Shown: one piece after another, positions 1 to 64,000 of the stretch
Numbering within the stretch: position 1 is the first letter of the stretch
How the letters are laid out: each line of letters starts with the position of its first letter
NCBI GenBank assembly: GCA_016926475.1
Contig: JAFGON010000073.1
Coordinates: 1 to 64,000 of the forward strand
Source: a candidate division WOR-3 bacterium
GTDB taxonomy: Bacteria > SDB-A
Direction of reading: 5' to 3'
Length of the DNA: 64,000 nt
The notes under the pieces: model-generated
Seen by the model: the letters and a program-made list of their open reading frames with translations, nothing else
What the model was told of the DNA's origin: nothing
Database searches by the model: none
Position numbers and translations under genes: made by a program

Positions 1-152
1 AATTCGTAAGAATTTTCTTGAAAAGCCTCTTCAGGAATTTCAGGACTATTGTCAGGAGTAATAATGGTGTAAGGTTTTCCGCAATGTCCGTCCGAATTTG
101 CTCAGATGCTTACCGCTATGAAAAACAATGCCAATAATACAGTTATTTTCAT
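1..152 (-). CDS. Secreted protein, N-terminal part, with in-frame UGA; runs off left edge
   Basis: ATG at 152-150 follows a Shine-Dalgarno-like AGGA and a good promoter at 189-217. Translation gives a 16-residue hydrophobic signal-peptide-like start (MKITVLLALFFIAVSI), then TGA at 104-102, then an open frame to the window edge beginning ANSDGHCGKPYTIITPDN. I do not recognise the protein. The open frame after the UGA reads like a mature secreted domain, and no ATG/GTG/TTG restarts it at once, so the UGA lies inside what looks like one gene. It could be a point nonsense mutation, a recoded codon or a sequence error. No SECIS-like hairpin was obvious. It follows the radical SAM gene on the same strand, so it may belong functionally to that block. 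Confidence 0.4.
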
Positions 153-188
153 AATTCCTACTTTTCCGCCATTTTAACGGCTGGTATT

Positions 189-217
189 ATGATATATATT
201 TGTCTACGAGTATTCAA
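189..217 (-). promoter_or_regulatory. Sigma-70-type promoter for the left-edge ORF
   Basis: On the minus strand TTGAAT (217-212) and TATCAT (194-189) are separated by exactly 17 bases. The start codon at 152 lies about 37 bases downstream with an SD-like sequence before it. It would give the edge ORF transcription independent of the radical SAM gene upstream. Confidence 0.5.
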
Positions 218-250
218 CAGAATTTACTTCAGCGACTGCAGAAGAAAAAC

Positions 251-1192
251 TTATCCGGAAAATCTGCAGGCACCAAGGCAAAGTGAATAATGACTGCAGT
301 CGGGACAATCTTCTGAAAAATTGTTTGACCTGAACTTTTCTAGTTTATCGGATTCAAGCATTTGTTTGAAATCATCTTCAAGAATATTTCCGAGGACCAG
401 ATCGCTCTGTTCGCATGGTCTTACGTTGCCGTAAAAATCCACGGCAAATTTGACGATTCCGCATAGGCAGGAGCCGAATTTTAAGTTCTTGAACAGACTA
501 ATATCGCCTTTACACCTTTCAAAAGGAATACCGAAAATGACTGGAAATCCGTATTTTCCTGAAAATTCATCGGCAATTTTTATTATTCCCAGTTTTTCAT
601 CAGTGCTCAAAGCAAGTTCCTCTTTATTTTCAGCTCCCCTCCCAGATGGTGTAAAAAAATTGATTGTCGCCGAATCACAGGAAAAGGCAAAGGCAAATCT
701 CAAAAGATCGATTATTTCAACTAAATTTATTTTCATGGCAGTCACCGATAGGTTTACCCTGAATCTTCTCTTTTTGGCATGAGCAACAGCTGATTTTACA
801 TTGTCCAAGCCTCCGCTTTTGCATATATATAAATACTTTTCATCCATGAGTGTCGGGAGGGAAATGTCTATTAAGTCGAGTTTTTTTAGATCAATCCTTG
901 AGAAAATATTGCGGTCAAGATTTTTGCCGTTGGTCGCAAGACTTATGAATTTTACATCAGGTCTGCATAATTCAATCAATTCCGGCAGTTCAGGGGATAA
1001 AAGCGGTTCACCGCCAGTAAAGCAGATTCCCGTTGGTTTTATTTTCTTTATTATGTTTTCAAGTGCCTTTTTTTTGTCTATATTGGTTTTTCCGCTGTCT
1101 TGAAAATTTCTATTTTTCCAGATATTGTAGCAGTATAAGCAGTCATTGTCGCATTCCCTGGTGATCTCGAAAACGACAAACAAATCATTCAT
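251..1192 (-). CDS. Radical SAM/SPASM domain protein
   Basis: 313 aa. The N-terminal Cys14-x3-Cys18-x2-Cys21 motif (ECDNDCLYC) and FTGGEPLL near residue 58 define a radical SAM 4Fe-4S/SAM core. The C-terminal Cys-rich part, with VDFYGNVRPCEQSD and a closing CPDC...CLGAC, is a SPASM domain that would bind one or two auxiliary clusters. SPASM enzymes typically modify peptides or protein side chains (PqqE, AlbA, anaerobic sulfatase-maturating enzyme), so a maturase role is the family expectation; the substrate is not known. The start codon overlaps the end of the preceding gene by 8 bases (ATGAATGA), and no strong ribosome site is visible, which suggests translational coupling to the two paralogous proteins upstream. 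They, or the edge ORF downstream, are candidate substrates. Confidence 0.88.
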   Translation of the reverse strand: MNDLFVVFEITRECDNDCLYCYNIWKNRNFQDSGKTNIDKKKALENIIKKIKPTGICFTGGEPLLSPELPELIELCRPDVKFISLATNGKNLDRNIFSRIDLKKLDLIDISLPTLMDEKYLYICKSGGLDNVKSAVAHAKKRRFRVNLSVTAMKINLVEIIDLLRFAFAFSCDSATINFFTPSGRGAENKEELALSTDEKLGIIKIADEFSGKYGFPVIFGIPFERCKGDISLFKNLKFGSCLCGIVKFAVDFYGNVRPCEQSDLVLGNILEDDFKQMLESDKLEKFRSNNFSEDCPDCSHYSLCLGACRFSG

Positions 1193-2042
1193 GGGAGAGC
1201 AGGTCTCTAAAAAGCGTGTCCATGAATGGCATTATGGTTTCAATGTAAACGATATCGGCTTTTGTTTTTTCCAAAATACCTGCGTAAGATTCATAAACCG
1301 AATCGCTTAAAATTCCTTCGTTTCTCAGCGATTCAATTTCACCTAATATCGCCTGAAGACTTCTGTCAATATCCATTTCGTTGATATCTGCCGAGCGAAG
1401 ATTCAAGGGTATTTCCCATTCCCATTTGCGGAGAATTTCACTGGATACTGATATTTTCGCGTAAGTCTCCAAGTTTAAAACAATGTTGTCGAGGGCGGAA
1501 TCAAACTGATCTTTCGTTATCTTTCCTTCATCCATCAGTCTGTGGACAGTGTCCGTTCTGGAGTCTATGGTCTTGATAAGCCTGTCAAGTCTTATTTCGA
1601 TAGAAGTAGGCATCATCCTTGTTGTGTATAAGTACCCGGATATGTATTTAATTCGCGATTCTGCGATTGCGGAAAGCAAGTCAGTTTCAAACGAATTTAA
1701 AAGTCCTTCTTCATTCAGACTTTCCAACGAAGCCACGGCTTTTTCCAAATAAGATCTTTGTCCCGACATGTCGATGTATATGTAATGCAACTCTGAAGCA
1801 TCTGAATCCGGATGACTGTAGTCAATAACCCCGTCAAGCTGCCTCCACATTTCCCTGTAATCACCCCAGTAAGAAGAGGTCAAAATTCGACCCGCCCTTC
1901 CATCCTCTTTTCCGTTTTCGACGGGTTTATGCGAGCCTTCCTCCCCTTTTCGGAGACTGCATTTGATAATGTTCATCGGTATTGAAATTGAAAAAACAAA
2001 AGCAAATGTTCCTATTTTCTTAAGTAGCTGAATTCCTTTCAT
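1185..2042 (-). CDS. Unknown protein, paralogue 1 of a tandem pair
   Basis: About 285 aa, family not recognised. The start chosen is the ATG at 2042 behind GAGGT; a TTG lies directly before it. An N-terminal hydrophobic stretch is followed by a Cys-x-Leu next to a basic residue (IIKCSLRKG), then an acidic, largely helical region. It is clearly paralogous to the gene just upstream: both share a WR-(Q/E)-(L/M)-D segment, a helix with SGxxxxTRxxPxxIEI, QLDSALENIV-like and LRxEG/IREDG-like helices, and almost the same C-terminus (PFMDTLFRDL against PFMDSLFRDL). The N-terminal Cys does not fit a normal lipobox because Lys sits at -1, so membrane anchoring by an uncleaved segment is more likely. 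It overlaps the radical SAM gene by 8 bases. Confidence 0.75.
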   Translation of the reverse strand: MKGIQLLKKIGTFAFVFSISIPMNIIKCSLRKGEEGSHKPVENGKEDGRAGRILTSSYWGDYREMWRQLDGVIDYSHPDSDASELHYIYIDMSGQRSYLEKAVASLESLNEEGLLNSFETDLLSAIAESRIKYISGYLYTTRMMPTSIEIRLDRLIKTIDSRTDTVHRLMDEGKITKDQFDSALDNIVLNLETYAKISVSSEILRKWEWEIPLNLRSADINEMDIDRSLQAILGEIESLRNEGILSDSVYESYAGILEKTKADIVYIETIMPFMDTLFRDLLSHE

Positions 2043-2094
2043 CAAAATACCTCTCTGTGTTTTTGCGGCGCCAAAATCTTAAAAGTTTGTTATT

Positions 2095-2952
2095 TCATTC
2101 TTCGGTGCAGAGATCTCTGAAAAGCGAATCCATAAAAGGTGCTATTGAATCGAATACCGCGAGATCGGCAAGAGTTTTGTTGTAAATTTCGACGTAGTCC
2201 ATGTATTCGTCTTCAGTCATTCTGCCGTCCTCCCTGATAGAGTCAAGCCTCGACATAGTAGCCTGAATTACAACTTCGATGTCGATATTGTCATTATTTT
2301 CCAGAGAGGGATTATATCCATATTTCGCATCCCATCCCCAAGATTTGAGATATTCATGAGCGATTTGCATTCGTGCAAATTCATTCAGGTTCCTGACGAT
2401 GTTTTCCAGAGCTGAATCAAGCTGCTCGTCGGTTATCAGCTCTGAACGTTTCAATTCTTCAAGTTCAACAATCATCATGTTGATTCTTTTTATCCTGTCG
2501 TCCATTTTTATCTCAATCAGAGGCGGTATTGATCTTGTAAGGTGGTTAAAACCTGACATGTACTGGATTTTCGACTCAGCCATGTCTGAGAGTAATTCCA
2601 TCTCAAAACCGGAAATCAAGCTGTTTTCCTGAAGATCCTTAAGTGAAATCAACGATGCTCTCAGGCTATCGCTCGGTTCTCTCAAATCGATATATTTGAA
2701 TTCCTGTAACAAGCCCGAATCATCCGAAAATCCATAACGGGCGACTTCGTCCATCTCTCTCCACGCCTTCCTGAACCTTTTCCAGGAATCAGTGGAAGTT
2801 ATTTCATAAAAACGCCCTCTGTGCTCACGGTTTTCTTCGCCGCTGGATTCCTGCCCTTTTTTTAGGTTTAAAACACATTTAAAAAAAGTCAGAGGAAACG
2901 ATACTGACGCTATCATCATGTGTATCCAAAATTTAGAATAGATAAGTTTCAT
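2095..2952 (-). CDS. Unknown protein, paralogue 2 of a tandem pair
   Basis: 285 aa, no recognised domain. Same architecture as the following gene: hydrophobic N-terminus, a Cys flanked by Lys (FFKCVLNLKKG), a charged linker, then helices. Shared landmarks are WREMDE, SGFNHLTRSIPPLIEI, LDSALENIVRNL and the terminal PFMDSLFRDL. The conserved C-terminal tail in both copies is unusual for otherwise divergent paralogues and could be a recognition or modification site; that is inference. It sits between a sorting-domain protein (8 bases upstream) and its paralogue (49 bases downstream), all on the minus strand, so it is probably cotranscribed with the radical SAM gene. Localisation is predicted to be membrane-anchored, facing the periplasm or outside. 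Confidence 0.75.
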   Translation of the reverse strand: MKLIYSKFWIHMMIASVSFPLTFFKCVLNLKKGQESSGEENREHRGRFYEITSTDSWKRFRKAWREMDEVARYGFSDDSGLLQEFKYIDLREPSDSLRASLISLKDLQENSLISGFEMELLSDMAESKIQYMSGFNHLTRSIPPLIEIKMDDRIKRINMMIVELEELKRSELITDEQLDSALENIVRNLNEFARMQIAHEYLKSWGWDAKYGYNPSLENNDNIDIEVVIQATMSRLDSIREDGRMTEDEYMDYVEIYNKTLADLAVFDSIAPFMDSLFRDLCTEE

Positions 2953-2960
2953 AACTGTCT

Positions 2961-3740
2961 TTAATCAAGCAAAATAAATGATTCACCGAGAGTGGTTCGG
3001 TTGTTTTTGATACGGACAATATATTTTCCGGAAGTCAGGGGATTGCCGTTGCTGTCCATGGGTAGCCAAAATAAATCGTGGTTTCCTGCTCTGAAAAAAC
3101 CCAGTATCGAATTAAATACCGCCCTGCCCGAGATATCGAAAACTTCAAGAGAAACCTCACCATCCTCCGTCATGAAGAACGAAATCTCAGAGGGATTCAA
3201 AGACCTGTCAAAAACCATTCCGAAAGCCTGAGTTTCAGGGTACGGCTCTACGTTTTCGTCGACGAAAACATCCACCCCGGACCTGTAAAGGATTTCGGTA
3301 TTTCCGTCGGAGACCACAAAAACTCTCTCCGGACCGAAATAGCCTGTCCAAGCTGTATAAAAAGAATCGTTCGCGTTGAACTCCAGTTGGTTTAAACCTG
3401 TGATAATATCCCTTAAAACAACGTAAGAATGAACGTTGACGAATGTGTCGTATACATAAAAAAGAACTTCAAAATTAGCGTCTTGGTCGAAATCGCTGGA
3501 CAATCCCAAAATATCGAAATAATAGACTTCTGAAGGAAGGGGCAGGGAAAACGAACCCAAAGAATTAAATCCTGTGTCCATCAACCAAAAAAAATACGTT
3601 TGGTTGGGCTGAACAATCAAAAAAGGTTCAGAAGGAATGCCTGTCGGAGCGAAAACCCTGACTGCCCTGGTGACTTCAATTTGAGAAAATACTGTGCTGA
3701 AAGATGTAATCAGAAAAAAGGCAAAAAGAAATCTTTTCAT
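2961..3740 (-). CDS. Secreted protein with FlgD/T9SS-type C-terminal domain
   Basis: 259 aa with a signal peptide (MKRFLFAFFLITSFSTVFS, cleavage before or after Gln20). The middle is beta-rich and unrecognised. The last 80 residues form a FlgD-Ig-like or type A sorting domain: NPSEISFFMTEDGEVSLEV, then FDISGRAV, then LTSGKYIVRI and a short final strand. In FCB bacteria such C-terminal domains direct export by the type IX system or act as Ig-like appendages; no T9SS component lies in this window, so export by that route is not shown. Ribosome site AAAGGAGG precedes the ATG. Neighbours on both sides are envelope proteins, suggesting a surface-structure operon. Confidence 0.7.
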   Translation of the reverse strand: MKRFLFAFFLITSFSTVFSQIEVTRAVRVFAPTGIPSEPFLIVQPNQTYFFWLMDTGFNSLGSFSLPLPSEVYYFDILGLSSDFDQDANFEVLFYVYDTFVNVHSYVVLRDIITGLNQLEFNANDSFYTAWTGYFGPERVFVVSDGNTEILYRSGVDVFVDENVEPYPETQAFGMVFDRSLNPSEISFFMTEDGEVSLEVFDISGRAVFNSILGFFRAGNHDLFWLPMDSNGNPLTSGKYIVRIKNNRTTLGESFILLD

Positions 3741-3753
3741 TTTAGCCTCCTTT

Positions 3754-4656
3754 TTATGGTTCCGAAACGGTAGAAAATTTTAGAGAAAAAGACTGGGCGG
3801 TTTTTCCTCCGTTCCCGTCCAAGACTTCAACCGTGACTGGAAAAGTGCCCTCACTGGGAGTTAGCCATGAAATAATGCCGTTTCTATCGACGGTCATTTC
3901 CGAGGGGGATTGGGTCAACGAATAAGTGAGAATGTCTCCGTCAATATCAAAAGCGGCTATTTGATATGTATAGGTCCCTCCACCTGTTACCACAGGAGGC
4001 GATGAAGTTATAGACGGAGGAGAGTTTGAGATTATTACAGAATTTGTTGAATATTTGACTCCGTTTCCGTCTGTCAATTCGAGCGTCAATTCATCTCCTC
4101 TTTTAAAACCCGAGAGAGAAATGACAGAGTCCTCTGCTCCGGGTATGGTTACACCGTTTTTATACCATTTGCAAGAAAAGCTGAAGTTTGACCTGTCGCC
4201 AACAATCTCTATTCTCGTAATTCTCAGTACATCAGAAACCGTCACGGAGTCTGGTCCTATTCTTGCTGCGGCTATAGAAGCGGATGAAGGCGATAAAAGA
4301 ATGAGAACTTCGGATTCAAAGATTCTAATTTTGCCGTCTTGGAAAACTACATAGACTACCGTCTTGATTTTAGCTCCGACAGGAATCTGAGAGGTCTGGA
4401 GAGTCTTGGAAGCCATTCCAATTGTTTCCTCTTCTACCACCCACAAATTGTAAATTGAATCAACTCCAGGAACTGAATAGTAATAATCGGCTGATATGAC
4501 ATCGCCTCGGGTTGGGTTGACGGGAACAAGACGTATTTCCATACCCGGAAGGTTGTTGTCTGATTCCGAGGAACCGTTTTGACCTGAAGGCGTGTCATCC
4601 TTAGAGCAGGAAAACGCGAATATCAGAGTTGCAGAGATAAATATCATCTTCTTCAT
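3754..4656 (-). CDS. Lipoprotein with Ig-like/cadherin-like repeats
   Basis: 300 aa. A lipobox ending FAFSC puts the lipidated Cys at residue 17, followed by a Ser/Gly/Asn-rich acidic linker. Three beta-sandwich-like segments follow; the last (residues about 215-295) has the signature of a putative-Ig or cadherin-like domain, with YTYQIAAFDIDGDILTYSL and a final FPVTVEVLDGNGGK strand. Such domains are extracellular adhesion or structural modules. Specific function unknown. Its ATG directly abuts the stop codon of the hydrolase-like gene upstream (TAAATG), so the two are cotranscribed and probably coupled. Confidence 0.75.
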   Translation of the reverse strand: MKKMIFISATLIFAFSCSKDDTPSGQNGSSESDNNLPGMEIRLVPVNPTRGDVISADYYYSVPGVDSIYNLWVVEEETIGMASKTLQTSQIPVGAKIKTVVYVVFQDGKIRIFESEVLILLSPSSASIAAARIGPDSVTVSDVLRITRIEIVGDRSNFSFSCKWYKNGVTIPGAEDSVISLSGFKRGDELTLELTDGNGVKYSTNSVIISNSPPSITSSPPVVTGGGTYTYQIAAFDIDGDILTYSLTQSPSEMTVDRNGIISWLTPSEGTFPVTVEVLDGNGGKTAQSFSLKFSTVSEP

Positions 4657-6435
4657 TTATTCCCCTTCCGTAATTTGAGCCTGATTTTCATCCAAGGCTT
4701 CAAGGATCCATTGGTAAATCGTGTCGCTCAGTGATATCTCTTCTCCCGCATCCTCTGGAAGCTTGAAATATTCGACATAACCGTCTTTCCCTTCAATCGT
4801 AGGAAAAGCGAAATTCGCGTCCAAACCTGGTAACAGGACGAGTTTTGAGATGTCATTCGTCAGATTTCTCGCTGAAGAACTTTCGAAAAGTTTACTGGCG
4901 TTATCAGGAGACACAAATTGGTCTTCTTCACCATGGAGAAAAAGAAAGTAGCAGTTTGAATTTCCGATTTTTTCAAGAGGTTCAAAGTCGAGAAGGGATC
5001 TCGCATAGGCGAGGTTTTCCCTCTCCCCTGGAAAACCAGCTATTTCAGTCCAGTATTCGTCTGTATTTCTAAGATTTTCCAAACCCAATTCAAGGTCTTC
5101 AATTTGCTTTCTGAGCCTTTCTTCAGACCACTGCCTCTCTATTGCCTGAAGGACAAGCATCTCGATATTCCCTGAATCCACAGGATTAAGGGAAGTAGCT
5201 CCGAGTGATACGACACCTTTTATTCTGTCTTTATAGGCCGGATCGGAAGCGAGATCAAAAGCTATTAGAGCTCCTTCTCCATGTCCGATGATAAAAACAT
5301 TTCCGGTGTCGACACCGGGTGTTGACATCAGATGGTCTAAAGCCAGGGCGGCGTCTGAAGCTAAAACGCCCCAATGCAGAGAGTCATAACTGCCCTCGCT
5401 ATTGCCCGTGCCTCGTTTGTCGTATGTCAATACAGCAAAAGAACCTGTCGAAGCCAATTTGTGAGCGAGGGAGGAAAACACTCCCATTTCGCGTCTGTCG
5501 ACCGCGGCGCTCGAGTGTATGAACAAGACACCCGGACTATTATCACCGGATATCGGCAAATATAGGGATCCGGAAAGTCTCACTCCGTCACTGCCGCTGA
5601 ATACGGCTTCCTCTATTTTGTAATTTTCAGGATTGAATGAAAATATTTTTGGTTTGGCAAGGGTCAAAGGAGCTTCCGAATCTTCGAAAATGCTCAGAGT
5701 TACACCCGAAGGAAGAACTACCCTGGATTGTAGCAACGTCCCGGCTCTTCCGTCACCCCTCATAATCGTCCTCACGATAGCGTAGACGCTGTCATTACCC
5801 CAGAACAACATTGAATCCTTTTCAATTTCTTTTCTGTAGACAATCCTGAATTCCGCTGTATCTCCTTTCAGCCTCGTCAACTCTATAGCCGCCCCACCCC
5901 ATTCACCAAAAGCTGAAGGTATGATGACCGGAATTTCCTGAACTCTCTCCCAGACAGAGTCTTTAAGTATATACCTGTTTACGAGAATTTCTATAAGCAG
6001 AGCCCTATCCCACTCTATTATCGCAGGTCCATCAGGATCCTTGGGGTCACTGTTGTAGTACCTCGGAGAAGAGACAACACTGTTTTGGAGAAGTATTATC
6101 CAGGGTTTTTCGTATTTTAACCTGAAAGATATTCTTTGTCCGGGTAATTCTTCGAAACACCTGTAACTTACTACCTGTGAAGACGCGACCCCGGGGGCAA
6201 GTATCAATTTTGATTCGTATGTTATCGGCCTTAACCTGAAAGGCCTCTCCTGGGTAGAAGAGACTATTATCGTGTCATGGACTTGTTCCCTTTTGATTGT
6301 TTCATAACCCACTTGATTGTTATCGACGGCTATGTTGTAAGTTGTTTGAGGAGGAAGGGGGGAGATTCCCGAAGAATGTCTTTGGGAGCAAGAAATCAGT
6401 AATACAATGGGCAAAAACACTTCTTCTATTTTCAT
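4657..6435 (-). CDS. Alpha/beta-hydrolase-like lipoprotein lacking the nucleophile serine
   Basis: 592 aa lipoprotein (lipobox LLISC, Cys at about residue 16). The first 270 residues are an unrecognised beta-rich domain. From about residue 280 an alpha/beta-hydrolase fold begins: GVRLSGSLYLP, oxyanion-type region GVLFIHSS, and LTYDKRGTGNSEG. The nucleophile elbow normally reads G-x-S-x-G; here it is GHGEG, so the catalytic Ser is Gly (codon GGA). Acid and His positions appear near FLHGEED and further on. Either the enzyme is dead and acts as a binding protein, or the base is a sequence error (GGA against AGC needs two changes, against TCA needs two). Related proteins are secreted esterases/peptidases of the dienelactone-hydrolase/BAAT-like type. 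SD GGGAG precedes the ATG. Confidence 0.75.
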   Translation of the reverse strand: MKIEEVFLPIVLLISCSQRHSSGISPLPPQTTYNIAVDNNQVGYETIKREQVHDTIIVSSTQERPFRLRPITYESKLILAPGVASSQVVSYRCFEELPGQRISFRLKYEKPWIILLQNSVVSSPRYYNSDPKDPDGPAIIEWDRALLIEILVNRYILKDSVWERVQEIPVIIPSAFGEWGGAAIELTRLKGDTAEFRIVYRKEIEKDSMLFWGNDSVYAIVRTIMRGDGRAGTLLQSRVVLPSGVTLSIFEDSEAPLTLAKPKIFSFNPENYKIEEAVFSGSDGVRLSGSLYLPISGDNSPGVLFIHSSAAVDRREMGVFSSLAHKLASTGSFAVLTYDKRGTGNSEGSYDSLHWGVLASDAALALDHLMSTPGVDTGNVFIIGHGEGALIAFDLASDPAYKDRIKGVVSLGATSLNPVDSGNIEMLVLQAIERQWSEERLRKQIEDLELGLENLRNTDEYWTEIAGFPGERENLAYARSLLDFEPLEKIGNSNCYFLFLHGEEDQFVSPDNASKLFESSSARNLTNDISKLVLLPGLDANFAFPTIEGKDGYVEYFKLPEDAGEEISLSDTIYQWILEALDENQAQITEGE

Positions 6436-6489
6436 GTTTTCTCCCTTTTTATAAGCTTTACTCTATTGAAATACAAAGACCAAAAAATA

Positions 6490-6957
6490 TCAATGACTTT
6501 CTCCCAAAAACATCTTCAAAGCATGAGGCATAATCTTCGCCACGACACCAGCGCAAAGCTTTGCGGCTTTGACAGAGCCGGGAAAATTTACGATTATCGT
6601 CCTGCCCTTGGTTCCCGCGTAAAGCCTTGACAGCATCGCGTTCGGAGTCTCTTTTAAGCTCTCGACTAAAATTGCCGTCGACAGCCCTGGAAGTTCGCGT
6701 TCGCAGTATTTTTTTGTGACATCGGGAGTTACATCTCTTTCGGATATCCCTGTTCCCCCGCTCGTAAAAATAAAATCGCAGTCGTAGTTTTCTTTGAAAG
6801 CTTTGAGTATTGATTTTTCTTCATCGGGGACAATCCCGCGCTTTATCTGTGCTTTGGGATACGCCTCTTTAATCACATTTTCTATTTCAGGGCCCGAAAG
6901 GTCTTCGTATACTCCCGCGTAAGCTCTGTCAGATATCGTAATAACAGATACTTTCAC
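6490..6957 (-). CDS. mogA: Molybdopterin adenylyltransferase MogA/MoaB type
   Basis: 155 aa, a full-length MogA/MoaB domain. It adenylylates molybdopterin before MoeA inserts molybdate (or tungstate). Diagnostic features are the N-terminal VITISDRAYAG, the FTSGGTGISERDVTPD loop that holds the pterin/ATP, and the C-terminal NFPGSVKA. Last gene of the moeA-moaA-moaC-MOSC-mogA operon; its first 29 bases overlap the MOSC gene, pointing to coupled translation. MOSC and MogA are fused in some bacteria, which fits the tight overlap. MoaB and MogA cannot be separated with confidence by sequence alone. Confidence 0.93.
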   Translation of the reverse strand: MKVSVITISDRAYAGVYEDLSGPEIENVIKEAYPKAQIKRGIVPDEEKSILKAFKENYDCDFIFTSGGTGISERDVTPDVTKKYCERELPGLSTAILVESLKETPNAMLSRLYAGTKGRTIIVNFPGSVKAAKLCAGVVAKIMPHALKMFLGESH

Positions 6958-7369
6958 TGTCTATTTCCCCTTCCTCCATAACTTCGGCGAAAACGCCTTT
7001 TTTAGGCAAAGCGCTGATACCTAAAAGCTTTTTTATGGCGTTTTCATCTTCTTTTTTCCCTATCTGGGTCACCTTCAAAACCGCTTTGCCCAGGTGAATT
7101 TCGGTTCCAATCGGAAGGTTCGAAAGGGCAGCTCCTTTTGTAGTGATGTTTTCCGCGAAATCGCCAAATGTTATGTCGGTTCTTTCTTTTGCTATTTCAT
7201 TGATGTCTTCAATCGCGAGCAATGTGACTTGCCTGTGCCATTTTCCGGCGTGAGCATCCCCTTGTATTCCCCAGTTTTTTTTCAAGACAATTTTGTCAAC
7301 AGGCGTTTTTTTCGTTCCCCTCTCATTGGATACATTGACTGAGAGAACGAAAAAATATTTTTTCATCAT
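6929..7369 (-). CDS. MOSC domain protein of the molybdenum cofactor operon
   Basis: 146 aa, a stand-alone MOSC domain as in the C-terminus of Moco sulfurase. Recognised by WGIQGDAHAGKWHRQV, FGDFAENITTKG and LPIGTEIHLGKA. The family usually has a Cys-containing GKxC...C segment after the VTQIGK strand; here it reads IGKKEDENAIKK and no Cys is present, so a direct persulfide relay through that site looks unlikely and a cofactor-binding role is more probable. Starts at one of two adjacent ATGs behind AAAGGA, overlaps moaC by about 4 bases and mogA by 29. Confidence 0.88.
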   Translation of the reverse strand: MMKKYFFVLSVNVSNERGTKKTPVDKIVLKKNWGIQGDAHAGKWHRQVTLLAIEDINEIAKERTDITFGDFAENITTKGAALSNLPIGTEIHLGKAVLKVTQIGKKEDENAIKKLLGISALPKKGVFAEVMEEGEIDSESICYYDI

Positions 7370-7812
7370 AAATCCTTTCTCTTTTCTACAAGCTTAATTC
7401 CCGTTATTCTCATATTCCTGTCAACGGCTTTACACATATCGTAAATCGTCAAAGATGCTATCGCAACCGCTGTCAGAGCTTCCATTTCGACGCCTGTCTT
7501 GGATTCTGTCTTCGATTCGGCGCTTATCAGTATTCCGTCTGGAGCGAAATCAAATGAAAGTTTGACGTGCTCAAGCGGGATGTTGTGGGAGAGAGGCACC
7601 AGTTCAGGTGTTTTTTTTGCGCCTTGAATTCCAGCTAAATTCGCCACAGCGAGCACGTCGCCTTTTGCGACGGCGTTTTCTTTGATTAGATTTAAAGTCT
7701 CTTTTGAAAGCTCGATTTTACCTTCAGCCCGAGCGAATCTGTTAACCAATTTTTTCCCCGAGACATCAACCATTCCGGCTTTTCCTAGTTCGTCTGCATG
7801 AGTGAACTTCAT
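7366..7812 (-). CDS. moaC: Cyclic pyranopterin monophosphate synthase MoaC
   Basis: 148 aa, full length. MoaC converts the MoaA product into cyclic pyranopterin monophosphate, the first stable Moco intermediate. Signatures are MVDVSGK at the N-terminus, PLSHNIPL in the middle, GVEMEALTAV, and YDMCKAVDR near the C-terminus carrying the catalytic Asp and Lys. It lies 3 bases after moaA, as expected for enzymes acting in sequence. The next partner, MPT synthase (MoaD/MoaE), is not in the window. Confidence 0.96.
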   Translation of the reverse strand: MKFTHADELGKAGMVDVSGKKLVNRFARAEGKIELSKETLNLIKENAVAKGDVLAVANLAGIQGAKKTPELVPLSHNIPLEHVKLSFDFAPDGILISAESKTESKTGVEMEALTAVAIASLTIYDMCKAVDRNMRITGIKLVEKRKDL

Positions 7813-7815
7813 TTA

Positions 7816-8610
7816 TTATCCTCCTATCTCGCTCATGGTCCTGTTGACGCAGACATATCCCTTACTGGGCTTTGCCATAATTGTTTTGATAATGCTCCCT
7901 TGGATGTCGTTGAAATCAACTTCAATTTCAATGTTGCTGTGAAGACAGGGTTTGAGTTTGCCGTCTGAGAGCAGTCTTATCCTGTTGCAATCCTCGCATT
8001 TGGGAGGTCTGTCGAATGTAGTTTCAATTTTTTTTTGACCGAGGTTGTAAGCATTTATAAGCTGGAGAGAGATCTCGAGTTTCGCACAGAATTCCTTCAT
8101 TTTCTCGATGTCTTCTCTTGTTGTGTCATTGAGAACCACTGTGTTGATTTTGACGCCGAGACCCGCTTCTATTGCTTTCTCGATGCCTTTGAAAACCGGT
8201 CTTATATCCCCCACCCGTGTGATTCTTTTGTATCTTTCGGGATCTAGTGTGTCGAGTGAAACGTTGACTCTGTCCAGTCCGTTTTCTTTCAACTTGACTG
8301 CCTTATCTGCCAGATAAGTTCCGTTGGTCGTCATGCAGATCTCTTCTATTTTTCCTATTTCATCTATCATAGCCACCAGGTCCTCAATTCCAACACGTAC
8401 CAGCGGTTCGCCTCCAGTGAGTCGTATTTTTTTTATTCCCAATCCGGCAGAGGCTTCGACAATTTTTACTATGTTTTCGTATGAAATAATCGATGAATGC
8501 TTTTTTTTCTGAACACCTTCTCTGGGCATACAATAAAAGCATCTAAGGTTGCACCTGTCGGTGACGGAAATTCTAAGGTAGGTTATTTCGCGGTTATATC
8601 TGTCTAACAT
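7816..8610 (-). CDS. moaA: GTP 3',8-cyclase MoaA, shortened variant
   Basis: 264 aa, against about 320-330 in well-known MoaA proteins. It makes the 3',8-cyclized GTP intermediate by radical chemistry. Both cluster motifs are present: N-terminal CNLRCFYC and C-terminal CEDCNRIRLLSDGKLKPC, as is the essential terminal Gly-Gly (SEIGG). The length difference falls between the last TIM-barrel strand (LQLINAYNLG) and the C-terminal cluster, where some 40 residues found in E. coli MoaA are missing; the usual LRFIE strand is also altered. Operon context argues it is functional. Start ATG at 8610 overlaps moeA by 17 bases. Confidence 0.92.
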   Translation of the reverse strand: MLDRYNREITYLRISVTDRCNLRCFYCMPREGVQKKKHSSIISYENIVKIVEASAGLGIKKIRLTGGEPLVRVGIEDLVAMIDEIGKIEEICMTTNGTYLADKAVKLKENGLDRVNVSLDTLDPERYKRITRVGDIRPVFKGIEKAIEAGLGVKINTVVLNDTTREDIEKMKEFCAKLEISLQLINAYNLGQKKIETTFDRPPKCEDCNRIRLLSDGKLKPCLHSNIEIEVDFNDIQGSIIKTIMAKPSKGYVCVNRTMSEIGG

Positions 8611-9760
8611 CCACTTGCGACCCGGGCTTAAATACTTTCTGCCCTATGTCAAATTTTAAAAGCGCGTTTGACCTTGTAAGAGCCACTATGTCTCCTGAGC
8701 CATGGTAGTTAACGTTTTTGACTATTCCCTGATCTATTTTCACCGGCAAATATTCGACCCTCTCAGCTGTTTCTCTGATGCGACCTTCCTCGTATATCCC
8801 TTTTTGGGTATTCGGTTTGTACGAAAACTTCATGAGATTGTACACAAAAGGCTTAACAATCATCTCAAAGATCACGAAGACCGAAACAGGATTTCCTGGC
8901 ATTCCAAATGCGAATTTTCCTTCCCTCTCTCCGAACATCGTCGGTTTTCCGGGTTTTATAGCCAAAGAGTCGAACCTTATTTCCAATCCGTTCTTTATAA
9001 AAGCCCTTCCCGTCAAATCCAAATCTCCCACTGAAGAGCCTCCTGTAATGAGTACTATATCGCATTCATCGAGGGCTTTGCCTATTATGCCCGTCATTTC
9101 GTATAAATCGTCAGAAACTCTCATGTAAAGTTTTTTTCTGAAAAAGCATGAATCCAGAAGCGAGGAAATTTCAAATAGGTTGCTGTCGTATATTTTACCG
9201 TAAGAAAGCGGCCTACCAGGCTCTTCGAGTTCGTTTCCTGTCGTTATGACTCCAATAAGAGGACTGACTGGCATCATTATTTCCCTGTATCCCGATGAAA
9301 CAAGAACGCTGATTTCTTTTGGTCCAACAATGCATTTTTGAAGGACTATTTGGTCTTTTTTTACGTATTCTCCCTGTTTGACAATGTTTTGAGCTTCTTC
9401 GGCTCTTATTATTTTCATTTTTCCGTCTTTTTCTTCAGCGTATTCTTTTCTGATTATGGTGTCGGCTCCCTCTGGAACTATTCCGCCTGTCATTATTTTC
9501 GCGCATTCTCCGCTCGAAACCTTTTTTTCAGGCGTTTTCCCCGCCGGGATGAACTCAGTTATTCGGAATTCGTCGGACAGATCTACAAAATCATAGGCAA
9601 AACCGTCCATTGCAGCTTTTTTGTAAGGGGGCAAATCCATCTTGGAATACACATCGTAGTTAAGTGGTCTTCCAAGAGCATTTTCAATGAGTACCGGTTC
9701 ACTTTTTAGAACCATTTTCTTTCCCAAAAGAAATTCGACAGCTTTATCAGGATGAAGCAT
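8594..9760 (-). CDS. moeA: Molybdopterin molybdenumtransferase MoeA
   Basis: 388 aa. Inserts the metal oxyanion into adenylylated molybdopterin. Recognised by PPYKKAAMDGFA near the N-terminus, the AKIMTGGIVPEGADTII region, the MogA-like domain with ITTGNELEEPG, LITGGSSVGDLD and FGMPGNPVS, and a C-terminal domain IV. First gene of the Moco operon. ATG at 9760 behind GGAG is preferred to the TTG just before it. A promoter with GATAAT lies about 20 bases upstream, so the leader is too short for a Moco riboswitch. Confidence 0.95.
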   Translation of the reverse strand: MLHPDKAVEFLLGKKMVLKSEPVLIENALGRPLNYDVYSKMDLPPYKKAAMDGFAYDFVDLSDEFRITEFIPAGKTPEKKVSSGECAKIMTGGIVPEGADTIIRKEYAEEKDGKMKIIRAEEAQNIVKQGEYVKKDQIVLQKCIVGPKEISVLVSSGYREIMMPVSPLIGVITTGNELEEPGRPLSYGKIYDSNLFEISSLLDSCFFRKKLYMRVSDDLYEMTGIIGKALDECDIVLITGGSSVGDLDLTGRAFIKNGLEIRFDSLAIKPGKPTMFGEREGKFAFGMPGNPVSVFVIFEMIVKPFVYNLMKFSYKPNTQKGIYEEGRIRETAERVEYLPVKIDQGIVKNVNYHGSGDIVALTRSNALLKFDIGQKVFKPGSQVDVRQI

Positions 9761-9780
9761 CAATTCTCCTTTTTTGGTTT

Positions 9781-9809
9781 ATTATCTGTCAAATTAAACT
9801 TTTTGACAA
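9781..9809 (-). promoter_or_regulatory. Promoter of the moeA operon
   Basis: Minus-strand TTGTCA (9809-9804), 17-base spacer, GATAAT (9786-9781), about 20 bases upstream of the moeA ATG. It diverges from the focA promoter 30 bases away, so a regulator binding between them could control both arms of the formate/molybdenum island; no operator was recognised. Confidence 0.6.
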
Positions 9810-9842
9810 CATCTCTGTGATTAATCCCAGCGAATAGCAATC

Positions 9843-9871
9843 TTGACATACAACAGGAACTAACTTATAAT
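9843..9871 (+). promoter_or_regulatory. Perfect-consensus sigma-70 promoter for focA-mobA-fdhD
   Basis: TTGACA (9843-9848), 17 bases, TATAAT (9866-9871): an exact consensus match. Transcription would begin near 9878, leaving a leader of about 115 bases before the focA ATG. A promoter this strong is expected to be restrained by a repressor or by its leader if expression is to be conditional. Confidence 0.8.
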
Positions 9872-9890
9872 TTTGTGAATTTCTAAACAA

Positions 9891-9914
9891 GGGTTTTTTT
9901 TCGCTGTAAAACCC
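9891..9914 (+). promoter_or_regulatory. Leader hairpin upstream of focA
   Basis: GGGTTTT (9891-9897) pairs with AAAACCC (9908-9914) around a 10-base loop within the predicted 5' leader of focA. It is not followed by a U-run, so it is not a simple terminator. It could stabilise the transcript or form part of a regulatory leader; no known riboswitch class was recognised. Confidence 0.35.
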
Positions 9915-9993
9915 ACACCATAAAATGACGGTTTTTGACAGAGTTGACTTCAGTTGAGGGTTAAAAGACTCTCGCAAAAGACAAGGAGGACTA

Positions 9994-10833
9994 ATGGCAG
10001 AGGTAATCAACGTCGGGTGCAAAACTCCAGCGAATGTCGCAGAAACACTTTCAAGGACTACTTGTGTCCAAAAGACGGCAGCTTCCAACTGGAAGCTCAT
10101 TATTTTGGGAATTTTTGCCGGTGTCTATATCGGATTCGGAGCTTCGATAGCGACATTGGTCGCCTCGGACTCGGCAAAATTTTTCGGTGTTGGAATGGGC
10201 AAATTTTTCACGGGGGCGGTTTTCAGCGTTGGACTCATGCTCGTCGTCATAGCCGGAGCGGAACTCTTCACGGGAAACAACCTCATGCTAATGAGCGCTC
10301 TGGACAAAAAAGTTTCAATCTTTAAAGTTCTGTTCAAATGGCTCGTGGTCTATTTGGCGAATTTTATCGGTTCTGTTCTTCTCGCGTATCTTATTTATTT
10401 AAGCGGTCTTTGGAAAGGCGGAGAATTTTTAACCGGCATCACAGCTATTAAAATCGCATCCGCGAAAGTCAGTCTTCCCTGGGTTGAAGCTTTTGTAAGA
10501 GGCATTCTCTGCAACATACTCGTATGCCTGGCAGTCTGGATGGCTCTAGCCGCAACCAACGTAATCGGAAAAATTTTCGCGATATTTTTCCCGATAATGA
10601 CATTCGTAGCCATGGGTTTTGAGCACAGCATCGCCAACATGTATTTTATTCCTCTGGGTCTTTTCCTCAAAGGAACAGCAGCAGCAGGGGCTTCAGGGCT
10701 CGACTTGAGCACATTGACGTGGGCTTCTTTCTTTATCAAAAATTTGATCCCCGTCACTCTCGGCAACATCGTTGGTGGAGCGGGATTTGTCGGTGCCCTG
10801 TATTGGATGGTTTACGTAAAAGACAATAAATGA
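9994..10833 (+). CDS. focA: Formate/nitrite transporter family channel
   Basis: 279 aa inner-membrane protein with six hydrophobic helices, the FNT fold that forms pentameric anion channels. Family features include GIFAGVYIGFGAS, AGAELFTGNNLML, a cytosolic/omega-loop region, and MGFEHSIANMY in the fifth helix with the conserved pore His. Formate is the likely substrate because mobA and fdhD follow it and selenocysteine formate dehydrogenase is next door; nitrite cannot be excluded by sequence. Strong SD AAGGAGG precedes the ATG. It may be called fdhC in this setting. Confidence 0.92.
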   Translation: MAEVINVGCKTPANVAETLSRTTCVQKTAASNWKLIILGIFAGVYIGFGASIATLVASDSAKFFGVGMGKFFTGAVFSVGLMLVVIAGAELFTGNNLMLMSALDKKVSIFKVLFKWLVVYLANFIGSVLLAYLIYLSGLWKGGEFLTGITAIKIASAKVSLPWVEAFVRGILCNILVCLAVWMALAATNVIGKIFAIFFPIMTFVAMGFEHSIANMYFIPLGLFLKGTAAAGASGLDLSTLTWASFFIKNLIPVTLGNIVGGAGFVGALYWMVYVKDNK

Positions 10834-11408
10834 AGAGCAGCGCTGCTGTTATTCTCGCCGGTGGAAAAAGCACCCGGTTCGGGAGTGACAAAGCTTTTGC
10901 AAAATTCGGGGACTCGACTCTGGTCGAGTCCGTTTTCTACTGCCTGAAAAAAATCTTTGAAAATATAATAATCGTCACAAATAACCCCGGGCATTTTCCA
11001 CGTTTCGATGCATTGATTGTCAAAGATAGAGTCGCCGGCAAAGGTCCTTTAGGAGGTATCTATACGGGACTAAAAATGTCAATTTCACCCAGAATATTCG
11101 TTTTTGCATGCGATATGCCTTTTTTAAATGAAGGTTTTATCAATTACATGATTTCTATAGATAAAGGAGATGTAATCGTTCCGAAAATCGGCTGTTTCAC
11201 GGAGCCACTGCACGCAATATACTCATTATCATGCCTTGAACACATTGAAAAACAGCTTCTTGTAAACGATAACAAGATCCAGAATTTTTTTGGAAAAGTT
11301 GACACGGTTTATATAGCGGAAAAAACATCGAGAAAATTTGATCCGGAACTTAAAATGTTTTTTAATATCAATGAAAAAAAAGATATCACCAGGATCATCA
11401 ATGTATAA
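10830..11408 (+). CDS. mobA: Molybdenum cofactor guanylyltransferase MobA
   Basis: 192 aa nucleotidyltransferase. Adds GMP to Mo-MPT to make the guanine dinucleotide form needed by DMSO-reductase-family enzymes such as formate dehydrogenase. The signature LAGGKSTRFGSDKA is at residues 9-22, GKGPLGGIYTGL holds the base, and CDMPFL carries the metal-binding Asp. It overlaps focA by four bases (ATGA) and fdhD by eight, so the three genes form a coupled operon dedicated to the dehydrogenase. Confidence 0.94.
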   Translation: MKSSAAVILAGGKSTRFGSDKAFAKFGDSTLVESVFYCLKKIFENIIIVTNNPGHFPRFDALIVKDRVAGKGPLGGIYTGLKMSISPRIFVFACDMPFLNEGFINYMISIDKGDVIVPKIGCFTEPLHAIYSLSCLEHIEKQLLVNDNKIQNFFGKVDTVYIAEKTSRKFDPELKMFFNINEKKDITRIINV

Positions 11409-12153
11409 AAAAATCCAAATTACAAGGTTTGACCTGCGAACAGGAGAAAGCAAGCTGGAAGACAGAATCATAGTCGAATCTGTCCTCAGGATTTTCATCA
11501 ACGGATCCCACTTCTCATCCCTTGTCTGCACTCCATCTTTCGTCGAAGAGCTTGCTGTAGGCAACCTTTTTTCGGAGGGATTCATAGAAGATTCGGAAGA
11601 AATATCTTCCGTCAGGAAGAGCGAAGAAGGGACATCGGTTTTTGTTGATCTTAAAAAAGCGACTGACCATTCATTCGCCGATAATGAATTTATAATAACT
11701 TCCGGATGCGGCAGGTCTTCCACAGCATCATTCGATTTCGAGGGAGAGATAAAAAAAAATCAGACTCCAGGAGACGTCAACCCGATATTCATTCTCTCAC
11801 TTTTCAGAGAATTCCATGAAAAATCCGTTTTATTCTCCCAGACGGGGGGTGTCCATTCAGCGGCTCTCTGTGATGAAAACGGGATAATTTCGTTCATGGA
11901 TGACATAGGCAGGCATAACGCGGTCGATAAAATCATCGGCAGATCTCTTTTACAGGGGGAAAAAGGCGAAAACAAGTTTTTAATATTTTCCGGAAGAATT
12001 TCATCTGAAATCTTTCTCAAAGCTCACAGATTCGGAGTCTATATGATAGCGTCGCGTTCAGCGCCTACAGACAGATCCGTTGATATGGCGAAGGCTTCAA
12101 ACATCAGACTCATAGGCTTTGCAAGAGGTCAAACACTAAATTTATATAACTGA
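11401..12153 (+). CDS. fdhD: Formate dehydrogenase sulfurtransferase FdhD
   Basis: 250 aa from the ATG at 11401; an upstream ATG exists at 11338 but would run deep into mobA. FdhD moves sulfur from IscS to the bis-MGD cofactor of formate dehydrogenase. Features: ELAVGNLFSEGFI, the loop with TSGCGRSS carrying one of the usual conserved cysteines, GGVHSAAL, and DDIGRHNAVDKIIG that binds the guanine dinucleotide, then SSEIFLKAHRFGV. A strong bidirectional terminator covers its stop codon. Confidence 0.95.
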   Translation: MYKKIQITRFDLRTGESKLEDRIIVESVLRIFINGSHFSSLVCTPSFVEELAVGNLFSEGFIEDSEEISSVRKSEEGTSVFVDLKKATDHSFADNEFIITSGCGRSSTASFDFEGEIKKNQTPGDVNPIFILSLFREFHEKSVLFSQTGGVHSAALCDENGIISFMDDIGRHNAVDKIIGRSLLQGEKGENKFLIFSGRISSEIFLKAHRFGVYMIASRSAPTDRSVDMAKASNIRLIGFARGQTLNLYN

Positions 12154-12192
12154 AAATACGGCGTTTTCTGACTGCTGCTTCGCCGTATTTTC
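12152..12192. terminator. Bidirectional terminator between fdhD and the FDH gamma subunit
   Basis: GAAAATACGGCG (12152-12163) pairs perfectly with CGCCGTATTTTC (12181-12192): 12 base pairs around a 17-base loop, with T-rich or A-rich flanks on both sides. It lies between the two convergent operons and can serve both. Confidence 0.85.
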
Positions 12193-12213
12193 CTGCCGGT
12201 TGTCTTTTCTGGC

Positions 12214-13032
12214 CTATTCCATGTCCAACAGATTTAGTTCAGCCTGGGTGAAAACAGGCCCGTCTGTGCAGCAGTACTTGTGTCCGATAAGACAATGCCC
12301 GCACTTTCCGATTCCGCACTTCATGTGCATTTCCATTGTCGTAATAATGTCTTCAGGTCTCATTTGCTTTTCTTCAAGAGTCATATTCGTGAATTTTATC
12401 ATTATGGGAGGGCCACAGACATAGGCTACGGTCCTCGACGCGTCGAACTGAACTTTCTCGAAAAGTTTGGTTACAACTCCGACGCTTCCTTTCCAACTTT
12501 CATCTGGGCTGTCCACAGTTCTCAATACTTCGACGTCATCGTATTTTGCCCATCTTGCCATTTCATCATCATAGACGCACTCGGCTGGGCATTTAGCTCC
12601 ATAGAGTATCCATATCTTCCCGTACTTTTCGCGATTGTTGAAAACGGCGTTCATGACAGACCTTAAAGGCAATAGACCTATACCTCCAGCGACAAAAAGA
12701 ACGTCTTTTCCTTCGTATTCCTTCCATGGAAAAGAGTTTCCATAAGGACCTCTGACAAAAAATTCTTGCCCGTCCTTCAGATCATGCAGGGCGTCAGTCA
12801 GCGTTCCCACTTTTCTGACAGCTATTTCAAGATTGTCCCCTCTTTCGCAAGTTGAAGTGATTGATATGGGAGCTTCGCCTTTTCCGAAAATGGACACTTG
12901 AACAAACTGTCCCGGTTTCCAGGCAAAAGGCTGTCCGTCCTTGAATTCCAGTGTGTAGTGTTTTACGTCGAAAACCAGATCATTTACTTTTTTTATTTTT
13001 ACCGCTCGGGGTAGATATTCATTTTTTTCCAT
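12214..13032 (-). CDS. FAD/NAD(P)-binding subunit (HydG/sulfhydrogenase gamma type)
   Basis: 272 aa, member of the ferredoxin-NADP reductase superfamily as in the gamma subunit of Pyrococcus sulfhydrogenase and subunit B of anaerobic sulfite reductase. N-terminal FAD barrel (KPGQFVQVSIFG, APISITST), NAD(P) domain starting FVAGGIGLLPLRS, and a C-terminal 2Fe-2S loop with Cys in KCGIGKCGHCLIG and YCCTDGPVF. Last gene of the fdhA-beta-gamma operon, 12 bases after beta. Inferred role: pass electrons between the dehydrogenase and NAD(P). Confidence 0.88.
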   Translation of the reverse strand: MEKNEYLPRAVKIKKVNDLVFDVKHYTLEFKDGQPFAWKPGQFVQVSIFGKGEAPISITSTCERGDNLEIAVRKVGTLTDALHDLKDGQEFFVRGPYGNSFPWKEYEGKDVLFVAGGIGLLPLRSVMNAVFNNREKYGKIWILYGAKCPAECVYDDEMARWAKYDDVEVLRTVDSPDESWKGSVGVVTKLFEKVQFDASRTVAYVCGPPIMIKFTNMTLEEKQMRPEDIITTMEMHMKCGIGKCGHCLIGHKYCCTDGPVFTQAELNLLDME

Positions 13033-13044
13033 TATATCGCTCCC

Positions 13045-14085
13045 TTACATTAAAGACTGAAATACTTCTTTTATGTCGATTTTTACCGGACACGAATCAT
13101 AACACCTCCCGCAACCAACACACCCAGTATCACCGAATTTCAATTTATCCCATAATATCTTACAGTAGTAACGGTTGCGTGTACGTTGTTCTTTTCTTTC
13201 TTTTGGATTGTGTCCTCCGGCCATCCTAAAATATCCGCTTAAAATACAGGAGTCGATTACCCTCATCCTCAAGCCTTTGTCGTCTTTTTGCAGGTCTTTC
13301 ACATTGAAACAAGTGCATGTAGGACAGACATAATTACAGGCTCCGCATGACAGACATCTGTCTGTTATTTCTTCGAGAACTTTTTCTTTCACAGGATTTG
13401 ACATCATATTTTCGAGAGCTATCTCCTTTGTGAAATTTGTGGCCACCGGCAAAGTCATGGCTTTTTCTTTTTTGGATTCCCAAAGTTTCACTTCATCGGT
13501 TTTAGCTTGCCTGAATAGAGAAGAGTTTTCTGAAATTAAAAAACTCCCCTTTTCACTGCCGACATTGACAAAATAATCCCCGTTTTCCATATCGGTCAAT
13601 TGAAGATCAAATCCATTTTCTGCAAACGGTCCTGTTTTCATAGTAGCGCAGAAACAACTCTCAGAAGGAGGAGTCAGGCACGCCATGGTTATTAAAGTCA
13701 ATTTTTCTCTCGCTCTATTGTAATAAAAGTCTATGAATTCGCGTTTTGAGAAAAAATTATCCGTGTATTTTATCGCGGCCGCGTCACAATTCGGCAAACC
13801 AAACAATACAGTCTCTTCTGTTTGGTCAACACTCCTGAGCTTGGTCGTATTCCCCACTTTTTCAAATTCTATCATCGGTTCAATTTGCCCGAACAAAACT
13901 TCCCTCGCTGAAGGCATTAAAGGTTTGTGGGCTTTTAGAAGTATGTTATGTTCCTCTTCTACGGGCAGAAAAGCTACATCACCAAACTCATTTTTTTGCA
14001 TGGCAAAAACTTTAGAGTTCTTTCTCATACCGGAGACAAATTTGAGAAGGTTCTCTTTCGAGATAATCAATCTATCGGCAGCCAT
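13045..14085 (-). CDS. Iron-sulfur subunit (HydB/sulfhydrogenase beta type) of formate dehydrogenase
   Basis: 346 aa. C-terminal dicluster ferredoxin region: CLSCGACNYVCPTCTC near residue 230 and CVGCGRCYDSCPVKI near the end. The N-terminal 200 residues match the beta subunit type of sulfhydrogenase/anaerobic sulfite reductase A, with FGLPNCDAAAIKYTD and additional Cys in SESCFC. Usually paired with the gamma subunit that follows here. In this locus the NiFe hydrogenase subunits are replaced by FdhA, so the complex should be a formate:NAD(P) oxidoreductase. It overlaps the last base of fdhA. Confidence 0.88.
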   Translation of the reverse strand: MAADRLIISKENLLKFVSGMRKNSKVFAMQKNEFGDVAFLPVEEEHNILLKAHKPLMPSAREVLFGQIEPMIEFEKVGNTTKLRSVDQTEETVLFGLPNCDAAAIKYTDNFFSKREFIDFYYNRAREKLTLITMACLTPPSESCFCATMKTGPFAENGFDLQLTDMENGDYFVNVGSEKGSFLISENSSLFRQAKTDEVKLWESKKEKAMTLPVATNFTKEIALENMMSNPVKEKVLEEITDRCLSCGACNYVCPTCTCFNVKDLQKDDKGLRMRVIDSCILSGYFRMAGGHNPKERKEQRTRNRYYCKILWDKLKFGDTGCVGCGRCYDSCPVKIDIKEVFQSLM

Positions 14086-16136
14086 TAGTTCTCACCTCCG
14101 ATTTTAACAGCGCAAATCTTATATTCAGGTATCTTTGCGACGGGATCGAGCGCGTTGTTGGTCAGTTTGTTCACCGACTGCTCGGCAAAATGAAATGGTA
14201 TAAATATGGTTCCTGGTTTTGTCATATCAACTACTTTTGCTTTGACGCGGATATCGCCTCTTCTCGATGAAACCCTGACTTCGCTTCCATTTTTGATCGA
14301 ATATTTTTTTGCGTCTTCAGGATTTATTTCAACATAACATTCAGGAACTTCTCTTTCGAGGGTAGATGTTCTCTTCGTAAGAGTTCTTGTATGGTAGTGA
14401 TAATATGTTCGCCCTGTGGTAAGGACAAGAGGGTATTCATCATCCGGCAATTCCGCGGGTTCTTTGAATTCTATCGCAGTGAAAAGCCCTTTGCCTCTTG
14501 AAAACTTTCCGTCTTTGTGCAGATAAGGAGTTCCGGGGTGTTCAGCAGTCGGACATGGCCACTGAAGTCCGAAGTTTTCTGACAGTCTTTCAAAACTCAT
14601 CCCATGGTAACTTGGCGTTAAAACAGCTATTTCGGAAAATATTTCTTGGGCAGTTTTGTATTTCATTTTGTATCCGCACTTCTCGGCTAAATCGCAGATT
14701 ATCTCCCAGTCTTGTTTGGCCTCTCCCGGAGGATCAATAGCTTTCCTGACTAGCTGGACTCTTCTCTCGGTATTTGTAAAAGTCCCGTCTTTTTCTGCGA
14801 AACTCGCACCGGGTAGAACCACATCTGCCATCTGGGCAGTCTCTGTCATGAATATGTCCTGAACTATCAGAAAATCCAGGGATTTTAAACCTTTCTCAAC
14901 GTGGGCAATATTCGGATCAGATACCATTGGATTCTCACCGAGAACATAAAGAACTTTAAGTTTGCCGTCTATAGCCAAATCAGGCATGTCTGTAACTGTC
15001 GTGCCAATTTCTCCTGAAAGGTCATCAACACACCATGCTTTTTCAAATTTATCCTTGATCTTTGGATCAGACACCGGTTGATAACCGGGATATACATTGG
15101 GAAGACCTCCCATATCACAAGCGCCTTGAACGTTGTTCTGCCCTCTCAATGGATTGACCCCAGTGCCTGGTTTCCCTATATTTCCAGTCAACATAGCAAG
15201 ATTCGCGCAAGATTTGACATTGTCCACACCAGTTGTGTGCTGTGTTATACCCATGCAGTAGAGTATCGCGGATTTTTTGCTTCTAGCGTAAATCCTCGCG
15301 GATTCAGCAAGATCTTTTGCGGGGATACCGGTAATTTTTTCAACGTATTCAGGAGTATATTTCTTTACGGTATTTTTCAATTCTTCAAAGTTTTCAGTGA
15401 AATTCAATGTGTATTCCTTATCTTCGAGACCTTCATCTATTATGACATTCATCATCCCGTTGATAAGGGCTACATCTGTACCAATTCTATGTCGTAAATG
15501 GTATTTTGCGTGTTTTGAGAGCTGAATGTTCCTTGGATCGGCGAGAATAAGGGTCGCTTTCCCATTTTTTACGGAATTGATTATTCTCGATGCTACAAGA
15601 GGATGCTGTTCAGTGGTGTTGGAACCGGTGACGAAAAATACTTCGGTATCTTCGAATTCCGTCACTGAATTCGTCATAGCGCCCGAACCCAATGTCGCGG
15701 CGAGACCCGCCACGGTAGAAGAGTGTCAAAGCCGAGCGCAATGATCTACGTTGTTTGTCTTGAAAACCGCTCTTGCGAATTTTTGAAGAATGTAGTTCTC
15801 TTCATTAGTGCATTTTGCCGATGCGAAAAAAGCGAGGCTTTTCGAACCAAACCTTTCAAAATGCTCCTTCATTTTTCCAGAGACGAGATTAAGAGCTTCT
15901 TCCCATGTAGCCTTTCGGAATTTTCCATTCTCTTTTATTAAAGGTTCAGTCAACCTATCCGGATGCTGGACAAATTCCGCGGCATTCCACCCTTTTACGC
16001 AAAGGCTTCCTTTGTTTACCGGGTGCTCTCTGCTTGGATAGACACCGTTTATCCTGCCGTCTCTAACTTTGAAGTAAAATCCGCAACCACATCCGCAATA
16101 GATACATGTAGTCAATACCCTCTTTTCACTAGACAA
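14085..16136 (-). CDS. fdhA: Selenocysteine formate dehydrogenase catalytic subunit
   Basis: 683 aa when TGA at 15728-15726 is read as selenocysteine (residue 137); otherwise the gene looks split in two. Residues 11-46 hold the 4Fe-4S motif Cys11-x2-Cys14-x3-Cys18-x27-Cys46. The active-site segment reads VDHCARL-U-HSSTVAGL, matching E. coli FdhH (Sec140 followed by His141). A SECIS hairpin follows at the right distance. The rest is a normal bis-MGD domain, with GVNPLRGQNNVQGACDMG, LGENPMVSDPN and a C-terminal cofactor-binding lobe. Length fits FdhH-type enzymes without an N-terminal NuoG extension. Starts at TTG behind AAGGAGG. Oxidises formate or reduces CO2 in the cytoplasm together with the beta and gamma subunits downstream. 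Confidence 0.96.
15696..15728 (-). promoter_or_regulatory. Selenocysteine UGA and bacterial SECIS element of fdhA
   Basis: UGA is at 15728-15726. Eleven bases later CGUGGCG (15714-15708) pairs with CGCCGCG (15702-15696), seven pairs including one G-U, around the loop GGUCU. The apical loop starts 18 bases after UGA and opens with GG, fitting the bacterial SECIS rules, and contains the same GGUCU core as the E. coli fdhF loop bound by SelB. Confidence 0.9.
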
Positions 16137-16193
16137 AAACCCTCCTTATCTCTTTTTATGTTTTTAGTTGTATATGTATAGCAGTTTTTTCTC

Positions 16194-16222
16194 ATTTTAA
16201 CGGTTATTATTCTCTGTGTCAA
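16194..16222 (-). promoter_or_regulatory. Promoter of the fdhA operon
   Basis: Minus-strand TTGACA (16222-16217), 17-base spacer, TAAAAT (16199-16194): five of six matches at -10 and a perfect -35. It lies about 58 bases upstream of the TTG start of fdhA, whose SD AAGGAGGG is at about 16149-16142. Confidence 0.7.
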
Positions 16223-16769
16223 ACTTTAGCATTTTAATCCTAAAAACCAACTTTTAGACATCTAACTTTTTTTGGAAGCATTAAAATATTCAATCTGAAG
16301 GAAGGGTGTTTCAAGAAACCTGATATCCGTTCAGGTTTTTCCGCGGGTATAAGAGAAAGACCAGGAATCCCTTCTCTAAAAATCGACCTCAGGCAGATGG
16401 TCGAAGGCGTTAGGCCCGTTAAATGAGAGCTCAACGTGCTTGCAGTCGGCATGCTGAAACCTTTCCCTCACATATATTCCATTTTCGAAACCAAGACCTT
16501 TTCAAAAGCTTTAGACATAAAAAAGAATATGGCAAAGTTTGCGGATTTATGAAAGGGCGCAACCATGAAAACGTCTTTTATAGATCGTCAGAAAACATAC
16601 AGTACTCCCAAGAAAGTTAAAGAACTCGACGATTTTTATCGTGTCCGGAAAAGGTCTGGGAAACAGTGCGTTCGAATATTTAATTAAAGCTATTGAGACC
16701 ATATATTGCGTGGAAAAATCATCTGGATTAAATTGAACATTGGAACAAAGGATCTTTATCTCTGAAAAC
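16223..16769. other. Gap without an intact gene; possible decayed coding sequence
   Basis: Between the fdhA promoter and the mobB-like gene no intact gene is convincing. On the plus strand coding-like fragments appear in different frames: about 16239-16420 (with CFKKPDIRSGFSAGIRER), about 16424-16550 (with LAVGMLKPFPHIYSIF), and about 16614-16736 (with IFIVSGKGLGNSAFEYLI). Each ends in a stop, and none could be assigned to a family. This is what a frameshifted, dying gene looks like, but chance is possible. An 8-base-pair hairpin (AAACCTGA/TCAGGTTT, 16316-16338) lies inside. Confidence 0.3.
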
Positions 16770-17114
16770 TCAGAACACTATCACGTCGGCGAGTTTCCTC
16801 GCCATCTCGGAACTCTTTTTAGAAAAAGCGCAATCTCCTTCGATAAAAATTGATACATGAGGGTTGATATATTTCAGCGCTGAATTGCTCTCTATAATCA
16901 GATAATCAGTTTCATTTTCCCTTGCGAGATCAACCACGTGATGAATTCCTCTGTTTAAATCAGTGAAAAGTTTTTCAGGTCTATCGGGATTCGTCCTACC
17001 GTGCCCGAATTTAATGATCTTTGTCTTTTCCTTTGGAAGCTTTTGAAGCAAGAGTCTCGCCGTGGTCGTCTTTCCAACTTTGCTGCATGCGCCAGAAACT
17101 GTGATGATAATCAT
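16770..17114 (-). CDS. MobB-like P-loop protein
   Basis: 114 aa, short. The N-terminus VSGACSKVGKTTTARLL is a Walker A P-loop of the SIMIBI/MobB type, and DYLIIESNSALKYI resembles the Walker B/ESN segment of MobB-like proteins near Mo-enzyme genes. A GTP-binding accessory role in molybdopterin guanine dinucleotide synthesis or delivery is inferred from this and from position beside fdhA. It is shorter than E. coli MobB (about 170 aa) and lacks the usual C-terminal part. Ten bases separate it from the small Cys protein upstream. Confidence 0.6.
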   Translation of the reverse strand: MIIITVSGACSKVGKTTTARLLLQKLPKEKTKIIKFGHGRTNPDRPEKLFTDLNRGIHHVVDLARENETDYLIIESNSALKYINPHVSIFIEGDCAFSKKSSEMARKLADVIVF

Positions 17115-17124
17115 TCGGAACTTA

Positions 17125-17313
17125 TCAGGTAAAACAGCCTAATTGACAGGAAACTATTTTAATTTTCAGACGATTACAGTATCTGCCGATTTCTTTTACA
17201 TCCACACCCAGTTCTGATGCGGCTTCGAAAGCTTTCGAGCATTCGATGCATTCTTTGTTGTCTCTCATGATCATTTTTCGCCTTATTGTTGTTTCAATTT
17301 CTTCAGGAACCAT
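17125..17313 (-). CDS. Small cysteine-containing protein next to mobB-like gene
   Basis: 62 aa from the ATG at 17313 behind GAGGA. No family recognised with confidence. It has helical character, a CIEC pair near residue 22, one Cys in RYCNRL and a C-terminal CQLGCF. Four to five Cys in so small a protein suggest metal or cluster binding, or redox sensing. It lies between the TsaC fusion and the MobB-like gene, spaced 22 and 10 bases. Small proteins ending in a similar GCF tail occur beside Mo-enzyme accessory genes, which is a memory-based association only. Confidence 0.55.
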   Translation of the reverse strand: MVPEEIETTIRRKMIMRDNKECIECSKAFEAASELGVDVKEIGRYCNRLKIKIVSCQLGCFT

Positions 17314-17335
17314 CAAATCCTCTTTTCATTAGCGA

Positions 17336-18424
17336 TCAGGTAATTAAAGTAAAATTTCTGCTCGCTAAATACTTAATAAGATTGTCTATATGGTTTTCCA
17401 ATTCACTCGCCACGCCAAGATAAGCCTCGTAGTCCTTTCCATATGGGTCCGCCACGTGTGTTTTTTTATGTGAAAACTCCGAAATGAGTTTCGTCTTGCC
17501 CTGACCTCCCGACTTCTGGACTTTTTTCTGAATTTTTGCGTCCATAGTCAATATCAGGTCAGCCTCTTCAATGTCTTTTTTGCAGATTTTTTTTGGTTTG
17601 CCGGAAATATCAACTCCGTATTTTTCCTTTATGACCCTTAAAGTTTTATCTGAATAGACAAAGCTTTTATTGTCCACCTTCAAGCCAGCCGAACTGACGT
17701 TTAATTTTATGTCTGTTTTTGTTGATTTAAGTTTTAGAATATATTCAGCCATAGGGCTTCTGCATGTATTGCCTTCACATACAAAACATATAGACAGAGG
17801 CTCATTAGTCTGATATTTGATGTCCATCGAAGTCAGATCGCCCAGGACAAAAGGACTTATTTCACCTTTCCTCAAAACAGTCATCTTTTTGCCTGTTGTC
17901 TCTATGACAGTCGATGCAGGTTTCGCCGGAAGAGATTTGGTCTTGTTCAGAAAGTGGAATTCTTCCTTTGAGAACATGGAAGACAGATGAGATAGATCCG
18001 CTGGATTGTTTTCCCCCGAAATATTCGCCGAAGTTGCGGGCATAATATCCAAAGCCTTGATAATATCCAAAGGAGCGGGTTTTTTGGGTACTCTAACGGC
18101 AATTTTACCGTTTTCGTCAACCAGATGTTCCGGGACCTTTTTGGAAGCTTTTCCGACAACAGTCAGTGAACCAGGCCAATACTTCTGGGTCAAACCGTAA
18201 ATACGAGGGTTGAAATTGTCGAAAAGCCTGTATGCCCTGTCAATAGAATATGTCAGTATAGGTACCCTTTTGTCAGGATTTCTTTTTTTCAGTTTTAAAA
18301 CTTTTTCATAAGCTTCCTTGCTTTCCGGGCTGAATGCAAAACCCCAGACAGTGTCTGTTGGTATCAAAACAACTTTTCCGGAAAGAAACGCCAAGAAAGC
18401 CTTAAGAGTGTTGCATTCAATCAG
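17336..18424 (-). CDS. TsaC/Sua5-type protein fused to low-molecular-weight phosphatase
   Basis: 362 aa fusion. Residues about 10-190 are a YrdC/Sua5 domain that makes threonylcarbamoyl-AMP for tRNA t6A37: IPTDTVWG, TSANISGEN and STVIETTG are visible. Residues about 205-350 are a low-molecular-weight phosphatase with P-loop CEGNTCRSPMAE and the general-acid loop VADPYG. The Thr before the second P-loop Cys is the residue that in B. subtilis YwlE gives specificity for phosphoarginine, where most tyrosine phosphatases have Ile/Leu. In Bacillus ywlC (Sua5) and ywlE are neighbours, so the fusion echoes that pairing. The start is most likely CTG at 18424-18422 within a CTGA overlap of purE; the first conventional codon, TTG at 18394, would cut the domain short. 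Confidence 0.85.
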   Translation of the reverse strand: MIECNTLKAFLAFLSGKVVLIPTDTVWGFAFSPESKEAYEKVLKLKKRNPDKRVPILTYSIDRAYRLFDNFNPRIYGLTQKYWPGSLTVVGKASKKVPEHLVDENGKIAVRVPKKPAPLDIIKALDIMPATSANISGENNPADLSHLSSMFSKEEFHFLNKTKSLPAKPASTVIETTGKKMTVLRKGEISPFVLGDLTSMDIKYQTNEPLSICFVCEGNTCRSPMAEYILKLKSTKTDIKLNVSSAGLKVDNKSFVYSDKTLRVIKEKYGVDISGKPKKICKKDIEEADLILTMDAKIQKKVQKSGGQGKTKLISEFSHKKTHVADPYGKDYEAYLGVASELENHIDNLIKYLASRNFTLIT

Positions 18425-18879
18425 TTTCGTAGAAAGCTCTCCCTGTATTCAGATAATCTTTTCTTTAAATCTTCATCGAAAAGAGCCAAAATCTCGACTG
18501 CGAGAATAGCGGCGTTTTTCGCTCCAGCATTGTCCAGGCTCATAGTCGCGACCGGAATGCCCGAGGGCATTTGAACAGTGGAAAGAATGCTGTCAATTCC
18601 TTTGAGTGGAGACGAGCTCACAGGTACGGCTATCACAGGTAAAATACTCCAGCTAGCGACAACTCCTCCGAGATGAGCGGCGTAACCCGCTATTGTAATT
18701 ATTACTTTAAAACCTCTCGATTGTGCGTTCTTAGCCAATTCCGCGGTTTTTTCTGGCGTCCTGTGCGCCGACGAGATCTCGAAAACGCTTTCTACGCCGA
18801 ATGTTTTTAAAGTTTCTATGACAGTGTCAGCTATTTCACTGTCGGATTTTGAACCGGCTATCACGAGGACTTCAGTCAT
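18421..18879 (-). CDS. purE: 5-(carboxyamino)imidazole ribonucleotide mutase PurE
   Basis: 152 aa. Purine biosynthesis enzyme that converts N5-CAIR (or AIR with CO2) to CAIR. Motifs: IAGSKSDSE at the N-terminus, ISSAHRTPEKT with the catalytic His, AGYAAHLGGVVAS and VQMPSGIPVAT. The usual GGAAHLPG loop is GYAAHLGG here. It overlaps the sigma factor gene by 8 bases and the tsaC fusion by the CTGA. No purK is next to it. Confidence 0.93.
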   Translation of the reverse strand: MTEVLVIAGSKSDSEIADTVIETLKTFGVESVFEISSAHRTPEKTAELAKNAQSRGFKVIITIAGYAAHLGGVVASWSILPVIAVPVSSSPLKGIDSILSTVQMPSGIPVATMSLDNAGAKNAAILAVEILALFDEDLKKRLSEYRESFLRN

Positions 18880-19819
18880 TAATCACCCCCAGAAGGTCTT
18901 TAAGTTTTTCTGATTTAGGCGATTGTCTTAACTTCACAAGCGCCCTATCCTTTATCTGCCTTATCCTCTCTCTCGAAACGCCTAATTCTTGACCGATTTT
19001 TTCTAAAGAACAAGGCGTATTATCCTGAAGCCCAAAATATTTTTTCAGGACAAGTTGTTCCCTGTCTGTCAAATCTCTCATCAGTTTGTTTATCTCCTGT
19101 TCTTCAGCCTGCTTTAAATAAGACTCTTCAGGAGAGAGGTAAGAACTCTGCAAGCTGTCTTTGAAATAGGGGCTTGAAGGATCGAGCGAGATATCCTTTT
19201 GCGCGTATTGATAAGATTCTTCGATATCCCTTATGTCTACATCGAGCATATCTGCCATTTCTTTTATCGTCATCTGAGAATGCTCAATATCCAATCCTTG
19301 TTCTCTGCTGCTCTTCAAAAGCTTTCTCAGTTTCGCCGCTCTGTTATAAGGCATATAAGCGATTTTCTGATTGGAGTATATGTACTGAAGCATTTTCTGC
19401 CTTATCCACCAAACGGCATAAGAGATGAATTTCGTACCGTAGTCAGGATCGAATCTGCTCGCCGCCTGAATCAGACCGGTGTTGCCTTCGTTGATTAAAT
19501 CCATGGTGATGTTATGACTCTTGTCGAACCCCAGGGCGGTCTTCACCACAAATCTCAAATTAGCCCTTACGAGTTTGTTTATTGCTTCTATCCTCTCCGT
19601 TGGATTGCCGTATTTAATTTTTTTTCCAAGCTCTTTCTCTTCATCCCTGGAGAGCATTTTTTCTTTTTTCAAGTCTTTCTCGTACATTCCAAAAGTGTCT
19701 TCCGATATTCTTGTTGAAGCTGGAAGTTTTTTTTCTTCAACGGGAGAAGCGGGTAAAAGATTTTGATCTTTAGCCGAAGGCAGAGCTAAAGAAGGCTTAT
19801 CCCTATCTTCTTTTGCCAA
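18872..19819 (-). CDS. RNA polymerase sigma-70 family factor (primary or group 2)
   Basis: 315 aa without region 1.1. Region 1.2/2.1 begins MYEKDLKKEKMLSRDEEKELGK; region 2 contains LINEGNTGLIQAASRFDP and FISYAVWWIRQKMLQYI; region 4.2 is SLEKIGQELGVSRERIRQIKDRALVKLR. The size is like primary sigma factors of FCB bacteria. Near-consensus -35/-10 promoters across the window fit its being the housekeeping factor, but a group 2 factor cannot be excluded. TTG start behind AGAGGT. Confidence 0.88.
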   Translation of the reverse strand: MAKEDRDKPSLALPSAKDQNLLPASPVEEKKLPASTRISEDTFGMYEKDLKKEKMLSRDEEKELGKKIKYGNPTERIEAINKLVRANLRFVVKTALGFDKSHNITMDLINEGNTGLIQAASRFDPDYGTKFISYAVWWIRQKMLQYIYSNQKIAYMPYNRAAKLRKLLKSSREQGLDIEHSQMTIKEMADMLDVDIRDIEESYQYAQKDISLDPSSPYFKDSLQSSYLSPEESYLKQAEEQEINKLMRDLTDREQLVLKKYFGLQDNTPCSLEKIGQELGVSRERIRQIKDRALVKLRQSPKSEKLKDLLGVIND

Positions 19820-19831
19820 AACAGACCTCTT

Positions 19832-21274
19832 TCATTCATATTCCCAAATATCGTCGCTTGAATTTGCCTCTCTGATTTTACCTTTCTCATCTACTAGAAA
19901 TATATTTCTTCCTTCGATTTTCTTTGAGACAGGCATGTCGAGGATCTCGATGGAAATTTCCGGAAAGTCCTGTCCGAAAGGGCCGAAACGAGACAGTGTG
20001 GCCAGGACATCATCGGTTATTTGATCTTTTTTAGCAGAAAAATCTATTCGGATTTTTCTGCGGAACAGTCCCCCCAAACCTGATTTTTCAAGAGCCTTGA
20101 AAAATTCGCCCACTTTCGAGCTCTCGATTTTTGCTCCGCAGGCTTTTTTGTGACCTCCAAAAGAGCTGAACAAGTTCTGTCGCTCTTCCAAAACCGACAG
20201 TACATCTCCATAAATCGTCCTTCCTTCAACTGTCTCAAAAGAATTTTCATCCAGAGCTCCGACGACGAAAGCCGGTTTGGTTTCAGAAAGGGTCAGCTTC
20301 GAGGCTATGGATCCGAGTATACCCCTGGGTGCATCTTTATCTCTAAAAACCACGAAATGTCCGATATTTTTTTTCATCGACTCCGCCTTCGAAAGAGCTG
20401 TTTCCCGCGCCTCAATCCATTTTCGGGATCTTTTCACCATGGACTCGGCGCTGGTGGTATCTGGACTGTCGGTTAAAAAGTTGAAAGAAAGAGATGATCC
20501 TTCTACTGACATATCCGATGATATTGGAGATATGATAATCCTCTTAATCTCTTCGGTGGTCTCGGGAACAGAGGATTCCTGAAACGAACACAAGAGGTCA
20601 ATAGCCTGAAATCTGAATTTGTCAAGTGCTTCAATTCCTCTTTTCACGATTGTTCTGTTTTCTCCAACCAGTGGAACCCTGTCGCTGATAGTCCCGAGAG
20701 AAGCGAGCAGCCATAAATAAGGATCCTGTGAAAATTCAAGGGCAAATTTCAAAGCAAGACCGCTTCCGGAGAGATCATCGAAAAGATAATCGCTGTCATG
20801 CCTGTGACAATTCACTATTATTCTGTCTCCAAGATAAGATGCGGGGATTTGGTGATGGTCGGTGACAACGAGCTTGACCCCTTCATCGGACAGATAAGAT
20901 GCTGCGACAGTATCCCTGCTGCAGCAATCTACGGTAATTACCAGATCCGTTTTGTTTTTCTGTATTTCTCTCTTCAAAGATTCGAGGTTCATTCCGATCC
21001 CTTCGGCTTTTCTGTCCGGTATATATGCCCTGACCTTAGCCGCTGATGAAGATAGAGCAAGGTATAAAAGAGAAGCGGCTGAAATACCGTCGCAATCCTG
21101 ATCCCCCCATATAAGTATCTGACCTTTGTTTTCCATGGTCTGCCTGATCACTTTCAAGGCTTTTTCAAATTGAGGAATGCCCGGGGAATCAAGCCAGATA
21201 TCTTCCGTGAGAAAATTTTCTGTCAGATTCCTTTTAGAAATCACCTTTTCGATGAACTTCTCAGCTGAAGGCAT
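19832..21274 (-). CDS. RecJ-like DHH-family phosphoesterase/exonuclease
   Basis: 480 aa, shorter than classic RecJ (about 570). Motif I is ILIWGDQDCDGISAAS (usually GDYDADG), motif II VITVDCC, motif III VVTDHHQIPAS, followed by the DHHA1 domain with SSFGGHKKACGAKI. Expected to be a Mn-dependent 5'-3' single-strand nuclease for repair, or a related nanoRNase-like enzyme. The first Asp spacing is intact, but Tyr-Asp-Ala is Gln-Asp-Cys. Overlaps scpA by 34 bases; SD GGAAG precedes ATG. Confidence 0.85.
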   Translation of the reverse strand: MPSAEKFIEKVISKRNLTENFLTEDIWLDSPGIPQFEKALKVIRQTMENKGQILIWGDQDCDGISAASLLYLALSSSAAKVRAYIPDRKAEGIGMNLESLKREIQKNKTDLVITVDCCSRDTVAASYLSDEGVKLVVTDHHQIPASYLGDRIIVNCHRHDSDYLFDDLSGSGLALKFALEFSQDPYLWLLASLGTISDRVPLVGENRTIVKRGIEALDKFRFQAIDLLCSFQESSVPETTEEIKRIIISPISSDMSVEGSSLSFNFLTDSPDTTSAESMVKRSRKWIEARETALSKAESMKKNIGHFVVFRDKDAPRGILGSIASKLTLSETKPAFVVGALDENSFETVEGRTIYGDVLSVLEERQNLFSSFGGHKKACGAKIESSKVGEFFKALEKSGLGGLFRRKIRIDFSAKKDQITDDVLATLSRFGPFGQDFPEISIEILDMPVSKKIEGRNIFLVDEKGKIREANSSDDIWEYE

Positions 21275-21960
21275 ATCTTCCCGTTAATTTTCCCCTGAGA
21301 AACCGAAAGAAAAGAATTTTTCGCGAGTTCGAGGACAGCCATAAAGCTGGCTATAATCCAGGGTTTGTCTTTTCTGTTGTCGAGAATTTCAGGAAATGGC
21401 ACCTCTCTTGAAGGGTTTTCGAGCATGATATCTGTTATCCTGTCGATTCTATCTTCAAGAGGGATTTGATCTATTATGTATTTAAGAGACTTAATTTTTC
21501 TATACCTTTGTGTTAGTTCTCTCGCCGCGTTGATTAAAAATATCACATCCATGAATTTCTCTTTATCCTCTATCGCCGGTCTTGCGGCAGGTCTTATCTG
21601 AATGTGTCTCAATCCTTCATTTTCCATAGCTTTAAGTCTGCTCGCCGAGTCTCTGAAAAGCTGGTAGATAAGAAGCCTTTGAGTCAGTTCTTCTTTAGAA
21701 AGATCAGGCTCGGAAATTTCTTCGCTTCGAGGTGAAGGCAACAAAGCTCTGGCTTTCATCCTCATCAATGTCGAAGCCATGTCGAGAAAATCGACCGCGA
21801 TTTCCATGTCGAACTCTCTCATCACGTTTATATAAGCTAAGTACTCGTCTGTGATGTGAGAAATAGGTATGTCGTATATATCGAGCCGATCCCTTCTGAT
21901 AAGGTATAACAAAAGTTCGAGAGGCCCTTCAAAAATTTCTAATTTTACAGAAAATCCCAT
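21241..21960 (-). CDS. scpA: Segregation and condensation protein A
   Basis: 239 aa kleisin of the SMC-ScpAB complex. N-terminal FEGPLELLLYLIRRDRLDIYDIPISHITDEYL is diagnostic, with VDFLDMASTLMRMKARALLP after it and a C-terminal winged-helix-like segment. It bridges the SMC heads for chromosome organisation. scpB, often next to it, is not in the window; recJ follows instead. SD AAGGG precedes the ATG. Confidence 0.93.
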   Translation of the reverse strand: MGFSVKLEIFEGPLELLLYLIRRDRLDIYDIPISHITDEYLAYINVMREFDMEIAVDFLDMASTLMRMKARALLPSPRSEEISEPDLSKEELTQRLLIYQLFRDSASRLKAMENEGLRHIQIRPAARPAIEDKEKFMDVIFLINAARELTQRYRKIKSLKYIIDQIPLEDRIDRITDIMLENPSREVPFPEILDNRKDKPWIIASFMAVLELAKNSFLSVSQGKINGKICLQLRSSSKR

Positions 21961-21997
21961 TACCCTTTAAAACCAAACATGTGTGAAATCTAAAATA

Positions 21998-24148
21998 TCA
22001 CGAAAAGATTCTTTCGGGATAACATTTATCGCAAACCGGGCACCACCAATGCCTGCAAGGTTCGCATTTAACGAGTTTTTCGCCGCAATCCGGGCAAGTT
22101 TTGGATGTCGATTTATCAATATCAGGTTCTTTGGCATAGATAGGTTGAACGTATTCAGAGCAGTTTTCACACCAGTATTTGTTATACTTACTTACATAAG
22201 TTGTATTGCCGCCGCATTTAGGGCAGAGAACGGCGTTTTCTTCATTTTTTGAAAGAGGCTTTTCTTCGACAATCGGTTTGGAAGGTGGAACTACTTCAAT
22301 TTTCTCAAGCCCGAAATCGAGCGGCATGTATTTTTCACAGTTGTCGCACCAGTATCTTTGATATTGCTCAATAAACCTGACTTTTTTACCGCAAAACGCG
22401 CATTTCAAGCCTTCATCTTCCGTGGATACTTGCTCAACAGCCGCTTCTAAAATTTCTTCATCCTCCTCTTGAGGACTGACTATTTCTATCTCTTTGATGT
22501 TTATTGCCTCTTCAGGGGCAGTGTCTTGTTTTTTTCCAAAGCCAACCGGCATATACTCTCCACAGGTGTCACACCAATACCTGTCATATTGTTCGATGTA
22601 TCTTGTATTTTTATTGCATTTAGGACAGATAAGTGCCACACCCTCTGATTCACCGGCTCCGACCACAGAAATCTGCTCGGCTTCATCGAGGTTCTCGACT
22701 TCTTCATTTTCAAATTCTAGGTCGAGATCGGCTGTCTCAGACCTTTTAAAATCCTCAACTCGCTGGCTTACATCCAATGCTTCCGAAGTCGCTTCTTGTT
22801 CGGAGGTAAGATTCTCACTCTCCGGCATTGGAGCCACGGTTTCCTCCTCGAGAGGAACCGAAAGTTGCTCTTCTGTCAGGGAAATAGTGCCCAGATCAAC
22901 AGCCTTTTCCTTGGATTGGATAATTTCATCGGAAACTGCCGAAGCAGTCTCTTCCTCTCGTGAAACATCTGTCTTATCGGGTTCATCGCCAACGGTGACA
23001 GGAGAACCCTTGAATCCGACCGGCATATACTCTCCGCAGTTGTCGCACCAAAACCTGTCATATTGAGCAATATACCTCACTTCTTCTTTGCATTTGGGAC
23101 ACCTGAGAACAAGTTGCTCTTCAACGTCCGTATCATCTTCTGAGGGCGCGACAACAGTTTTTACAAAATCCTGCGTTAAATCTTTTTGAACATAGGAAAC
23201 CTGTTGATCCAAATCCTGGACAACAGTCGCTGTCTCCTCTTCTACGGGTTCTTGGGCATCAATGGTATCTTCCACTCTGCCAGTTTCGATAACTTCGGCT
23301 TCCTCAACCTGATCGAAAGCCAGTTTCACAGGTTCATCGGAGGTCGGTTTTTCAATACTCTCGGGGATTATCTCTATCTTGTGTTCCAGTATTTCAGCTT
23401 TCTTTTCAGTCGAGATTTCCGATTCTAAACCAACATATTCCAGGCATTTATCGCACCAATAGCGGCCGTATTCTTCTATCCTTCTCAAAGGAGCTCCGCA
23501 CTTCGGACAGTTCTTTTCCGACACTTCCGCTTTTTCTTCAGCAATTTCCTTTGAAACCGACGGGTATGATTCTTCCTTTTCAGAAGCATATTCAAGGCAG
23601 ACATCGCACCACCATTTTTTATACTCGTCTATGTATCGTAAAGGGGATTTGCAAACAGGGCATGTTCTTTCTTCTGGTTTGTCAGAGGGAGTTTCTTTTA
23701 ATTGCACTGATTCTGGAACCGAGACGTTTTCTTCCTCCATTTCCGAATCTGTATCACTGGAGCTTTCTACAGGTTTCCCAAAGTTGACCGGCATGAATTC
23801 TGCACACATATCACACCAGTATCTGTCGTATTCTTCGAAATATTGAAGTTCATAATTGCATACAGGACATTTAAGCTTGTGTTCAGTTTCCAGCGGGACA
23901 GTTATTTCTTCAACAGGGCTCTCTTCAACAGCTGTTTCTGATATCTCTTCTATGATTTCAGACTCGGCTTCCTTGCCGAATTCCGGTTCCATATATTTTG
24001 CGCAGGTATCGCACCAATACCTATCGTAGGGTTCAATATATCGCAGAAAACTGCCGCAATCCGGGCACTTTAGAGCTTGATCCACTTTAACTGAATCCGA
24101 ACTTTTGAGGTCTTTATCATTGAAAGGTATATCGGAATCATCGAACAT
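21998..24148 (-). CDS. Protein with nine zinc-ribbon repeats and acidic linkers
   Basis: 716 aa built of nine copies of one motif: C-P-x-C, 14 residues, W-C-x2-C-x-E-Y, consensus CPKC....RYIEQYDRYWCD followed by CGEYMPVGFG. First Cys of the copies are at residues 28, 94, 163, 214, 350, 508, 583, 642 and 685. Every copy keeps exactly 14 residues between its CxxC pairs. Linkers of about 30-135 residues are Glu-rich and probably disordered. The ninth copy, at the C-terminus, has three extra Cys and lacks the YDRYW core. No signal peptide or membrane segment, so cytoplasmic. Each unit should bind one Zn; nine identical ligand sets suggest metal storage, a scaffold, or multivalent nucleic-acid/protein binding. 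Function unknown. It heads the scpA-recJ-sigma operon, with SD GGAGG. Confidence 0.85.
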   Translation of the reverse strand: MFDDSDIPFNDKDLKSSDSVKVDQALKCPDCGSFLRYIEPYDRYWCDTCAKYMEPEFGKEAESEIIEEISETAVEESPVEEITVPLETEHKLKCPVCNYELQYFEEYDRYWCDMCAEFMPVNFGKPVESSSDTDSEMEEENVSVPESVQLKETPSDKPEERTCPVCKSPLRYIDEYKKWWCDVCLEYASEKEESYPSVSKEIAEEKAEVSEKNCPKCGAPLRRIEEYGRYWCDKCLEYVGLESEISTEKKAEILEHKIEIIPESIEKPTSDEPVKLAFDQVEEAEVIETGRVEDTIDAQEPVEEETATVVQDLDQQVSYVQKDLTQDFVKTVVAPSEDDTDVEEQLVLRCPKCKEEVRYIAQYDRFWCDNCGEYMPVGFKGSPVTVGDEPDKTDVSREEETASAVSDEIIQSKEKAVDLGTISLTEEQLSVPLEEETVAPMPESENLTSEQEATSEALDVSQRVEDFKRSETADLDLEFENEEVENLDEAEQISVVGAGESEGVALICPKCNKNTRYIEQYDRYWCDTCGEYMPVGFGKKQDTAPEEAINIKEIEIVSPQEEDEEILEAAVEQVSTEDEGLKCAFCGKKVRFIEQYQRYWCDNCEKYMPLDFGLEKIEVVPPSKPIVEEKPLSKNEENAVLCPKCGGNTTYVSKYNKYWCENCSEYVQPIYAKEPDIDKSTSKTCPDCGEKLVKCEPCRHWWCPVCDKCYPERIFS

Positions 24149-24182
24149 CTATACCTCCGTCAAAATGACATAAACGTTTTAT

Positions 24183-24211
24183 TTGCATATTTTCGACTAA
24201 TAATATATACT
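24183..24211 (+). promoter_or_regulatory. Promoter of dapH operon
   Basis: TTGCAT (24183-24188), 17 bases, TATACT (24206-24211). The predicted start of transcription is about 24 bases before the dapH ATG, where no clear SD is seen. It overlaps the divergent promoter of the zinc-ribbon gene, so the two cannot easily be occupied together. Confidence 0.6.
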
Positions 24212-24231
24212 GTCGTCAATTAAGTTGTCAA
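24202..24231 (-). promoter_or_regulatory. Promoter of the nine-zinc-ribbon gene and its operon
   Basis: Minus-strand TTGACA (24231-24226), 18 bases, TATATT (24207-24202); the ATG is about 55 bases further. The -10 hexamers of this and the dapH promoter share bases 24206-24207. Confidence 0.55.
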
Positions 24232-24241
24232 GAAAATAACC

Positions 24242-24940
24242 ATGAATACAGAAGAAATAATAAGATACATATCGGAAAATCCCAGAAAAACACCTGTTAA
24301 AGCCTATATAAGAGGAAAGCCCAGAAATTTGGAAAACAGTAAAATCCGAATTTTCGGAGAAGGCAATTTTTGGATTGTCTTCGGGGACTACAAAGATGTA
24401 TTATCGTTTCTGGAAGAGAACAAGGATTTCATAACCGATAGACATATCGAAATTTCCGCCCGAAATTCTGCAGTTCCAACCGCTGATATTTCAAAATTCA
24501 ACGCAAGAATAGAACCTGGCGCCATAATTCGAGAAATGACCCAAATTGGTGAAGGTGCTGTCATAATGATGGGAGCCGTGATAAACATCGGAGCAGTCAT
24601 CGGTTCTAAGACAATGATAGACATGAATGCGGTGATAGGCGGCAGGGCTGTTGTTGGCGAAAAATGCCATATAGGAGCAGGCGCGGTAATAGCGGGTGTC
24701 ATAGAACCTCCTTCCGCTAGACCTGTTGTAATTGGAAAAGGAGTTTTGGTTGGAGCCAACGCTGTTATACTGGAAGGCGTCGAGGTCGGCGAAGGTGCAG
24801 TTGTTGCCGCTGGAGCTGTCGTAATAGACGACATACCCGGAAATGAAGTTTGGGCGGGAGTTCCGGCAAAATTTATAAAAAAAACTGATTCTAAGACTTT
24901 GGAGAAATCAAAAATCGTCGAAGCCCTGAGAAATCTCTGA
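24242..24940 (+). CDS. dapH: Tetrahydrodipicolinate N-acetyltransferase DapH
   Basis: 232 aa. N-terminal DapH-specific domain (residues 1-90) and a left-handed beta-helix of hexapeptide repeats (IGEGAVIMMGAVINIGAVIG, HIGAGAVIAGVIEPPSARPV, EGVEVGEGAVVAAGAVV), ending AGVPAKFIKK. It acetylates tetrahydrodipicolinate in the acetyl branch of lysine/diaminopimelate synthesis. The next gene, a class III aminotransferase that overlaps it by one base, should catalyse the following transamination. DapH-type acetylation is known chiefly from Firmicutes and scattered other phyla. Confidence 0.9.
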   Translation: MNTEEIIRYISENPRKTPVKAYIRGKPRNLENSKIRIFGEGNFWIVFGDYKDVLSFLEENKDFITDRHIEISARNSAVPTADISKFNARIEPGAIIREMTQIGEGAVIMMGAVINIGAVIGSKTMIDMNAVIGGRAVVGEKCHIGAGAVIAGVIEPPSARPVVIGKGVLVGANAVILEGVEVGEGAVVAAGAVVIDDIPGNEVWAGVPAKFIKKTDSKTLEKSKIVEALRNL

Positions 24941-26097
24941 TGCCATTCTTTTCATCTCTCTATAGACCTTTTGACTTTAAGGTGTCCTACGCCAGAGGAA
25001 ATTACATTTACGACGAAAATGAAAATGCATACCTTGACGCTTTTTCGGGCATAGGAGTAAATATTTTCGGGCACAGAGACGAAGGCATCTTTAAAGCTAT
25101 TACAACAAAATTAGAAAGGTTTGGACACATTTCAAACCTAATCAAAGACGAAGATGCCGAAAGGGCAGCCGAAGCTATTGGAAGAAGATTTGACGTTTCT
25201 TCAAAAGTGATATTCGCCAATTCAGGGACAGAAGCCGTCGAGGCTGCTCTGAAGATTTTAAAAAAAAACAACCCCCAGGGATTGATAGTATCTTTCACCG
25301 GCAGTTTTCACGGACGTTCGGCGGGTAGTCTTTCACTTACCGGAATTGAAAGCATGAAAAAACAATTTCAGCCCTTGTTACCGAACACAGTAACCCTGCC
25401 TTTCAACGAAGCCTCTGTCTTCTGTGAATTCTGCAAAAAAAACAAGGTCGCTGGAGTCTTCTTCGAAGCAATCCAGGGTTCAGGGGGAATTGTCCCCCTG
25501 AAAGACGATCTATCCCATGAAATAACAATCGCGCAAAAAGATTACGGAATTGCCGTTGTGGCGGATGAAGTTCAAAGCGGACTCGGAAGGACCGGAAGTT
25601 TCTTCGCGTACGAAAACTTCGGCGTCAATCCCGACATTGTTATATTGGGGAAAGCTCTCGGTGGAGGTATTCCTCTCGCGGCAGTCATCGCCAAAAACCC
25701 TTTCGGCCAAGTTTTAAAACAGGGAGAGCACGGTTCGACTTTTGCCCCAAATCCCGCAGCCCTATCCGCTTGCCTGGAAATACTAAGCCGCTTGACCCCT
25801 GAACTGATACTCCGAAACAAAGCCAGGGGTGAATACTTTTTTAAATCCCTGAAGTCTTTTCTTCCCTTAACTTGTCAAGTAAGAGGCAGGGGTTTGATGA
25901 TAGGCATACAAACAGACAAAGACGCCAACTCCTTGAAAAAATTCTGTTTCAAGGAAAAAATACTCATCAACACGATAGGCGACAGGATAATAAGGCTTCT
26001 TCCTCCCTTCACGATAACCGAAAAGGAAATTGACCGAATATGCATGTGTCTGTCAAAAGCTGTCGAGCAGGCACCTTTTTTGATTCCTGGCAAATGA
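24940..26097 (+). CDS. Class III aminotransferase, acetylornithine/N-acetyl-diaminopimelate type
   Basis: 385 aa, PLP enzyme of the ArgD type. Features: ANSGTEAVEAALK, FHGRSAGSLSLTG, VADEVQSGLGRTG and ILGKALGGGIPLAA, where the Lys binds PLP. ArgD-like enzymes often accept both acetylornithine and N-acetyl- or N-succinyl-LL-amino-ketopimelate. Overlap with dapH suggests that its main task here is lysine/peptidoglycan synthesis. Ends with an ATGA overlap into rsmB. Confidence 0.85.
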   Translation: MPFFSSLYRPFDFKVSYARGNYIYDENENAYLDAFSGIGVNIFGHRDEGIFKAITTKLERFGHISNLIKDEDAERAAEAIGRRFDVSSKVIFANSGTEAVEAALKILKKNNPQGLIVSFTGSFHGRSAGSLSLTGIESMKKQFQPLLPNTVTLPFNEASVFCEFCKKNKVAGVFFEAIQGSGGIVPLKDDLSHEITIAQKDYGIAVVADEVQSGLGRTGSFFAYENFGVNPDIVILGKALGGGIPLAAVIAKNPFGQVLKQGEHGSTFAPNPAALSACLEILSRLTPELILRNKARGEYFFKSLKSFLPLTCQVRGRGLMIGIQTDKDANSLKKFCFKEKILINTIGDRIIRLLPPFTITEKEIDRICMCLSKAVEQAPFLIPGK

Positions 26098-27401
26098 AAA
26101 AAAACTTCGATCCGAGAGAACTTGCTTTGTTCTTCTTGAAAGATTCCGCGCGTAGGAATCTCGGTTCGGACCTGTTTTTCAGCGAAGAGCTCTCTTCCCT
26201 GGGGAAAAAAGACCGCGCTTTTTGCTTCAACTTAGTCTTAACTACGGTGAGAAATTACATTTTTCTGGATCATGCTTTGTCGAAACACCTCAAAAAAATC
26301 TCAGATTTGCCCCAAGAAATCCTCTGGATTCTCAGATTAGGAGCATCCCAAATAATTTTCTTTTCTTCCGTTCCCGATTACGCAGCGGTGGATACATCTG
26401 TGGAACTCGCGAAGAAGGCAGAAAACAAAAAATTCGCCGGGCTCGTGAACGCGGTGATGCGTAAGACTGCCAAAGACGAAAACGTTTTACCCGAAGGAGA
26501 AGACCCGGCGTCTTTATCCCTGCGCCATTCAGTCCCTCTTTGGCTCATAGGAAAGTGGAACAGAGATTTCGGCGACATGAGAACATCAGGGATTCTCGAG
26601 TTCTTTTCCTCCAGGCAACCAATTTGCTTCAGCGTTATAGATCCCGCCCAAACTGAAAAGATCGTCTCGGAAGCGACAAAACAGGGTTTCAAAATCTCAC
26701 CCGCGCACTTTTCAAAAAAGTGTTTTTATTCTGATCGATCACTTATCTACAGCCGATTTTTCAAAGAAGGCTCCATAACAGTTCAAGATGAGAGTTCTGA
26801 ACTCGTAGAAGAAGTCTTCGACTTTCCTCTTCTTGGAACGGTTTTCGATCTTTGCTGTGCACCCGGAGGGAAAACCGTATCAATTTCAACTGAAAGCTCT
26901 TATACATGCGCGTGCGACATCGAATTGGCTAAAATGAAAAGTGTCCTCGAAAATTCAAGAAGAATAGGCATTTCTGAAAAAATATCTCTTTGCGTCTCAG
27001 ACGCGGTCCACCCCCCTTTCAGAGAAAATTCAGCAGACCTTGTCATAGCAGATGTGCCCTGTTCCGGGACAGGCACACTGCATAAAAACCCTGATATAAA
27101 ATTAAAACTAAAAAAAACCTCTTTCAGAAACATAGCTTCCTTGCAATTTAAAATACTCTCTAGCGCATCAAAACTTGTCAAACGCAAGGGTTTGCTCTTA
27201 TACTCAACATGCTCTCTTGAAAAGGAAGAAAATCATGAGGTGGTACAAAGGTTTTTAAAAGATTCCTGTGAATTCAGCGTCGTAAGACCAAAAAAAGAAT
27301 TTTCCGCGTTTTCCGACGAAAATGGATTTTGCATTTTCACTCCTGATATTCACGGAATCAGCGGTTCTTTTGCCGCTCTGATGAAAAGAGACTGCTTATA
27401 G
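26094..27401 (+). CDS. rsmB: 16S rRNA m5C967 methyltransferase RsmB
   Basis: 435 aa from the ATG at 26094 in an ATGA overlap; an upstream in-frame ATG at 26040 is within the aminotransferase and unlikely. The N-terminal NusB-like domain (RELALFFLKDSARR, RLGASQIIFF) precedes a Rossmann methyltransferase domain with CCAPGGKTVS, VADVPCSGTGTLHKNPDIK and YSTCSLEKEEN. The two Cys in PCSGTG and TCS are the catalytic pair of RNA m5C enzymes. Methylates C967 of 16S rRNA (E. coli numbering). Confidence 0.93.
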   Translation: MKKNFDPRELALFFLKDSARRNLGSDLFFSEELSSLGKKDRAFCFNLVLTTVRNYIFLDHALSKHLKKISDLPQEILWILRLGASQIIFFSSVPDYAAVDTSVELAKKAENKKFAGLVNAVMRKTAKDENVLPEGEDPASLSLRHSVPLWLIGKWNRDFGDMRTSGILEFFSSRQPICFSVIDPAQTEKIVSEATKQGFKISPAHFSKKCFYSDRSLIYSRFFKEGSITVQDESSELVEEVFDFPLLGTVFDLCCAPGGKTVSISTESSYTCACDIELAKMKSVLENSRRIGISEKISLCVSDAVHPPFRENSADLVIADVPCSGTGTLHKNPDIKLKLKKTSFRNIASLQFKILSSASKLVKRKGLLLYSTCSLEKEENHEVVQRFLKDSCEFSVVRPKKEFSAFSDENGFCIFTPDIHGISGSFAALMKRDCL

Positions 27402-27449
27402 TTGACTTTTAAAATACTGCCGCATTTACTTATAAAAAAGGAGAAAATT

Positions 27450-28850
27450 ATGAAAAATGAATACAAGGTATCGGATATTGGGCTTTCTTCTTGGGGTAGG
27501 ATGGAAATTGACCTTGCAGAAAGAGAAATGCCCGGACTCATGGATCTTAGAAAAAAATACGGCTCTTCAAAACCTCTCGCTGGAGCCAAGATCACCGGCT
27601 CTCTGCACATGACTATTCAGACCGCTGTCCTGATTGAAACTCTCACGGATCTCGGCGCCCAAGTCAGATGGTCGAGTTGCAATATCTTTTCCACCCAAGA
27701 TCACGCCGCCGCGGCAATAGCTAAAAGAGGTATTCCTGTTTTCGCATGGAAAGGCGAGACACTTGAAGAGTATTGGAATTGCACCGAAAAAGCTTTGACT
27801 TTCCAGGAAAGCCAAGGGCCTGATCTTATAGTTGACGATGGAGGCGACGCCACCCTAATGGTTCATTTGGGTTACGCGGCCGAAGAAAACCCGTCGGTTC
27901 TCGAAGAAGAATCGCATTCCGAAGACGAAAAATTTCTGAAAGAACATCTCAAAATTACTCTCAGGGAAGACCCCGAAAAATGGCATAGATCAGCAAATTC
28001 GATAAAAGGCGTCTCCGAAGAAACCACTACAGGCGTTCAGAGACTCTACAAAATGAACAGAGATAAAAAACTTCTTTTTCCCGCTATGAACGTAAACGAC
28101 TCGGTGACAAAATCCAAATTCGACAACATTTACGGATGCAGGGAATCCTTGATTGACGGAATAAAAAGAGCTACGGGAATCATGATTGCAGGAAAAAACG
28201 CGGTTGTCTGCGGATACGGCGACGTAGGAAAAGGATCCGCTCAAGCCCTGAAAAACTATAAAGCGAAAGTGTCAATCACCGAAATTGATCCAATCTGTGC
28301 CCTTCAAGCCGCAATGGAAGGTTTTGAAGTAAAAACTCTCGAAAACACTCTCTCAGAAACCGACATTTTCGTCACTGCTACCGGAAATCGGGACGTAATA
28401 ACCCTCGAACATATGCTTGCGATGAAAGACCATGCAATTGTCTGCAACATAGGGCACTTTGACAACGAAATCCAAGTAAACAAACTGATGACCTATCCTG
28501 GTGTCAAAAGGACCACCGTTAAACCTCAAGTCGATATATTCACTTTCTCTGACGGGCATTCAATTATTCTTCTTGCGGAAGGCAGGTTGGTCAATTTGGG
28601 ATGCGCAGCGGGTCACCCGTCTTTTGTTATGAGCACATCCTTTTCGAATCAGGTGCTCGCTCAAATAGAACTTTTTTCAAAAAAGCGCTCCATCGGAGTT
28701 TACGTACTGCCTAAAATTCTCGACGAGGAAGTGGCGACGCTTCACCTTGAAAATCTCGGAATATCATTGACTAAATTAACACCCGAACAGGCTCAATACA
28801 TCGGAGTGCCGGAGCAAGGTCCTTTTAAAAACGAGAATTATCGTTACTGA
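27450..28850 (+). CDS. ahcY: Adenosylhomocysteinase
   Basis: 466 aa from the ATG at 27450 behind AAGGAG; the longer frame from 27402 has no SD. Hydrolyses S-adenosylhomocysteine to adenosine and homocysteine with bound NAD. Signatures: [38 protein letters not shown], the NAD fold [16 protein letters not shown], and [10 protein letters not shown]. Length suits the bacterial form with the approximately 40-residue insert. It follows an SAM-using methyltransferase gene; no SAH riboswitch fits the short leader. Confidence 0.96.
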
Positions 28851-28879
28851 TTGGGTTTTGTATTCACGGTAAAGATGGT

Positions 28880-29866
28880 TTGAGAAACAAAAAGAAATTC
28901 CAACTGATTTTTTGCCTGGCCTTTTTACTGGCCCTTTTGGTTGTAGCGGCATATATCTTTCAAAAAAGAACATTCAAGCTTTCTAAAAAACAAAACGGTA
29001 TATGGCTCGCTCATCACTGGGTAGATGAGAAACCTGATCAATACAAAGTCGCGCGACTAGCGGATAATTTAAGAAAAACCGGAATAATTCATGTCTTCCA
29101 GCACGCTGGCCCTCTGGATTCATTGGGAAATATTTCTCCGTCAAAATACTGTTTTTCAAGAGAGTTTATTACAGAGCTAAAGAGAATCTATCCTGAACTT
29201 ATTTCAGTTCAAGCATGGATAGGCCAGATAGAAAAAAGAGGCGGAGGGTCTCTTGATATCACTTCGGAACAAATCAGAAAAAACATCGCAAAAACCTGTG
29301 CGGAATTGGTGAAAGCCGGATTCGACGGTATACATGTCGATATAGAACCCATATACGAGGGAGATACTTGTTTTGTGATCCTTTTGGAAGAAATCAGAAA
29401 ATCTTTGGGAGAAGAAGCTGTTTTGACCTGCGCCGTGCCTAAAATTTCTTTGGGAAAAATTTTTGGCGAGAGCTTAAAACTGCTTTTTTCCGTTAAAGGA
29501 CTTTGGAGCGCGGAATATTTTCAAACGGTATCGAAAAACACCGACTTCACCGTAGTGATGCTCTACGACACGAGAATCAAAAATCCGCATTTATATTCTC
29601 TTTTTGTGTCCCTCGAAGTAACTAAAATCACGAGAGCGGCTGAGAATCCAGTAATGGTAGGAATTCCTAGTTATGAAGACGAAAAATCTACGTTCGACCC
29701 GGTTATTGAAAACGTTGAAGCCGCTTTGGAAGCTGTTTTTTCGGGACTAAAATACGGCGATAGAGAGAAATATATGGGTTTTTCAATTTACGCCGACTGG
29801 ACGATGGATGAACAAGAATGGAAAACCGTGCAAAGACATGTTGAATCGGAGAAACTCTATGAATGA
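28880..29866 (+). CDS. Membrane-anchored GH18-like protein
   Basis: 328 aa starting at TTG with a weak ribosome site. A transmembrane/signal segment spans about residues 8-26 after a basic N-terminus. The remainder looks like a TIM-barrel of the GH18 superfamily: strand LISVQAWIG, then GFDGIHVDIEPI, in which the DxxD/E-type catalytic segment appears as GIHVDIEP with the acid Glu, and later MVGIPSYED and FSIYADW. Probably binds or cleaves a GlcNAc-type glycan on the outer face of the inner membrane; chitinase-like activity is not assured. It overlaps the methyltransferase gene that follows by 8 bases. Confidence 0.6.
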   Translation: MRNKKKFQLIFCLAFLLALLVVAAYIFQKRTFKLSKKQNGIWLAHHWVDEKPDQYKVARLADNLRKTGIIHVFQHAGPLDSLGNISPSKYCFSREFITELKRIYPELISVQAWIGQIEKRGGGSLDITSEQIRKNIAKTCAELVKAGFDGIHVDIEPIYEGDTCFVILLEEIRKSLGEEAVLTCAVPKISLGKIFGESLKLLFSVKGLWSAEYFQTVSKNTDFTVVMLYDTRIKNPHLYSLFVSLEVTKITRAAENPVMVGIPSYEDEKSTFDPVIENVEAALEAVFSGLKYGDREKYMGFSIYADWTMDEQEWKTVQRHVESEKLYE

Positions 29867-30389
29867 ACTTACTGTCAAAAGAGGAGACGGCAGGCGCAAA
29901 CAATACTTGAAAATCGAAGCATGCGTAATTCTTGACAATTTAAGGAGCGCGAGAAATGTCGGGGCAATTTTCAGAACTTGCGACGGAACCGGAATAAACG
30001 AGTTAATACTCTGCGGGACAACTGCCATACCTCCGCATGATGGAATTACTATGACTGCCATGGGATCTGAAAAATTCGTCGACTGGTCATATTCCAGCTT
30101 CACCATTGAAGCCGTAAGAAAGAAAAAAGACGAAGGTAAACACATAGTCACACTGGAGACGACATCTTCGAGTAAATGCTTCTGGGATGCCGATTACCCG
30201 GATGGAACAGTCCTGGTTATGGGAAATGAAGCTCTAGGAATTTCCGAAGAAATCGTCAATATTTCTGATGAGATAATCGAGATCCCCATGCTCGGTTATA
30301 AAAATTCCCTCAACGTGGCTTCCGCTTTCTCTGTTATTGCTTATGAAATACTGCGCAGGAGAAGAGCGCTTATAGGAATAGAGTCATAG
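29859..30389 (+). CDS. SpoU/TrmH-family RNA 2'-O-methyltransferase
   Basis: 176 aa from the ATG at 29859. SPOUT knot enzyme with motif 1 NLRSARNVGAIFRTCDG, motif 2 VLVMGNEALGIS and motif 3 IPMLGYKNSLNVASAFSV. Methylates a ribose 2'-OH in tRNA or rRNA; the exact nucleotide cannot be told from sequence. Short, without an extra N-terminal substrate domain. Converges with the NFACT gene with only 8 bases between stop codons. Confidence 0.88.
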   Translation: MNELTVKRGDGRRKQYLKIEACVILDNLRSARNVGAIFRTCDGTGINELILCGTTAIPPHDGITMTAMGSEKFVDWSYSSFTIEAVRKKKDEGKHIVTLETTSSSKCFWDADYPDGTVLVMGNEALGISEEIVNISDEIIEIPMLGYKNSLNVASAFSVIAYEILRRRRALIGIES

Positions 30390-30397
30390 ACTCAGTC

Positions 30398-31837
30398 TTA
30401 TCCTCCGGTATTATCAGAAAACGGTTTCACGAAAATCACCTTTTCTCTGTCGAGAACGACCAAGCCTTTAGGCGCTTTTCTCGGTTTTCTGACATACTTT
30501 CTCAAAGCGTATTGAACTGGCACAAGAGAAGAAAATCTCGCCAAAGAAAAACCCGCAGCTACTGCCGCTGCGAATTCAATATCCTCTTTCAAAGGTTCTT
30601 TTGCACCATGCAAAAACAAAATTACATGAGAACCTTTAGAATCTTTAGCGTGAAAAAAAAGATCATCTCTTCGAGCTATTTTCATCGTAAGATAATCGGC
30701 ACTTTCTGCGTTTTTTGAAACAGCGACTGTCTTCCCTGAAGGGGAAAGAAAAACTCTGTATTTTGAAAGTTCCCCTTCATCTTTCTTTTCATCACTTTTC
30801 GTGAATTCTCCTCTTTCAATTTTTTCTATCAATTCCTTTGTATCGCAGAGTTTTTTTTCGTATAAAGCTTTCTTTCTCAGGTTCTTCCTGTACAAGCTGA
30901 ATAAATTTTCAATGATATTTCCCTTTTTCTTTCCGAGTACCGAAAGGTAAAAAGCTTCAAGGTTTTTATCCAGCGGTTTAATGGAGGAAAGTTCTTCATC
31001 ACCCGCCGATTTTATCTTCTCACCCAGAGCTAAAATATCCTGGGGATTTATCATGCACGAAAGAGATTTTAAAATGTCCCTTTCATTTTTCTTGAGCCTT
31101 TTCATTTCTTTTTCAAGGATTTGATTCTCGTTGTTATTCTGAGGAGATTCAGAGAGTTCTGAAATTATCTCTTCCGGATTCTTGGCCTCCGAGCCTGGTA
31201 TCAAAATGCCGGGAACAGCGTAAAAATAATCTTCGACAGGGATCAACGCGATTTTTGAAGGGTTCGAGATTTTCGGATCCTTCAGTATTTCCATATATCT
31301 AGGATCAATTTTTTTGAGCACTTTTGCCGATTCGAGCCACTGTGAAATATACCGAAGTCTCGGCTTTTCTTCTACAGGTAGGACGTATACATCACCAGAA
31401 CCTAAGTTCCTCTTTTTTGAAAAGGATTTTCTGTAGTGCCTCACGATTTTGCCGTCTTCCTTTTTTGTCAGAAAAGCGTTCGGAAAACCCCCGAAAAACT
31501 CAAACCAAATTCTCCAAGCCTTCTCTTCGCCAATTTCAGTAAGCCGTTTTATGTCCAGGAAGAGAATCCTGTCCGCTCCAATTTGACCTGCGCAGTCAAT
31601 AGTGCCGTCTTTAATGGATTGAGCCCAACCGCTTGCCCTTTCCTTTTCGAGATTTTCTGATGCGTTGAAAAAAATCCAGCTGAACCTCGGATGAAGAAAG
31701 GCGTCTATAGTTCCTTTTGTAGTAGATAAAGACAACCCGTGAGAAAAAAAATCGACGGATTTAACCGTTCCTCCGACAAAATTATCTAGAATTCTGGAAA
31801 TCAGAAAAAAAGAATACCCGTCGCTTTTAATTTTCAT
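30398..31837 (-). CDS. NFACT/RqcH-like protein
   Basis: 479 aa. N-terminal NFACT-N domain (FFLISRILDNFVGGTV, IDAFLHPRFSWIFF), a coiled coil in the middle (about residues 235-345, with KRLKKNERDILKSL) and a C-terminal NFACT-R domain (FHAKDSKGSHVILFLHG, YALRKYVRKPRKAPKGLV). RqcH family members recognise stalled 50S-peptidyl-tRNA and add C-terminal Ala tails. It is about 90 residues shorter than Bacillus RqcH, so the function is probable but not proved. Lies 24 bases after efp, another factor that acts on stalled ribosomes. Confidence 0.85.
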   Translation of the reverse strand: MKIKSDGYSFFLISRILDNFVGGTVKSVDFFSHGLSLSTTKGTIDAFLHPRFSWIFFNASENLEKERASGWAQSIKDGTIDCAGQIGADRILFLDIKRLTEIGEEKAWRIWFEFFGGFPNAFLTKKEDGKIVRHYRKSFSKKRNLGSGDVYVLPVEEKPRLRYISQWLESAKVLKKIDPRYMEILKDPKISNPSKIALIPVEDYFYAVPGILIPGSEAKNPEEIISELSESPQNNNENQILEKEMKRLKKNERDILKSLSCMINPQDILALGEKIKSAGDEELSSIKPLDKNLEAFYLSVLGKKKGNIIENLFSLYRKNLRKKALYEKKLCDTKELIEKIERGEFTKSDEKKDEGELSKYRVFLSPSGKTVAVSKNAESADYLTMKIARRDDLFFHAKDSKGSHVILFLHGAKEPLKEDIEFAAAVAAGFSLARFSSLVPVQYALRKYVRKPRKAPKGLVVLDREKVIFVKPFSDNTGG

Positions 31838-31861
31838 GCTTCAATCAATTGTCCGATGTGG

Positions 31862-32425
31862 TTATTTACTCATTCGCTCCATATACTCATCTGAGCGCGT
31901 GTCTATCCTGATCAAGTCGCCTGTGTTTATAAAAAGCGGAACGGTTATCTTCACTCCACCTTCGACAAGAGCGGGTTTTGATCCTGCCGTGGCAGTGTCA
32001 CCTTTATATCCCGGTTCAGTTTCCAAGACTTTTAACTCGACGAAGAACGGAATCTCTGTATCGACAATTTTACCCTCGGCGTAGAGAAGGTCGCATTCCA
32101 TGTTTTCTTTGAGCCATTTGGCTTTTTCTCCCATCACTTTAATATCGACGGAAATCTGTTCGAAATTTTCCACGTCCATAAACCAATACGTCCCGTCGTC
32201 ATGGTAGAGATATTGATATTTTCTTCGTTCAAGTCTGATTACGTCAAATTTGTCATTGTCTCTCATTGTCTCTTCGACGACTTGACCGGTTTCCAGGTTT
32301 TTCAGCCTCGCTCGGGCGAAAGCTCCTCCTTTTCCTGGTTTTACATGCTGAAAATCGACTATTTTTAAAATTTTACCATCGTATTTAATAGTGATATTTT
32401 TCCCTATATCGGAAAGAGATGCCAT
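31862..32425 (-). CDS. efp: Translation elongation factor P
   Basis: 187 aa from the ATG at 32425 behind GGAGG. Three-domain EF-P: the KPGKGGAF loop at about residues 30-37 carries the Lys that is modified in many bacteria; C-terminal signature EGGVKITVPLFINTGDLIRIDTRSDEYMERM. Rescues ribosomes stalled at polyproline. No epmA/epmB is seen, so modification type is unknown. Confidence 0.97.
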   Translation of the reverse strand: MASLSDIGKNITIKYDGKILKIVDFQHVKPGKGGAFARARLKNLETGQVVEETMRDNDKFDVIRLERRKYQYLYHDDGTYWFMDVENFEQISVDIKVMGEKAKWLKENMECDLLYAEGKIVDTEIPFFVELKVLETEPGYKGDTATAGSKPALVEGGVKITVPLFINTGDLIRIDTRSDEYMERMSK

Positions 32426-32434
32426 CAAACCTCC

Positions 32435-33880
32435 CTATTCAATTTGATCCAACCATTTCTTAAAAGCCTCTAATCCTTCTTGATTGTAATTGAATTCTTG
32501 TCTTTCCTCCGCTTCAGAATCCTCCTTTTCACCCTTTTCTTCTTCCGGTACAAGAATAGCCATATGCCGCTCGATTTTCTTTAATTCTTCCAAAGTTTCT
32601 GAAGCTACTTGGCTGAAAATCAGGCTTTCCGTGTCCTCTGTCGATTTTTCCGTTTCCAGTTCTACTTCTTCTTTTTCGTTTTCACTTATGTCAAAGAAAT
32701 CTTGTTCCTTCGGCAACTGATCAATTTTTTCTTGTTCTGTCTCTTCGTAAGCTCTATCCCCTGAGTCAGAAACACTCTCGCCTGTTTCGGTATTTATAAC
32801 GTTTTGCTCTTTGACGTCCTTTTCCTGAGTCTGAGAGATCAAATCCTGGACTCTTTTGACATCTTCTGATAATTCGGGATGATCGGGAAGTAGCTTTTCA
32901 TAAATAGAAAGAGCCTTTTCATAATTCCGCTGTTTTTCGTATATACCCGCCATTGTCACGCTTTCAATTTCACCTTTATAGAGAGGAATCCCTTCTTGAT
33001 TGTCCTTTATCTCTTTCTCCTCAACCTCTTCAAAATTATCTTCAGGCTTGAATAAAGCTTCGTCCTCAACGGCGGTCTGACCCATGCGAATATCTTCTGT
33101 ATCCTGAGGTTTTTCGTCTTTCTGTTTTGGTGTATCTGTTCTTACGTTTGCTTCCACCTCTTTTTCAATGCTGTCTTCAAGCTCTTTTTCGAGCATCTCG
33201 ACTTCAAGGTCGAGTATTATTTCATCGTTGGGTTGATCCATAACAGAATCACCAGGGAGTCCCGTCCCTTGAATTTCTTCTTCTTCTTTGAAGATTTCTT
33301 CTATCTGCGCTGTTTTCTCTATAGGAAGCTCCAAATCGAGAGACAGGTCATCTCCGGTTTTTCCCGTCTCCTCCTCGATAAAAATCAATTCTTCTTCGGC
33401 TTTTTCAGGGTGTTGCTCTGAAGTCTCCATCTGATGTCGCATCTGATCGCGAACGTTTTTCTTTTGAATAATGTCTTCTATTTCAATCATAATTTGCTGT
33501 ATGCTTGAATCAAAAGGATTTAAGTCGAGTAGTCTTTTATAAGAATCAAGCGCTTTTTCGTATCTACCTGATTTATAAGCTCCCTTGGCGACTTTTTGAA
33601 GAGCGAGCAGGTTTTCTTTGTCCTTTTCCAATACCCTTATGTAAATATCTAACGCTTTATCCTCTTCGCCGTTTTTTTCGTAACATTTACCCAAAACCAT
33701 GAGACCCGAGATATAGTCCTGATGCTTTTCAACCCCTTTTTCAGCGATTTTTATCGCCTGTTCGGTCATATCCTCCGATAGATAAGCATCGGCAAGTCTC
33801 GCGAAGATAAGAGAATCGGGTTCTGCGTCGTATTTTTTCTGCAGTTTAGAAATTTCGGGGCTCGGTGATTTCGAAGCCAT
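32435..33880 (-). CDS. Acidic TPR protein
   Basis: 481 aa, cytoplasmic by appearance (no signal peptide). N-terminal TPR units over about residues 10-130 (ARLADAYLSEDMTEQAIKIA, VLGKCYEKNGEEDKALDIY, GAYKSGRYEKALDSY), then a long Glu/Asp-rich low-complexity region, another TPR near residue 310 (AGIYEKQRNYEKALSIYEKL) and a second acidic tail. It is probably an assembly scaffold; no specific partner is evident. Placed between a lipoprotein gene and efp in one operon. SD GGAGG precedes the ATG. Confidence 0.75.
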   Translation of the reverse strand: MASKSPSPEISKLQKKYDAEPDSLIFARLADAYLSEDMTEQAIKIAEKGVEKHQDYISGLMVLGKCYEKNGEEDKALDIYIRVLEKDKENLLALQKVAKGAYKSGRYEKALDSYKRLLDLNPFDSSIQQIMIEIEDIIQKKNVRDQMRHQMETSEQHPEKAEEELIFIEEETGKTGDDLSLDLELPIEKTAQIEEIFKEEEEIQGTGLPGDSVMDQPNDEIILDLEVEMLEKELEDSIEKEVEANVRTDTPKQKDEKPQDTEDIRMGQTAVEDEALFKPEDNFEEVEEKEIKDNQEGIPLYKGEIESVTMAGIYEKQRNYEKALSIYEKLLPDHPELSEDVKRVQDLISQTQEKDVKEQNVINTETGESVSDSGDRAYEETEQEKIDQLPKEQDFFDISENEKEEVELETEKSTEDTESLIFSQVASETLEELKKIERHMAILVPEEEKGEKEDSEAEERQEFNYNQEGLEAFKKWLDQIE

Positions 33881-33888
33881 CTAGCCTC

Positions 33889-34884
33889 CTAAGATATCGT
33901 TTTAAAAGTTTTAGCTATAAGCCTTAACTCCTCGAGGTAAAATGATTTCTTGTTCCCCGGGGCAAAAAGATGTACATCTATTACAAATATTCTTCCCTTT
34001 TCTGATAAAATCCAAGACTTGAAAGGACCTCCAATGCTCTTTCGGCTGTTCTGCCATAAACCTGAATAGAAACAGCCGATATCGTCCTCTCCGTAACTTT
34101 CAACAACGCATGAATCGCCTTCGAAAAAAGCTTCCGAGATATTATCTCTGAACAGCTTGAAAGTTTCCGCATCAGGAATTTCGCCCGAAGAGTCTTCAAA
34201 CCAGAAAAAAGACACATAACGGCTTACTGCGTTGTCTGTGCCGCTACGCATGTGCTGAACGGATATCAAATGCCCCTTCTCGACAGATCCTTGAGAATCA
34301 GCAACGACATAATAATAGGGCATCATGACGTCAAAACCGAATTGTGCTCTCGTAGCCAGTGAAAGATTTTCTTGGTATCCTCCAGCGTAAATCATGTATT
34401 CAATTCTTTCCGAAGAAGCTCTGTAGAAGGATTGGAATATTTCTTCACCGTTTTCTTCGACCAATCCGGCGACACTCGAAGTATCGGATTTTAAAACAAT
34501 TATCAGCTGAGGCGATGCCCACACGTCTTGAAAAGATTCCAATTCAGTTGTGGGCTGTATTTTTTCACGAAACAAATTCCACATTTCTTCTCTGTTTTCC
34601 GGGGTGACAATAAACAAAATGTTGTGCCTGCGCCAATAATCGGTTTTCTCTTCCCAGAATAAATCGGGACTCACCCATTCTATGTCGAAAACATGCTCGA
34701 AAGAAGGGTAGTAACGAGTGTCCCAGAGGACTTCCTTGACCTCGTTTTGGCATAATTCCCACGTTGTGCTGTCGGTGACTACCTGAACAATGTCTCTGGG
34801 GCCAAAAGCGTGAGGTCTATAGTTTCCGCTGCAGGAAAATAAAAAACCGCCCAAAACCACCGGAAACAAACAGATTTTTTTCAT
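33889..34884 (-). CDS. DUF4837-like lipoprotein
   Basis: 331 aa lipoprotein; lipobox FLFSC puts Cys at residue 18. After it comes a segment like DUF4837: GPRDIVQVVTDSTTWEL, VLWDTRYYPSFEHVFDIEWV, then a second half repeating the arrangement with QFGFDVMMPYYYVVAD and ISVQHM. DUF4837 occurs in Bacteroidota and related lineages and has no known role. Assignment is from memory of the pattern and is tentative. Its ATG overlaps the C25 peptidase stop (ATGA). Confidence 0.6.
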   Translation of the reverse strand: MKKICLFPVVLGGFLFSCSGNYRPHAFGPRDIVQVVTDSTTWELCQNEVKEVLWDTRYYPSFEHVFDIEWVSPDLFWEEKTDYWRRHNILFIVTPENREEMWNLFREKIQPTTELESFQDVWASPQLIIVLKSDTSSVAGLVEENGEEIFQSFYRASSERIEYMIYAGGYQENLSLATRAQFGFDVMMPYYYVVADSQGSVEKGHLISVQHMRSGTDNAVSRYVSFFWFEDSSGEIPDAETFKLFRDNISEAFFEGDSCVVESYGEDDIGCFYSGLWQNSRKSIGGPFKSWILSEKGRIFVIDVHLFAPGNKKSFYLEELRLIAKTFKTIS

Positions 34885-36908
34885 TTTACGTAAACCAGTC
34901 TTTCAACGCGGGTGCCTGAGGATGAAACAACCGCAAAAACATAAACCCCTGAAGGTTGAGATGTCATATCAACGGTAAAACTATCTGAAAAATACGACGA
35001 GCGCAACATTCTGCCGGAGACATCGAATATTTTCAGTTGGGAAAAACCAGAGGATTGTACGTGCGCCCAATTTTTTTGAAGGCTTATTTGAATTACGTCC
35101 GTTCCGACAAGCGCTACCGGTAAATCTTCTTCGACTTCAGACGTCGTCCCGACAAAACAAAGCGAAGGGTCTCCGAAGTAAGTGCGGTCGAGAAGAGTAT
35201 AAAGATTTCTGTCGTAACCCCCGTAATAATTTATATCCCAAAAAGGTATCAGCTTATTTTTTGAAGCATAGAAAGCAGGGCCTATTTGGTTTATTGAGCT
35301 GTCGAAAACAGCTTCTGCAAACCAGACATTCATATACTCGCTCGGTCCCATGGCCGGAAGAATACCTTCCCAACCGTAGCTCGTGTTAAAATCGCTTATT
35401 ATTCCCCCTCCCCCCTGTTTGTTGAGCAGTGATACTGCCGCGCAGCTGCCTTCATGATAAGCTCCGGTCATGCAGGCAATTGAAGTATGAACCGCGAGTT
35501 TACCCGCGTTTGTCATGTTCGGTATATCATTGTTGTGGAGCATTCTCACATTATTTGAATTGTACCAATAGACGCCGTATCGATTTCCATGGCCCGCTCA
35601 TTGCGTCCATGCGACTCCCTCGTTTACCGAGTCAATAGCTCCCTCGGGGGAGTTGCCGTACAGAGTTTCATACATTTTGACATGGTGCCAATTCGATGGG
35701 AGATGGTCTGCTATTGATTCGCAGACGGCTTCTCCCGTAATTGTGTAATACTGATTTTCGAAAAGAACCGCTCCCGCCAAAAGACTTCTTGTCCTCCATT
35801 GACCCTGAGGCGGGTCCGTCTCGTATTGGCAGATTTTTTCGACATTGACACTGAGCTGCGAAATCGAAGAGACTACAAGTCTTCCGACGAAAACATCTGC
35901 GTACAAATCGAGACTGTCATCTGGCTGTCCGTACCTGTTGTCAGAATTGAAATTCCAATCTCCGTCAAGATCGGCGAAATAGAGGTCAACCGGAGCGCTG
36001 TCGTCATAATATACTCCGTTTGTATCTCTGCAGTTTAAAAATATTTCTCGGGGCTGAAGAAGGTTTTTATCGCCTACTAGCAAGACGAATGTTATTCCAT
36101 CGGTTTGATGCCTTTGAATAATGTAATTCCTGATTTTTTCAGGAAGATCAGAACCGCTAACCGAAGACGAAATCATCTCCTTTGACGCTGTGTCGCAGAC
36201 AAGACCCCTGCTCGACTTGTGGCTGACAAGAGAATCAATAGCAGCTGTCGCCAAGTAGCTTGAGGGCGCTATGATGAGGTAATCGAAATTGCCATCACGG
36301 ACTGAAGGTGACCATTGATGAAGCATTTCCGGATTGCACACAATCCCGCTAATTATCTTTTTGTGTATTTCAAAAGCGAGAGGAGTCAGATTTTGAGTCG
36401 CGGAGGTTCTGTCGTATTCGACCGTGATGGTCACATTTTCGTGCATCGTCAATTCGCCTGTCTGGGGATACCAGCTGTATGGAACAAGTAAAACACTGAG
36501 AATTTTAAAACCAGCCTGGTTGCCAAAATGGCTATTCTGGAGAATACTTGCGGGATACTTTTCAAAACCGTCGTAAACCGACGGGTCTGTTCTCATGAAA
36601 ACCTCTTGTCTCATCCCGAGAGGAGCCTGAACCAGGGCTGGCAGAGGCAAGGGCACATAACCTACGAAGCATGGATCTGATCCTTCTGTTTTGATGCTTT
36701 TGAGTTCGGCGTCGTAGGGAAGGAGAATCTGCAAACGTTTTGCAGGCAAGACAGGGAGAAAAGCTCTTCCAAAATAGTCCAGGTCTAGTGCTGAAATCAA
36801 AGTGTATTCACCATAGCCAGTCAGTGAAGTGTTGTCCGCGTCCAAATTTACCCTAACGGAATAGCTAAATGTTTGGATTATACAGAACAATGACAAAAAA
36901 AAGCCCAT
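34881..36908 (-). pseudogene. C25 (gingipain-like) peptidase interrupted by an in-frame UGA
   Basis: 675 codons including a TGA at 35600-35598 (codon 437), with the same frame open on both sides. Signal peptide at residues 1-16 or so, a propeptide-like domain to about 210, the C25 domain (FDYLIIAPSSYL, FVLLVGDKNLL, DLYFADLDGDWNFNSDNRYG, VFVGRL), then EGVAWTQ-UGA-AGHGNRYG: the stop is three codons before the catalytic His. The catalytic Cys follows in HTSIACMTGA, and the last 75 residues are a T9SS type A sorting domain (LKIFDVSGRML, SGVYVFAVVS). Either a one-base nonsense mutation (TGG or TGT/TGC to TGA), a sequence error, or recoding. A weak hairpin follows the UGA, but it does not meet the SECIS rules. 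Confidence 0.75.
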
Positions 36909-37047
36909 GGTTTACTCCTTATCATTAGAGTATGAAAACACACTAAATCCTTAAGTTATTGCAACGTAAAGTATAGCATGTTTTAATTATATTTGAATAT
37001 ACTATAAGTTTTGGTTTGTGAATATACAAAACTTCGCGGAGAAAAAT

Positions 37048-37590
37048 ATGTTTGATTTGAAAGCTTTTCTAACGCCTTACCCTAAAAAAGGGGACAGACT
37101 GCTTGAGATAAACCCATGCTCGAAGAGGATCAAACTTTTTACCGACATGGGTTTTTCCGTCACGGGTTTGGACATGAATTTAGACAACCTTCAACTTTGT
37201 CAAAAATTGTCTCCCCGCGCTTTAATGAAATACGGCAGTCTTCTATTTTCGCCTTTCGGCAACCATGAGAAGTTCGACGTAATCGTATTTTTCGGAGTTC
37301 TTTCGGGAATGATGTATGACGAATCTAAATCTTTCATCTACTCAGTGAGCTCGACATTGAAGGAAAAGGGGTTGGCTGTTTTTACTTTACCGAAAATCGG
37401 CTTTCATCCGCCTTGGTGGGAAGAAGGAGAATTAATAAACTACGGCCGGTTGGCTTGTACACCGCCTTACACTGGGGAAGTATTTTGCGATTACGACATG
37501 GAAACAATCAGAAAGTTCATGCTCGATTTTACAGACATCAATTTTCAAGAGGTCGGAAATCTTATAATCGCGAAAGCAGTGAAATTCTGA
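37048..37590 (+). CDS. SAM-dependent methyltransferase-like protein
   Basis: 180 aa from the ATG at 37048 behind GGAG; a GTG at 37018 would add ten residues. Weak class I methyltransferase pattern: RLLEINPCSKRIKLFTDMG (motif I degenerate, without GxGxG), VTGLDMNLDNL (acidic strand 2 end), FDVIVFFGVLSGM (motif IV region) and TLKEKGLAVFTLP. The missing glycine loop leaves activity uncertain. Ends with the TGA that overlaps the putative CTG start of ligA. Confidence 0.6.
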   Translation: MFDLKAFLTPYPKKGDRLLEINPCSKRIKLFTDMGFSVTGLDMNLDNLQLCQKLSPRALMKYGSLLFSPFGNHEKFDVIVFFGVLSGMMYDESKSFIYSVSSTLKEKGLAVFTLPKIGFHPPWWEEGELINYGRLACTPPYTGEVFCDYDMETIRKFMLDFTDINFQEVGNLIIAKAVKF

Positions 37591-39578
37591 AAGACGTCCT
37601 CGCCGAAATTGAAAGTCTTAGAGATACTATAAGGAAAAGGGATTACGAATACTACGTATTAGACAGCCCCACCATAACGGACGAGGCTTACGACAGGCTG
37701 TTTTCCAAGCTTAAAAAACTTGAAGAAGAAAACCCCGAATTCAAGACTCCTGATTCACCGACTCAGAGGGTCGGGGAAAAACCGTCCGGAAAATTTAACC
37801 AGGTCAAGCATAAAATTCCCATGCTCTCACTCGACAACACTTATACTTTCGAAGAAATTGAGGATTTCGACAAGAGAATAAAAGAGGCTTTATCCTCAAG
37901 ATCGATACAATACGTAGTCGAGCCGAAAATTGACGGAGTCGCTGTTTCTGTAATTTACAAAAATGGAGTCTATAAAGCCGGAATCACGAGAGGAGACGGA
38001 AATGAAGGCGACGATATCACCGCCAACATAAAGACCATCAAATCCCTGCCTCTCAAACTGATCTCTTCTGCCGATTTCCCGCAAATCCTCGAAATTAGAG
38101 GCGAAGTCTACATGAGAACCGAAATTCTCCTAAAACTCAACAGAGAAAGAGAAGAAAGCGGACAAGAGCTTTTCGCCAACACGAGAAACGCCGCAGCGGG
38201 TTCTTTGAAAAACCTCGATCCTTCAGTCGTCTCTTCGCGCGAGCTCGACATCCTTTTTCACACTGTCGTGGGAGATAGCTGGGAAAAACATTCGGAAGCT
38301 GTCGCTAGGCTGCACGATTTCGGACTGCCAGTATTTTTCCCGTCGAAGGTTTTGAATGGAGTGGATGAAATTATTGAAGAGTGCAAATCATGGGAGAAAA
38401 AACGCGATGATCTACGTTTCGGAGTCGATGGCTTGGTTGTAAAAGTTGACGACATAAACCTCAGACGAATTCTCGGACAGACAATGCGATCCCCAAGGTG
38501 GGCTATAGCCTATAAATTTCCAACTGAAAGGGCTAAGACGAAGATCAACAAAATAGTCGTTCAAGTTGGAAGGACAGGTTTTTTGACCCCTGTGGCTCTC
38601 ATGGTTCCTGTGAGATTAAAAGGGACCGTCATATCGCGCGCTTCACTATACAACGCCGACGAAATCGAGAGACTCGGAGTGAGAGTCGGAGACGAGGTTC
38701 TGATTGAAAAGGGGGGGGAAATTATCCCGAAAGTCGTGGAAGTGTTGAGCCATGAAGACAGATCAAAACCTTTTAAAATGCCCAAAAACTGTCCAGTCTG
38801 CGGAAGTGAAGTAGTCCACTACGAAGGGGAAACCGCATACAGGTGCATTTCCCCAGCCTGCCCGGCTCAGCTCAAAGCCAAAATTCTGCACTTTGTCTCA
38901 AGAGGAGCTATGGACATTGAGGGCATCGGAGAAAAATTTGCCGAAAAACTCGTTGAAAAAAGCCTTGTCCTGGATCCGGCTGACCTTTATTTCCTTAAAA
39001 AAGACGACATTTCGAATATCGAAAGGATGGGAGAAAAGTCGACGGATAACATAATTCAATCGATTATAAAGAGTAAATCTGCTCCTTTTCACAAAGTAAT
39101 CACCGCAATAGGAATACCCAACGTCGGAGTGAAAACGGCGAAGAATCTCGCCTTGCATTTTTCCTCAATCAGAGATTTGTCCAATGTTTCAACTGAAAAA
39201 TTGGTTGAAATTCCTGACATAGGACCTATAGTCTCAAAAGCGATTGTCGATTTTTTCAAACTCAATACAACCAAAAAAATGATCGACAAACTCGAATTAG
39301 CCAATGTGAAATTGAAATCTGAAGGACAAATTTCTTCGGGCGGCATTCTCGGAGACAAAACATTCGTAATAACCGGCACATTGTCAAACCCTCGCGAATA
39401 CATTAAAGAAATCATTGAAAATTCCGGAGGTAAAGTCACATCTTCGCTGAGTCTGAAAACAGATTATCTATTATGCGGTGAATACCCGGGATCCAAACTA
39501 AAAAAAGCTAAGGAACTCGGTGTCAAAATAATCGGAGAAAAGGAATTTTTGGAACTTCTCAAAAGCCAGCCCTCGTGA
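37587..39578 (+). CDS. ligA: NAD-dependent DNA ligase LigA, probable CTG start
   Basis: 663 aa, normal LigA length (about 670). Ia domain (RDYEYYVLDSPTITDEAYD), adenylation domain with catalytic Lys in VEPKIDGVA, OB fold, Cys4 zinc finger (CPVCGSEV...CISPACP), helix-hairpin-helix repeats and a C-terminal BRCT domain (LGDKTFVITGTLSNPREYI). There is no in-frame ATG, GTG or TTG between codon 37413, deep in the previous gene, and the conserved Ia region. CTG at 37587 overlaps the upstream stop as CTGA and gives the expected N-terminus; ATT at 37584 is the other choice. Confidence 0.93.
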   Translation: MKDVLAEIESLRDTIRKRDYEYYVLDSPTITDEAYDRLFSKLKKLEEENPEFKTPDSPTQRVGEKPSGKFNQVKHKIPMLSLDNTYTFEEIEDFDKRIKEALSSRSIQYVVEPKIDGVAVSVIYKNGVYKAGITRGDGNEGDDITANIKTIKSLPLKLISSADFPQILEIRGEVYMRTEILLKLNREREESGQELFANTRNAAAGSLKNLDPSVVSSRELDILFHTVVGDSWEKHSEAVARLHDFGLPVFFPSKVLNGVDEIIEECKSWEKKRDDLRFGVDGLVVKVDDINLRRILGQTMRSPRWAIAYKFPTERAKTKINKIVVQVGRTGFLTPVALMVPVRLKGTVISRASLYNADEIERLGVRVGDEVLIEKGGEIIPKVVEVLSHEDRSKPFKMPKNCPVCGSEVVHYEGETAYRCISPACPAQLKAKILHFVSRGAMDIEGIGEKFAEKLVEKSLVLDPADLYFLKKDDISNIERMGEKSTDNIIQSIIKSKSAPFHKVITAIGIPNVGVKTAKNLALHFSSIRDLSNVSTEKLVEIPDIGPIVSKAIVDFFKLNTTKKMIDKLELANVKLKSEGQISSGGILGDKTFVITGTLSNPREYIKEIIENSGGKVTSSLSLKTDYLLCGEYPGSKLKKAKELGVKIIGEKEFLELLKSQPS

Positions 39579-39589
39579 AATAAACACAG

Positions 39590-40054
39590 TTACTGCATCA
39601 GTTTCGCGGGAACGCCTGCCACAACGGAATTTTCGGGGACGTCTTTGGTAACTACAGCTCCGGCTCCTATTACGGAGTTTGCGCCGATAGTGACTCCGCA
39701 CAGGATCGTCGCCCCACTGCCCACCGAAACACCCTTGCGTACGTATGTCCGGACACAAGACCAGTCATCCTCGGTTTTCAACGATCCGTCGTCGTTGACG
39801 GCTTTCGGATACTTGTCGTTGATGAAAGTCACTCCGTGACCTATGAAGCAGCAATCCTCAATTACAACACCTTCACATATAAAAGTGTGGCTGGATATTT
39901 TGCAGTTTTTACCCACCTTTGCATTTTTCTGTATTTCGACGAAAGCGCCAATTTTTGTTCCGTCTCCAATATCACATCCGTAAAGATTGACGAAATTGAA
40001 TATTTTGACGTCTTTTCCAAGTTTTACATCTTCTGAAATCACACAGTAATTCAT
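39590..40054 (-). CDS. Hexapeptide-repeat sugar acyltransferase (WlbB/FdtC type)
   Basis: 154 aa left-handed beta-helix acyltransferase. Repeats include VKLGKDVKIFNFVNLYGCDIG, IGAFVEIQKNAKVGKNCKI and VSVGSGATILCGVTIGANSVIGAGAVV, with the end motif AGVPAKLM. The GHGVTFINDKYPKA segment, with its His and Asn-Asp, is typical of amino-sugar N-acetyltransferases that make lipopolysaccharide or glycoprotein sugars. It shares four bases with the formyltransferase gene upstream, so both may decorate the same amino-sugar. Confidence 0.82.
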   Translation of the reverse strand: MNYCVISEDVKLGKDVKIFNFVNLYGCDIGDGTKIGAFVEIQKNAKVGKNCKISSHTFICEGVVIEDCCFIGHGVTFINDKYPKAVNDDGSLKTEDDWSCVRTYVRKGVSVGSGATILCGVTIGANSVIGAGAVVTKDVPENSVVAGVPAKLMQ

Positions 40055-40704
40055 TTAGAATCTCCTTTGCCCAGAGAGATTTCTCTCGTGAAATCGCTTC
40101 TTTCTTCCAAAAAGCGTCTGTCATAAGCGCTGTGATAACCTGCTTTTCCCCCGTCTTGAACTACAGGTTCGATTAAATCAATTTTTTCTATCGTGTGAAG
40201 AAACAAAATCCAGGCATAATCAAGAGTCCTTCTGTACACGTCCCTGACTTCTTCAATTCGAGGAAATATCTTGAATTTAACCATGGATATAATAGGTCCG
40301 GTGTCAATTCCCTCGTCTACCAAATGTATTGTGGCACCGTGAAATTCTTCTTCGTTTTTCAGCGCCCAATTGATAGGATTCAGACCTCTGTATTCCGGAA
40401 GCAGACCGGGATGAATGTTTATCATCTTTTCAAATCTTTCGAGAAAATCCTTCTTGAAAATCCTGTCGTAAAAAATCGAAACACCCAAATCACACTTGCC
40501 CTGGAAATCGACATCACTGTATTCACCCGATTCAACAAGGGATATGCCGCTTAAGCGGCAGAATTCGGATAGAGATTCCGTCCATTCTGGTTCCGGAATC
40601 ACGGGCACGACGCACAAAAGGTCATATAAAGAGTTTTTCCTGAAATAATCCGCGATTTTCAGAGAGAGTGAACCCTTACCGAAAAGTATTACTCTTTTTT
40701 TCAT
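40051..40704 (-). CDS. Formyltransferase family protein, sugar N-formyltransferase-like
   Basis: 217 aa. Formyltransferase core with NIHPGLLPEYRGLNP (catalytic Asn and His) and HLVDEGIDTGPII (catalytic Asp), which transfers formyl from 10-formyl-THF to an amine. The short length without the Fmt C-terminal domain, and an adjacent sugar acetyltransferase, favour a nucleotide-amino-sugar substrate over Met-tRNA or GAR. Its 5' end overlaps the cyclase gene by 29 bases. Confidence 0.78.
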   Translation of the reverse strand: MKKRVILFGKGSLSLKIADYFRKNSLYDLLCVVPVIPEPEWTESLSEFCRLSGISLVESGEYSDVDFQGKCDLGVSIFYDRIFKKDFLERFEKMINIHPGLLPEYRGLNPINWALKNEEEFHGATIHLVDEGIDTGPIISMVKFKIFPRIEEVRDVYRRTLDYAWILFLHTIEKIDLIEPVVQDGGKAGYHSAYDRRFLEERSDFTREISLGKGDSK

Positions 40705-43700
40705 TTTTCAGTTGTTCAATACTGCTGATTATCGTTTTTTTCAACCTCTCATCCCTATGCTTCTCTGAGGATTTAAGTGATTTTTTAAAACTTGCAATAG
40801 CTTCGGCTTTCCCACCTTTAACCCTGTAAGCTTCGCCGATGTTGAATAGAATAACTGTTTCTTCAGCTGAATTCGAAGCCAAAGCGATAGACAGAGCTTC
40901 TTTGTAAAAAGAAAGCGCTTTCTCCAAATCGCTTTCAAAAAGAGCCCCCATGGTCGTAAGTGTCCGCATTAGACCTAACTTTGCTTCGGTTTTCCTGTAA
41001 AGGTCTATCGATTCAGAGAGCAAAGCCTCTGCTTTCTCCTTTTCTCCTATCTTCATCTGTATAGACCCCATGTTGTGAAGCGAGGAAGCTTGACCCGAAA
41101 GGTCTCCTATTTTCTTTTTTATGCCATAGGATTTTTTGAAAGAAGACAGAGATTTTTTTACAAGACCTCTGTTGAGGTAGTTTATTCCGAGATTGTTGTA
41201 AACACCGGCTTGAAGTCTTTTGTTTTTCCTGAATTCTTTGATATTTTCGCATTTGATCAAACATTTTTCGGAATTTTCATAATCCCCAACTAGATTGAAG
41301 ACTGCGGACATGTTCATCAATATTTTAATCTGCCCCAAAGCCAATGAATTTTTTGTCGCTATTTCAAGGGCTTCTTCGTATTTTTCGAGAGCTTCATTTA
41401 ATTTGTTTTGATTTCTGAGAATCAGGCCTTGAAGGTTTTCCATGTCGAGAAAAGTTTCTGTCGAGGATTTTTTGTTTATGATACCTGCGCTCCTCTTTAG
41501 AGTTTTCTCCGCTTTCAAGATATCGCCCATAGCCAATTCCACTCCAGCCTTGTTGACGAGAATTATTGAAACCAGTTCCGAATTTTTGACCTTTTTGGCT
41601 GAGGCAAGTGCATTTTTAAGAGCTTTCAAAGCATGCGATTTTTCACCTTTCATTTCGAGTATCTTGGATAATTGAAGAGTCGTATGGGAGTACTGCTCTT
41701 CGTTCGATTTTTTTCTGTGAAACACCGCGATCTCCGAAAAAATCTTTTTTGCCTCCTCAAGGGCGTATTTCTCGACGAGGTTTTCAGCGTGCACTTTAGC
41801 CCAATAAAGCCATTTATCCGTCAAACCGCACCTTTTAGCCTGCTCGTATATTCTCGCCGTTTCCGTTTCACGGTTCGCTTCCATTGCGGCAAGAGCTTTC
41901 CTGTGAAGCTCTTTGCGTTCTGATGGCATCAAGAGGTTGTAAGCAGCTTCTTGAAGCAGATTATGTGAAAAAGACAGGTAGTTGCCACCTTTTTCAACGA
42001 AGACATTTTTATCAATAGCTTCAATCAAATATTGATCTAAATCCTGACTTTTCAACCCATCGAGTTTTTCGAGTATTCTTTTAAAAAAAGCATACCCCAG
42101 GACAGATGCTGTTTTTACTGTTTCTTTCGTGTAATTCTCGAGAGAGTCTATTCGCGAAGTCAAAACGCCGTAGATGGTCCTCGGGAGTTTTGTCTGTGGG
42201 ATTTCCTTCTCTTTTACGTTTTCTTTCAATGAAATTGCAAGCTGTTCCGCGAAAAAAGGATTGCCCTGGGATTTTTGTATTAACGTTTTTGCAATCTCGG
42301 ATTTTCCATACAAGCCATAGTGCCCGATTATCGTCTCAATAATTTTTTTATTAAGCGATTTTAGGTCTATCTCCGCGTATTTGTTTTTGCATATCAAGTC
42401 CTTGACCCAATCAACTTTTCTCGAAACGAGAATTATGCCGATTTTCATGTCTTTTTTAGCGCGGATGATTTTCTCGATGAATTTTCTCGACAATTCGTCT
42501 ATAAACTGAAAATCATCGACAACCACTACGGCTTTTTTACCGGAAGATTTTTCTTCTATCAATCTTGTAAGGCAATAGATCTGTATCTGAAGCCTCCCAG
42601 CTTCATCGGTCTGTTCGTATAAGCTGTTGGAAATTTTATATCCGCACATCGAAGCTATGAAGCTCGAATAAGGATTCAAATCTAAAAAATTTCCCTGAAG
42701 CTTGTTTTGTATGTCTTTGATTAAGCTCTTTCTTTTATCATCGGTGATCCCCATGAACTCTTTAAGCCAAGGTTTAAAAGGATTCCAGGGTTCGCTAACA
42801 GTGCCATCGCATTTAAGTCTCGTGACATCATATCCAGCATCAAGGCTTTTCAAAAATTCTTCTACGAGTCTTGTCTTTCCGATACCTACTTCTCCGGTAA
42901 TGAAAATCGGATTTTTCCCGTCTTTTCCCAAAACCGTTTCCAGTGATTTTGAAAGCTCGGATATGTCTTTTTTTCTTCCGGTAAACGGAGTGTGGTACCT
43001 TTGGTTCGAGAGCTTTTTCAATTCTCTTAGTGAAAACAACTTTTGAGGTCCTTTTTTCCCCTTCAGTGACTCAGTTTTCTTCAAGTCAAAAACAGCTATG
43101 TCAGTTGAGAAATTAACTAAATTAACAGACACAAGAACTTCTCCCTTGTCCGCGGTTGACATTATTCGAGCGGCTGTATTGACAGAGTCTCCAATCACCG
43201 TCCATTCGTTCCTGAAAACACAGCCTGTCAAACCAGCGTAAGCGAGCCCGTAATCGACTCCGATTTTGGCTTCAGGAAATTTCGATATCATCTCGATGCA
43301 AAATTTTAGGGAAAGCAGGTCGGCGTTCTCACGGGCTTTTGGAGCGCCGAAAACAACAAGGGCAGTAAGACCTTTGTCGTTGTACTCAATTTTGTTGAAA
43401 TAGCCCCAATATTTTTTTGATAGTTCAAAACAGACTTTTGAAGCTATGTCGATTGACTTGTGTGAAGAGTCTTCTCCAAACTTCACAAAAACCGTCACAA
43501 TCATCCTGATTTCGGATCTGAGAGAAGCAGCGAATATTTCCTCGGGGAAAAAATGTTTTTGAACTGTTTCAAGTTGTGTTCCATGATCTTCAAAAGTCAA
43601 CATCTTTTGCGAATTTGAGCAATTTCCGATGGAGGGATTTTCGGCGGCAAAAGCTTTTCTCACCGCTTCACCGGAAAAATAATAAAATGATCTTTCAGCG

Positions 43701-44104
43701 TTTCCTGTTATCCCCCATTTTATTTCACCGTTAGAAAAACCGTATTTGAGAGTGAGCCCTCTGGCCGGACCGTTTTGAAATATCTTAGGCATTTTCTCAA
43801 CAGTTTTACAAACAGACCTTCCTTTGTCCCCCGGAAATATTGCGAGAAAAGCATCTCCCGCGAATCCTGATACAAACCCGCCGTTTTCATACACAGCTCT
43901 CAGGGGCATGTCGAAAGCCGAGAATAATATACGGGAAATTTTTTCTGCTCCGGTGTCGGCCTTCTTGAAAAGGTTTTCAGTTTTACAAGTGAATCCGGAA
44001 ACATCTACGAAAAGAGCCGAACCCCTGAATGATCCTTTTTTTTCATTCCGAACCTTTTTTCTAAAAATAAAATCCGGTATAAATGCGAGTATTTTTTCTT
44101 CCAT
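40676..44104 (-). CDS. Soluble adenylyl cyclase-like protein: two cyclase domains, AAA ATPase, TPRs
   Basis: 1142 aa, no membrane segments. Domain C1 (residues about 25-160) has the metal-binding LFVDVSGFT and GGFVSGFAGDAFLAIF. Domain C2 (about 205-345) lacks the first metal Asp (VFVKFGED) but keeps WTVIGDSVNTAARIMS with the transition-state Asn and Arg. A STAND-type NTPase follows: Walker A ITGEVGIGKTRL near 400 and Walker B KAVVVVDDFQF near 530. The C-terminal third has many TPR-like helices. This order (C1-C2-ATPase-TPR) matches mammalian bicarbonate-stimulated soluble adenylyl cyclase and related bacterial regulators. Complementary residues on C1 and C2 suggest one active site at their interface, making cAMP in response to an unknown signal. 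Confidence 0.8.
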   Translation of the reverse strand: MEEKILAFIPDFIFRKKVRNEKKGSFRGSALFVDVSGFTCKTENLFKKADTGAEKISRILFSAFDMPLRAVYENGGFVSGFAGDAFLAIFPGDKGRSVCKTVEKMPKIFQNGPARGLTLKYGFSNGEIKWGITGNAERSFYYFSGEAVRKAFAAENPSIGNCSNSQKMLTFEDHGTQLETVQKHFFPEEIFAASLRSEIRMIVTVFVKFGEDSSHKSIDIASKVCFELSKKYWGYFNKIEYNDKGLTALVVFGAPKARENADLLSLKFCIEMISKFPEAKIGVDYGLAYAGLTGCVFRNEWTVIGDSVNTAARIMSTADKGEVLVSVNLVNFSTDIAVFDLKKTESLKGKKGPQKLFSLRELKKLSNQRYHTPFTGRKKDISELSKSLETVLGKDGKNPIFITGEVGIGKTRLVEEFLKSLDAGYDVTRLKCDGTVSEPWNPFKPWLKEFMGITDDKRKSLIKDIQNKLQGNFLDLNPYSSFIASMCGYKISNSLYEQTDEAGRLQIQIYCLTRLIEEKSSGKKAVVVVDDFQFIDELSRKFIEKIIRAKKDMKIGIILVSRKVDWVKDLICKNKYAEIDLKSLNKKIIETIIGHYGLYGKSEIAKTLIQKSQGNPFFAEQLAISLKENVKEKEIPQTKLPRTIYGVLTSRIDSLENYTKETVKTASVLGYAFFKRILEKLDGLKSQDLDQYLIEAIDKNVFVEKGGNYLSFSHNLLQEAAYNLLMPSERKELHRKALAAMEANRETETARIYEQAKRCGLTDKWLYWAKVHAENLVEKYALEEAKKIFSEIAVFHRKKSNEEQYSHTTLQLSKILEMKGEKSHALKALKNALASAKKVKNSELVSIILVNKAGVELAMGDILKAEKTLKRSAGIINKKSSTETFLDMENLQGLILRNQNKLNEALEKYEEALEIATKNSLALGQIKILMNMSAVFNLVGDYENSEKCLIKCENIKEFRKNKRLQAGVYNNLGINYLNRGLVKKSLSSFKKSYGIKKKIGDLSGQASSLHNMGSIQMKIGEKEKAEALLSESIDLYRKTEAKLGLMRTLTTMGALFESDLEKALSFYKEALSIALASNSAEETVILFNIGEAYRVKGGKAEAIASFKKSLKSSEKHRDERLKKTIISSIEQLKNEKKSNTFR

Positions 44105-44173
44105 AGGTAAAATGTATGATATAATATTTGCGGTTCATCGAGCAAACGATAAGATTTTATATCGGAGGTGAAT

Positions 44174-45037
44174 ATGAAGAAATATTGGGTCGTTTTTTTG
44201 GCAGCCATTTTAATCTCATGCTCCAGCAACTCTCCCGAAGACCCAGGTTCACTCGATTTAAACGCCATCACCAATCTCATTAACGACGAATACGCCAACC
44301 TTCTTGGAGACCCTTCCCATTACGGTTCCGAAGACACCGTCTCAGGAAACAACAAAAGAGGCGATATACAACCTCTGTTTTGGTACAGGGACATACCCAC
44401 TGAATTTGAAAAAGACTTGGACATCAGCATAGACAACGATACTGCCGACGTATCCTTTATATACAATCAATCGGGAGAACTAAAAATCTTTTTTGCAGAA
44501 AGCCTCGGCGTTGATTCTGTCGTTAAGGTATATTCAGACAATGTAATTCGCATCGCGAGGTTTATTAGAGTCGGCGGCGCGAACGATCCAAACCGTGGCT
44601 GGAAACTCAGGGGTATATCAATGCCCGTGATAAACTCTCAAAACACAGAAATAATGATAGACAGCGTTGTCATAGCTCTGCCAGACACTACTTATCACTT
44701 AACCCGTCACTACTTCGAAAGCCTTAATCAGATTTCTGACAGTTTTTACGAGCTCGTGAGAATAAGGCTGAACGACACCTTCACAACGACTGTATTTACG
44801 AGAGGAAATCAAGCATCGTTGTTTCTCCACATCACCTGGCCCGGCATGAAACATAGAGTGGCGCTGGGCGAAATTCAAACAGGAATCCACTCAAGAAATA
44901 TAGCGCTCAGAGACACGAGCATGACTGAGATCGTCCATTTCACTTTCGACGCTTTTGACAGAAGAACCCTTTTCACTGACGACTGGCAGTATTATTCAAA
45001 GGGATTTTCTCTACCAGTGAAAATAATCAATCAATAA
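44174..45037 (+). CDS. Lipoprotein of unknown function
   Basis: 287 aa from the ATG at 44174 behind GGAGG (GTG at 44168 also possible). Lipobox AAILISC with Cys at about residue 17. The rest is mostly beta-strand with no recognised domain; conserved-looking segments include WYRDIPTEFEKDLDI and FIRVGGANDPNRGWKLRGISMP. Probably a periplasmic or surface lipoprotein. It diverges from the giant cyclase gene, with a 69-base interval that contains TATAAT. Confidence 0.6.
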   Translation: MKKYWVVFLAAILISCSSNSPEDPGSLDLNAITNLINDEYANLLGDPSHYGSEDTVSGNNKRGDIQPLFWYRDIPTEFEKDLDISIDNDTADVSFIYNQSGELKIFFAESLGVDSVVKVYSDNVIRIARFIRVGGANDPNRGWKLRGISMPVINSQNTEIMIDSVVIALPDTTYHLTRHYFESLNQISDSFYELVRIRLNDTFTTTVFTRGNQASLFLHITWPGMKHRVALGEIQTGIHSRNIALRDTSMTEIVHFTFDAFDRRTLFTDDWQYYSKGFSLPVKIINQ

Positions 45038-45297
45038 AAAAGCCGTGTCGGTTGGGTTTTATCCTCTTTTGATTTCAATATCGTGAAATCTAAAGTTGGT
45101 TTATAAGTACCATGAAAAAAAACAGTCCCGTGAAAAGTGTTATTTCTAAGCGTCAAAAGTTTTAAGTAATATTCATAGTGTTTTATCGGATATCTGATCC
45201 ATTATTTGTATCCAGTTTTCGAATTTCTGAGATGATTGACATGAAAGCAAATGTACCGGAAATAACTTCGGGCGGAGATTCAGCTCTGTTCTCGATG
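45038..45297. other. Intergenic region with weak terminator only
   Basis: 260 bases between convergent genes. Shortly after the lipoprotein stop, AGCCG-TGT-CGGTT followed by GGGTTTT could be a weak terminator (about 45047-45066). Short open stretches occur on the minus strand directly after the cyclase stop, but none has a start and composition that convince. Nothing else seen. Confidence 0.4.
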
Positions 45298-45930
45298 TCA
45301 TTCCCATTTCATATCGAGAATAAAAATTTTTGACATCAACCCTGATATTTCTTTAACAGAGTGCTCTTTGAAACAAAATTTCTCCCTGCAGAGTTCAACG
45401 ACTTCTTCCGTTACAAGGACTTCTCCCGAGAAAGCAACCTCTTCTCCTAATTTACTTGACTTGTTGACAGCCGATCCATAGACGTCATAATCGCCTATTT
45501 TGAGTATTTTTCCCCAGCTTATCCCGACGCACAAAAGAATCTTTTCTTCACCGGTTTTTGCCCTGTTGTATTCTTTCAGATGCTCCTGCATCGCAAGTGA
45601 ACATGACACCGCCTTTTCGACATTTCTGAATATCACGAGCATGCTGTCACCTTCCATTTTAATCAAAATGCCGTCAAACTCTTCAATAATAGGCACGAGA
45701 ATCCTTTCGGATTCATAAATTGTCTGCAGAAAATGAATTATTCCAAACTTCTCCACTTTTCTCGAAAAACCGGTAAGGTCGGTGAACATTACCGCCCATT
45801 GTTCACCGAAAAGGTCCCAAATTTTTTCGTCAATCTTTTCCTTGTCTGCGCCAACTTCCAACCTTTTGGACAACAGTTTTGAAAGTCTCTCTTCTGAAGA
45901 AGAAAACCTTATGTTTCTCGAATAAATCAT
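45298..45930 (-). CDS. Single-domain class III adenylate/guanylate cyclase
   Basis: 210 aa. One cyclase catalytic domain with both metal-binding Asp (MFTDLTGF and KMEGDSMLVIF) and the substrate Lys in ILIKMEGD, followed by GDYDVYGSAVNKSSKLGE. The Asn of the transition-state pair is kept, but the usual Arg seven positions on (VNxAxR) is Lys here, which may lower or alter activity. Cytosolic, with a short N-terminal helix as the only regulatory part. SD GGGAGG. A second cyclase gene lies 1.2 kb away. Confidence 0.8.
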   Translation of the reverse strand: MIYSRNIRFSSSEERLSKLLSKRLEVGADKEKIDEKIWDLFGEQWAVMFTDLTGFSRKVEKFGIIHFLQTIYESERILVPIIEEFDGILIKMEGDSMLVIFRNVEKAVSCSLAMQEHLKEYNRAKTGEEKILLCVGISWGKILKIGDYDVYGSAVNKSSKLGEEVAFSGEVLVTEEVVELCREKFCFKEHSVKEISGLMSKIFILDMKWE

Positions 45931-46026
45931 AAAGACCTCCCCGCTCGATTCTATGATATGTCAAAAATCAATAACATCTGGTAAAATACCTTTTTAAGGA
46001 TACGACAAACAGACCTCGGAGTGAAT

Positions 46027-48210
46027 ATGCGATTTAAACCAGTGAAAAAAGAAACTTTTGCGCTATTTTCTCTTGCGGGAATTTTCACTCTCGTAGGCGT
46101 TTTGTATTTGCTTCAAATCTCAAAAAAACCATTTTTCGGTTATTACCTCGGCGATTCGATGTATTTCGACAAATACGCCCGGGCGATCGCTCAAGGAGAC
46201 ATTTTCGGAAATGAAGTCTTTCACAAAGCTCCTTTTTATCAGTATTTTTTAGGTCTCATCTACGCAGTCTTCGACTGGACTCCTTTCATGCCGAGACTTA
46301 TACAGATTTTTTTAAATTCGATATCTTCGATATTCGTTTTTTTCATCGCGAAAAATATTTTCGGTAAAAAAACCGCCTGGACATCTTTTTTCTTCGTCTC
46401 ATTGAACGGAGTGCTGATTTACTTTTCAGGCGAAATACTCATGCCGACTCTACTGACTTTTCTAATCCTATTTTCTATTTATCTTTTTCTCCGAACTCAT
46501 AGATCCGGATCTTCGGTTTTATACTTTTTTACAGGTTTTGCTTTCGGCCTCGCATCTATAACGAGGCCCAACTTTCTAGCCGCGGCGACGGTTCTAATAG
46601 CCGTTTCTGTGATACGGGGCAAGAAGACTCTTATCAAAAAAAACCTGCTCTTGATCTTCGGGTTGATAATTCCGATAATTCCAGTCACTCTCAGTAATTT
46701 CTTTGCGGGTAAAGATTTCGTTCCTATATCCTCCCAGGGCGGAGTTATTTTTTACATCGGCAACAACAGACTTTCAGACGGAATGACCGCGGTTATACCC
46801 GGAGCCGGAGACGATTGGGACGAAATAGCCCTAGCCGAAAGAGAGACCGGAAGAACAATGAAACCTTTCGAAGCCTCAGGTTTTTGGTCTAATAAAACAT
46901 TCAAGGAAATTGGAGAAAATCCGGTATTTTTCATAGTTCTGATTTTAAAAAAAACCGCGTATTTTTTTTACGGTTTCGAAATTCCCAACAACAAAAACAT
47001 ATACCTCGCTACCCGGGGAACATTTCTGTCATTTTTTGTAAAAAAGATCCCCCTGCCCATGGGTTGGAGCCTTTTTATACCTTCAGGAATACTGCTTCCT
47101 CTTGGATTGTCCGGAATGATAGTTTCCCTCCGGAACCGTAAAGCGCTGCCTCTTGTTCTCACTGTTTTATCTTATGCAGTTTCGATAATCGTATTTTTCG
47201 TCTTCAGCAGACTAAGGGCTCCTCTTTTGCCGCTGTTTTCTATTTTCGCCGCTTTCTTCACCGTTAAAATTTATCAAGAGCTGAAGAATAAGAGGTTTTT
47301 AGCCTTTTCGTTGCCCCTTTTTTTGATACTTTTCCTGTTTTCAAACTACGAATGGATAAAATCCGACTTTTCATCGCAGGCAATGCACCACTTCAACTTG
47401 GGTTTGAAACACCTCAACAAATCCGACCTCGGAAAAGCCTCCCTTGAATTTCAAACCTGCCTGAGGTTGAACCCCGTCTACCCCAGAGCTAATTTGAACT
47501 TGGGGTTGATCTCCCAAAGATGCGGAGACCTCAACTCGGCTAAATACTTTTACGAGCGCGAAAAATCCCTCCATCCTGAAGAGTTCAGGGTTTACAACAA
47601 TTTAGCGGTCGTGAATTCTCTCGAAGGTCAAGATTCCCTAGCCATTGAAAATTGGAAAAGGGCTATACGGATCAACCCTCGATACACACAAGCGCGCATA
47701 AATCTCGCCATAAAGTATGAATACTTCGGATTTCAAGATTCGGCGATTATACAATACAACCAAATTCTCGAATACGACAGAAAATCAATATCTGCCCTGT
47801 TGGGCAGGGCGAGAATCCATCACGCTAGCGGCAGATTACAGGAATCAGCGAACGACTATGAAAATGCGATAGCAATCGACGCGGGTAATTACGAGGGCTA
47901 TTTCAATTATTCACTTTTGCTGTCACAAAACAACAATTACGATTCCGCACTGACTCTTCTCATGAAATCCACCCAATTAAATCCTGATTTTGCTCCCGCA
48001 TACAACAATATCGGACTGTGTTTTTACTACAAAGGAGATTTTGAAAACGCTTTATACTATCTAAAAAAAGCAGTTTCTCTCGACTATGAGTCAATCCAGA
48101 GCCACCTCGCCCTCGCGCTTGTATATGAAGCTATTGGTCAAACTGAAAAAGCTGTTTCAGAGAGAAGAATCGCCTCATCTCTTTCGGAAGAGATTAAACA
48201 AGACCTTTAA
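46027..48210 (+). CDS. Membrane glycosyltransferase (PMT/ArnT-like) fused to TPR repeats
   Basis: 727 aa from the ATG at 46027 behind GGAG (GTG at 46021 possible). About ten hydrophobic helices fill residues 15-440; the first loop contains GDSMYFDKYARAIAQGD followed by HKAPFYQYFLG, the acidic-motif and lipid-donor pattern of GT-C mannosyltransferases such as PMT and ArnT. From about 455 to the end are seven or so TPR units (HFNLGLKHLNKSDLGKAS, NLGLISQRCGDLNSAK, NNIGLCFYYKGDFENAL). Predicted to move a sugar from polyprenyl phosphate to protein or lipid at the periplasmic face, with TPRs recruiting the acceptor, as in O-GlcNAc-transferase-like designs. That last point is inference. Confidence 0.8.
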   Translation: MRFKPVKKETFALFSLAGIFTLVGVLYLLQISKKPFFGYYLGDSMYFDKYARAIAQGDIFGNEVFHKAPFYQYFLGLIYAVFDWTPFMPRLIQIFLNSISSIFVFFIAKNIFGKKTAWTSFFFVSLNGVLIYFSGEILMPTLLTFLILFSIYLFLRTHRSGSSVLYFFTGFAFGLASITRPNFLAAATVLIAVSVIRGKKTLIKKNLLLIFGLIIPIIPVTLSNFFAGKDFVPISSQGGVIFYIGNNRLSDGMTAVIPGAGDDWDEIALAERETGRTMKPFEASGFWSNKTFKEIGENPVFFIVLILKKTAYFFYGFEIPNNKNIYLATRGTFLSFFVKKIPLPMGWSLFIPSGILLPLGLSGMIVSLRNRKALPLVLTVLSYAVSIIVFFVFSRLRAPLLPLFSIFAAFFTVKIYQELKNKRFLAFSLPLFLILFLFSNYEWIKSDFSSQAMHHFNLGLKHLNKSDLGKASLEFQTCLRLNPVYPRANLNLGLISQRCGDLNSAKYFYEREKSLHPEEFRVYNNLAVVNSLEGQDSLAIENWKRAIRINPRYTQARINLAIKYEYFGFQDSAIIQYNQILEYDRKSISALLGRARIHHASGRLQESANDYENAIAIDAGNYEGYFNYSLLLSQNNNYDSALTLLMKSTQLNPDFAPAYNNIGLCFYYKGDFENALYYLKKAVSLDYESIQSHLALALVYEAIGQTEKAVSERRIASSLSEEIKQDL

Positions 48211-48232
48211 TTTGATGTTTTTTAAAGTCCAA

Positions 48233-48261
48233 TTGACCTAAATTGTTTTTTGAAGTATTAT
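48233..48261 (+). promoter_or_regulatory. Promoter of tdh-kbl
   Basis: TTGACC (48233-48238), 17 bases, TATTAT (48256-48261). Transcription would start near 48268, about 48 bases before the tdh ATG; the leader is too short for a glycine riboswitch. Confidence 0.6.
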
Positions 48262-48315
48262 AGGGTTCATCGGTCCCTAAAGAATCGCGCAAAATATCAA
48301 AACTTTCAAGGAGGA

Positions 48316-49272
48316 ATGTTGAAGAGAATTCTCGTAACTGGTTCTGCAGGACAAATCGGCTCTGAATTGACTATGTATCTCAGAGGTAGATACGGTTCTG
48401 AAGGTATCGTCGCTGGAATACACAGAACTCAACCCTCTGAAAAAATAATTCAATCCGGTCCGGTCGAAAAAGTTGACTGCAGAGATTATAAAGCTCTCAC
48501 TGAAATCGTTGAAAAGCACAAAATAGAAGTCATATACCATCTCGCGGCGATTCTCTCAGCGACAGGGGAACAAAATCCTCAGCTCGCGTGGGATATCAAC
48601 ATGAATGGACTATACAATGTCTTGGAAATAGCCAGAGAAAAAAAATGCGCTGTATTCGTTCCCAGTTCAATAGCCGCTTTCGGGCCTGAGACCCCGAAAG
48701 ACAAGACCCCTCAGGACACTATTCAGAGAGTTTCCACTATGTACGGAGTGACCAAAGTCGCCGGAGAACTCCTGAGCGACTACTATTTTAATAGATTTGG
48801 AGTCGACACGAGAGGGTTGAGATACCCCGGCATAATTTCCTATGAAACCCCTCCCGGAGGGGGTACGACGGACTACGCCGTTGAGATTTTCTACGAAGCT
48901 ATAAAGAAGGGAAAATACGGCTGTTTTCTCAAATCCGACACAATGCTCGACATGATGTACATGCCCGACTGCCTTAAGTCTACAGTTGAATTGATGGAAG
49001 CCGACCCTTCAAAACTAAAACACAGAAATGCTTTCAATGTCACTGCCTTCAGCTGCACTCCGGAACTCCTCGCTGAAGAGATTAAAAAACATATACCGGA
49101 ATTTTCCATATATTACGAAATCGACGAAGTTAAACAGTCGATAGCCAACTCTTGGCCAAACAGTTTAGACGACAGCGCGGCGAGGGATGAATGGGGTTGG
49201 AAACCTGATTACACGCTTTCAGCGATGACAAAAGATATGCTGGAAAAACTCTCAAAAAAGATCAACGGATGA
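48316..49272 (+). CDS. tdh: L-threonine 3-dehydrogenase, short-chain (epimerase-like) type
   Basis: 318 aa from the ATG at 48316 behind AAGGAGG. Extended SDR with NAD motif GSAGQIGSEL near the N-terminus, HLAAILSATGEQNPQLAWDINMNG typical of this TDH family, and catalytic YGVTK. It oxidises threonine to 2-amino-3-oxobutyrate with NAD. The next gene, kbl, 13 bases away, cleaves this to glycine and acetyl-CoA, which settles the assignment over a sugar epimerase. Confidence 0.9.
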   Translation: MLKRILVTGSAGQIGSELTMYLRGRYGSEGIVAGIHRTQPSEKIIQSGPVEKVDCRDYKALTEIVEKHKIEVIYHLAAILSATGEQNPQLAWDINMNGLYNVLEIAREKKCAVFVPSSIAAFGPETPKDKTPQDTIQRVSTMYGVTKVAGELLSDYYFNRFGVDTRGLRYPGIISYETPPGGGTTDYAVEIFYEAIKKGKYGCFLKSDTMLDMMYMPDCLKSTVELMEADPSKLKHRNAFNVTAFSCTPELLAEEIKKHIPEFSIYYEIDEVKQSIANSWPNSLDDSAARDEWGWKPDYTLSAMTKDMLEKLSKKING

Positions 49273-49285
49273 CAGGAGGTCAGTT

Positions 49286-50518
49286 ATGCCGGTAAATAAA
49301 CTTGAAAATGTCCTCGCTTCCTCTTTAGCGGACCTGAAGAAAAAAGGTACCGCGAAAGGAAAAGAATTCATCATAGAAAAAATCATCAAGCCACAGGGGG
49401 AAAAGGGTCCTCGGTATTTTCTGAAAGGTTTTGAGGAAAAAGAATACATCAAGATGAATTCGAATTCATACCTCGGTATGTCTTTGAGACCGGAAGTCGT
49501 TGAAGCCGAAGAAAAAGCTGTCAGTGAATACGGAGTAGGACCAGGCGCTGTCAGATTTATCAGCGGAACACATAAACCGCACAGAGATTTGGAAAAAATG
49601 CTCGCCAAGTTTCATGGAAGAGAAGACGCGATGATATTCAGCGCCGCTTATGTAACTGTACTGAGCACAATATCTGCTCTTGCTTCACCTGAAACAGTAA
49701 TAATAAGCGACGAATTGAACCATAACTGCATAATTAATGCGGTCAAACTTTCAAGACCGAAAGCCAAGACCATATACAAACACAACGACGTATCCGATCT
49801 GGAGGAAAAAATCAAGAGTTTTGTCGGCAAAGCTTCCCGGATACTGATAATAACCGACGGCATCTTCAGCATGAGAGGCGACTACGCGCCTCTGGACAAG
49901 ATCACGCAAATCATAAAAAAATACGATTCCAATTTCGACGAAAACATAATTTTAATAGTTGACGATTCCCATGGAGTGGGCGCTTTTGGCAAAACAGGAA
50001 GAGGGACAGAAGAATACACGAATTCCGGAAAGATCGATATTTTAATTGGAACTCTAGGCAAAGCCTTCGGCGTAAATGGCGGTTACGTCACCGCGGATGA
50101 GACGATAATCAACTTTTTAAGGGAATCTTCACCCATGTATATCTATTCCAACCCGATCACTACTTCCGAAGCCGCGTCGGTTATAAAAGTTTTGGAGATT
50201 ATAAACAGCGAAAAAGGCGCAGAAATATTAGAACACCTGAGAAGCATGACGAAAAAATTCGAAAAAGGCCTTCTGGATCTCGGTTTTGAAATTATCGTCA
50301 GCGACCATCCAATCGTTCCTGTTCTCGTAAGAAACACCGAAAAAACGGCTGATCTCGTCAAATTCCTTGTGGAAAACGGAGTTCTGGCGACAGGACTTAA
50401 TTACCCGGTTGTCCCGAAAGGAGACGAAACGATTAGGTTTCAAGTAAACGCTGATCACACTCCTCACGACATTGATTGCGTAATTGAAGTTCTGAAAAAA
50501 TACAAAGAAAAAAAATAA
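49286..50518 (+). CDS. kbl: Glycine C-acetyltransferase (2-amino-3-ketobutyrate CoA ligase)
   Basis: 410 aa, alpha-oxoamine synthase family, PLP-dependent. Signatures: NSNSYLGMSLRPEV, GPGAVRFISGTHKPH, DDSHGVGAFGKTGRG and IGTLGKAFGVNGGYV, where the Lys binds PLP. Works with Tdh in threonine breakdown to glycine and acetyl-CoA. Slightly longer at the N-terminus than E. coli Kbl (398 aa). SD AGGAGG. A T-rich terminator follows. Confidence 0.92.
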   Translation: MPVNKLENVLASSLADLKKKGTAKGKEFIIEKIIKPQGEKGPRYFLKGFEEKEYIKMNSNSYLGMSLRPEVVEAEEKAVSEYGVGPGAVRFISGTHKPHRDLEKMLAKFHGREDAMIFSAAYVTVLSTISALASPETVIISDELNHNCIINAVKLSRPKAKTIYKHNDVSDLEEKIKSFVGKASRILIITDGIFSMRGDYAPLDKITQIIKKYDSNFDENIILIVDDSHGVGAFGKTGRGTEEYTNSGKIDILIGTLGKAFGVNGGYVTADETIINFLRESSPMYIYSNPITTSEAASVIKVLEIINSEKGAEILEHLRSMTKKFEKGLLDLGFEIIVSDHPIVPVLVRNTEKTADLVKFLVENGVLATGLNYPVVPKGDETIRFQVNADHTPHDIDCVIEVLKKYKEKK

Positions 50519-50550
50519 AGAAGGGGATTTCTCCCTTTTAATTTTTTTTT
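50518..50550 (+). terminator. Rho-independent terminator of tdh-kbl
   Basis: Stem AAGGGG with TCCCTT (50521-50537, one G-T pair) and loop ATTTC, followed within a few bases by nine T (50542-50550). Confidence 0.75.
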
Positions 50551-50640
50551 AACAAGTTCACGGATTAGGAGAGAGGACCTCTCCTCTAGTATAATTAACA
50601 AGCTTTCGGATTAGGGGAGATTCTCTCCCCTCTAATCTTC
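50551..50640. repeat. Two tandem imperfect repeats, each with a palindrome
   Basis: Copies at about 50551-50596 and 50597-50640 share the start AACAAG-(C/T)TT-x-CGGATTAGG and then a palindrome: GGAGAG/CTCTCC with a 5-base loop in the first, and GGGGAGA/TCTCCCC with loop TTC in the second. The second also lies next to and overlaps the stop codon of the 5S-like gene on the minus strand, so it can act as that operon's terminator. Confidence 0.6.
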
Positions 50641-52125
50641 GTATGCATCGTAGGTGTAATGGCCTACTTCGGTCACTCCTACTTCGTAATCCTCCCCGTC
50701 TACGCTAATGACAAACTTTCTTGAAGGATGGTTTTGAGGGATAAAAATGTCTCTTGCGTCTTTTTCCTGTTTGTCTTTCTGTTTCATTGGATCTTTTCTA
50801 AATTCAAAGAAATCCCTCGCGGGTTGAGGGAAAAGAGCGTATGACAATATATCTTCTTCATCTTGGGTTAAATCTTTTATTTCATCCTTCATCTTATCCC
50901 ATTCTTTGCCGATAGTGTCTGCTGGTCTTCCGATAATGACTTTTTCGTCGCCAATTGCGAGTTTCATTATTTTTTTGTCGATTGGAGCAGGCGTTCTGCC
51001 GTACAAGCCTTTGCAGAGATCTTTGACCTCTTTTATCACGACTTTGTACCTCTCACCCAGAAGAACGTTCATAGCCGCCTGGGTTCCTACAATCTGACTC
51101 GTCGGAGTGACCAGTGGAACCCATCCGAGCTCTTCTCTCACTTTTGGAATCTCCTTGAGTACATCTTCAAACTTATCCATAGCATCCTGTTTTTCAAGTT
51201 GGCTGACGAGGTTCGAAAACATGCCTCCCGGAACCTGGTATATGAGAGCTCTCACGTCGACTCTCTCCGCGAGATCAATCCAGTAATTTGAATACTTTTC
51301 TCTTATGGAATTGAAAAAAGATATCAGTTCAGGAAAGTATTTGTCTTTTATACTCGTGGGATTGTCCGTCTCTCTGAGCGCTTCGACGATACTTTCAGTT
51401 GTAGGCTGCGAAGTTCCTTGCGAGAGAGGGGATATTGCAGTGTCGAGATGATCCACTCCGGCTTGAGCCGCGGCGTAATAACTTATCGGGGCAAGACCGG
51501 CGCTGCAATGGCTGTGAAGACAAACCGGGAGTTTTATCTCTTTTTTCATCTTTGAGACAAGATTGAAAGCGGCGACCGGAGATATCAAACCCGCCATGTC
51601 TTTTATTGTTATGATATCAACTCCCAGGTCTTTTAGTTTTTTCCCGACATCAACAAAAGTATCAAGAGTGTGAACGGGACTTATGGTGTAATTTACCGCT
51701 CCTTGAACTATCGCCCCGCATTTTTTAGCCGTTTCTATGGACTTTTCCATGTTTCTGACGTCGTTTAAAGCGTCGAATATCCTGAAGACATCTATACCGA
51801 GGTCGAACGCTTTCTTCACGAACCTTTCGAGAATATCATCACCGTAATGCCTGTATCCCACGAGGTTCTGACCTCTCAAAAGCATTTGAAGGTGGGTTTT
51901 TTTCACTCTTTTTTTAAATTCTCTTATTCTGTCCCATGGGCTCTGCTTTAGGTATCTAAGAGCTGTGTCAAAAGTTGCCCCTCCCCACATTTCAAAAGAC
52001 CAATAACCCATTTGATCCATTTTTTCGAGAATTGGAATCATATCCTCAGTTCTGAAACGAGTCGCCATCAAAGACTGATGAGCGTCCCTGAATACAGTCT
52101 CAGTTATTTTAACCGACATTTTCAC
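50632..52125 (-). CDS. Transcarboxylase 5S-type / pyruvate carboxylase subunit B-like carboxyltransferase
   Basis: 497 aa. HMGL-like TIM barrel and conserved carboxylase domain without a C-terminal biotin domain. FRDAHQSLMATR, GATFDTALRYL, DALNDVRN, TIKDMAGLISP with the carbamylated-Lys segment, and VCLHSHCSAGL with metal-binding His pair. It transfers CO2 between carboxybiotin and pyruvate/oxaloacetate. GTG start in a GTGA overlap with the biotin carrier. With 12S- and 1.3S-type genes upstream, the set matches transcarboxylase of Propionibacterium; OadA of a Na+ pump is the alternative, but no membrane beta subunit lies here. Confidence 0.87.
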   Translation of the reverse strand: MKMSVKITETVFRDAHQSLMATRFRTEDMIPILEKMDQMGYWSFEMWGGATFDTALRYLKQSPWDRIREFKKRVKKTHLQMLLRGQNLVGYRHYGDDILERFVKKAFDLGIDVFRIFDALNDVRNMEKSIETAKKCGAIVQGAVNYTISPVHTLDTFVDVGKKLKDLGVDIITIKDMAGLISPVAAFNLVSKMKKEIKLPVCLHSHCSAGLAPISYYAAAQAGVDHLDTAISPLSQGTSQPTTESIVEALRETDNPTSIKDKYFPELISFFNSIREKYSNYWIDLAERVDVRALIYQVPGGMFSNLVSQLEKQDAMDKFEDVLKEIPKVREELGWVPLVTPTSQIVGTQAAMNVLLGERYKVVIKEVKDLCKGLYGRTPAPIDKKIMKLAIGDEKVIIGRPADTIGKEWDKMKDEIKDLTQDEEDILSYALFPQPARDFFEFRKDPMKQKDKQEKDARDIFIPQNHPSRKFVISVDGEDYEVGVTEVGHYTYDAYED

Positions 52126-52529
52126 TCCAGTCCGATCAAAGGTTCACCCGCTGTCACGCTCTGTCCTTTTGAACAAAATATTTCTGACACTTTCCCGTCA
52201 GCGGTGGCGTTGATAGCCGTTTCCATTTTCATCGCCTCAAGTTTTAAAAGAAGATCTCCTGTTTTCACATCGTCGCCTATTTTGACGTCTATTGACAGCA
52301 CGGTTCCCGACATCGGCGCGGTCACTTCTTTTCCACCGCTAACACCCGCACTTTTTGTTTTTTGTCCGGCATCTTTTAACACGATTTCTCTCGGTGCGAT
52401 CTGTGAAGGAGGAGGGATGTAAGGTTTGTTGACCTGTCCCGCCATTCTCAATATTTCCGGAGAAGTAATTTCCTCGACTTCAACTTCATATTTTTTCCCT
52501 TTGAATTTTATTTCGTATTTTCTCTTCAT
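52122..52529 (-). CDS. Biotin carboxyl carrier protein (1.3S-type)
   Basis: 135 aa from the ATG at 52529 in an ATGA overlap with the small gene upstream. N-terminal part KRKYEIKFKGKKYEVEVEE, a Pro-rich linker (YIPPPSQ), then a biotinyl domain (GKEVTAPMSGTVLSIDVKIGDDV) with the biotin Lys in EAMKMET. Carries CO2 between the 12S- and 5S-type subunits encoded on either side. Confidence 0.92.
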   Translation of the reverse strand: MKRKYEIKFKGKKYEVEVEEITSPEILRMAGQVNKPYIPPPSQIAPREIVLKDAGQKTKSAGVSGGKEVTAPMSGTVLSIDVKIGDDVKTGDLLLKLEAMKMETAINATADGKVSEIFCSKGQSVTAGEPLIGLE

Positions 52530-52720
52530 TTCTTCCACCCTCTCTTGAATGAAGATTTCTGGTTCATTACAATTTGACGCCGCGTTATTCCCCAAAGGTT
52601 TATGTCGCTCGTGTGAACAGGTTTAATGGAGAGAATTTTGCAACCAACCCTTTCGTTTTTAAAATACTCGGAAAGTGCGGCAAAAATCAAAACTATTTTT
52701 TCTTCCGTCAATTCACTCAT
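52526..52720 (-). CDS. Small carboxylase-operon protein (epsilon-like)
   Basis: 64 aa from the ATG at 52720 behind GGAG. No membrane helix, so not a classic OadG. The layout, an N-terminal helix LTEEKIVLIFAALSEYF, a short variable part, then LWGITRRQIVMN and a terminal Trp, resembles small accessory subunits of acyl-CoA carboxylases such as AccE (epsilon), which help assembly. That likeness is at pattern level only. Lies between the 12S-like gene (10 bases) and the biotin carrier gene (ATGA). Confidence 0.6.
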   Translation of the reverse strand: MSELTEEKIVLIFAALSEYFKNERVGCKILSIKPVHTSDINLWGITRRQIVMNQKSSFKRGWKK

Positions 52721-52730
52721 TTTATCTCCT

Positions 52731-54284
52731 CTAAAGGGGCATATTGTCATGCTTTTTGGCCGGCAGAGAATCTTGTTTGGTCACGAGAATCGAAAGCGCA
52801 CTTGCCAACCTCATCCTGGTTTCCTCTGGAAGTATTACCATATCGACCAATCCCCTCTTGGCAGCTTCATAAGGGTTGGTGGTAGTGTTCGTGTACTCGT
52901 CTATCAGTTCTTTTCTCTTTTTAACAGGGTCCGCAGTGGCTTGAATCGCTTTGTTGAATATGATGTCAACTGCGCCATCGGCTCCCATCACCGCAATTTC
53001 AGCTTGAGGCCAAGCCATGACGAAATCAGCTCCGAGGTCTTTGTTGCACATCGCAACAGAAGCGCCTCCATATGATTTTCTCAGGGTTATGTTAATTTTA
53101 GGAACCGTCGCCTCGGAATAAGCGTAAAGGAGTTTGGCTCCATGCCTGATTATACCGCCAAATTCCTGTGTTTTACCGGGTAGAAAACCCGGAGTGTCGA
53201 CAAAAGTGACGATTGGAATGTTGAAAGCATCGCAAAATCTTATGAACCTCGCTGCTTTATCCGAAGAATTTATGTCGAGACAACCCGCCAGTACTTTGGG
53301 CTGATTGGCGACAATACCGATCGAAATGCCGGCTATCCTGGCAAAACCTATCACCATATTCTGAGCGTAAAGGGGTTGAACTTCAAAAAAATCTCCGTCA
53401 TCGATTATTTTTTTTATCACTTCAATGACGTCGTAGGATTGTTTGCCTTCGGTGGGGACGATATACCTCAGATCCATATCCATCCTGTTGATGTCGTCGC
53501 CTGAGTTGAAATAAGGCGGATCGTCAATGTTGTTGGAAGGTATGTAGGATATGAGCTTTTTAACCATTTCAAAACATTCTTCCTCGTTCTGAGCGATAAA
53601 ATGACCGTTTCCGCTGATGGCGTTGTGAGTATACGCTCCTCCTAATTCTTCCGAAGATACATCTTCCGCCGTAACGGCTTTTATGACTTTGGGTCCGGTT
53701 ATATACATGTTGCTTACGCTGTCGACGAGAAAGACAAAGTCTGTCAGAGCCGGGCTGTAAACAGCTCCTCCGGCGCAAGGGCCAAGAATTACGCTTATCT
53801 GGGGAATTACACCCGAGCTTCTGGAATTCCTGTAAAATATCTGCCCGTATCCATGTAGTGAATCCACTCCTTCCTGAATCCTCGCCCCGCCAGAATCATT
53901 TATTCCTATTAGGGGAGCTCCCGTTTTAAGAGCCAGATCCTGAATCTTGGCGATTTTCAAAGCATGCATCTCTCCTAAGGCACCACCGAAAACCGTAAAA
54001 TCCTGGGAAAAAACGTAAACGAGTCTCCCGTTTATGAAACCATAACCTGTGACAACTCCTTCTCCGGGAAGTTCTTTATCTCTCATTCCGAATTGCTCCG
54101 CTCTGTGGTGAACGAGCATGTCGGTTTCAATAAATGAACCTTTATCGAGGAGTAAAGAAATTCTCTCTCTCGCTGTTTTTTTGTTTTTAGCATGCTGCTT
54201 GACGGCTCTTTGCTCATCCAAATCGAGAACAATTTCTTTTCTGTCCACAAGCTCTTGAATGAGTTCGTTTATATTTTTCTTCAC
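52731..54284 (-). CDS. Methylmalonyl-CoA/propionyl-CoA carboxyltransferase (12S/MmdA/PccB type)
   Basis: 517 aa, two crotonase-like halves. N-terminal KKTARERISLLLDKGSF, then GARIQEGVDSLHGYGQIF and GPCAGGAVYSPALTDF; C-terminal FCDAFNIPIVTFVDTPGFLPG and KSYGGASVAM. Moves the carboxyl between methylmalonyl-CoA and carboxybiotin. With the carrier and the 5S-type gene it should give methylmalonyl-CoA + pyruvate to propionyl-CoA + oxaloacetate, or serve several carboxylases if a biotin carboxylase is encoded elsewhere. GTG start, 11 bases after gyrA. Confidence 0.92.
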   Translation of the reverse strand: MKKNINELIQELVDRKEIVLDLDEQRAVKQHAKNKKTARERISLLLDKGSFIETDMLVHHRAEQFGMRDKELPGEGVVTGYGFINGRLVYVFSQDFTVFGGALGEMHALKIAKIQDLALKTGAPLIGINDSGGARIQEGVDSLHGYGQIFYRNSRSSGVIPQISVILGPCAGGAVYSPALTDFVFLVDSVSNMYITGPKVIKAVTAEDVSSEELGGAYTHNAISGNGHFIAQNEEECFEMVKKLISYIPSNNIDDPPYFNSGDDINRMDMDLRYIVPTEGKQSYDVIEVIKKIIDDGDFFEVQPLYAQNMVIGFARIAGISIGIVANQPKVLAGCLDINSSDKAARFIRFCDAFNIPIVTFVDTPGFLPGKTQEFGGIIRHGAKLLYAYSEATVPKINITLRKSYGGASVAMCNKDLGADFVMAWPQAEIAVMGADGAVDIIFNKAIQATADPVKKRKELIDEYTNTTTNPYEAAKRGLVDMVILPEETRMRLASALSILVTKQDSLPAKKHDNMPL

Positions 54285-54295
54285 TCTACCCCCTT

Positions 54296-58674
<4,379 letters not shown>

Positions 58675-58677
58675 TTA

Positions 58678-59022
58678 TTAATTAAATCGAGCTTTCGGGT
58701 CGGTAAATTTGATCTTTGAAATTTTTTTATTCTGAGGCAGTTTTTTGTTCAATTTTGTCATGATCTCTTCTTTGAGGAATTCCAGCTGCTGTCTCCATAC
58801 TGGATTTTCAACCTCGACGGTCAGAACTCCTCCTTTTGTGAATAGCGGTTTTGTATGAAGGTTGATTGGCGGTCCGATGGTTTCGCTCCAAAGAACTCCG
58901 GCGACGCCCTCTTCGGATTTATCGAAAATATTGCCCAATACATCAGCGATTATATCATTTACCCACAGAGTTTTTCTATACCGGTTTTTATCGGTTTTTG
59001 ACAATTTTTTTTGCATTTCCAT
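58678..59022 (-). CDS. DUF721/DciA-like protein
   Basis: 114 aa. Pattern of DUF721: helix near the N-terminus, VLWSETIGPPINLHTKPLFTKGGVLTVEVENPVWRQQLEFLKEEI, then a basic end. The DciA branch of this family loads the replicative helicase in bacteria without DnaC/DnaI; the recF-DUF721-gyrB order is widespread. Start overlaps recF by 35 bases. Confidence 0.82.
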   Translation of the reverse strand: MEMQKKLSKTDKNRYRKTLWVNDIIADVLGNIFDKSEEGVAGVLWSETIGPPINLHTKPLFTKGGVLTVEVENPVWRQQLEFLKEEIMTKLNKKLPQNKKISKIKFTDPKARFN

Positions 59023-60076
59023 CGCTTATTTCAAAATAAGAGCTGACTTTATCTTCGGTTATAACTTCTCTGTCTGCCGATGCCAGAACAACCTGCGGAT
59101 AAGAAGATATTTTTTCTTCCAGTTTAGTCACTGTATTTTTGTCGAGTTCAATAAAAGCCTCATCAATCATTATTACGGGGTATTCCCCCGCAAAAAATTT
59201 AAATATGTCGACTTCAGCTAATCTGAATAAAAACGACAAAAGCCTCTGTTGTCCTCTTGAAGAAAACTTCGACGCGTCTAGTCCGTTGAGAAAAAACACG
59301 AAATCGTCTCTGTGAGGTCCCTGTGTTGTGGTTATCAAATTCAGGTCTTTGTTTAAGTTCAATGCCAATTTTTCCGAAATTTCACCGTTTTTTATAGACG
59401 GATAATACTTCAAATCAACACTTTCAAAAGAAAACTTCATCTGTTCGAGAAGTTTCAATATATTCTCTTTCAGGCTTTCAATGATTTTGCCTCTTTCGCT
59501 GATTATGTATTCTCCGTACAAAGCGAGCATCTTGTCCCATGAAGTTATTTCAGCTTCCTGGCTTTCCTTGTTCCTGATTCTTTCAAGAAGAGCGTTTCTC
59601 TGCCTTAGGGTCTTGTTGTACCATCTTAAGGATTTGAGGTACTCGCCGTCGACAGAAGACAGCAGTATGTCAAGTGCTCTTCTCCTCTGTGCCGAACCTT
59701 GGGATACAACGTCAGCATCTTCAGGGGAGAACGGAATCACTGCGAGTTCTCCTATCAAATCAGATTTTTTGTCCAGCTGAGTCCCATTTTTCTTGAACTC
59801 CTTTTTTCTACCTGAATATTTGACGCTGAGAGATATCTCCTCGCCTTTTTTTTCAAAAACAACCGAAATTGAAAAACCCGTTGAAGAAAACCTCACGAGA
59901 TCGTCTTCAAAAGCGTTTCGAAAGGATTTTCCATAAGAAATGCAATGTAGTGATTCGAGCAAGTTGGTCTTTCCACTGCCGTTGTCACCGTAAAAAAAAT
60001 TGATCCCTCTTTCCAAATCTAAATCAGCGTTTTCGAAATTTCTGAAATTTTTCAGATGGAGCCGCTTTATAAGCAA
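58988..60076 (-). CDS. recF: DNA replication and repair protein RecF
   Basis: 362 aa SMC-like ATPase. N-terminal LKNFRNFENADLDLERGINFFYGDNGSGKTNLLES with Walker A, YGKSFRN, signature region FSSRGQQRLLSFLFRLAEVD and Walker B PVIMIDEAFIELD. Loads RecA at gaps with RecOR. TTG start, 3 bases after the lipoprotein stop, with AGAGGA upstream. Confidence 0.94.
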   Translation of the reverse strand: MLIKRLHLKNFRNFENADLDLERGINFFYGDNGSGKTNLLESLHCISYGKSFRNAFEDDLVRFSSTGFSISVVFEKKGEEISLSVKYSGRKKEFKKNGTQLDKKSDLIGELAVIPFSPEDADVVSQGSAQRRRALDILLSSVDGEYLKSLRWYNKTLRQRNALLERIRNKESQEAEITSWDKMLALYGEYIISERGKIIESLKENILKLLEQMKFSFESVDLKYYPSIKNGEISEKLALNLNKDLNLITTTQGPHRDDFVFFLNGLDASKFSSRGQQRLLSFLFRLAEVDIFKFFAGEYPVIMIDEAFIELDKNTVTKLEEKISSYPQVVLASADREVITEDKVSSYFEISDGNAKKIVKNR

Positions 60077-60079
60077 ATA

Positions 60080-60466
60080 TCATTCCTCTTGGAGGAGATA
60101 GACAGGAACGAATATTTCAATACTGTCGATATCTGATTTCGGAAAATTCCAATCAGCCACGGCCAACCTTATCATTGACTGTAGAGAAGAGTCTGTTATC
60201 GTGCAATCTTCAAGGTTTACGGATTGAACTTTTCCATCTTTCATCACGTAAAAATGCAGGGTGAAACTTCCGTTTAGATCAGAGTTGGAGTAAAGCCTGC
60301 TCTTGTACAGTTTAGCAATTGTGTCTTTTTGCAAATCAAAATAGTATTCAAGTGATTCTGGAGCTCTGTTGCCTACAAGACCGCTCTCCCATCTTATTTC
60401 GGGAGTTTTGGGGCCACAAGAAAAAAACAAGGGAATCAATAAAAGTTGTATATAGACGTATTTCAA
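60080..60466 (-). CDS. Lipoprotein with AgmX/TonB-like C-terminal domain
   Basis: 128 aa from TTG at 60466, chosen because AAGGAGG stands at the right distance and a longer frame would spoil the signal peptide. Lipobox IPLFFSC. The rest resembles the AgmX/PglI C-terminal or TonB-C fold: GSFTLHFYVMKDGKVQSVNLEDCTI, SLQSMIRLAVADWNFPK. Function unknown; possibly envelope force transfer or gliding-related scaffolding. It leads the recF-gyrase operon, an unexpected partner. Confidence 0.7.
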   Translation of the reverse strand: MKYVYIQLLLIPLFFSCGPKTPEIRWESGLVGNRAPESLEYYFDLQKDTIAKLYKSRLYSNSDLNGSFTLHFYVMKDGKVQSVNLEDCTITDSSLQSMIRLAVADWNFPKSDIDSIEIFVPVYLLQEE

Positions 60467-60485
60467 ACCACACCTCCTTGCGCTT

Positions 60486-60514
60486 ATTATATTATAACTG
60501 CTCTTAAACATCAA
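60486..60514 (-). promoter_or_regulatory. Proximal promoter of the lipoprotein-recF-gyrase operon
   Basis: Minus-strand TTGATG (60514-60509), 17 bases, TATAAT (60491-60486), close to the TTG start at 60466. A second TATAAT overlaps it at 60496-60491. Confidence 0.6.
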
Positions 60515-60555
60515 GGAAAACCGGACTGGTCAAAACGGTTAATGTCAAAAATTGT

Positions 60556-60584
60556 ATTATAAACGGGTTTGGTCCACTTATCAA
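60556..60584 (-). promoter_or_regulatory. Distal promoter of the lipoprotein-recF-gyrase operon
   Basis: Minus-strand TTGATA (60584-60579), 17 bases, TATAAT (60561-60556), 70 bases upstream of the proximal promoter; together they form a tandem pair, as is common for gyrase and replication genes. Confidence 0.6.
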
Positions 60585-60640
60585 GAAAAAACCATGGTAC
60601 GTTTTTTACAAATCACCCCCCCGATTTTAAGAGTTTTCAC

Positions 60641-60669
60641 TTGAAAAATGTATGGTTAAGTTATAGAAT
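60641..60669 (+). promoter_or_regulatory. Promoter of the beta-propeller/SPOR gene
   Basis: TTGAAA (60641-60646), 17 bases, TAGAAT (60664-60669), about 20 bases before the ATG at 60689. Back to back with the gyrase operon promoters. Confidence 0.55.
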
Positions 60670-60688
60670 AAAGAAAAAAAGGGGTTAT

Positions 60689-61984
60689 ATGCATTTAATA
60701 ACGCTAATTCCAATATTTGTTTTATCGTGGGCTCCCGCGGGAAATTTTACTGGAGGTCAACTTTCACCCGCTGGTTTTCAGGTAGCTCTCCTCCAGAATG
60801 GTGAAATCGGGATTCTCGAAATTTCGACAGGTGCTTGGAAAACTCTGCCTGTTCCTGGTCCGGTTACACAGCCCTTGGCATGGTCCCGCGATTCAAAATT
60901 TATAGCTGTGGCAATCGAAACTGAGGGTGCATACGCTTTTGCGGTTTTGAATGTTGAGGATGGCAGTTCATTTACTTCGCAAAAATCTGGCATGATAAGA
61001 TCAATCAGTTGGGACGCCACCGGAGAATATATAGCCGTAAGCTCACAAAACAATTCTGCTTCTGTTCCATGCACCACTTATGTATATCAATTCATACCAG
61101 TTGAAAACAAATTTGCACCCATACTTATATTTCCGGCCAGAGACCCGTATTTTCTGTCAGACGGCAACATTGCCTGCCTTGCCGGCAACCATCTTCCGCC
61201 AGTTAGAGCCGGCAACAGGAAACCGTATTCATTTACCAAGGGGTATGTCTTCATCTTGACGTTAGAAGGCAATTTAACCGCTAAAATAGAGTTGTTTGAC
61301 GACCCTTGCATTTGGCAACTAAACATAGAAGGAGAGTGTGTTTACTCTGCCGGCAACAAAATTTATTACGCTCAAATATCATCTTCGGGCAAGACATCCG
61401 AGATCCTCTTGTCTCTCCAAAACGCTCTGATAAGCAGCAATTTGATGTCTTCGTTGATGATAAACCTCGGAAACGGTTATGTTTATTCACTCTGGGAAAT
61501 AGGTTCTACGAAGATGCTCAGCGCGTATAACCCTTTCGACCCTTCGTATGAAAAAATAATCCTCACCGGTCTAAATTCAATTTCAACGGTATTTGAAAAT
61601 CCCAACGTATGCGTTCTATCGGGAGACGCAAAAAAGGGCATATACGACTACCAGGGTAATTTCATACTTTCGTTCTCGGGTGAACCGACATTTTCAGCCG
61701 AAAATATAGGGGACGATCTTTCAGAAAGTTACTCTTTGTCAATTCAATGCTCAGATTTACCCGACCTTTTCGCGACAATTGAGACTTTGGATAAAAGTAC
61801 TATAAGCTTTTTGCCGACTGTTTCTACACCCGCGTACCAGATCAGAGTAACCAGGTTTATCTCAGCAGGGCAGAGCATGTACAAGATTCATCTTGGTTCG
61901 TTCAACGATTCCGCCGAAGCTGAATCTCACGTACAAGAAATTCAGCAGTTGACGGGTAAAACAGTTGCAGTTGAAAACGAATAA
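60689..61984 (+). CDS. Secreted beta-propeller protein with SPOR-like C-terminus
   Basis: 431 aa from the ATG at 60689 behind AAAGGGG; a longer frame from 60569 crosses the promoter. N-terminal signal peptide (LITLIPIFVLSWAPA). Residues about 25-350 show TolB/WD-like strands: LAWSRDSKFIAVAI, SISWDATGEYIAVSS, DPYFLSDGNIACLAG. The last 45 residues (YKIHLGSFNDSAEAESHVQEIQQLTGKTVAVE) match a SPOR domain, which binds denuded septal peptidoglycan. It is therefore probably periplasmic and concentrated at division sites. Confidence 0.7.
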   Translation: MHLITLIPIFVLSWAPAGNFTGGQLSPAGFQVALLQNGEIGILEISTGAWKTLPVPGPVTQPLAWSRDSKFIAVAIETEGAYAFAVLNVEDGSSFTSQKSGMIRSISWDATGEYIAVSSQNNSASVPCTTYVYQFIPVENKFAPILIFPARDPYFLSDGNIACLAGNHLPPVRAGNRKPYSFTKGYVFILTLEGNLTAKIELFDDPCIWQLNIEGECVYSAGNKIYYAQISSSGKTSEILLSLQNALISSNLMSSLMINLGNGYVYSLWEIGSTKMLSAYNPFDPSYEKIILTGLNSISTVFENPNVCVLSGDAKKGIYDYQGNFILSFSGEPTFSAENIGDDLSESYSLSIQCSDLPDLFATIETLDKSTISFLPTVSTPAYQIRVTRFISAGQSMYKIHLGSFNDSAEAESHVQEIQQLTGKTVAVENE

Positions 61985-62029
61985 TACCGCATCAGAAATA
62001 CAACGGGCAAAAAAAAGACGAGGTTTTAA

Positions 62030-62335
62030 TTGCCAAAAAAAGTTTTTTTTTCTCTTTTAGTTCCCGGTTTGGGTCAGATACTTTGCAAGCGTTACGCCTA
62101 TGGAATTTTTCTTTTTCTCGCTTTGACCATTACACCTTTTGTCGCTTCTCTCACGGCTGGTTCTCCCGATAACTTATACCTATTCAGTTTTCTTAACCCA
62201 TTTCTTCTGCTCTCTGACAGCCTGATAAAAAATGACTGGACATGGGGCTTTGCAGTTCTTATAATTACAATTTTTTCAGTTCTGTTTTTTTCAATATTTG
62301 AAACCATCAAGTGGTGTAAAAAAAACACCCGTTAG
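62030..62335 (+). CDS. Small inner-membrane protein
   Basis: 101 aa, TTG start behind GAGG. Begins KKVFFSLLVPGLGQILCKRYAYG, the P-G-x-GQ-x(3,4)-R-x2-G pattern common at the N-terminus of small membrane proteins (DUF5683/TM2-like), then two or three further hydrophobic segments. Function unknown. The last ten bases lie inside the tRNA-Glu gene. Confidence 0.65.
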   Translation: MPKKVFFSLLVPGLGQILCKRYAYGIFLFLALTITPFVASLTAGSPDNLYLFSFLNPFLLLSDSLIKNDWTWGFAVLIITIFSVLFFSIFETIKWCKKNTR

Positions 62336-62399
62336 TGTAACTGGTTAACACATCGGCCTTTCAAGCCGAAGAGTACGGGTTCAAGTCCCGTACGGGTGA
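62326..62399 (+). tRNA. tRNA-Glu (anticodon UUC)
   Basis: Full cloverleaf of 74 bases: acceptor CACCCGT/ACGGGTG, D-arm GTGT/ACAC with GG in the loop, anticodon arm TCGGC-CTTTCAA-GCCGA giving UUC, T-arm ACGGG-TTCAAGT-CCCGT, discriminator A. The 3' CCA is not encoded. First pair C1-G72 rather than the common G1-C72. The gene overlaps the end of the preceding reading frame by ten bases. Confidence 0.93.
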
Positions 62400-62405
62400 A
62401 AAAAA

Positions 62406-62431
62406 GGGCGGATGAATTTTTGCATCCGCCC
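62406..62431 (+). terminator. Strong hairpin after tRNA-Glu
   Basis: GGGCGGATG (62406-62414) pairs with CATCCGCCC (62423-62431), nine perfect pairs and an 8-base loop rich in T. No long T-run follows, so it may be a processing or weak-termination structure. It ends 11 bases before the next ATG. Confidence 0.65.
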
Positions 62432-62442
62432 TATTCGTAACT

Positions 62443-64000
62443 ATGAGAATATTTATATTTTTATTTCTGACAGCAAGCCAATATGTTCCTCAAGAAGGAA
62501 AGATCAAAGCCGTATGGCTTCCAGGAGATTTTTTACACGAAGTTCATGAATCTTCGGATTTTTTCAATACCTCCGAAAACCTAAACACAGTGATATTGCA
62601 AGTGGTGAAAAACGGAAAAGCTTATTATCCATCAACTGTTATACCCACTCATGAGAATATGGATTACGACCATCTCGACCTCGCTATCGCAGAATTTAAA
62701 GCCAGAGGATTCAAGGTCTACCTCTGGATGAACACGCTTTTAGCTTATTCCGGTTACACTTTACCGGACGATCCAGGTCATGTCCTTGATTTACACCCTG
62801 AATGGTCTGTCCTCGACCTTGCAAACTTCAGGACCAACAACGCTTTAATCCCTCTGGACTCACTTCTTGAAGAGGGTTATGAAGGCATATATCTAGATCC
62901 GTCAAATCCTCAGGTGGTATCTTTTGCCGTCTCCATCGCAAGAGAGCTCGTATCCAACTACAACGCAGACGGAATAATATTCGATTTCGTAAGATATCCT
63001 TCCGAGGATTTCCCCGCTAATTTTTTTGTAACATCCGCTGAAATGGATATCCAAGATTTGTTTGAATCTTCACCTCAAGAACCGAGTGTTCTATTAAACC
63101 AATGGCAAGCATACAGGTATGTATCTGGTAATTCATCAAGAATCGAGAATATCGACTCGATAATTTTCTCCCTTGTCAAAACCGTAAAGAATCTTAAACC
63201 GGACATGGTCACCGCCGCGACTTCATTTCCCGATGTCAACCAAACTTCTTTATCTTTAGGTCAAAATTGGCTTCACTGGAATACCGATTTCATATTTCTT
63301 TTCGTAGACTCTTTTTCAAACGACACGGTTTTTCTTTTCGAAGGAAAAAACGTCGTACTCGTCTCAAAATCGTTTATTTCAGGTGCTGAAGAAAGAACTT
63401 CCGGAACAGTCCGCCTTCTTCCCGGTACACAATATTCTGAAGTGTCAGATCTCTCAAACATTTTGCAGGTAGATTTCATCACCTCTTCAACTTGTCATGA
63501 AAGCCCAGAATTCAACCTTCCGTTTCCAATTGAAATCGATGAAAATTGCCTCTCGGCATTTCGCAGGATAGACGAAAAATACTACTCAATTTTAGATTCA
63601 CTCAACTCTGCCGAAATTAGTTTCAAAGAGAACCTTTTATTCACCGCTATTTTCAGAGAAGACGCCGACATTTTCCAGATAAAAGAAGCGTTTCGTTTTC
63701 TTCAAAACGGAGCGAATCCTGAAGAAGTCTGTTACATGTTCAACTCAGGTCAATCACCCTTCTTAAACTGTCCCGACAATAAAGTGGTCTGCCTCAGCGA
63801 TACAAATCCTCCTTTTTTCTTCCCTGGAGATGAAAAAAGCCACATCACACCCGACGGAAGAATCGGATTTTTCGCGCACTCGGTAGAACTATCCGATGAA
63901 ACAAAATTTTTTTGGGAACTTGATAAAGAAGAGAAAAGAAAAGTTATTTTCTGGTCTCTGTTGCGTGAAATCGAAAACAACCGGGAATTTGACAATTCAA
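62443..64000 (+). CDS. GHL10-family glycosidase-like secreted protein, cut by right edge
   Basis: At least 519 codons with no stop before the window ends. Signal peptide MRIFIFLFLTASQY, then a TIM barrel of the GHL10 (DUF187) type: IKAVWLPGDFLHE, a strand with NTVILQVVKNGKAYYPS, FKVYLWMNTLLAYS, GIYLDPSNPQVVSF and YNADGIIFDFVRYPSE, the most diagnostic segment with the Asp-x-Asp catalytic pair on the barrel. A further beta-rich region follows from about residue 270. Related proteins act on peptidoglycan-like or other surface glycans. No SD is seen before the ATG; the tRNA hairpin ends 11 bases upstream. Confidence 0.82.
   Translation, partial: MRIFIFLFLTASQYVPQEGKIKAVWLPGDFLHEVHESSDFFNTSENLNTVILQVVKNGKAYYPSTVIPTHENMDYDHLDLAIAEFKARGFKVYLWMNTLLAYSGYTLPDDPGHVLDLHPEWSVLDLANFRTNNALIPLDSLLEEGYEGIYLDPSNPQVVSFAVSIARELVSNYNADGIIFDFVRYPSEDFPANFFVTSAEMDIQDLFESSPQEPSVLLNQWQAYRYVSGNSSRIENIDSIIFSLVKTVKNLKPDMVTAATSFPDVNQTSLSLGQNWLHWNTDFIFLFVDSFSNDTVFLFEGKNVVLVSKSFISGAEERTSGTVRLLPGTQYSEVSDLSNILQVDFITSSTCHESPEFNLPFPIEIDENCLSAFRRIDEKYYSILDSLNSAEISFKENLLFTAIFREDADIFQIKEAFRFLQNGANPEEVCYMFNSGQSPFLNCPDNKVVCLSDTNPPFFFPGDEKSHITPDGRIGFFAHSVELSDETKFFWELDKEEKRKVIFWSLLREIENNREFDNS

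Follow-up and report, generated by a model that had tools for sequence, protein, structure and literature searches.

A nine-fold array of archaeal-type zinc ribbons in a candidate division WOR-3 bacterium, a possible multivalent protein-docking scaffold

The nine-ribbon protein

The window, by which we mean the entire stretch of 64,000 nucleotides analysed here, encodes a protein built from nine C-x2-C-x14-C-x2-C units, predicted to be zinc ribbons; it is a bacterial nine-fold variant of the multi-ribbon proteins that are common in archaea, and the array itself is real. The bacterial nine-fold array is what is new here; the archaeal multi-ribbon proteins have no model in the family libraries searched. 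We propose, with a probability of roughly 0.45, that the array protein is a multivalent protein-docking scaffold. The gene and its parts are as follows.

21998..24148, minus strand, nine-ribbon protein gene (716 aa, pI 4.27, 82 kDa, 39 Cys)
24002..24067, minus strand, ribbon 1 (aa 28-49)
23804..23869, minus strand, ribbon 2 (aa 94-115)
23597..23662, minus strand, ribbon 3 (aa 163-184)
23444..23509, minus strand, ribbon 4 (aa 214-235)
23036..23101, minus strand, ribbon 5 (aa 350-371)
22562..22627, minus strand, ribbon 6 (aa 508-529), the sole exact RYIEQYDRYWCD, modelled with AlphaFold2
22337..22402, minus strand, ribbon 7 (aa 583-604)
22160..22225, minus strand, ribbon 8 (aa 642-663)
22001..22096, minus strand, ribbon 9 and C-terminal end (aa 685-716), a divergent Cys-rich cap with 7 Cys

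The reading frame starts with ATG preceded by GGAGG, and its N-terminal SDIPF is common to the same-genus relatives. The units begin at aa 28, 94, 163, 214, 350, 508, 583, 642 and 685, the two Cys pairs are separated by 14 residues in nine of nine units, and the linkers between units (12-127 aa) consist to 21% of Glu. This is the architecture that the first-pass annotation had described, and it is borne out by the translation and by residue shuffling, which produced at most two units in 20,000 shuffles (mean 0.006) against the nine observed and thereby rules out a chance pattern of Cys. The ribbons are electrically neutral on balance; all of the net charge, -95, lies in the linkers.

Conservation and selection on the units

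The claim of a near-fixed core holds in part. A comparison of 37 units from four genomes shows a gap of 14 throughout, no variation in the four Cys or in the Trp before Cys3, and near-invariant Tyr14 (32/37) and Tyr25 (31/37); however, the core RYIEQYDRYWCD is exact in unit 6 only of the nine units in the window protein, and the ninth unit lacks it, having instead a different, Cys-rich ribbon (CPDCGEKLVKCEPCRHWWCPVCDKCYP; CPDCGEKLVKCEPCRHWWCPVCDKCYPERIFS). The invariant Trp and the near-invariant Tyr residues support the earlier suggestion, made from sequence, that selection on the unit extends beyond the metal ligands.

Between the window protein and its counterpart in genome G002, which represent species of one genus, 75% of the ribbon residues are identical and 36% of the linker residues; therefore the beads are what selection keeps. 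Within the genus, the best match of a unit in the other species is the unit at the same position in all comparisons but one, so each position has its own ortholog and the beads are maintained individually. Between the two genera the positional matching of inner units fails, while the cap is still last, as it is in four of four genomes. The order of units thus differs between genera, and exact geometry is therefore not important. Inner beads thus persist individually over short times, with turnover of the array on a longer scale; this is how a string of docking sites, rather than a rigid machine, would be expected to behave.

Copy number and relatives of the array

The array is present in all four genomes of this phylum examined, which belong to one family. 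The relatives found by whole-protein search lie in a candidate division WOR-3 genome (JAFGIG010000037, isolate Zod_Metabat.185), in 'Desulfuromonas sp. SDB' (LKUE01000226) and in a third same-genus genome. These three other genomes have 9, 4+5 and 10 units, the 4+5 being one array split across two contig ends. The copy number is real, because the units of the window are at most 79% identical to one another in DNA and because the independent assemblies carry such numbers; the assembly artefact that had been considered as a source of the repeats is thereby ruled out. As to the 'Desulfuromonas sp. SDB' record, genome kinship places it in the family of the window genome, and the public name therefore looks wrong.

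Predicted fold and affinity to named ribbons

The zinc ribbon reading of the first-pass annotation agrees with the AlphaFold2 prediction for unit 6, a beta ribbon bearing two CxxC knuckles (mean pLDDT 88.6). The prediction for units 7-9, made from only three sequences, consists of three ribbons with low-confidence linkers between them (mean pLDDT 63.8, pTM 0.27). A structure search with the unit gave no Foldseek match at E <0.1 and no VIA-align match at Z >=5. The structural neighbours (RPA, RNA polymerase subunits, ribosome, PriA and Nudix) represent general zinc-ribbon similarity only, and therefore the fold alone gives no function.

Sequence comparison is more specific. When separate alignments are compared by hhalign, bacterial and archaeal units match at 99.4% (E 5.9e-22), followed by archaeal eS31/S27ae (95.8%, 32.6 bits), L37ae (93.9%, 28.0 bits) and TFIIB (74.6%, 20.7 bits); of the three named ribbons compared, ribosomal eS31 thus appears to be the nearest. 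It is also the first match in a profile search of PDB sequences (E 2.3e-4) and shares CPxCG...DRxxCxxCxxY with exactly x14, although it is a single ribbon of a ribosomal protein, the resemblance is weak and the score of L37ae is nearly equal. The cut-off of the eS31 model PF01599 is not reached (12.8 bits for the full-length protein vs 22.3; best single-unit E 4.5e-4, among 10 of 22 units). Common descent of the unit and the eS31 ribbon is suggested by these similarities, which are not conclusive.

No single unit scores above any Pfam or NCBIfam cut-off, and no model in either library describes the archaeal-type unit well. The full protein exceeds the cut-off of PF07191 (Zn_ribbon_6, a double zinc ribbon) by summing. 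With this 67-position model (cut-off 25), the adjacent pairs 8+9 (26.3 bits) and 3+4 (26.4) lie just above the cut-off and a pair of genome G003 reaches 34.8 bits, whereas no single unit passes, the pair 8+9 of G002 is not listed at E 0.1, and the spacing between ribbons varies freely in the array protein. The literature searches returned no description of the unit or the array and no functional study, and the unit falls into no named Pfam or NCBIfam family; the possibility, raised at the outset, that the repeat belongs to a described family with known function is not what was found. Three other candidates were set aside: the PADLOC defence protein HEC-08, whose best stretch covers 79/358 positions and only a ribbon pair; the ribbon fused to heliorhodopsin in archaea, whose spacing is x17 and not x14 (PMC8612252); and TackOD1, which is a different Cys-rich domain (PMC5847659).

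Because of eS31, the main rival to a docking scaffold is an array that binds RNA or ribosomes, in which the ribbons keep an eS31-like contact with nucleic acid and bridge RNAs, ribosomes or RNA polymerase. The x14 spacing shared with the closest named and closest solved relative, the many structural neighbours among the ribbons of RNA polymerase, ribosome, PriA or RPA, and a sigma factor in the operon are all consistent with it. However, neutral ribbons on linkers of charge -95 (pI 4.3) are not suggestive of nucleic-acid binding, the closeness of the L37ae score means that the eS31 link may be general zinc-ribbon similarity, and a common fold is no proof of function. We consider this reading rather unlikely.

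Distribution of the unit in bacteria, archaea and viruses

A single-unit profile (A2) was searched against a set of 386 bacterial genomes with, for the most part, a single genome per family. Strong matches are limited to nine genomes, four of which are of this phylum; the other five belong to two families and have one unit each. In the two proteins read and scanned, from families f185 and f72 (loci L034 and L036), the unit and a DnaA-like AAA+ domain form one fusion protein, which a CheY-like gene follows, and the Caldiserica locus L027 encodes a similar protein. Their ribbon is nearly identical to that of the array (CPYCGGPIEYIEEYDRYYCFKCRRYAPPDYG), the difference being that a single ribbon resides in an ATPase beside a CheY-like gene. 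The DnaA-like ribbon protein and the CheY-like gene look like an undescribed signalling module; the DnaA-like proteins of the three loci also have a conserved-looking C-terminal region with no Pfam match. Weak matches in other bacterial genomes (E 2e-5 to 1e-3, over 15-30 positions) most likely come from small ribbons of no relation. The distant weak matches of the first genome search, in topoisomerase I, Trm112-like and McsA-like proteins, are unrelated ribbons and were rejected.

In archaea the same unit is widespread: it occurs in 165 of 400 genomes, a sample drawn as relatives of one archaeal MAG and hence biased, so that 41% is not an archaea-wide frequency. The profile already contained five archaeal units, and the archaeal search alone is no independent test. 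The archaeal YxxYxRYYC arrays resemble the window protein in unit, x14 spacing, multiple copies and acidic or Pro-rich linkers; they differ in having at most seven units per reading frame among the loci read, usually a Tyr before Cys3, other gene neighbours and no Cys-rich cap that was noticed. As proteins with 4-7 copies on such linkers are common in archaea, the earlier impression of a design without precedent does not stand.

The archaeal contexts are diverse. Arrays of 3-6 units that carry strongly hydrophobic segments close to the C-terminus are predicted to be TM-anchored; two of this type that were tested gave a match to a SAP-like helix pair below threshold (15.0-15.4 bits vs a Pfam cut-off of 23.9). 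Soluble all-ribbon proteins have 4-7 units (L072, L090, L096, L091 and L191), with 5-7 in the arrays of L072, L096, L178 and L191, and the array half of the N-terminally extended L178, six near-identical ribbons on Glu-rich linkers, has nearly the design of the window protein. Single units follow a long coiled coil (L093) or stand past a TM segment at the C-terminal end of a surface protein (L186), and two units lie inside an ATPase-like protein (L190, genome G518), the domains of the last two proteins being read by eye. The conserved neighbours of soluble arrays at L127-L130 (genomes G547, G440, G427 and G487), named by eye, are three pilin-like genes and two cysteine desulfurases, joined at three of these four loci by an FKBP-type isomerase.

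Given that the unit is widespread among the archaeal genomes sampled and rare among the bacterial ones, this bacterial lineage probably acquired it from archaea and then multiplied it. The residue before Cys3 in the archaeal comparison set is Tyr in 122 of 146 units and Trp in 20, a figure that includes at least two bacterial cap units present in the set by accident; a Trp that is invariant in the 37 bacterial units and a minority in the archaeal set fits expansion from few ancestors. A viral origin is rejected, as no relatives were present in IMG/VR and only weak matches in PHROGs.

Gene neighbourhood

Pfam confirms the annotated operon: scpA, a RecJ-like gene and a sigma-factor gene lie in it with the array gene.

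21241..21960, minus strand, scpA (Pfam SMC_ScpA), 37 bp downstream of the array gene
19832..21274, minus strand, DHH-family RecJ-like gene (Pfam), overlapping scpA
18872..19819, minus strand, sigma-70-family factor (Pfam) with regions 2 and 4
24242..24940, plus strand, dapH-type tetrahydrodipicolinate acyltransferase (DapH_N and hexapeptide), a divergent, conserved neighbour
24202..24231, minus strand, candidate sigma-70 promoter of the operon (TTGACA-18-TATATT, 11/12, a consensus match only)

In four of four genomes the array gene is situated between the divergent dapH-type gene and scpA, with the DHH/RecJ-like gene and the sigma-70-type factor following in the same order as far as the loci reach; purE, also identified by Pfam, and sua5 are next in the three loci whose sequence extends that far. 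The 93-bp gap between the array gene and dapH contains the candidate promoter.

Three further genes of the window are recorded for their own sake. At 17336-18394 (minus strand), a Sua5/YrdC domain and a low-molecular-weight protein-tyrosine-phosphatase-like domain are fused in one protein. At 14085-16136 (minus strand), a formate-dehydrogenase/molybdopterin oxidoreductase-like gene is split by an in-frame TGA (15726-15728) whose context, DHCARL-U-HSSTVAGL, is typical of a selenocysteine site. Selenoprotein synthesis in this organism is probable; Rfam at gathering thresholds listed no SECIS element. At 32435-33880 (minus strand), a TPR-like protein has long Glu-rich stretches in a style like that of the ribbon-protein linkers.

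The position of the array gene directly upstream of scpA in all four genomes raises the question of a chromosome-associated factor acting in segregation or repair together with ScpA/SMC or the RecJ-like protein, and the SAP-like helix pair of some archaeal arrays and the DnaA-like ATPases among the bacterial relatives point in the same direction. We regard this as unlikely: the four genomes are one family, in which gene order may be simply inherited, purE and sua5 are also in the cluster, the SAP match stays below the Pfam cut-off, and the archaeal neighbours differ.

A metal buffer or store of metallothionein type, or a thiol redox buffer or sensor, is very unlikely in spite of 39 Cys, nine predicted sites and the cysteine desulfurase genes near archaeal soluble arrays, because the conserved aromatic residues and the low Cys density speak against it: a metallothionein-like protein is Cys-dense with no conserved non-ligand core, while this one has 5.4% Cys, an invariant Trp and near-invariant Tyr, about 80 residues per metal is a poor density, storage needs neither these residues nor position-specific units, and no inverted repeat like a metalloregulator site was found in the 93-bp promoter gap. 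Of the roles in chromosome, transcription and Zn homeostasis that had been suggested from the gene order, the last looks the least likely.

Proposed function

In the docking scaffold that we favour, eight archaeal-type, eS31-like zinc ribbons and a Cys-rich C-terminal cap ribbon would be strung on long acidic linkers that are probably disordered. Each ribbon is predicted to fold independently, presumably around one zinc ion, and would act as a protein-binding module through its conserved Tyr and Trp beyond the ligands. The acidic string would keep the ribbons soluble and apart, so that several partners could be held together; the scpA-recJ-sigma operon, the one clue to them, hints faintly that these partners might be parts of the chromosome or transcription machinery.

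On the one hand, several observations argue for the docking scaffold. Neutral units on linkers at -95 do not favour nucleic-acid binding, and the models combine a confident single ribbon with low-confidence linkers between 7, 8 and 9. The occurrence of the unit on DnaA-like AAA+, ATPase-like and membrane proteins and in TM-anchored arrays is the promiscuity expected of an adaptor. The gene order is conserved in four of four genomes, and the beads are conserved, individually maintained and equipped with Trp and Tyr beyond the ligands. On the other hand, the closest named relative, eS31, is ribosomal and would leave room for RNA binding; the order of units differs between the two genera; the model of units 7-9 comes from three sequences and is of low confidence; and the neighbours of soluble arrays in archaea are unlike the bacterial ones, so that context names no common pathway.

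A bolder version, which we hold to be quite unlikely, is that an archaeal adaptor ribbon became, in a bacterial phylum, a nine-site scaffold with no known counterpart, made from one operon with ScpA and a sigma factor, which would hold several machines and thereby couple chromosome organisation to transcription.

The wider importance lies with the archaeal unit, which occurs in about 40% of the genomes of the biased archaeal sample, frequently in many copies per protein, and which the family libraries searched do not model. Many uncharacterised archaeal proteins would be explained if the domain were named and one ligand identified, and the bacterial nine-fold array offers a clean test case, because it contains almost nothing else.
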